Shown here: one piece after another, positions 1 to 20,778 of the stretch | Layout of the letters: every line of letters begins with the position of its first letter | How positions within the stretch are numbered: position 1 is the first letter of the stretch | Virus record (IMG/VR): IMGVR_UViG_3300021960_000652 | Location: 1-20,778 of that record | Direction: 5' to 3' (one strand) | DNA length: 20,778 bases | Origin: a virus | Notes under the pieces: model-generated | Databases searched by the model: none | Seen by the model: only the letters and a program-made list of their open reading frames with translations | Told to the model about the DNA's origin: nothing | Made by a program: the position numbers and the translations under genes

Positions 1-342
1 GCCTCTACTATCATTTACCTAGGTAAGAAGAAGGAGAAGGATGGGACTGAAGTTGTTGGTAACATTATCAAATGTGAGGCAAAGAAGTCTCGCCTAACCA
101 AGGAAGGTAGTAAAGTTGAAACCAGACTCTATTTTGATGAACGTGGATTGGACCGCTATTACGGATTACTGGAACTGGGTGAACAACACGGAGTATTCCA
201 GCGCAAGGGCAATCGCATCGTTGTTGGGGAATCCTCTGTTTATCCTTCTGTTATTCTTGCTGATCCCGAGAAATATTTCACCGAAGAAATAATGGCACAA
301 CTTGAAGAAGCAGCACGTAAGGAATTCTCCTATGGCAGTTGA
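1..342 (+). CDS. uvsX: UvsX RecA-like recombinase, C-terminal part (5' end outside window)
   Basis: Open reading frame already open at base 1 and ending at TGA 340-342, about 113 residues. It carries the late part of the RecA-like core and the C-terminal region, including the segment KCEAKKSRLTKEG and a glutamate-rich end. UvsX is the T4-type strand-exchange protein that loads on single-stranded DNA for recombination-dependent replication. The Walker motifs would lie upstream of the window, so the call rests on the C-terminal character and on the position directly before the gp41 helicase, an order common in T4-like cyanophages. Its last 11 bases overlap the start of the helicase gene, implying translational coupling. 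Confidence 0.75.
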   Translation, partial: ASTIIYLGKKKEKDGTEVVGNIIKCEAKKSRLTKEGSKVETRLYFDERGLDRYYGLLELGEQHGVFQRKGNRIVVGESSVYPSVILADPEKYFTEEIMAQLEEAARKEFSYGS

Positions 343-1720
343 AAGAATTGAAGAGACTATCTTGCGTAATCTCCTCTGCAACGAGGAATACTATCGCAAG
401 GTAGTTCCTTTTCTTAAAGCAGAATATTTTAATGAGTACCATGAAAAAGTTATCTTTGAGGAGATCGCTGACTTCGCTGGTAAGTATGACAAGATACCTA
501 CTAAGGAAGTTCTCACGATTAATCTTCAATCTCGCACGGATCTTACTGACGACACGTACAGCGATTCGTTATCAACGATCAAGTCTCTCAACGATGAATG
601 GGTTGATGGAAACTGGCTCCTTGACTCCACAGAAAAGTGGTGCCAAGACAGAGCAATCTACCTTGCCCTCATGCAATCTATCAAGATCGCAGATGGAGGC
701 GATAAAAAACTATCAAAGGATGCGATACCAGGCATCCTACAAACGGCCCTGGCAGTATCGTTCGACGAACACATAGGACACGATTACATTGAACAAGCAG
801 AATCCCGATATGAGTTTTACCACCGCACAGAAGAAAAGATCCCCTTTGACCTTGATAAATTTAACTTCATTACGAAAGGTGGTCTCCCTAACAAGACTCT
901 CAACATCGCTCTTGCTGGTACAGGCGTCGGGAAGTCTCTATTCATGTGCCATGCGGCTGCTGCCGCGCTCACTCAGAACTACAACGTTCTCTACATTACA
1001 TGTGAAATGGCAGAGGAAAAAATTGCTGAGCGAATTGACGCAAACTTACTGAACGTCAATGTTAAAGACATTGCAGAACTACCTGAAGTTCTCTTTACTT
1101 CTAAGGTTCAGGAGATCGCCAGGAAGACTAGAGGCAAACTCATCATCAAAGAGTATCCTACAGCATCCGCTCACGTCGGACACTTCAAGGCATTACTCTC
1201 AGATCTTTCCCTAAAGAAAGACTTTAAACCACACATTATCTTTGTGGATTATCTAAACATCTGTGCTAGCGCGAGGTATAAAGGTGCGATTGTCAATTCT
1301 TATACGTATGTCAAAGCGATTGCTGAAGAGTTGCGTGGTCTTGCTGTGGAACATAATGTTCCTATTGTCTCAGCTACTCAAACTACTCGTTCTGGTTACG
1401 GCAACTCTGACCCTGACCTTACCGATACTTCTGAGTCTTTTGGCTTGCCTGCCACTGCTGATTTTATGTTCGCTCTTATCAGCACTGATGAACTTGAACA
1501 ACAGGGTCGCATCATGGTCAAACAACTTAAAAACCGATACAACGACCCGACTGCCTCTAGAAAATTCATGGTGGGAATTGACAGAGCGAAGATGAAGCTG
1601 TATGATGTAGCAGATGATGCTTCCTCAATCAGCATCGATAGTGAAGATCCTGGTGAGGAGTTCGCACAATTTCAACAAACACAAAACCGTCTATCTAAAT
1701 TTGCTGAGTGGAATGTATGA
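332..1720 (+). CDS. 41: gp41-type replicative DNA helicase (DnaB-like, primase-helicase subunit)
   Basis: A 462-residue DnaB/gp41-family hexameric 5'-3' helicase that unwinds the fork together with the gp61 primase encoded at 9308. The Walker A motif GTGVGKS is at about residues 196-202, the Walker B segment IIFVDYL at 302-308, and the H3-type segment VSATQTTRSGYG at about 346-357, followed by SESFGLPATADFMF. I chose ATG 332 rather than the in-frame TTG at 302 because AAGGA at 318-322 is a good Shine-Dalgarno sequence for it and the product then begins MAVERIEE. The length is typical of gp41. The stop overlaps the next start as ATGA. Call is firm. Confidence 0.93.
   Translation: MAVERIEETILRNLLCNEEYYRKVVPFLKAEYFNEYHEKVIFEEIADFAGKYDKIPTKEVLTINLQSRTDLTDDTYSDSLSTIKSLNDEWVDGNWLLDSTEKWCQDRAIYLALMQSIKIADGGDKKLSKDAIPGILQTALAVSFDEHIGHDYIEQAESRYEFYHRTEEKIPFDLDKFNFITKGGLPNKTLNIALAGTGVGKSLFMCHAAAAALTQNYNVLYITCEMAEEKIAERIDANLLNVNVKDIAELPEVLFTSKVQEIARKTRGKLIIKEYPTASAHVGHFKALLSDLSLKKDFKPHIIFVDYLNICASARYKGAIVNSYTYVKAIAEELRGLAVEHNVPIVSATQTTRSGYGNSDPDLTDTSESFGLPATADFMFALISTDELEQQGRIMVKQLKNRYNDPTASRKFMVGIDRAKMKLYDVADDASSISIDSEDPGEEFAQFQQTQNRLSKFAEWNV
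1578..1606 (+). promoter_or_regulatory. Possible internal sigma70-type promoter in gene 41
   Basis: TTGACA at 1578-1583, a 17-base spacer and TATGAT at 1601-1606 lie inside the helicase reading frame, about 110 bases before the MazG-like gene. The match is 11 of 12 bases. Because the hexamers also encode in-frame residues, coincidence is quite possible. Confidence 0.3.
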
Positions 1721-2118
1721 TTAACTTTAAAATGTATGAAGAGTTTGTGGCACAAGTTACTTCAAAGGCTTCTACAAACTTTGTTGACTTCGCTGATCGT
1801 ATTGGCGAGTTGGATCGTGAGGGTGCCAATATTGAACGACTTCTCACTTCTGGCGTTGGCATCAATGCTGAAGGTGGTGAGTTCCTTGAGATCATTAAGA
1901 AGATGGTCTTCCAGGGTAAGGCTTGGAACGCAGACAATCGAGAGCATCTTATTATTGAGTTGGGTGATATTATGTGGTATGTTGCACAAGCAACCATGGC
2001 GCTAGGTATCACTATGGAAGAGGTTCTGGATATCAATATTGCTAAACTTGCTAAGCGTTATCCCGAAGGAACCTTTGATGCTTACTATTCTGAAAACCGA
2101 TCTGCTGATGATCGCTGA
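1717..2118 (+). CDS. mazG: MazG-like nucleotide pyrophosphohydrolase
   Basis: A 133-residue all-alpha NTP pyrophosphohydrolase of the MazG type. The metal-binding pattern is complete: E52-x-x-E55 followed after 25 residues by E81-x-x-D84 (ELGDIMWYV). Family members hydrolyse (d)NTPs or related nucleotides to monophosphate and pyrophosphate. In cyanophages a role in nucleotide supply or alarmone balance has been discussed, but the substrate cannot be told from sequence. ATG 1717 overlaps the helicase stop as ATGA, which makes it a better start than the in-frame GTG at 1708. It is the last gene before a strong terminator, so it probably ends the replication transcript. Confidence 0.85.
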   Translation: MINFKMYEEFVAQVTSKASTNFVDFADRIGELDREGANIERLLTSGVGINAEGGEFLEIIKKMVFQGKAWNADNREHLIIELGDIMWYVAQATMALGITMEEVLDINIAKLAKRYPEGTFDAYYSENRSADDR

Positions 2119-2130
2119 TATGTTATGACG

Positions 2131-2156
2131 GGGATCACTTAGGTGATCCCTTTTTT
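2131..2156 (+). terminator. Intrinsic terminator after the MazG-like gene
   Basis: Perfect 8-bp stem GGGATCAC/GTGATCCC (2131-2138 and 2143-2150) with a TTAG loop, followed by six T residues at 2151-2156. It separates the replication block from the late-type unit that follows. Confidence 0.9.
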
Positions 2157-2162
2157 ATGCTC

Positions 2163-2170
2163 CATAAATA
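2163..2170 (+). promoter_or_regulatory. T4-type late promoter (CATAAATA)
   Basis: CATAAATA at 2163-2170 matches the T4-like late -10 element (TATAAATA, core ATAAATA). It lies between a terminator and the start codon at 2192, so transcription would start near 2176 with a very short, AT-rich leader that has no clear Shine-Dalgarno sequence. Confidence 0.65.
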
Positions 2171-2191
2171 TTATTAAAAGTTTTTATATAC

Positions 2192-3715
2192 ATGGGATTT
2201 TCACTAAGACCCAGTAGTGTAGAAGAAGTGCGACAGATGGCGTCCAATGGATATGCCACTGTGAAGTTGAATTCCATTGTAAATCTCTACAACTATCTTA
2301 CATCGGAATACCCATCTGTCGATAGACCCTTATTGTTAGAAGCAGCTTCTGGCAAGGGAGGGAATACTGTTAAGGTTCTCCCAACAATTTATAGTCAGGA
2401 CACTCGACTTAGTAGTTTATCCAAAGATGCAGCCAAAAGAAGATTACAGAATCTTGCCGACACTACATTAACTATAAAGTTTGGAGTTGGATCTGCTGGT
2501 GGCACCAGAAGATACAGATATAATATGGGTGATGCTTCCGAGGGTGTGTTGGCAGCTGCAATAGCGGCAAGATTTATCAATAAAGCAAAAAGAGTAAATC
2601 AGACTGATGTGGTGCGAGTATTGGATGCTCTTGAATCTCATATCAGACCTAGAGGACGTGCCTTTGAAGTTAGTCATACCTTCAAATCAGAAAACTTTAG
2701 AACGTCAAAAGAAACTAAAAGGATCATTCCTGATGATGATGTTTTGACAGAAATTGCTTTGGCTGAATCCAACATGGCGTTGGTATTTCCTAATCATTTT
2801 TTGTCGGACGATCCAGAAGAGAGAGACCAAGCGTTGTATGATAGATCTGGTTTGATATTTGAGTGCATGACCTATGCTAACTCTAGGGAAATATCACAAT
2901 TGTCTAATGTAATGTATTACAATAGGGTCTATGATCATATTCATATTAAATCTGATGGCATCAGTAATCAAACTGGAACCAAAGTTGATGTTAATTTGAT
3001 TATCAACGGTGCTAAAACTATAGATATCCCAGCTAGATACACTGCTCCTAAAAGCCAAGATGGATTGGTTAGAAGCCAGAGATTAAATATTACGCAGATT
3101 TCTTTGAAGCGCGAAGTAAATCAATTTGCTCAAGTTGGCGGATGGGACATCCAAACATTCCAAGATTATTGGGGAACTATATTGGATGAAACTATAACCA
3201 ATAATTCCCAGGTTATTGGTGTATATGAAGAGTGCAATCGAAATACCTATGAAACAACCCATCATCATGCTGCTGCTGTTGCAAACGGAGTTTATCGATG
3301 GGCTTTTTCTAGATTACAATCTAAATTTAATAATGCCTCTTGGAGAACTCATTTTGTAAATACAATACATGAATTTGCTACTCATGATGAAGAGTATGTT
3401 CAATTGGTGGAACTTAGAGCTGGTGGATCTTTTGAAAAATATGATATGAGAAAATTGGAAATTGCTTTGAACGGAAGTAGAGAGCATGGTCTCCAACCAA
3501 ACTTGGTTTTATCTGCTCGTTTGGTTCAGACTAGTCCCCAGAACGCCAGGGCTGCCAGGTTGCCAGTTGTCATAGTGTCCGCAACCAACACCAATAACAA
3601 CACAACCCATGATATACTACAGTTCAGGCATAAAATCGAATGGTCTGGAACTGCTGTCCGAAACTACATTGAAAAGAGGGAAGGACTTCACCAGTATACA
3701 AATGCTCTAATCTAA
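2192..3715 (+). CDS. Protein of unknown function, 507 aa, first gene of an AT-rich trio
   Basis: I do not recognise this 507-residue protein. It begins MGFSLRPSSVEEVRQ and has no signal peptide or membrane segment. A Gly/Arg-rich stretch near residues 100-115 (GSAGGTRRYRYNMGDASEG) is followed by a helical AAAIAARF segment. The remainder is mixed alpha/beta in character. It is the promoter-proximal gene of a unit with a ligase-like protein and a nucleotidylyltransferase, and its TAA shares one base with the next ATG (TAATG), so the three are probably made together. Sampled 60-base lines inside the trio are about 30-35% G+C, clearly lower than the flanking replication genes. A role in nucleic-acid or nucleotide modification with its neighbours is only an inference from context. 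Confidence 0.85.
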   Translation: MGFSLRPSSVEEVRQMASNGYATVKLNSIVNLYNYLTSEYPSVDRPLLLEAASGKGGNTVKVLPTIYSQDTRLSSLSKDAAKRRLQNLADTTLTIKFGVGSAGGTRRYRYNMGDASEGVLAAAIAARFINKAKRVNQTDVVRVLDALESHIRPRGRAFEVSHTFKSENFRTSKETKRIIPDDDVLTEIALAESNMALVFPNHFLSDDPEERDQALYDRSGLIFECMTYANSREISQLSNVMYYNRVYDHIHIKSDGISNQTGTKVDVNLIINGAKTIDIPARYTAPKSQDGLVRSQRLNITQISLKREVNQFAQVGGWDIQTFQDYWGTILDETITNNSQVIGVYEECNRNTYETTHHHAAAVANGVYRWAFSRLQSKFNNASWRTHFVNTIHEFATHDEEYVQLVELRAGGSFEKYDMRKLEIALNGSREHGLQPNLVLSARLVQTSPQNARAARLPVVIVSATNTNNNTTHDILQFRHKIEWSGTAVRNYIEKREGLHQYTNALI

Positions 3716-4953
3716 TGACTGCCAATCTCCACTTAGAACACGCTGAAGATCTCATGCTTATGCTTGGATCTGCTGGTGTCCATGAAGCATTTGAATACTT
3801 TGATGATTTAGTTGAAACATTTTCTTCTACTCCTTCTGGAAACAAAAACATTACCACCAAATGGGACGGTTCTCCTGCTATTTTCTGTGGGTATGATCCT
3901 GCTGATGGTCAGTTCTTTGTTGGTAAGAAGAGTGTATTTAATAAAAATCCTGGTATGTATAAGTCCGAGCAAGAAATTAACTCGGATGTTAAAGCTCCTG
4001 CAGATTTAAAGAAAGCATACATGGCATTGTGGAAAGGATTTAAACCATTATATGATTCTGGTAAGTTGAAGGATGTTATTCAGGGAGATTTTCTTTTTCA
4101 CAAGAGCAGCAGAAAAATAGTTAATGACGTTCATGGGGAAAACTGTATTATGTTTAAACCCCAGTTAATTAGTTATTGCATTCCTGATCATGATGAACTG
4201 TATGATGCCGCTAAAAATTGTGAAGCATGTGTGGTCATTCACGCTAGATATCCAGCATCTCCCAGTGCCAAAAGTATTCATGATCTTAATGTGAATTTTG
4301 GATTTGATGCTTCTCATCTGTCTAGTCAGAAGATGCTGATCCTTACACCATATACATCTGAACTTGGTGCCGATATGGTTTTGACTGGATCCGAGTCTCG
4401 ACAAATCAAACAGAATAAAACAGCTGCCATGAATTTGCTTCGTCAGTGCTCTAAGTTTTTGGATGATATCTCCAGTGATTACGATAACCAGTGGGGACAC
4501 GCTTATTTCATTAAGCAATACTTTAATGCCCGAGTGAGAGAGGGGCAGAAGGTTACTAGTGCTGCTCGTTTTTATGATGACTACTTAGCATATTTTAGAG
4601 AAAAATACACGAAGAAATGGCAGAGTTTAAGCACTCCATCGGCAGTATCTAAGTGGAAGAAACAGTTTAAAGATCAGTATCGTATTGTTGTCAATAGGAA
4701 GAGAGAGTTCACGGCAATGGTTGGACTATATAATAGTATCCAGAATATCAAACCTATTTTTATTTCCAAGTTTGAAGCTGGGGAAAGGTTTAAAACTTTC
4801 TATTATAATGAGGATAACGGTACTTATGAAGTTGGTGATCAAGAAGGTTATGTTATTGTTAGGGATTCTACCAGAGCAGTAAAAATTGTTCAGCGTCTTG
4901 GTGGATTTAGTCAGAGAAACTTTAACGAAATTAAGAAGTGGGCTAAGAAATGA
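3715..4953 (+). CDS. Ligase-like protein with covalent-nucleotidyltransferase motifs
   Basis: 412 residues. The pattern TTKWDGSPAI places K49-x-D51-G52 in the form of motif I (KxDG) of ATP-dependent DNA/RNA ligases and capping enzymes, where the lysine carries the AMP. Further matches in the right order are VIQGDFLF (about 121-128, resembling motif III) and NCIMFKPQLISY (about 143-154, resembling motif IV with its lysine). FFVGKKSVFNK (67-77) is a basic strand between them. Resemblance to families of this kind in other T4-like phages is from memory. The C-terminal 190 residues are helical, charged and unrecognised. The start overlaps the preceding stop by one base and the stop overlaps the next start as ATGA. 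Ligase activity is a motif-based inference; a nonligating nucleotidyltransferase is the main alternative. Confidence 0.8.
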   Translation: MTANLHLEHAEDLMLMLGSAGVHEAFEYFDDLVETFSSTPSGNKNITTKWDGSPAIFCGYDPADGQFFVGKKSVFNKNPGMYKSEQEINSDVKAPADLKKAYMALWKGFKPLYDSGKLKDVIQGDFLFHKSSRKIVNDVHGENCIMFKPQLISYCIPDHDELYDAAKNCEACVVIHARYPASPSAKSIHDLNVNFGFDASHLSSQKMLILTPYTSELGADMVLTGSESRQIKQNKTAAMNLLRQCSKFLDDISSDYDNQWGHAYFIKQYFNARVREGQKVTSAARFYDDYLAYFREKYTKKWQSLSTPSAVSKWKKQFKDQYRIVVNRKREFTAMVGLYNSIQNIKPIFISKFEAGERFKTFYYNEDNGTYEVGDQEGYVIVRDSTRAVKIVQRLGGFSQRNFNEIKKWAKK

Positions 4954-5510
4954 GTAAGATTGTTCTAGCATTTGGGAGGATGAATCCTCCCACAATTGGA
5001 CACGAAAAACTCATAGAAGAGTGTGCCAAAGTTGCTAAAGAAGAGGGTTGTGATTATCAGATATATCTGAGCAATAGTCACGACAAGAAAAAAAATCCTC
5101 TTGATCCACAAACAAAGATTAATTTGGTTAAAAAAATGTTTCCTCAGTATGCTAATCATATTCATGTCGATAGAGAAATATCAAATCCATTTAAAGTAAT
5201 GGAAAAGTTTAACACTGAGCATGAAGATGTGATATGGGTTGCTGGCGGAGAAGATGTTCCGATGTATGAAAGAAACTTCACTAGTCACATGAAAAAAGAT
5301 TCTCCAGACTTTTTTTATTTGAATTTTAGAGTTCATACAGCAGGAGAAAGGAGTGCTGATGCTGAAGGTGCTACTGGTATGTCTGCCACTAAAATGAGAG
5401 GGTTTGCTCTACAAGCAGATTTTCAAAGCTTTCGTTCTGGTATGCCACGTACTATCACTGATGATGAATGTAAAAAAGTTATGAAAGCTATTAGGGATTA
5501 TATGTTATGA
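4950..5510 (+). CDS. Nucleotidylyltransferase (cytidylyl/adenylyltransferase superfamily)
   Basis: 186-residue Rossmann-like nucleotidylyltransferase. The N-terminal FGRMNPPTIGHEKLI contains the T/HxGH signature (T15-I-G-H18), and GMSATKMRGFA (143-153) matches the second (I)SxTxxR signature with S145 and R150. WVAGGED (97-102) is the usual nucleotide-contact strand. Enzymes of this fold transfer NMP from NTP to a phosphorylated substrate such as nicotinamide mononucleotide, pantetheine phosphate or glycerol phosphate. The substrate here cannot be decided; NMN (NAD synthesis) is one plausible option. It is the third gene of the trio and its TGA overlaps the next ATG. Confidence 0.88.
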   Translation: MSKIVLAFGRMNPPTIGHEKLIEECAKVAKEEGCDYQIYLSNSHDKKKNPLDPQTKINLVKKMFPQYANHIHVDREISNPFKVMEKFNTEHEDVIWVAGGEDVPMYERNFTSHMKKDSPDFFYLNFRVHTAGERSADAEGATGMSATKMRGFALQADFQSFRSGMPRTITDDECKKVMKAIRDYML

Positions 5511-5761
5511 AAGACTTTAAGAAACTACGTGAAGAAGCACTTCGCCAACAACAAAGACAGCATAGTGTCTTCAAGGAAGGTGATGCAGTCATGTCATCCC
5601 GCACAGGGGAGAAGGGACACATCCACAGGGTTGGTGGTAACTATGCCATCGTGATCTCTGAAGAAGGTCAGATGTTTAGAGAGTGGATCAAGAACATTAG
5701 ATCTATAAATAATACGAGAAGAACCTCCTTATTAAACGATGAAATATCAGAAGCCAGTTAA
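5507..5761 (+). CDS. Small protein with MKxFKxLREE leader and SH3/KOW-like core
   Basis: 84 residues. The first nine residues MKDFKKLRE, then a Gln/Arg-rich helix, resemble the leader of another protein in this window (6470) and, more loosely, the T4 capsid-targeting leader MKTYQEFIAE with its (L/I)xE cleavage point. The core at about 22-66 (FKEGDAVMSSRTGEKGHIHR... then VISEEGQMFREWI) looks like a small five-strand SH3/KOW barrel. The start overlaps the nucleotidylyltransferase stop (ATGA). A late promoter sits inside its 3' end. Function unknown; an internal virion protein is an inference. Confidence 0.8.
   Translation: MKDFKKLREEALRQQQRQHSVFKEGDAVMSSRTGEKGHIHRVGGNYAIVISEEGQMFREWIKNIRSINNTRRTSLLNDEISEAS
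5704..5711 (+). promoter_or_regulatory. T4-type late promoter (TATAAATA)
   Basis: Exact TATAAATA at 5704-5711, inside the end of the preceding gene and 27 bases before ATG 5739. It would start a late transcript for the modular lysine-rich proteins downstream. Confidence 0.7.
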
Positions 5762-6473
5762 TACAGTCAACAGCAATGATGAGTTTTCATCCTCGCTGAT
5801 GGAAGCTTATGGTAGATGGATGGGAGGAGACACCTTCCAGAATACCGCTCCTGTAGAACTTAATCTTTCGGAAGCACCTTTTGATGGTATGGATCCTCAG
5901 TCAAATGGTGCTGAGATTGAAGACACCACTAAGCGTAAGAAGACCGCTAAGAAGGGTGGATACATCGGACAAGAGAGTGCTCCTAAGAATGAGGAGTATG
6001 AGGTTCTAGAAAGAGAAGAGTATGAGATTGATGGTGAAGTCTATGTTCTTGAGAAAGTCAAGATGGATGGCAAAGATGACAACGGTTTCAAGTCATGCTG
6101 GAAAGGATATAAGAAAGCAGGCACCAAAGTAAAGGGTGATAAGGAAGTTAATAACTGTGTGAAGGCAGGTGTTGAGTATGAAGGTGATGATCTCCAAGAG
6201 AAGGCACCTCCTGGCGCAAAGTATGAGCGCATGGTAAAGCACATCAAGAAAGGATATTCCAAGGATGGTGAATTGAGCGATAAAGAAAAGTCAATCGCTT
6301 ATGCTACTGCTTGGAAAGCAAAGAACAAGAAGGGCATGAAAGAAGGTATGGATCCAGTTGGTAAGGAAGATGGCGACATCGACAACGACGGTGACAAGGA
6401 TAAGTCCGACAAGTATCTTCATGCACGTCGTAAGAAGATCAGCAAAATCATGGCGATGAAGAAGAAGTCATGA
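5739..6473 (+). CDS. Modular Lys/Asp-rich protein with EF-hand-like loop, probable virion or assembly protein
   Basis: 244 residues made of short modules. An N-terminal helical part (LMEAYGRWMGG at 20-30) is followed by an acidic repeat-like section at 84-106. Next come CWKGYKKAGTKVKG with the partner NNCV (120-141), an EKAPPGAKYERMVKHIKKGY and AYATAWKAKNKK module (154-198), and GMDPVGKEDGDIDNDGDKDK (203-222), an Asp-rich calcium-loop-like sequence. A strongly basic tail ends in KKKS. These modules are familiar to me from many marine T4-like phage proteins, usually unnamed or virion-associated, but that is recollection. The start overlaps the preceding gene by 23 bases; no good Shine-Dalgarno sequence is visible. 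The stop overlaps the next start (ATGA). Confidence 0.82.
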   Translation: MKYQKPVNTVNSNDEFSSSLMEAYGRWMGGDTFQNTAPVELNLSEAPFDGMDPQSNGAEIEDTTKRKKTAKKGGYIGQESAPKNEEYEVLEREEYEIDGEVYVLEKVKMDGKDDNGFKSCWKGYKKAGTKVKGDKEVNNCVKAGVEYEGDDLQEKAPPGAKYERMVKHIKKGYSKDGELSDKEKSIAYATAWKAKNKKGMKEGMDPVGKEDGDIDNDGDKDKSDKYLHARRKKISKIMAMKKKS

Positions 6474-6868
6474 AATCATTCAAACAACTCCGCGAGGATT
6501 GTGGTTGCGAAAAGAAAGAACGCAAAGGTAAAAAGAAAGGAACTGTAGAAGTCATGCCTACTGTCAATGATGGCAATGGTAAGAGCATGACAACTAGAGC
6601 CACTAATGAAGGGTTTGCTGGCAACTACAAAGGACCTTTGTATGCGCCTCACCCAGACATTCAAGTTGAAAACTATGATAAGGGTGAGTATGATTATGAA
6701 GGTGACATGACGAAAACTCAACTCAAAGGAGTTATTCGTAACGCACAAGAACTTCATGATATTCTCAAACCAGATGAGAATTTACCAGAGTGGGTGCAAT
6801 CTAAGATAACCCTTGCGGCAGATTATATTATGACATCCGCAGACTATGTAAAAAGCAGGAGACCATAA
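6470..6868 (+). CDS. Conserved-type phage protein with MKxFKxLRED leader
   Basis: 132 residues. MKSFKQLRED matches the leader of the 84-aa protein at 5507 and is followed by a CGC motif and a very basic stretch (KKERKGKKKG). The C-terminal 50 residues form a helical module (EYDYEGDMTKTQLKGVIRNA, then LPEWVQSKITLAADYIMTSA) that I recognise in general form from cyanophage proteins of unknown function. The start overlaps the previous stop as ATGA, so the two are translationally coupled. A late promoter overlaps its TAA stop. A virion-internal or assembly role is inferred. Confidence 0.82.
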   Translation: MKSFKQLREDCGCEKKERKGKKKGTVEVMPTVNDGNGKSMTTRATNEGFAGNYKGPLYAPHPDIQVENYDKGEYDYEGDMTKTQLKGVIRNAQELHDILKPDENLPEWVQSKITLAADYIMTSADYVKSRRP

Positions 6869-6871
6869 ATA
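6864..6871 (+). promoter_or_regulatory. T4-type late promoter (CATAAATA) on a stop codon
   Basis: CATAAATA at 6864-6871 includes the TAA stop of the preceding gene (6866-6868) and lies 25 bases before the small gene at 6897. Confidence 0.6.
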
Positions 6872-6896
6872 GGCTCGTTGAGTTCTATTTACTCGT

Positions 6897-7073
6897 ATGC
6901 TAGCTGCCGCACTTGTGGTCGTCAAACCACTACTATTCAAAGCAATGTCATCTTGCCAAGTCAAGAAGCTCGTAGTTGATCTTCTTGAGCGTTATGTAAA
7001 ATCAACTGATAATGATGTTGATGATCTAATCGCTGCCACTGTAAGAACAGCACTTCTCAAAGGATGTGAGTGA
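6897..7073 (+). CDS. Small conserved-type phage protein, 58 aa
   Basis: 58 residues starting MLAAALVVVKPLLFKAMSS, a hydrophobic N-terminal segment, followed by VKKLVVDLLERYVKSTDND, VDDLIAATVRTALL and a short end. The pattern of a membrane-active or hydrophobic helix plus an amphipathic helix and a TDNDVDD turn is one I associate with small proteins common in T4-like cyanophages. A holin-like or virion role cannot be shown. It fills the space between a late promoter (6864) and a strong terminator (7081), which supports it as a real single-gene late transcript. No clear Shine-Dalgarno sequence precedes the ATG. Confidence 0.72.
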   Translation: MLAAALVVVKPLLFKAMSSCQVKKLVVDLLERYVKSTDNDVDDLIAATVRTALLKGCE

Positions 7074-7080
7074 TATTGTT

Positions 7081-7103
7081 GGGGGCGCAAGCCCCCTTTT
7101 TTT
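7081..7103 (+). terminator. Intrinsic terminator with GCAA tetraloop
   Basis: Six-base-pair all-GC stem GGGGGC/GCCCCC (7081-7086 and 7091-7096) closed by a GCAA (GNRA) tetraloop and followed by seven T residues. The T tract runs directly into the next late promoter. Confidence 0.92.
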
Positions 7104-7110
7104 ATAAATA
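7103..7110 (+). promoter_or_regulatory. T4-type late promoter (TATAAATA) joined to a terminator
   Basis: Exact TATAAATA at 7103-7110 whose first T is the last T of the preceding terminator. The start would be near 7116, 30 bases before ATG 7146; GGGGTAAG at 7133-7140 could serve as the ribosome binding site. Confidence 0.75.
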
Positions 7111-7145
7111 AATTTTAGAAAACAGTAAATCTGGGGTAAGTATCC

Positions 7146-7829
7146 ATGACCTTGTATAGTCGTGCTGAAACGCAAGCACAATCAATTAAAGTTTTAAACA
7201 CAACTGAGAAGGCTTCCGTTAAGAAGTACGAATCTGATGGAACCCTTGTAGCACACGATGGCAATACTAATGCCACTGCTGGTGCTGAAGGCAATGCTGC
7301 CATTCAAGCAAGAGTTGTATTCATTGATGCTGTTGAGGCAACCCTTGCAGAAAACAAAGAGCGTGGTCTAACTGCTCCTGGTTGGTGGCAATACACCTCA
7401 TACACTGATGCAGAAGGTAACACTCGCCATAAGGCAGATCATCTCTGCTCATTCAAGAGTGCTCCTGCTAACACTGCTGATACTGATGACGCAGTTGCTG
7501 CTGACGTAGCATCTGCTATCACAATTGGCACACAACCTGCTGATCAGACTGGTGTTGCTGATCCATTCACTGATGCTGCGGCATTCTCTGTTGTTGCTAC
7601 TGCTACAACTGGATCACTTCTATATCAGTGGCAGCGTCAAACCGCAAGCGGAACTCGCTGGACCAATGTTACCGATGGTGCAGTATTTGCTGGATCTAAT
7701 GGTCCAGATCTTGGAATCACTGGTGCTGACAAAGCAACCTATGATGGTTACAAGTTCCGTGTCAAGATCACTACCGATGCTGGTGCTGAGGAAGTAATTT
7801 CTGATACAGCAACTCTAACATTTGCATGA
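7146..7829 (+). CDS. Virion-type protein with C-terminal Ig-like domain
   Basis: 227 residues. The N-terminal part (1-110) includes NTTEKASVKKYESDGTL, an Ala/Gly-rich segment and APGWWQYTSYTD, and looks like a beta-rich structural module. From about residue 126 (ITIGTQPADQ) to the end there is a single Ig-like beta sandwich with the usual signs: LLYQWQRQ as the C strand with its tryptophan, ATYDGYKFRVKIT as the YxCxV-type F strand (here without the cysteine) and DTATLTF as the G strand. Ig-like domains of this sort decorate tailed-phage capsids and tails and often bind host surface sugars. The gene has its own late promoter, as expected for an abundant virion component. Exact location in the particle is unknown. 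Confidence 0.82.
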   Translation: MTLYSRAETQAQSIKVLNTTEKASVKKYESDGTLVAHDGNTNATAGAEGNAAIQARVVFIDAVEATLAENKERGLTAPGWWQYTSYTDAEGNTRHKADHLCSFKSAPANTADTDDAVAADVASAITIGTQPADQTGVADPFTDAAAFSVVATATTGSLLYQWQRQTASGTRWTNVTDGAVFAGSNGPDLGITGADKATYDGYKFRVKITTDAGAEEVISDTATLTFA

Positions 7830-7834
7830 TCTGA

Positions 7835-8191
7835 ATGAACTTTAATGAATTGACACCAGACAACTGGTTGTTCTTCGCTATTCAAAACTACAATAACCCG
7901 TCGTCCGTAACTTATGCAGACTTTGAGGAAGACCTGAAGCGATTCAAGTATATCAAAAGACTGCTAAAGAGATACGAGACGACGGGTGAATTGAAAACCC
8001 ACCTTATTCTAAATCATGTGATTGTATTGTATAATGTCTTTGATGATGCAGCAACACCGCTGCTATTCTATAAGACGGAAGCAACTTATTGGTCTCAAAT
8101 CAGGGCATTCATGTTGTTTCTAAATAGATTACCACCTTTACTTAACGAGGATGTTGACGAAGAATGTCTGAAAAGTCTGAATCTAATTTAA
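7835..8191 (+). CDS. Conserved-type T4-like phage protein of unknown function, 118 aa
   Basis: 118 residues, soluble and mostly helical. The centre (FEEDLKRFKYIKRLLKRYE, then TTGELKTHLILNHVIVLYNVF) is a sequence style I know from a family present in many T4-like phages, but no function is established to my knowledge. ATG 7835 follows the Ig-protein stop by five bases. The 3' end overlaps the next gene by 28 bases in another frame, suggesting co-translation with the coiled-coil protein. Confidence 0.8.
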   Translation: MNFNELTPDNWLFFAIQNYNNPSSVTYADFEEDLKRFKYIKRLLKRYETTGELKTHLILNHVIVLYNVFDDAATPLLFYKTEATYWSQIRAFMLFLNRLPPLLNEDVDEECLKSLNLI

Positions 8192-8871
8192 ATGAAATGA
8201 TGGCAGGAGATGGATCTGGTCTTTCTCTACCACCTGCTTTTGTTATGGTAAATCCCAGGCAACATCGTAGATATAAGAAGGGTAATCAGGATAAAGTCGA
8301 TGGTCGAACCAAAGGCGCTCGTGCTCTCTTTAACCGTATTCAACGTAGAAAAATGAAAGAAGAATTAGAAACAATCGTATCTGAGGCTGTCTCGTCTGAG
8401 ACTGAGAGAGCACAGAAACAAATCGCTCAACAGAAGAAACTGGGTCGCCAGAAAGATCTTCAGAAGAAGCGTGATGAAGCGAAGCAAAAAATGCAACGCA
8501 AGACAAAAGAAATGGATACTCTTATGAAGGCGCGTCTTTCTGACTTCAAGAGAAAAGCATCCGATCAAACAAAGAAATTGAAAAAGGAAGATAATGAAAT
8601 GACTGGTGAAATTATGAATGAAAATGCTGATGTAATCCAAGTTGCTCTCGATGTAGCAACTTCTGAACTCAATCCAAACGGCGAAGGTTCATTCGCAAAG
8701 ATTCAGTTCTCTGATGGTTCTCAACAGAACCTAGACAACTTCTCAGCAAAGCGTATTGCTGCTTGTTATGCACAGCTAGATGATACACACAAGCAGCAGT
8801 TCCAGTATATGCTGAACAAGGATGCTTCAACCTATCAATCTGCTCTAGACTTTGCTATCCGCAACGTTTGA
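8164..8871 (+). CDS. Highly charged coiled-coil protein, possibly scaffold or assembly related
   Basis: 235 residues. After a short Pro/Ser segment (LSLPPAFVMVNPRQHRRYKKG) there is a long Lys/Glu/Gln-rich helix at about 50-145, predicted by eye to be a coiled coil (repeats such as KKLGRQKDLQKKRDEAKQK). A compact C-terminal module follows (about 155-235) containing FSDGSQQNLDNFSAKRIAA and FQYMLNKDASTYQSAL. The coiled-coil plus charged composition resembles phage scaffold and tape-like accessory proteins, but nothing proves that here. It overlaps the preceding gene by 28 bases; the ATG at 8164 follows ACGAAGA, a weak ribosome binding site. Confidence 0.8.
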   Translation: MSEKSESNLNEMMAGDGSGLSLPPAFVMVNPRQHRRYKKGNQDKVDGRTKGARALFNRIQRRKMKEELETIVSEAVSSETERAQKQIAQQKKLGRQKDLQKKRDEAKQKMQRKTKEMDTLMKARLSDFKRKASDQTKKLKKEDNEMTGEIMNENADVIQVALDVATSELNPNGEGSFAKIQFSDGSQQNLDNFSAKRIAACYAQLDDTHKQQFQYMLNKDASTYQSALDFAIRNV

Positions 8872-8882
8872 TAAGAGGAGTC

Positions 8883-9311
8883 ATGCCATTCGGTCTTCAG
8901 AAGTTAGCCGTTTTAGAAAGCAAACTTGACATTTATGAAGATCTCTCTAAGGAGATGCTTGACAAACTTGAGCGAGCAGTTGCTACAATCTCAGAGAACA
9001 GCAATAGAGTTGCTGTAATTCTTGAGCGCCATGAAAATAGATTGAATGAAAGTGATAAGAACGATCAACTGATTATTAAAATGCTTGAGGATGTCAAGAC
9101 TGCCAATAGTAAAGAACACAAAGCAGTTATCGAAAGACTTGACAAAGTTGAGAACCGAGTGAATGATCTCGCTACTTTCAGATGGATTGCTACTGGTATC
9201 GGGTCTGCCGCAGTCATCGTAATCGGGTCTGCGGCATTCTTTGGTAATCTCTTGACAGTCGGCACTGGCGGTGCTACTATGGGAGGTAGTCAGCCAGCGC
9301 AGATTAGGTGA
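8883..9311 (+). CDS. Coiled-coil protein with one C-terminal membrane segment
   Basis: 142 residues from ATG 8883, with GGAG only two bases upstream; the in-frame TTG at 8868 lies inside the preceding gene and is less likely. Residues 7-98 form heptad-like helices (ERLDKVENRVNDL). Residues 101-125 are one hydrophobic segment (IATGIGSAAVIVIGSAAFFG), followed by a Gly-rich end. The layout of coiled coil plus C-terminal anchor is like XhlA-type lysis accessory proteins and other small phage membrane proteins, but similarity is architectural only. The stop overlaps the primase start as GTGA. Confidence 0.82.
   Translation: MPFGLQKLAVLESKLDIYEDLSKEMLDKLERAVATISENSNRVAVILERHENRLNESDKNDQLIIKMLEDVKTANSKEHKAVIERLDKVENRVNDLATFRWIATGIGSAAVIVIGSAAFFGNLLTVGTGGATMGGSQPAQIR
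9252..9280 (+). promoter_or_regulatory. Candidate sigma70-type promoter before the primase gene
   Basis: TTGACA (9252-9257), a 17-base spacer and TACTAT (9275-9280; 4 of 6 for -10) lie 28 bases before GTG 9308. It would let host-type polymerase transcribe primase, nrdA and nrdB early. It is inside the coding region of the membrane protein, so chance cannot be excluded. Confidence 0.4.
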
Positions 9312-10309
9312 GTTCTTTTATTGATGTAAAATATATCCAACTAGTGTCCTCTCGCCTAGTTCTCTTCTCTCGCAAGAAGGCAGATCTGTATAATTTCAGA
9401 TGCCCTTATTGTGGTGATAGTCAGAAGAGACGCAATAAGGCGAGGGGATATTTGTTTAAGATCAAGAATGATTTTGTATTCAAATGCCACAACTGTGGTG
9501 TTGGAAGAACTCTTGCAAACTTCTTGAAGGACCAAGATAGTTTCCTTCACGATCAATTTGTGATGGAGAAATTCAAGGATGGTAAGACTGGCAAGGGAAC
9601 TACAATCCCAAACCCCAAGTTCAATTTTCAGGAACCGAAGTTTTTCAGCAAACGTGAAAAAGGTATTGATCTTGAAAAAATTTCGGACCTAAATATTTCT
9701 CACCCAGCGAGAGAATATCTTGAACAGAGACAAATCAAAGATCTAGATTACTTCTACTATTGTCCGAAGTTCAAGGCTTGGACAAATGAACAAAGGAAGA
9801 TGTTTGATAATCTCAAGCAAGATAGTCCCCGCATTATTATCCCATTCAAAGACAAACAAGGTAACCTTTTCGGATATCAAGGCAGATCGCTAGCCCCTAA
9901 GGCAAAACTCAGATACATCACGATCATGCTAGATGAGGAACAACCCAAGATCTTTGGATTGGACAGGGTAAAAGAAGACAAACCAATTTATATCGTAGAA
10001 GGACCATTTGATGCGACCTTTTTGGAAAACTCTGTTGCTATGGCTGGGTCCGACGCTGATGTTCGGACGTTTGGTTGGAGCAATTATATTTGGATATTTG
10101 ATAACGAACCACGCAATAGAGAGATCGTCGCCCGCATCTCCAAAGTCATTGACCGAGGAGATAAGGTAGTCATTTGGCCAAAGAAAATACAACAAAAGGA
10201 CATCAATGATATGGTCCTTGCTGGACATAATGTTCAAGACATAGTAGAATCTAATGTCTATAGTGGATTAGAAGCAACCCTTAAATTTAACGACTGGAAG
10301 AAAGTATGA
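9308..10309 (+). CDS. 61: gp61-type DNA primase
   Basis: 333 residues. The N-terminal zinc ribbon has CPYC (C32, C35) and CHNC (C60, C63). A TOPRIM-type catalytic core includes IVEGPFDATFL with E231 and the later acidic segment FDNEPRN with D265. KDINDM follows at about 297-302. The protein makes short RNA primers and works with gp41. The gene starts at GTG 9308, which overlaps the preceding stop (GTGA), and ends as ATGA with the start of nrdA, so primase and ribonucleotide reductase are in one transcript. T4 gp61 has a similar length (342 aa). Confidence 0.93.
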   Translation: MSSFIDVKYIQLVSSRLVLFSRKKADLYNFRCPYCGDSQKRRNKARGYLFKIKNDFVFKCHNCGVGRTLANFLKDQDSFLHDQFVMEKFKDGKTGKGTTIPNPKFNFQEPKFFSKREKGIDLEKISDLNISHPAREYLEQRQIKDLDYFYYCPKFKAWTNEQRKMFDNLKQDSPRIIIPFKDKQGNLFGYQGRSLAPKAKLRYITIMLDEEQPKIFGLDRVKEDKPIYIVEGPFDATFLENSVAMAGSDADVRTFGWSNYIWIFDNEPRNREIVARISKVIDRGDKVVIWPKKIQQKDINDMVLAGHNVQDIVESNVYSGLEATLKFNDWKKV

Positions 10310-12621
10310 CAAACGGACATGGTATCAAAGTTCGCAAGCGAAATGGCGCTGTAGAACCCCTGAACCTCGACAAGATCCACAAGATGGTTGAGGAGGCTTG
10401 CGAGGGTCTGGGGGGCGGTGTGAGCGCCTCTCAGGTTGAAATGAATTCAGGTCTCCAGTTCTTCGACGGCATCGAGACGAAGGACATTCAGGAGATCCTG
10501 GTGCGCTCTGCTAGCGATCTTATCAGCCTGGAGAACCCCAACTATCAATTCGTTGCTGCTCGCCTGCTGCTGTTCGCAGTTCGCAAGCAAGTGTTTGGAT
10601 CTGATTGGGTGAATGGACATCCTCCAGTTGTGGAACATGCATACAATTGTGTTGCAAAGGGTGTCTATGATGGTGAGATCTTGCGTAAATATACTGCAGA
10701 AGAATGGGCAAAAATTGATAGTTGGATCGATCATGATCGTGACTTCCTATTCACTTATGCAGGTCTACGTCAGGTCGTTGATAAGTACCTCGTGCAGGAT
10801 AGAAGCAATGGTGAGGTTTATGAAACCCCACAATATATGTACATGATGATTGCTGTTACTCTCTTTCAAAACTACACCACAGATCGTCTCGAATATGTCA
10901 AGCGATACTACAACGCAATCTCCAAACACAAAATCAACATCCCAACGCCAATCATGGCGGGAGTGCGAACTCCACTTAGACAATTTGCTAGCTGTGTCCT
11001 TGTTGATAGCGATGACACCCTCGATAGTATCTTTACTAGCGATATGGCTATTGGCAGATACGTTGCACAAAGGGCGGGTATCGGTATCAACGCAGGTCGC
11101 ATCCGTGGCATCAACAGCAAGATCCGAGGTGGAGAAGTTCAACATACAGGCATTATCCCTTTTCTCAAAAAGTTTGAAGCAACTGTCCGTTGCTGCACAC
11201 AAAACGGCATCAGGGGTGGATCAGCGACTGTACACTTCCCGATCTGGCACCAAGAAATAGAAGATATCCTTGTATTAAAAAATAACAAAGGGACGGAAGA
11301 TAACCGAGTTCGTAAGTTAGACTACAGTATCCAGATCAGCAAACTCTTCTATGAACGTTTCATCAACAACGAAGACATCACCCTCTTCAGTCCGCACGAT
11401 GTTCCTGGTTTGTATGATGCTTTTGGCACTCCTGGATTTGACAGTCTATATGAGTCTTACGAACGAGATCAGTCTATTCCAAGAAAAACTATTGGGGCTC
11501 AAGAACTCTTTTTGGATCTCCTGAAGGAGAGAGCAGAGACTGGTCGTTTGTATATCATGAATATCGACCATTGTAACGAGCACTCTTCTTTCAAAGACAA
11601 GGTGTATATGTCTAATCTCTGCCAGGAGATTACACTTCCCACCACTCCTCTTCAGCATATTGACGGTGAAGGTGAGATTGCTCTCTGCATTCTCTCTGCC
11701 ATCAACGTTGGTAAGCTCAACAAACTAGATGAACTAGAAAACCTCTGTGATCTCGCAGTCCGTGGTCTAGAGGAACTGATTGACTATCAAGATTATCCTG
11801 TGGAAGCAGCACGTATTAGTACGCTTGCTCGCCGTTCTCTCGGCATTGGTTATATCGGACTGGCACACTATCTCGCCAAGCAAGGAGAACACTACGATGA
11901 CCCAGCAGCATGGAAACTTGTCCACGACTTGTCTGAAGCTTTCCAGTTCTATCTACTCAAATCCAGTAACGCAATCGCCAAGGAAAAAGGTGCATGTGAA
12001 TACTTCTATCGCACCAAGTATGCTGACGGTATCCTCCCTATCGACACTTACAAGCGTGACATTGATGAGTTCTGTGGAGCAGATCTGAACTATGATTGGG
12101 AAACTTTACGTTCCGAGATCAAAGTATCTGGATTGCGACATAGCACATTGTCCGCACAGATGCCTTCAGAGAGCAGTTCCGTTGTGTCAAATGCCACCAA
12201 TGGCATCGAGCCTCCTAGGGGATACATGTCCACTAAGAAATCAAAGAAGGGTCCTCTCAAGCAGATCGTTCCTCAGTATGGTTCTCTCAAGAATAACTAC
12301 ACTCTTCTCTGGGATATGGAAGACAATGATGGATACATTAAGGTAGTTGCTGCTATGCAAAAGTTCTTTGATCAAGCAATTTCAGGTAACTGGAGTTATA
12401 ATCCAGAGAACTATCCCGACAATGAAGTACCTGTCTCTGTCATGGCTGGTGATCTTCTAAAGACTTACAAGTATGGTTGGAAGACCTCTTACTATCAGAA
12501 CACTTATGATATCAAGAGTGATGAACCACAACTAACGGAGGAAAAGAAAGCATCTATTCAAGACCTATTAGACGATATTTTCACAGCAGAGGAGGAAGAT
12601 TGTGACAGTTGCAAGATTTAG
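10306..12621 (+). CDS. nrdA: Class Ia ribonucleoside-diphosphate reductase, alpha (large) subunit
   Basis: 771 residues, close in length to E. coli NrdA. It reduces ribonucleoside diphosphates to deoxy forms using the radical supplied by NrdB. Residues 1-95 form an ATP-cone (KVRKRNGAVEPLNLDKI). Catalytic residues fit the E. coli positions: C230 and C461 as the redox pair, and N437, C439 and E441 in SNLCQEI. MPSESSSVVSNATNGIEP (619-636) is the phosphate-binding segment. Y729-Y730 in SYYQNT belong to the radical path. The end CDSCKI supplies the shuttle cysteines C766 and C769. The gene's first 300 bases are GC-richer (about 53%) than the following part (about 37-45% in sampled lines). It is followed closely by nrdB. 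Confidence 0.97.
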   Translation: MTNGHGIKVRKRNGAVEPLNLDKIHKMVEEACEGLGGGVSASQVEMNSGLQFFDGIETKDIQEILVRSASDLISLENPNYQFVAARLLLFAVRKQVFGSDWVNGHPPVVEHAYNCVAKGVYDGEILRKYTAEEWAKIDSWIDHDRDFLFTYAGLRQVVDKYLVQDRSNGEVYETPQYMYMMIAVTLFQNYTTDRLEYVKRYYNAISKHKINIPTPIMAGVRTPLRQFASCVLVDSDDTLDSIFTSDMAIGRYVAQRAGIGINAGRIRGINSKIRGGEVQHTGIIPFLKKFEATVRCCTQNGIRGGSATVHFPIWHQEIEDILVLKNNKGTEDNRVRKLDYSIQISKLFYERFINNEDITLFSPHDVPGLYDAFGTPGFDSLYESYERDQSIPRKTIGAQELFLDLLKERAETGRLYIMNIDHCNEHSSFKDKVYMSNLCQEITLPTTPLQHIDGEGEIALCILSAINVGKLNKLDELENLCDLAVRGLEELIDYQDYPVEAARISTLARRSLGIGYIGLAHYLAKQGEHYDDPAAWKLVHDLSEAFQFYLLKSSNAIAKEKGACEYFYRTKYADGILPIDTYKRDIDEFCGADLNYDWETLRSEIKVSGLRHSTLSAQMPSESSSVVSNATNGIEPPRGYMSTKKSKKGPLKQIVPQYGSLKNNYTLLWDMEDNDGYIKVVAAMQKFFDQAISGNWSYNPENYPDNEVPVSVMAGDLLKTYKYGWKTSYYQNTYDIKSDEPQLTEEKKASIQDLLDDIFTAEEEDCDSCKI

Positions 12622-12655
12622 AACGAGCGAACCAATGCGTAGTAAAGTAGATGGG

Positions 12656-13786
12656 ATGACCGTATTCAACACCACCCAGTTGGATAGCACAAAACAAAAG
12701 ATGTTCTTTGGACCCCCTCTTGGGGTCCAACGCTATGACAAATTCAAGTATCCTGTGTTTGATAAACTGACACAGCAGCAACTTGGATACTTCTGGCGTC
12801 CTGAGGAGGTGTCACTCCAAAAAGATCGTGCTGATTATCAGACTCTGAATGCAGCACAAAAGCATATCTTCACTTCCAATCTGAAGTATCAGATTCTGCT
12901 GGACTCGGTACAGGGTCGTGGTCCTGGTATGGCATTCATGCCCTATTGCTCTCTTCCCGAACTAGAAGGTGCCATGAATATCTGGCAGACTATGGAGATG
13001 GTCCATAGTCGCTCCTACACCCACATCATCAAGAACGTGTATGCTGATCCTTCTGAAGTCTTTGACGCTATTCTAGACGACGAGAAGATCCTTTCACGCG
13101 CAAAGTCTGTTACTCATGCTTATGATGAGTTCCTACGTGCAGCACAGGAGTGGGGTGCTGGTAATCAGTGGGAACATGCCTTAGATCAAGTCCCTGCAGC
13201 ACAAGATACCCTCAATGATCTCAAGAGAAAGCTCTATAGAGCGGTTGCGAATGTCTATATTCTTGAAGGAATTAGATTCTACGTCTCGTTTGCATGTAGT
13301 TTCGCCTTTGGCGAACTTAAACTCCTGGAGGGATCTGCAAAAATCATCGGACTCATTGCGAGAGATGAATCCCAACACATGACAATCACCCAGAACATTC
13401 TAAACAAATGGAAAGAGGGTGATGATCCTGACATGGTAACGATTGCCAAGGAAGAAGAAGAGAACGTCTATCAGATGTTCCGTGATTGTGTTGAGGAAGA
13501 GAAACTCTGGGCTGAGTATCTCTTCAAGGATGGTTCTATCATCGGTCTGAATGATAAGTTACTCTCCAAGTATGTTGAATGGACTGCTAATCGTCGTCTG
13601 AAATCTATTGGTCTCAAAGCAGTCTTTGATACTCCTATCAGTAACAACCCTCTGCCATGGACGGAGCATTGGTTATCTTCTAAGGGTATGCAAGTCGCAC
13701 CACAAGAAACAGAAGTAGAGTCCTATCTAATCGGGAGTATCAAACAAGATGTCAAAGCAAACACCTTCGCAGGATTTCAACTTTGA
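12656..13786 (+). CDS. nrdB: Class Ia ribonucleoside-diphosphate reductase, beta (small) subunit
   Basis: 376 residues from ATG 12656, which gives the usual N-terminus (MTVFNTTQLDSTKQKMFFG). In-frame GTG 12602 and ATG 12635 are possible but would add an unfamiliar extension. The diiron ligands are all present: D83, E114, H117, E204, E238 and H241, at almost the same numbers as in E. coli. The radical tyrosine is Y121 in MVHSRSYTHII. It stores the tyrosyl radical that NrdA uses. The gene lies 34 bases after nrdA. Glutaredoxin encoded at 20188 is the likely electron donor to the pair. Confidence 0.96.
   Translation: MTVFNTTQLDSTKQKMFFGPPLGVQRYDKFKYPVFDKLTQQQLGYFWRPEEVSLQKDRADYQTLNAAQKHIFTSNLKYQILLDSVQGRGPGMAFMPYCSLPELEGAMNIWQTMEMVHSRSYTHIIKNVYADPSEVFDAILDDEKILSRAKSVTHAYDEFLRAAQEWGAGNQWEHALDQVPAAQDTLNDLKRKLYRAVANVYILEGIRFYVSFACSFAFGELKLLEGSAKIIGLIARDESQHMTITQNILNKWKEGDDPDMVTIAKEEEENVYQMFRDCVEEEKLWAEYLFKDGSIIGLNDKLLSKYVEWTANRRLKSIGLKAVFDTPISNNPLPWTEHWLSSKGMQVAPQETEVESYLIGSIKQDVKANTFAGFQL
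12708..12730 (+). other. Perfect 9-bp inverted repeat in the 5' part of nrdB
   Basis: TTGGACCCC and GGGGTCCAA (12708-12716 and 12722-12730) flank a CTCTT loop, 52 bases into nrdB, encoding FGPPLGVQ. No T tract follows, so it is not an intrinsic terminator; a stable mRNA hairpin is expected. Confidence 0.6.
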
Positions 13787-14171
13787 ATTCAATGTAGTTC
13801 TGGATCCCGAAAAGGAAACAGAACTACAGAAGATCAAGAGGTGGATCAAGAAACAAAAACCACCTCTCAATATCATCTTGGAATATCTTTTCTCTTATGT
13901 TGAGAAGTGGTATATTGATGCCAAAGTTGAAAATACTATGCGTGACGTTGATCGTCAGGCAGAAGCAATCGTAGAACAATGGGAGAAAGAAGATGAACTC
14001 AATAGACCCAAAGCAGAGATCGTGGAGGAGGGATTATTTGGCACGGAAGGCTGGTCTATCAGCATTTCAAATCCAGTTGTTGAACGAAGGTCCGAAGAAA
14101 CTAACGGACGCATGGGCTCTGGGAGCGATGAGACGGGACTGGGAGAAAAATTTCCAGACCCATGGAATTGA
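13749..14171 (+). CDS. Unknown small acidic/basic protein overlapping nrdB end
   Basis: 140 residues as read to TGA 14171. The first 80 residues look protein-like: FNVVLDPEKETELQKIKRW, then IKKQKPPLNIILEYLFSYVE and WYIDAKVENTMRDVDRQ. The last 55 residues (from about NRPKAEIVEEG) are Ser/Gly/Glu-rich and less convincing, and they overlap a different-frame gene at 13993. The start overlaps nrdB by 38 bases. I do not recognise a family. The C-terminal part may be a non-essential extension or may come from a sequence difference. Confidence 0.65.
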   Translation: MSKQTPSQDFNFEFNVVLDPEKETELQKIKRWIKKQKPPLNIILEYLFSYVEKWYIDAKVENTMRDVDRQAEAIVEQWEKEDELNRPKAEIVEEGLFGTEGWSISISNPVVERRSEETNGRMGSGSDETGLGEKFPDPWN

Positions 14172-14175
14172 ATAG
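13993..14175 (+). CDS. Small protein in an overlapping frame, 60 aa
   Basis: 60 residues. It reads as a plausible compact helical protein: WRRDYLARKAGLSAFQIQLL followed by LTDAWALGAMRRDWEKNFQ. ATG 13993 has GGGAG at 13981-13985 about seven bases upstream, a good ribosome binding site. It lies entirely inside the 3' part of the gene at 13749 apart from the last four bases, in another frame. It could be a separate gene, or the true continuation of the upstream gene through a +1 shift. No family recognised. Confidence 0.5.
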   Translation: MNSIDPKQRSWRRDYLARKAGLSAFQIQLLNEGPKKLTDAWALGAMRRDWEKNFQTHGIE

Positions 14176-14182
14176 ATAAATA
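14175..14182 (+). promoter_or_regulatory. T4-type late promoter (GATAAATA) before the nuclease gene
   Basis: GATAAATA at 14175-14182 ends on the first base of the hairpin that follows. With T4 geometry (last A at -6) the start site would be at about 14188, just after the 5' arm of that hairpin, leaving the Shine-Dalgarno sequence free in the late mRNA. Confidence 0.65.
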
Positions 14183-14203
14183 CCTCCGTGAAGGAGGTTT
14201 TTT
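14182..14203 (+). terminator. Hairpin with T tract that also pairs the Shine-Dalgarno sequence
   Basis: ACCTCC (14182-14187) pairs with GGAGGT (14193-14198) across a GTGAA loop, followed by six T residues. It can act as an intrinsic terminator for the nrd transcript. The 3' arm is also the Shine-Dalgarno sequence AAGGAGGT of the gene at 14207, so read-through RNA would have a hidden ribosome site. Confidence 0.7.
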
Positions 14204-14206
14204 ATT

Positions 14207-14551
14207 ATGCGTCCGCAGTCAGCAAAAGCAAAGGGTCGTCGTCTGCAACAGTGGGTCAGAGAGAAACTCATTGAGGCATTAGACATTCACCCAGAAGACA
14301 TTGAAAGTAGATCTATGGGAGCAGGTGGTGAGGATCTCATCATGGCTCGTGCTGCCAGATCTAAATTTCCACACAGCATTGAATGTAAGAATGTTGAAAA
14401 ACTAAATATCTGGGACGCATATGAACAGGCGTCTGCCAATTGTGGTGATTATGAACCTCTCGTAATTATGAAAAAGAATGGTAAGAAACCATTGGCAGTA
14501 ATAGATGCAGAATATTTCATAAGTTTATACGGAGACAACAATGGAAATTGA
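14207..14551 (+). CDS. PD-(D/E)XK-type small endonuclease
   Basis: 114 residues. GAGGEDLIM gives the catalytic D43 and SIECKN gives E59-x-K61, the paired motifs of the PD-(D/E)XK fold used by Holliday-junction resolvases and restriction-type nucleases. VREKLIEAL upstream supplies the N-terminal helix with its glutamate. The small size fits a dimeric resolvase-like enzyme; the precise substrate is not known. AAGGAGGT at 14191-14198 is an unusually strong ribosome site and can be masked by a hairpin in transcripts coming from upstream. The 3' end overlaps the peptidase gene by 11 bases. Confidence 0.8.
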   Translation: MRPQSAKAKGRRLQQWVREKLIEALDIHPEDIESRSMGAGGEDLIMARAARSKFPHSIECKNVEKLNIWDAYEQASANCGDYEPLVIMKKNGKKPLAVIDAEYFISLYGDNNGN

Positions 14552-15245
14552 TCTACACAATTTTTTCAGATTTTACAAGCACGAGAATCCCCAACACGTC
14601 GCTGCCGTTCAGTGGCTAGAGGATAATCTTCCAAAAGAATACCTTGACGATAACTCAGAATGGGTTAAACTGTTTAGGAAACCAGGACCAGCAGGCGCTG
14701 CTGGAATTACTAACCCACTCAAGGTTCCTTACTACCCACAGACAGACAATTACACCAACGCTGAGCGTACCTGTAATTCATCTTCCTGTGCTATGTGCCT
14801 AGAGTATTTCAAGCCTGGCACACTACCCGCAGGACCAAAAGGTGATGATGCTTATGTCAAGGAAGTATTCAAGATTGGCGACACTACTGACCACGCCGTT
14901 CAGACGAAAGTTCTGGAGAAGTTTGGCGTCAAGTCCTCTTTCTCCTACAATCTATCCTTTGCTGATCTTGACAAGCAGCTTGCTGCTGGTAAGCCCGTGG
15001 TTATCGGTATTCTCCACAGGGGTCCTATTTCTGCTCCTCGTGGCGGTCACATGTGTGTAGTCATCGGCAAGAAGGGTGAAGATTATATCGTCAATGATCC
15101 TTATGGCGATCTCAACGATGGTTATTCTTCAGATGTTATGAACGGTAAGGGTGCTGTTTATAAGAAGTCGGAACTGAAATCCCGTTGGTGCCCTGCTGGC
15201 AACGATGGTTGGGGTCGTATCTTCTCTCAAGAACTCCCAAAGTAG
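14541..15245 (+). CDS. C39-like papain-fold cysteine peptidase, 0-frame product
   Basis: 234 residues. The peptidase part has YYPQTDN (Q67, oxyanion), ERTCNSSSCAM with the probable catalytic C78, RGGHMCVVIG with H170, and YIVNDPYGD with D187, the order found in C39-type bacteriolytic peptidases. Such domains cleave peptides, and in phage proteins often the peptidoglycan cross-bridge. There is no signal peptide. GGAG at 14530-14533 is the ribosome site for ATG 14541. The 0-frame stops at TAG 15243 immediately after the heptamer C CCA AAG. The -1 frame leads into a linker and a lysozyme domain, so the fuller product may be a 417-residue fusion. Confidence 0.85.
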   Translation: MEIDLHNFFRFYKHENPQHVAAVQWLEDNLPKEYLDDNSEWVKLFRKPGPAGAAGITNPLKVPYYPQTDNYTNAERTCNSSSCAMCLEYFKPGTLPAGPKGDDAYVKEVFKIGDTTDHAVQTKVLEKFGVKSSFSYNLSFADLDKQLAAGKPVVIGILHRGPISAPRGGHMCVVIGKKGEDYIVNDPYGDLNDGYSSDVMNGKGAVYKKSELKSRWCPAGNDGWGRIFSQELPK

Positions 15246-15274
15246 CAAGCGGCAGTGCTCCTGCTGCTGCCGCT
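15236..15274 (+). promoter_or_regulatory. Candidate programmed -1 ribosomal frameshift signal
   Basis: The slippery heptamer CCCAAAG (15236-15242) is in the correct phase, read C CCA AAG in the 0-frame, and is followed at once by TAG. After five bases an 8-bp stem begins: AGCGGCAG (15248-15255) with CTGCCGCT (15267-15274) and an 11-base loop. Slip by -1 gives CCC AAA GTA GCA and enters the frame of the lysozyme domain. Efficiency cannot be judged by eye. Confidence 0.6.
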
Positions 15275-15793
15275 GAACCATCTGCTCCTGCCCCTGCCTG
15301 GGGTGGTGGGGCATCCAACACTCCACCAGACGAGGTTCCACCTGTCGGATTGAAGATTATCAAACAATTTGAAGGTTGTCATTTGGAGGCTTACCCTGAC
15401 CCTCTTTCAGGGGGACCCCCAATCACAATCGGATGGGGGTCCACAAGAGACAAAAACGGAAACCCATTCAAATTGGGAGACAAGATTAGCCAAGATGAGG
15501 CAGACTCCTTACTCATGGACCAATGCCGTAAGCAATTTATACCTTCGCTGCGTAAGATTCCATTTTGGGACGAAATGAGCGACGGACAGAGAGGTGCTCT
15601 TCTCAGTTTTGCTTATAATCTTGGTGCTGGATTCTACGGAGGTAGTAATTTCAACACCATTACCAAGAGATTGAAGAACAAAGAATGGGATCAAGTCCCA
15701 GAAGCACTGTTCCTCTATCGTAATCCTGGTAGTCATGTAGAGGCTGGTCTCGCTAAACGTCGTAAGGCAGAAGGCGAACTTTGGAAGTCGTAA
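15242..15793 (+). CDS. GH24 (T4-type) lysozyme domain in the -1 frame, no ATG start
   Basis: About 183 residues after the proposed shift. An Ala/Pro/Gly linker (VASGSAPAAAAEPSAPAPAW and onward to VPPVG) leads to a lysozyme domain: IIKQFEGCHLEAYPDPL, then ITIGWGSTRD. The glutamate and aspartate are nine residues apart as in T4 lysozyme (E11, D20), and the TIG threonine supplies the third residue; in fusion numbering they are E278, D287 and T296. GQRGALLSFAYNLGAGFYGG is the typical second half. The enzyme cuts the glycan strand of peptidoglycan. The only in-frame starts upstream are TTG 15185 and GTG 15188, without a convincing ribosome site. A linker with no start of its own argues for fusion to the peptidase by frameshift; a base error in the sequence is the alternative. 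Confidence 0.82.
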   Translation, partial: VASGSAPAAAAEPSAPAPAWGGGASNTPPDEVPPVGLKIIKQFEGCHLEAYPDPLSGGPPITIGWGSTRDKNGNPFKLGDKISQDEADSLLMDQCRKQFIPSLRKIPFWDEMSDGQRGALLSFAYNLGAGFYGGSNFNTITKRLKNKEWDQVPEALFLYRNPGSHVEAGLAKRRKAEGELWKS

Positions 15794-15829
15794 AACTAAA
15801 TAGATCAGATTGAAAAATGATCTGATTAC

Positions 15830-15893
15830 ATCCGTGGTTAGGTGACCTAAAAGCATACATCGGTTTGTTTTGTTAGTCACTCTAATCACGGAT
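15830..15893 (+). other. Long imperfect hairpin in the leader of the 638-aa gene
   Basis: Bases 15830-15845 pair with 15877-15893 as 16 base pairs with one G-T pair and a single bulged T, around a 31-base loop. The 3' arm ends five bases before ATG 15899 and contains the only GGA near the start. TAGGTGACCTA at 15839-15849 is an exact palindrome around one base and could alternatively be a protein site. The gap 15794-15898 contains no gene; it also has CTAAATA at 15796-15802 and a weak hairpin at 15804-15826. Confidence 0.55.
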
Positions 15894-15898
15894 TTTCT

Positions 15899-17815
15899 AT
15901 GTCTAGAAATATTAATAGGACGCTAGCTGCAGCGTCCGCACTTTTACTTGGTGTGCCTACAGCAGCACAAGCACATACTAACGCCATTGGTTATGTTGGG
16001 GATGGAACTGGTGGAGTAACATTCTGGTATGGAACCTATCACGTTGGTACGCAGTTTAATGAAGCTGAGTTAAAACTTGAAGGTGCCAACGGTACAAGTT
16101 ATACAACAACTATTAATCAGTTTAACCTGCTTGAACAAACTCTTCCAGCAGGACTTGATCCAAACTCAAACTATTTCACTACTGACGGAACACAACTTGT
16201 TCCTTATGATGCTAGTATCGCTCCTGCTGGCGGTACTTATACTTGGCAAGGTTTCAATGTCGTCGGTCTTTCTGCTGGTGACTATACCTTCACTTATATC
16301 CCATTGGGTGATGCTGAATCTTATGATCCAACTGGAACTCCAACGATGGAGTGGGCTCCAATAGATAACGTTATTCGTACTTATACTGTAAGTCTTTCTG
16401 CTGGTCTTATTTCTGGTGATGCTAACCAGAATGGAATTCTTGACATCTATGAGTTTGGTACAGTAACCACACCACCACCATCAACTCCATCAACTCCATC
16501 AGCACCCACATTAGTATCTTCTGCTGCTGGAACTCCTATTGTTACCACTAGCAGCACCACACAAGATCGTTATGTTTTTGATACTGCTGGTGACACTAGA
16601 ACTTACTACCAGGATACAGTTACTACAACAACTACCACACCTACAACGGTAGATACTTATAGTGATGGTTCAACTGTAACTACCAACGGCACTCCTACAA
16701 CCTCTACAACAACCACACAGGCAACGGTTCCTGTATGGGTAGAGACCAGAACCTATGACGTTCAAAGAAGTGCTTACACTCCTTCTGGTGCTGCTCCTAC
16801 GATTGTCAATACACCAGCATGGTCTAAGTCTGAGAGTGACGGACAACAGAGAGTTGATCTTCATGTAACCACAGGTGTCACTACACCAACGGTCAGAACT
16901 GTCACAACAACAGCAGTATATACCAAAGTCTATACCGATGGATCGCCAGACACCACAACATCAGATCCTTCTGTTGTTACCTATGAGACCAGCACAGCAT
17001 ATGCTGAGAGACATACTTATAAGAACTGGTCTGGTAGAATTGATCAGCTTGAGACACTTGACAAGGTGAGTGTTGCTAACAATCGTCTTCTCAATCACCT
17101 ACCATCCAAAACAAAACAAAGATTTAGGATCTTTGAAACTAATAGAATGATGAATTCATATAACAATAATGGATATGAAGCATTCTCTACTACATTTGGT
17201 GGTGGATTTGAGTATGACCTAAGCAAGGGATGGACCTTTGGTGGTCAGTATAATAAGTTATACACAGAACTCAAGGGATCTGATAGCATTTCACATGTAA
17301 ATAGAGATCACTTTGGTGTATTCAACAGCTTCCATGGTAAGTCACTATCTCTTATCACAAATGCTGGATTGTCTAAGGACAAGTATGACTATGCCAGAAC
17401 ACTTGAGTATCAGTTTGGTAACTGGGGCAAGGTAGAAGGTCAGCAATGGTGGGTTAATAATAGATTGTATGCTCATCTTGGTCGTAGCATTCACCCATTC
17501 ATCGGTCACACAGTTCATAACGTAACCAGAGACGGATACGCCGAGACTGGATCACCACAATCAGCAAGATCTGTTGCTGCATATGACAAGACAACTCATG
17601 TTGGTGAAGCAGGACTTAGAGTGGAAACAAGATTTGGTGGTAAGAAAGGTGACCTTATTGGTATGAGTGTTGAAGGTTCTTATGCTACCGACAATTCCTA
17701 TGATGTCATTGCTGCTGTAGATCTGAATCAGGTCATCTATCTTGAGGGATCCCATGCTAATATAGATGGTGTCACGAATAATTCAGTTGCTGCTAAGGTC
17801 AAATTCAGGTTCTAA
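15899..17815 (+). CDS. Exported protein with autotransporter-like C-terminal beta-barrel
   Basis: 638 residues. A Sec signal peptide is clear: basic start, hydrophobic ALLLG core and cleavage after A25 (PTAAQA, then HTNAIG). Residues 26-175 form a beta-rich domain (VTFWYGTYHVGTQF). GDANQNGILDIYEFG (about 181-195) is a calcium-loop-like element. A Thr/Pro/Ser-rich region of about 200 residues follows. From about 405 to the end the pattern is alternating strands with Gly and aromatic residues (FGGGFEYDLSKGWTFGGQY, then GEAGLRVETRF), finishing in AAKVKFRF with a terminal phenylalanine as in outer-membrane barrels. The barrel part is about 230 residues, near the size of autotransporter barrels. 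It would be placed in the outer membrane of the infected cell. Function unknown; host surface alteration or lysis are guesses. Confidence 0.85.
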   Translation: MSRNINRTLAAASALLLGVPTAAQAHTNAIGYVGDGTGGVTFWYGTYHVGTQFNEAELKLEGANGTSYTTTINQFNLLEQTLPAGLDPNSNYFTTDGTQLVPYDASIAPAGGTYTWQGFNVVGLSAGDYTFTYIPLGDAESYDPTGTPTMEWAPIDNVIRTYTVSLSAGLISGDANQNGILDIYEFGTVTTPPPSTPSTPSAPTLVSSAAGTPIVTTSSTTQDRYVFDTAGDTRTYYQDTVTTTTTTPTTVDTYSDGSTVTTNGTPTTSTTTTQATVPVWVETRTYDVQRSAYTPSGAAPTIVNTPAWSKSESDGQQRVDLHVTTGVTTPTVRTVTTTAVYTKVYTDGSPDTTTSDPSVVTYETSTAYAERHTYKNWSGRIDQLETLDKVSVANNRLLNHLPSKTKQRFRIFETNRMMNSYNNNGYEAFSTTFGGGFEYDLSKGWTFGGQYNKLYTELKGSDSISHVNRDHFGVFNSFHGKSLSLITNAGLSKDKYDYARTLEYQFGNWGKVEGQQWWVNNRLYAHLGRSIHPFIGHTVHNVTRDGYAETGSPQSARSVAAYDKTTHVGEAGLRVETRFGGKKGDLIGMSVEGSYATDNSYDVIAAVDLNQVIYLEGSHANIDGVTNNSVAAKVKFRF

Positions 17816-17819
17816 CCCC

Positions 17820-17848
17820 TTGACACGAGCCTAAATATCTGATATTAT
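17820..17848 (+). promoter_or_regulatory. Sigma70-type promoter directly after the barrel gene
   Basis: TTGACA (17820-17825), a 17-base spacer and TATTAT (17843-17848) match 11 of 12 consensus bases. CTAAATA, a possible variant late element, lies in the spacer at 17831-17837. The expected start is near 17855, inside the first arm of the terminator, so transcripts begun here would carry a shortened hairpin and could pass it. Confidence 0.55.
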
Positions 17849-17852
17849 GAAG

Positions 17853-17876
17853 ACCCACCCAAAAGGTGGGTTTTTT
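17853..17876 (+). terminator. Intrinsic terminator after the 638-aa gene
   Basis: Seven-base-pair stem ACCCACC/GGTGGGT (17853-17859 and 17865-17871) with a CAAAA loop and a run of six T residues from 17871. The following stretch to 17974 (about 100 bases) has no gene; it contains short GC-rich inverted repeats (CCTCT-G-AGAGG and GGGTGTACCC) and no strong ribosome site. Confidence 0.9.
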
Positions 17877-17974
17877 ATTATGAGACTTTGAGTGACATTA
17901 GAGCCGAGGAAGGTGCCCTCTGAGAGGTTGGGTGTACCCCCCTTCTATTCGGATGTAGAGTTCAATACGTATTA

Positions 17975-18658
17975 ATGCCGAACACATTTACATTTGTAGC
18001 AGTTTCTCTTTTAGGAATTGCTGCACCCACAGCGGCACACCTGCCGTTTCAGAACTATAAGATGGATGGTCCCCCACCACCAGTAATTGTTGGAAAAGAT
18101 CTTCTCCCCTCTTATAAACCATTCACTATTATTAGAGAATTCGATTCTGAAAAGACAGCGACCAAAGAGGTTGCAGAACCAAAGCCCAAAGAGAAGAGGC
18201 TTATTTGTAAAGGGTGTACAGAAAACGAGAACCAAGCTCTTGCATTCTTGCAAGACGAGGGGATCAAAGACAGAAACGCCCTTGCTACTATCATGGGCAA
18301 TATCAAGCAGGAAAGTAATTTCCATGCTAATATTTGCGAAGGTGGTAGCAGGATCACATACAATGCCTGCCGTTGGGGTGGGTATGGTTTGATCCAATGG
18401 ACATCTGCCAATCGTTATCATGGACTGGGTGATTTTGCTAGGAAGTATGGTGGTAATGCATCATCACTTCAGACGCAACTTCGTTATATGACGAATGAAG
18501 TTCAGTGGAAACAAATTGAAACCAGACTTAAAACACCTGGACGTTCAATTTATTCCTACATGAACGATGCGTATAGTTGGATTGGTTGGGGCATTCATGG
18601 TGCTCGTACACATTATGCACATGATTATGCGAACCGACTGATCACGGTAGAGGTTTAA
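17975..18658 (+). CDS. Exported tail-lysozyme-type muralytic protein
   Basis: 227 residues. A hydrophobic N-terminal segment with an Ala-x-Ala-like end (VSLLGIAAPTAAH) looks like a signal peptide, although it lacks early basic residues. A Pro-rich and charged linker with CKGC (C78, C81) follows. From about residue 83 (NENQALAFLQDEGIKDRNAL) comes a lysozyme-like domain of the phage tail-lysozyme type: IMGNIKQESNF with the probable catalytic E113, GGYGLIQWTSANRYHGL and a helical end. C121 and C132 could form a disulfide, in keeping with export. It would cut peptidoglycan from the periplasmic side. Its position next to the barrel protein and the C39/lysozyme gene suggests a common envelope role. 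Confidence 0.82.
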   Translation: MPNTFTFVAVSLLGIAAPTAAHLPFQNYKMDGPPPPVIVGKDLLPSYKPFTIIREFDSEKTATKEVAEPKPKEKRLICKGCTENENQALAFLQDEGIKDRNALATIMGNIKQESNFHANICEGGSRITYNACRWGGYGLIQWTSANRYHGLGDFARKYGGNASSLQTQLRYMTNEVQWKQIETRLKTPGRSIYSYMNDAYSWIGWGIHGARTHYAHDYANRLITVEV

Positions 18659-18673
18659 GACAACTTAATAGGC

Positions 18674-18711
18674 AGAGGGGGCTTGACATGCGCCCCCTCT
18701 CCATCTATAAT
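18674..18711 (+). promoter_or_regulatory. Perfect consensus sigma70 promoter with inverted repeat around -35
   Basis: TTGACA (18683-18688), 17 bases, TATAAT (18706-18711): 12 of 12 consensus bases at the best spacing. AGAGGGGGC (18674-18682) and GCCCCCTCT (18692-18700) form a perfect 9-bp inverted repeat that puts the -35 hexamer in its centre. No T tract follows the repeat. It should strongly drive the gene at 18752 and perhaps the tRNAs, and the repeat could be an operator. Confidence 0.85.
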
Positions 18712-18751
18712 ACCCTTGTCTGACACACCTAAATAAAAGAAAGATTTTGCT

Positions 18752-19114
18752 ATGATTCTGCGAGCACTTCAACAACTGGTAAAACCTTTCGTTGGCATTC
18801 CCGCACCAGATTATCTGGAGGATGACGAATGGTTTGGTCCTGCAACTCTCAGTGAGAATCAACTCTCCTTGAAAGAAGCTCGTGCTCAAGCAGAAGCAGA
18901 TCTTCAAATCTTATCTCACGAAGACGAACATCATGGTCCTGTGGAGGTTGACAACATCCACGAAGTCATGTATAATATCGCTACTGGCGGAGGTAAGACT
19001 ACTACTCAACTCAACCCTATGCCTGAGTTAGGTGGTGGATCTGAAAACTTCCACGAAGGTCCTTCTGGTCCTGGTGGTTGGATGTCAGGTACAGGTATGC
19101 GTCAGTTTAACTGA
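18752..19114 (+). CDS. Unknown protein, 120 aa, first gene of the early-type region
   Basis: 120 residues. It starts MILRALQQLVKPFVGIPAPD, has an acidic middle (ARAQAEADLQILSHEDEHHG) and ends in a Gly-rich tail (GPSGPGGWMSGTGMRQFN). No family recognised. GGGKTTTQ resembles part of a P-loop but lacks the rest of the motif and is not taken as one. AAGAAAG at 18736-18742 may be the ribosome site. It lies behind a perfect sigma70 promoter and a second one lies inside it, which fits expression at the start of infection. Confidence 0.75.
   Translation: MILRALQQLVKPFVGIPAPDYLEDDEWFGPATLSENQLSLKEARAQAEADLQILSHEDEHHGPVEVDNIHEVMYNIATGGGKTTTQLNPMPELGGGSENFHEGPSGPGGWMSGTGMRQFN
18948..18976 (+). promoter_or_regulatory. 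Perfect consensus sigma70 promoter inside the 120-aa gene
   Basis: TTGACA (18948-18953), 17 bases, TATAAT (18971-18976): all 12 bases match. It lies about 150 bases before the tRNA-Arg gene and would supply the Arg-Leu tRNA transcript. Confidence 0.75.
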
Positions 19115-19116
19115 CG
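19100..19116 (+). other. 17-base palindrome over the stop of the 120-aa gene
   Basis: CGTCAGTT-T-AACTGACG is an exact inverted repeat around one base, covering the TGA stop and ending seven bases before tRNA-Arg. It may be an RNA processing or pausing hairpin. Confidence 0.5.
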
Positions 19117-19123
19117 TTCCTTT

Positions 19124-19200
19124 GTTTCAGTAGCTCAGTGGAACAGAGCAACCGCCTTCTAAGCGGTCGGTCGTTGGTTCGAATCCAACCTGAAACGCCA
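19124..19200 (+). tRNA. tRNA-Arg (anticodon UCU), CCA encoded
   Basis: Acceptor GTTTCAG (19124-19130) pairs with CTGAAAC (19190-19196). The anticodon loop CTTCTAA gives UCU, reading AGA/AGG. The T arm is GTTGG-TTCGAAT-CCAAC. G19197 is the discriminator and CCA 19198-19200 is encoded, unlike the other four tRNAs here. It abuts tRNA-Leu with no spacer. Confidence 0.93.
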
Positions 19201-19283
19201 GTCGGTATGGCGGAATTGGTAGACGCGCTGGGTTTAGGTTCCAGTGTCCTTGCGACGTGGAGGTTCAAGTCCTCTTACCGACA
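19201..19283 (+). tRNA. tRNA-Leu (anticodon UAG)
   Basis: Class II tRNA with acceptor GTCGGTA/TACCGAC (19201-19207 and 19276-19282), loop TTTAGGT (anticodon UAG, codon CUA), a long variable arm and T loop TTCAAGT. Discriminator A19283; CCA not encoded. It begins the base after the CCA of tRNA-Arg, so the 5' end of one is set by the 3' end of the other. Confidence 0.93.
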
Positions 19284-19304
19284 CTCCAAATTTCTAATTG
19301 GATT

Positions 19305-19463
19305 ATGTCTTTACTTTCATCACAAGATCGTCAAATGGCGGTTGAAGCACTTGAATATTACATTCAAAAATTGAAAGATGACAACTGCAATCAAGCAGCA
19401 ATCACTTCTTTCCAGACACTTCTCAATTGGATTGAGTTGGAACAATATAAGAAGGGCGAATAG
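19305..19463 (+). CDS. Small unknown protein, 52 aa, ending inside tRNA-Val
   Basis: 52 residues from ATG 19305 ([20 protein letters not shown], then [14 protein letters not shown], ending in QYKKGE). It looks like two soluble amphipathic helices; no family recognised. The stop TAG 19461-19463 lies in tRNA-Val, so the last 10 bases are shared. An upstream in-frame ATG at 19257 falls within tRNA-Leu and is not a likely start. Confidence 0.6.
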
Positions 19464-19525
19464 CTCAGCGGTAGAGCGTCTCCTTTACACGGAGAGGGTC
19501 GGGGGTTCGATCCCCTCTTCGCCCA
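19454..19525 (+). tRNA. tRNA-Val (anticodon UAC)
   Basis: Acceptor GGGCGAA/TTCGCCC (19454-19460 and 19518-19524), D arm GCTC-AGCGGTA-GAGC, loop TTTACAC (anticodon UAC, codon GUA) and T loop TTCGATC. Discriminator A19525; CCA not encoded. The 5' end overlaps the end of the 52-aa gene by 10 bases. Confidence 0.93.
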
Positions 19526-19553
19526 TTAACTTCTAGAGGTTAAATGATTACAA

Positions 19554-19802
19554 ATGTTATCGGCAAGATGCAAAATCTGCAACACAGAACTGACAAGCAC
19601 TAGCAAAATTCAATGCTGTGGGTGTCCTAATATGATGCGAGTTGTGGATGACACCGTAGGAGCAATTGACTTGAGTGAAGTTATTTTACTCAATCATGAA
19701 AAAAAGATTAAATATCATGGAATCCTGACACAAGCTGACCTAAAATACCAAGAGGACAGGCGGAAACGCAAGGTCCGCAAACTTGACTTTGAGGAACGCT
19801 AA
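19554..19802 (+). CDS. Small zinc-ribbon-like protein
   Basis: 82 residues. CKIC (C6, C9) and CCGCPNMM (with C21, C22 and C24) make a compact zinc-ribbon-like arrangement. This is followed by an acidic/hydrophobic middle (VGAIDLSEVILLNHEKKIKY) and a very basic end (EDRRKRKVRKLDFEER). Small proteins of this form occur in T4-like cyanophages, as I recall, without a known function. A nucleic-acid-binding role is a reasonable guess. AGAGG at 19535-19539 lies 14 bases before the ATG, rather far. The stop shares one base with the next start (TAATG). Confidence 0.75.
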   Translation: MLSARCKICNTELTSTSKIQCCGCPNMMRVVDDTVGAIDLSEVILLNHEKKIKYHGILTQADLKYQEDRRKRKVRKLDFEER

Positions 19803-20038
19803 TGATTAATCTCCATCAACGCTTCAACCACTACTTAAATACTAACAAAACTACAGACTTACAGGATGTACATGAGCGTATTATAAGTTATGGTTGGCGT
19901 GATGACGGAAGAGAACTCACTGGTTATTATGTCTTGACAGAAAACTATGAGATCGTGTATAATCTCAAAGATGAATTCCAATTCAAAAACTTAAGGAAAG
20001 GTGGTCGAGTGGTTGAAGGCTCTAGTCTTGAAAACTAG
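19802..20038 (+). CDS. Unknown protein, 78 aa, with 3' end inside tRNA-Ser
   Basis: 78 residues: MINLHQRFNHYLNTNKTTDL, a helical middle, then WRDDGRELTGYYVLTENYEI and VYNLKDEFQF. The last 14 residues (RKGGRVVEGSSLEN) are encoded by bases of tRNA-Ser and its stop TAG lies in the anticodon stem, so this tail is probably not under its own selection. It is coupled to the zinc-ribbon gene by TAATG. A perfect sigma70 promoter lies inside it. No family recognised. Confidence 0.65.
   Translation: MINLHQRFNHYLNTNKTTDLQDVHERIISYGWRDDGRELTGYYVLTENYEIVYNLKDEFQFKNLRKGGRVVEGSSLEN
19934..19963 (+). promoter_or_regulatory. Perfect-hexamer sigma70 promoter for tRNA-Ser and tRNA-Pro
   Basis: TTGACA (19934-19939), 18 bases, TATAAT (19958-19963). 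Start expected near 19970, about 25 bases before tRNA-Ser. It is inside the 78-aa gene. Confidence 0.72.
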
Positions 20039-20079
20039 CGATGTGAAAGCATCCGTGGGTTCGAATCCCACCCTTTCCG
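19995..20079 (+). tRNA. tRNA-Ser (anticodon UGA)
   Basis: Class II tRNA with acceptor GGAAAGG/CCTTTCC (19995-20001 and 20072-20078), anticodon stem CTAGT/ACTAG with loop CTTGAAA (UGA, codon UCA), a long variable arm and T loop TTCGAAT. Discriminator G20079; CCA not encoded. Its first 44 bases are also read as the end of the 78-aa gene. Confidence 0.93.
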
Positions 20080-20082
20080 CTT

Positions 20083-20156
20083 CGGAATGTAGCTCAGTTT
20101 GGTAGAGCACTCGCTTTGGGAGCGAGATGTCGCAGGTTCGAATCCTGTCATTCCGA
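20083..20156 (+). tRNA. tRNA-Pro (anticodon UGG)
   Basis: Acceptor CGGAATG/CATTCCG (20083-20089 and 20149-20155), starting with C as usual for tRNA-Pro. Anticodon stem CTCGC/GCGAG with loop TTTGGGA (UGG, codon CCA); T loop TTCGAAT. Discriminator A20156; CCA not encoded. It follows tRNA-Ser after three bases. Confidence 0.93.
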
Positions 20157-20187
20157 TTGTGAAATATATATTATTTTCCAACTAACT

Positions 20188-20433
20188 ATGGCATTTACTA
20201 TCTACTCAAAACCAGGATGTCCTTACTGCGAAAAGTTTGTGGCAATCGTAGAACATGAAGAACTAAAGCATGTCGTATATGAGTTAGATAGAGACTTCAC
20301 TAGACAAGAGTTTTATGCTGAGTTTGGTGAAGGTGCTACATTCCCACAAATCGTTCTTGGTGATCTCCATTTAGGTGGTTGTCAAGACTCTATCCGTTAC
20401 ATGCAGGAAAAAGAAATTTGTTGTGTGCCATGA
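20188..20433 (+). CDS. grx: Glutaredoxin
   Basis: 81 residues from ATG 20188, beginning MAFTIYSKPGCPYC with the dithiol active site C11-P-Y-C14 of a classical glutaredoxin. ATFPQIVLGDLHLGG supplies the cis-proline (in FPQ) and the glutathione-contact GG. The size is typical. It reduces disulfides using glutathione and is the probable electron donor for the C-terminal cysteines of NrdA. The in-frame upstream ATG at 20116 lies in tRNA-Pro and is rejected. There is no clear ribosome binding site. The stop overlaps the next start (ATGA). Confidence 0.92.
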   Translation: MAFTIYSKPGCPYCEKFVAIVEHEELKHVVYELDRDFTRQEFYAEFGEGATFPQIVLGDLHLGGCQDSIRYMQEKEICCVP

Positions 20434-20600
20434 CTGAGATTACTGAAGCAGAGTTTGAAAAAAACTTTGATGACTATATGGAAAGAATTGAAACTAATAA
20501 AGAGGAGTTCCTTATCAGACGTGCAGATGGAACTGCACTTGTAGCAGTCCCAGCAACTGAAGATATGGAACACCTTTGGAACCACGATGACGCATCATGA
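20430..20600 (+). CDS. Small Phd/YefM-antitoxin-like protein
   Basis: 56 residues. The sequence ITEAEFEKNFDDYMERI, then NKEEFLIRRADGTALVAVP and a short acidic tail, follows the layout of the N-terminal domain of Phd/YefM antitoxins: helix, strand with (I/L)xR, turn, strand ending in a hydrophobic-P. That domain dimerises and binds DNA. The usual toxin-binding tail is nearly absent and no toxin gene is adjacent in the window. It is coupled to glutaredoxin and to the next gene by ATGA overlaps. Similarity is judged by eye, so an unrelated small fold is possible. Confidence 0.7.
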   Translation: MTEITEAEFEKNFDDYMERIETNKEEFLIRRADGTALVAVPATEDMEHLWNHDDAS

Positions 20601-20778
20601 TTGAATCTATTTTTGAAAAGGAATTATTCCTCCCGTACATCATCGGCATTATGATTGTCGGTGGTCTAGTAAAACAATATGGAGTGCTAAACGAAGTATT
20701 CGTAGCACTCCGCAAAACATTCAAGTCAAATAGACTTGTCGTTGCTGCTACTGCTCTTGCTGGTGGTGTTCTACCCAT
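20597..20778 (+). CDS. Integral membrane protein, N-terminal part (3' end outside window)
   Basis: The first 60 residues of a gene cut by the window end. ATG 20597 overlaps the preceding stop as ATGA. MIESIFEKELFLPYIIGIMI opens a first membrane helix. A charged loop (FVALRKTFKSNR) is followed by a second hydrophobic stretch (LVVAATALAGGVLP). The style is that of a small-molecule permease or a similar multi-pass protein, which I associate loosely with a conserved membrane protein of T4-like cyanophages. The rest is needed to decide. Confidence 0.7.
   Translation, partial: MIESIFEKELFLPYIIGIMIVGGLVKQYGVLNEVFVALRKTFKSNRLVVAATALAGGVLP

Follow-up and report, generated by a model that had tools for sequence, protein, structure and literature searches.

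A probable programmed -1 ribosomal frameshift between a C39-like peptidase and a GH24 lysozyme in T4-like cyanophages

The peptidase-lysozyme locus

The window (the whole analysed stretch of 20,778 nucleotides, IMG/VR record IMGVR_UViG_3300021960_000652) is T4-like cyanophage DNA, with Kyanoviridae as its nearest named relatives, e.g., S-PM2, S-SRM01, and DSL-LC02/03. Its features are collected in Table 1. The zero-frame open reading frame (ORF) matches the Peptidase_C39_2 profile with 53.2 bits (cut-off 24), and the phage lysozyme GH24 profile is matched with 80.2 bits (cut-off 22.3). The catalytic residues of the peptidase are presumed, from motif position, to be Cys78, His170, and Asp186; the Cys, His, and Asp columns are invariant in alignment A3. 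In the AlphaFold model of a relative's in-frame fusion (pLDDT 74, pTM 0.52), the lysozyme is good, the surroundings of the C39 active site are poor, and the N-terminal module is uninformative; Foldseek matches the modelled relative to phage lysozymes and endolysins, including 9kbq and 2anv, and weak C39/papain-like matches of the modelled fusion are also seen.

Table 1. Features of the window and of the ACG-2014f loci (window positions unless a locus is named)
Feature	Position	Strand	Remarks
DUF7201 coiled-coil protein	8868-9311		Hydrophobic C-terminal segment
Zero-frame ORF	14541-15245	+	234 aa; N-terminal module and C39-like peptidase; stop TAG
N-terminal 'LHNFF' helical module	14541-14678	+	aa 1-46
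C39-like peptidase domain	aa 60-188 of the 234-aa ORF	+	Pfam PF13529
Slippery heptamer C CCA AAG	15236-15242	+	Zero-frame X XXY YYZ phase
Zero-frame stop TAG	15243-15245	+	Abuts the heptamer
-1 frame linker, Ala/Pro/Gly-rich	15242-15337	+	VASGSAPAAAAEPSAPAPAWGGGASNTPPDEV
Stem-loop, putative stimulator	15248-15274	+	15248-15257 with 15265-15274; 8 Watson-Crick and 2 G-U pairs
GH24 phage lysozyme domain, -1 frame	15338-15793	+	PF00959; TAA 15791-15793
638-aa protein	15899-17815		Ahead of the PF18013 gene; signal-like start; possible outer-membrane barrel
Phage tail lysozyme, second muralytic gene	17975-18658		PF18013; signal-peptide-like start
Phage tRNA-Pro, anticodon UGG	20082-20157	+	Decodes CCA, the slip-site codon in the P site
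ACG-2014f fusions with A AAA AAG and hairpin	L006:2214-2220, L171:3214, L172:3214, L173:2568		

The C39 ORF ends with CTC CCA AAG TAG, so that, as in programmed -1 frameshifting, the heptamer stands in zero-frame phase, before the stop and within the overlap of the two frames; direct reading thus agrees with the sequence-only reading, which had placed CCCAAAG in the correct phase at the end of the peptidase gene. The spacer of 5 nt (15243-15247) lies within the distance of about 5-9 nt typical of a 3' structure. The 8-bp stem described earlier is confirmed as a core of AGCGGCAG and CTGCCGCT, pairing 15248-15255 with 15267-15274, and can be extended to 10 bp by two G-U pairs; its folding has z = -2.3 against synonymous shuffles. 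From 15242 the -1 frame stays open until the TAA at 15791-15793, for a predicted fusion of 417 aa, and both this and the PF00959 match uphold the claim that it encodes a linker and a full GH24 domain. The domain was also said to lack an ATG of its own. Indeed, the window has no ATG in the lysozyme frame ahead of the domain, the in-frame candidates being TTG 15185, GTG 15188, TTG 15209, and TTG 15350, none of them conserved; in L015, of the same clade, the sole pre-domain start codon is a GTG at the domain boundary.

Five phage tRNAs are encoded at 19124-20157; one of them, tRNA-Pro(UGG), is a possible helper of the slip at CCA. The DUF7201 protein is possibly membrane-anchored.

Heptamer and stem in related phages

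Four viral-contig scans with C39 proteins, together with reference phages, yielded 157 distinct loci in 117 clusters at 90% nucleotide identity; the scanned loci are the nearest relatives of the queries, hence the counts hold within this sample and not as natural frequencies. Loci were classed by frames and start codons alone, the heptamer playing no part. A nearby out-of-frame lysozyme is found in the -1 frame in 97 loci, versus one in the +1 frame, the latter being a separate gene. An in-phase heptamer at the C39 end is present in all 76 loci (55/55 clusters) that have a -1-frame lysozyme lacking an overlap start (A AAA AAG in 65, C CCA AAG in eight, and U UUU UUU in three), but is missing from all 39 C39 genes that no lysozyme follows; AAAAAAG is absent in phase from the C39 gene bodies of the sample. 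The stop directly follows the heptamer at most of the 76 start-less junctions and otherwise lies 1-2 codons further on. Two lysozyme-led scans, adding loci outside the first sample, gave 13 new start-less C39-lysozyme junctions, all 13 with the heptamer; the heptamer-less C39 ends seen there are accompanied by separate lysozyme genes with their own starts, by overlap starts, or by the GGGAAAG genes described below.

The codons at the slip site are constrained as well. In the 47 A AAA AAG clusters the terminal Lys pair is always AAA AAG, while KK pairs in the gene bodies use all four combinations (p about 1e-30 from codon usage, with clusters treated as independent), and the preceding codon ends in A in all 47. 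The slip-site residues vary (KK, PK, FF), yet slipperiness persists. Hence, the slip signal is conserved in relatives beyond the needs of the protein sequence, as seen from the 76/76 versus 0/39 contrast, the codon constraint, and the 13 added junctions.

Folding downstream of the heptamer follows the same division. Start-less loci have a mean z of -2.15 against synonymous shuffles, with 27/55 below -2; the mean is +0.78 where the heptamer and an ATGA start coexist (n = 4), +0.14 with an ATGA start alone (n = 8), and intermediate, -1.04, in in-frame fusions without the heptamer (n = 12). The difference between start-less and all heptamer-less loci has p = 2e-6. In A AAA AAG loci the 3' arm of the stem usually falls on the codons that immediately precede LIKEFEG, and three registers occur; these were chosen for best pairing, which biases the counts upward, both-side changes being less affected. 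In the largest register, where the helix can start as early as 2 nt past the heptamer, 93% of cells are paired and both-side changes occur in 8/14 pairs; none of 500 shuffles is as high, and slid versions reach 32-44%. The second register shows weaker covariation. Presence of the stem tracks whether a shift is required; the heptamer does so almost as closely.

The sequence-only reading had proposed a programmed -1 frameshift and an alignment of homologues as its check. Across dozens of phages the heptamer, the adjacent stop, and the stem are kept, and the stems covary, which, together with the presence and absence counts and the 13 new loci, supports the proposal. To that reading the analysis adds that A AAA AAG is the majority form, that separate lysozyme genes may be split at G GGA AAG, that polarity is inverted in ACG-2014f, and that an N-terminal module is shared.

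In the C39 tree, the C CCA AAG clade of the window adjoins C39-alone genes, and the S-CAM7 U UUU UUU pair sits among in-frame fusions. These positions point to several origins of the slip signal, their number not being fixed since few branches are well supported. In L077 and L101, which have no lysozyme downstream, GATGTAAAATAA stands at the C39 stop instead of GATGTAAAAAAGTAG; this end looks like a decayed slip site.

Alternative arrangements and the shared N-terminal module

Some relatives, including S-SRM01, combine the heptamer with an ATGA or GTGA start, while others have the overlap start alone; in S-CREM1 the lysozyme and C39 share one ORF in reversed order. In-frame fusions and genes with their own starts, named in the sequence-only reading as findings that would speak against it, thus do exist in relatives, but are read here as alternative states. 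Given the phages with in-frame fusions, ATGA overlaps, or separate genes, a ratio of two products is not something that all of these phages need. The in-frame fusions of L041 and L149 have A7 at the junction, against A6G plus the shift in their close relatives; gain of a single base seems to have taken the place of frameshifting here.

ACG-2014f phages have C39 and the lysozyme in one frame, yet carry A AAA AAG with a hairpin. The -1 shift there reads KKV-stop, so that shifting would truncate the fusion: a signal of like kind, but with the polarity inverted. A shift leading to a premature stop, as in dnaX-type sites, is seen in this one lineage only; the window has no such arrangement.

Separate lysozyme genes of relatives (DSL-LC02/03 and many contigs) bear their own copy of the LHNFF module. 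Some of these are themselves split: a module of 72-80 aa ends with CPHCGK(S/P)LGK, CTG/TTG GGA AAG precedes the stop, and past a stem the -1 frame encodes the lysozyme. All 23 short-module loci have G GGA AAG and the stem, representing 22 distinct cassettes (L349:1442 and 21 others) with a stem spacing of 2-6 nt, mostly 6. G GGA AAG is the heptamer of lambda G/GT. The short product lacks a catalytic domain; it consists of the LHNFF module and a CPHCGK zinc-knuckle-like tail. By-eye comparison of the window cassette CCCAAAGTAGCAAGCGGCAGTGCTCCTGCTGCTGCCGCT with the GGGAAAG-type L377 cassette GGGAAAGTAACTAGCGGCAGTGGTGCCCCTGCTGCCGCT, together with the lysozyme tree (supports 88-94, not starred), suggests that the two are related. 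In most variants the lysozyme domain stands behind the shared module, via fusion, its own copy, or the shift; in the exceptions, an ATGA start leads into a lysozyme that lacks the module, which implies that the module is not absolutely required.

Several further arrangements were observed. Past the C39 stop, L037, L047, L053, L078, and L086 have a second gene, coupled through ATGA, whose N-terminal module is similar but whose GH24 is replaced by a GH19-like domain, assigned by motif rather than profile; in MA10 (L010), C39 is apparently fused in frame to a GH19-like domain. In S-CRM01 (L009, about 1327-2000) the GH24 frame is broken in its C-terminal part, through sequence error, decay, or another recoding. 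The GenBank lysins S-PM2p154 and that of S-CAM7 (L004:2460-2678 and L007:2445-2717) are fragments of about 72-90 aa that begin past the catalytic Glu, their truncation being due to the lack of a start codon in the true lysozyme frame; PHROG 10457 (95 aa) resembles a family made up of fragments of this type.

Frameshifting, its alternatives, and known systems

We consider it very probable that the C39-lysozyme junction is a programmed -1 ribosomal frameshift, coupling the lysozyme to the upstream module at a limited dose. Most ribosomes would stop at the TAG, releasing the 234-aa module-plus-C39 peptidase; some would pause at the stem, whereupon the tRNA pair on CCA-AAG would slip back to CCC-AAA, and the slipped ribosomes would bypass the stop and produce the 417-aa module-peptidase-linker-lysozyme. 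In E. coli, C_CCA_AAG, G_GGA_AAG, and A_AAA_AAG are all prone to shifting, the first of them highly so (PMC5009743). In an incomplete Cyanobium MAG, tRNA-Lys(UUU) is the sole tRNA-Lys among 36 tRNAs (Rfam and ARAGORN). Shifting in vivo and its efficiency we infer from sequence. Since the lysozyme domain has no dependable other expression route, the fusion would be its only form, in an amount governed by the efficiency of shifting, and it is presumably a minor product where the shift is used; the purpose of the shift would be to limit this dose and to place the lysozyme behind the shared N-terminal module.

The lysozyme could, instead, be a protein of its own, translated from an internal start or by termination-reinitiation at a non-AUG codon, with an incidental heptamer. 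Overlap starts are indeed used by several relatives (14 ATGA and six GTGA/TTGA loci in the sample), and the window has upstream in-frame TTG and GTG codons as well as TTG 15350; 29/55 start-less clusters have some TTG, GTG, or ATG before the catalytic Glu, mostly unconserved. However, the other 26/55 have none of these codons between the upstream stop and that Glu, start codons are unconserved in the clade of the window, and the stem is lost where an ATGA start exists; two separate proteins are, on these grounds, decidedly unlikely. In transcriptional slippage, RNA polymerase would slip on a homopolymer and the fusion would be encoded by part of a mixed mRNA pool. Here, homopolymers are available as A6 in A AAA AAG sites and T8 in the S-CAM7 sites, and the two A7 fusions look as though one A had been gained; in contrast, the CCCAAAG site of the window and the GGGAAAG sites have identical-base runs of three at most, and the X XXY YYZ phase and the spacing to a covarying 3' stem are hallmarks of the ribosome. 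With no long homopolymer at the window site, slippage of the polymerase is very unlikely there.

A single isolated break caused by a sequencing or assembly indel, or by decay of the lysozyme gene, would look alike, and the S-CRM01 lysozyme is broken further down. This explanation is nevertheless extremely improbable: the two genome records of S-PM2 concur at the junction, as do the three S-CAM7 isolates, the junction is common to dozens of metagenome contigs, and the lysozyme is conserved across phages beyond the shift. The agreement of independently deposited isolates means that the junction is not an indel, and, with the relatives, it rules out a sequence error. The chance that a longer product arises by stop codon readthrough is negligible; UAG is common at the start-less junctions (45/55 clusters), but the zero frame past the stop in the window encodes 35 residues with no known domain before the next stop, and readthrough is ruled out by the lysozyme being in the -1 frame.

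Programmed frameshifting at this junction resembles several known systems. The E. coli dnaX gene shifts by -1 at A AAA AAG with a 3' stem (PMC5009743); the likeness extends to A AAA AAG in most relatives, the 3' stem, the sole tRNA-Lys for AAA/AAG, and the polarity of ACG-2014f, where the shift truncates the zero-frame fusion. The gene, however, is a different one, most of these phages lengthen the product by the shift, the stop abuts the heptamer, and the gained domain is an enzyme; in addition, dnaX has an upstream Shine-Dalgarno-like stimulator, while none could be established here, the G-R codons (GGNAGA) upstream in many loci being part of a GWGR motif that is also found in heptamer-less loci. 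Similar to the phage tail assembly chaperone G/GT, which uses a -1 frameshift (Xu, Hendrix and Duda 2004, cited in PMC6316719), a phage late gene gains a C-terminal extension, and the module-lysozyme genes share its G GGA AAG; here, though, the gene is no tail chaperone, the added part is a GH24 muramidase, and heptamers of several kinds interchange at the same junction. Mycobacteriophage Ms6 lysA also makes a long and a short endolysin product from one gene, the second from an embedded in-frame gene (PMC3111421), whereas in our case termination at the zero-frame stop would yield the short form, and the long one would depend on a change of frame. The PRFect paper names lysins in its account of genes with a known frameshift and cites Shearman 1994 on a Lactococcus phage (PMC10885494); that lysin, reported to involve overlapping genes, is the closest precedent for a frameshifted lysin. 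The earlier statement that no described case was known for such a muralytic enzyme therefore holds for the open-access literature searched, where no description of cyanophage or endolysin frameshifting of this kind was found, but frameshifting in a lysin, taken by itself, may have a precedent; the gene context and its recurrence appear undescribed in those open-access papers.

Many marine and freshwater cyanobacterial viruses seem to make the start-less lysozyme only by a one-letter slip-back. More broadly, we moderately favour the view that -1 frameshifting arose time and again in cyanomyoviruses, with four heptamers, in two gene contexts, and in both polarities, and that it would act as a general switch setting the amount of lysozyme relative to the shared N-terminal module, with the module or module-peptidase in excess and the muramidase as a minor fusion. 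The lysozymes of S-PM2, S-CAM7, and their relatives are currently annotated as fragments. The natural series of four heptamers, with or without a stem, in both polarities, and with escape to an ATGA overlap or an in-frame fusion, is a ready set for studying the origin, switching, and loss of frameshift signals. If true, recoding would be widespread beyond the classic examples of tail chaperones, dnaX, and insertion sequences, it would concern an enzyme that acts on the cell wall in abundant viruses infecting primary producers, and the timing or strength of lysis would hinge on the efficiency of a ribosomal shift.
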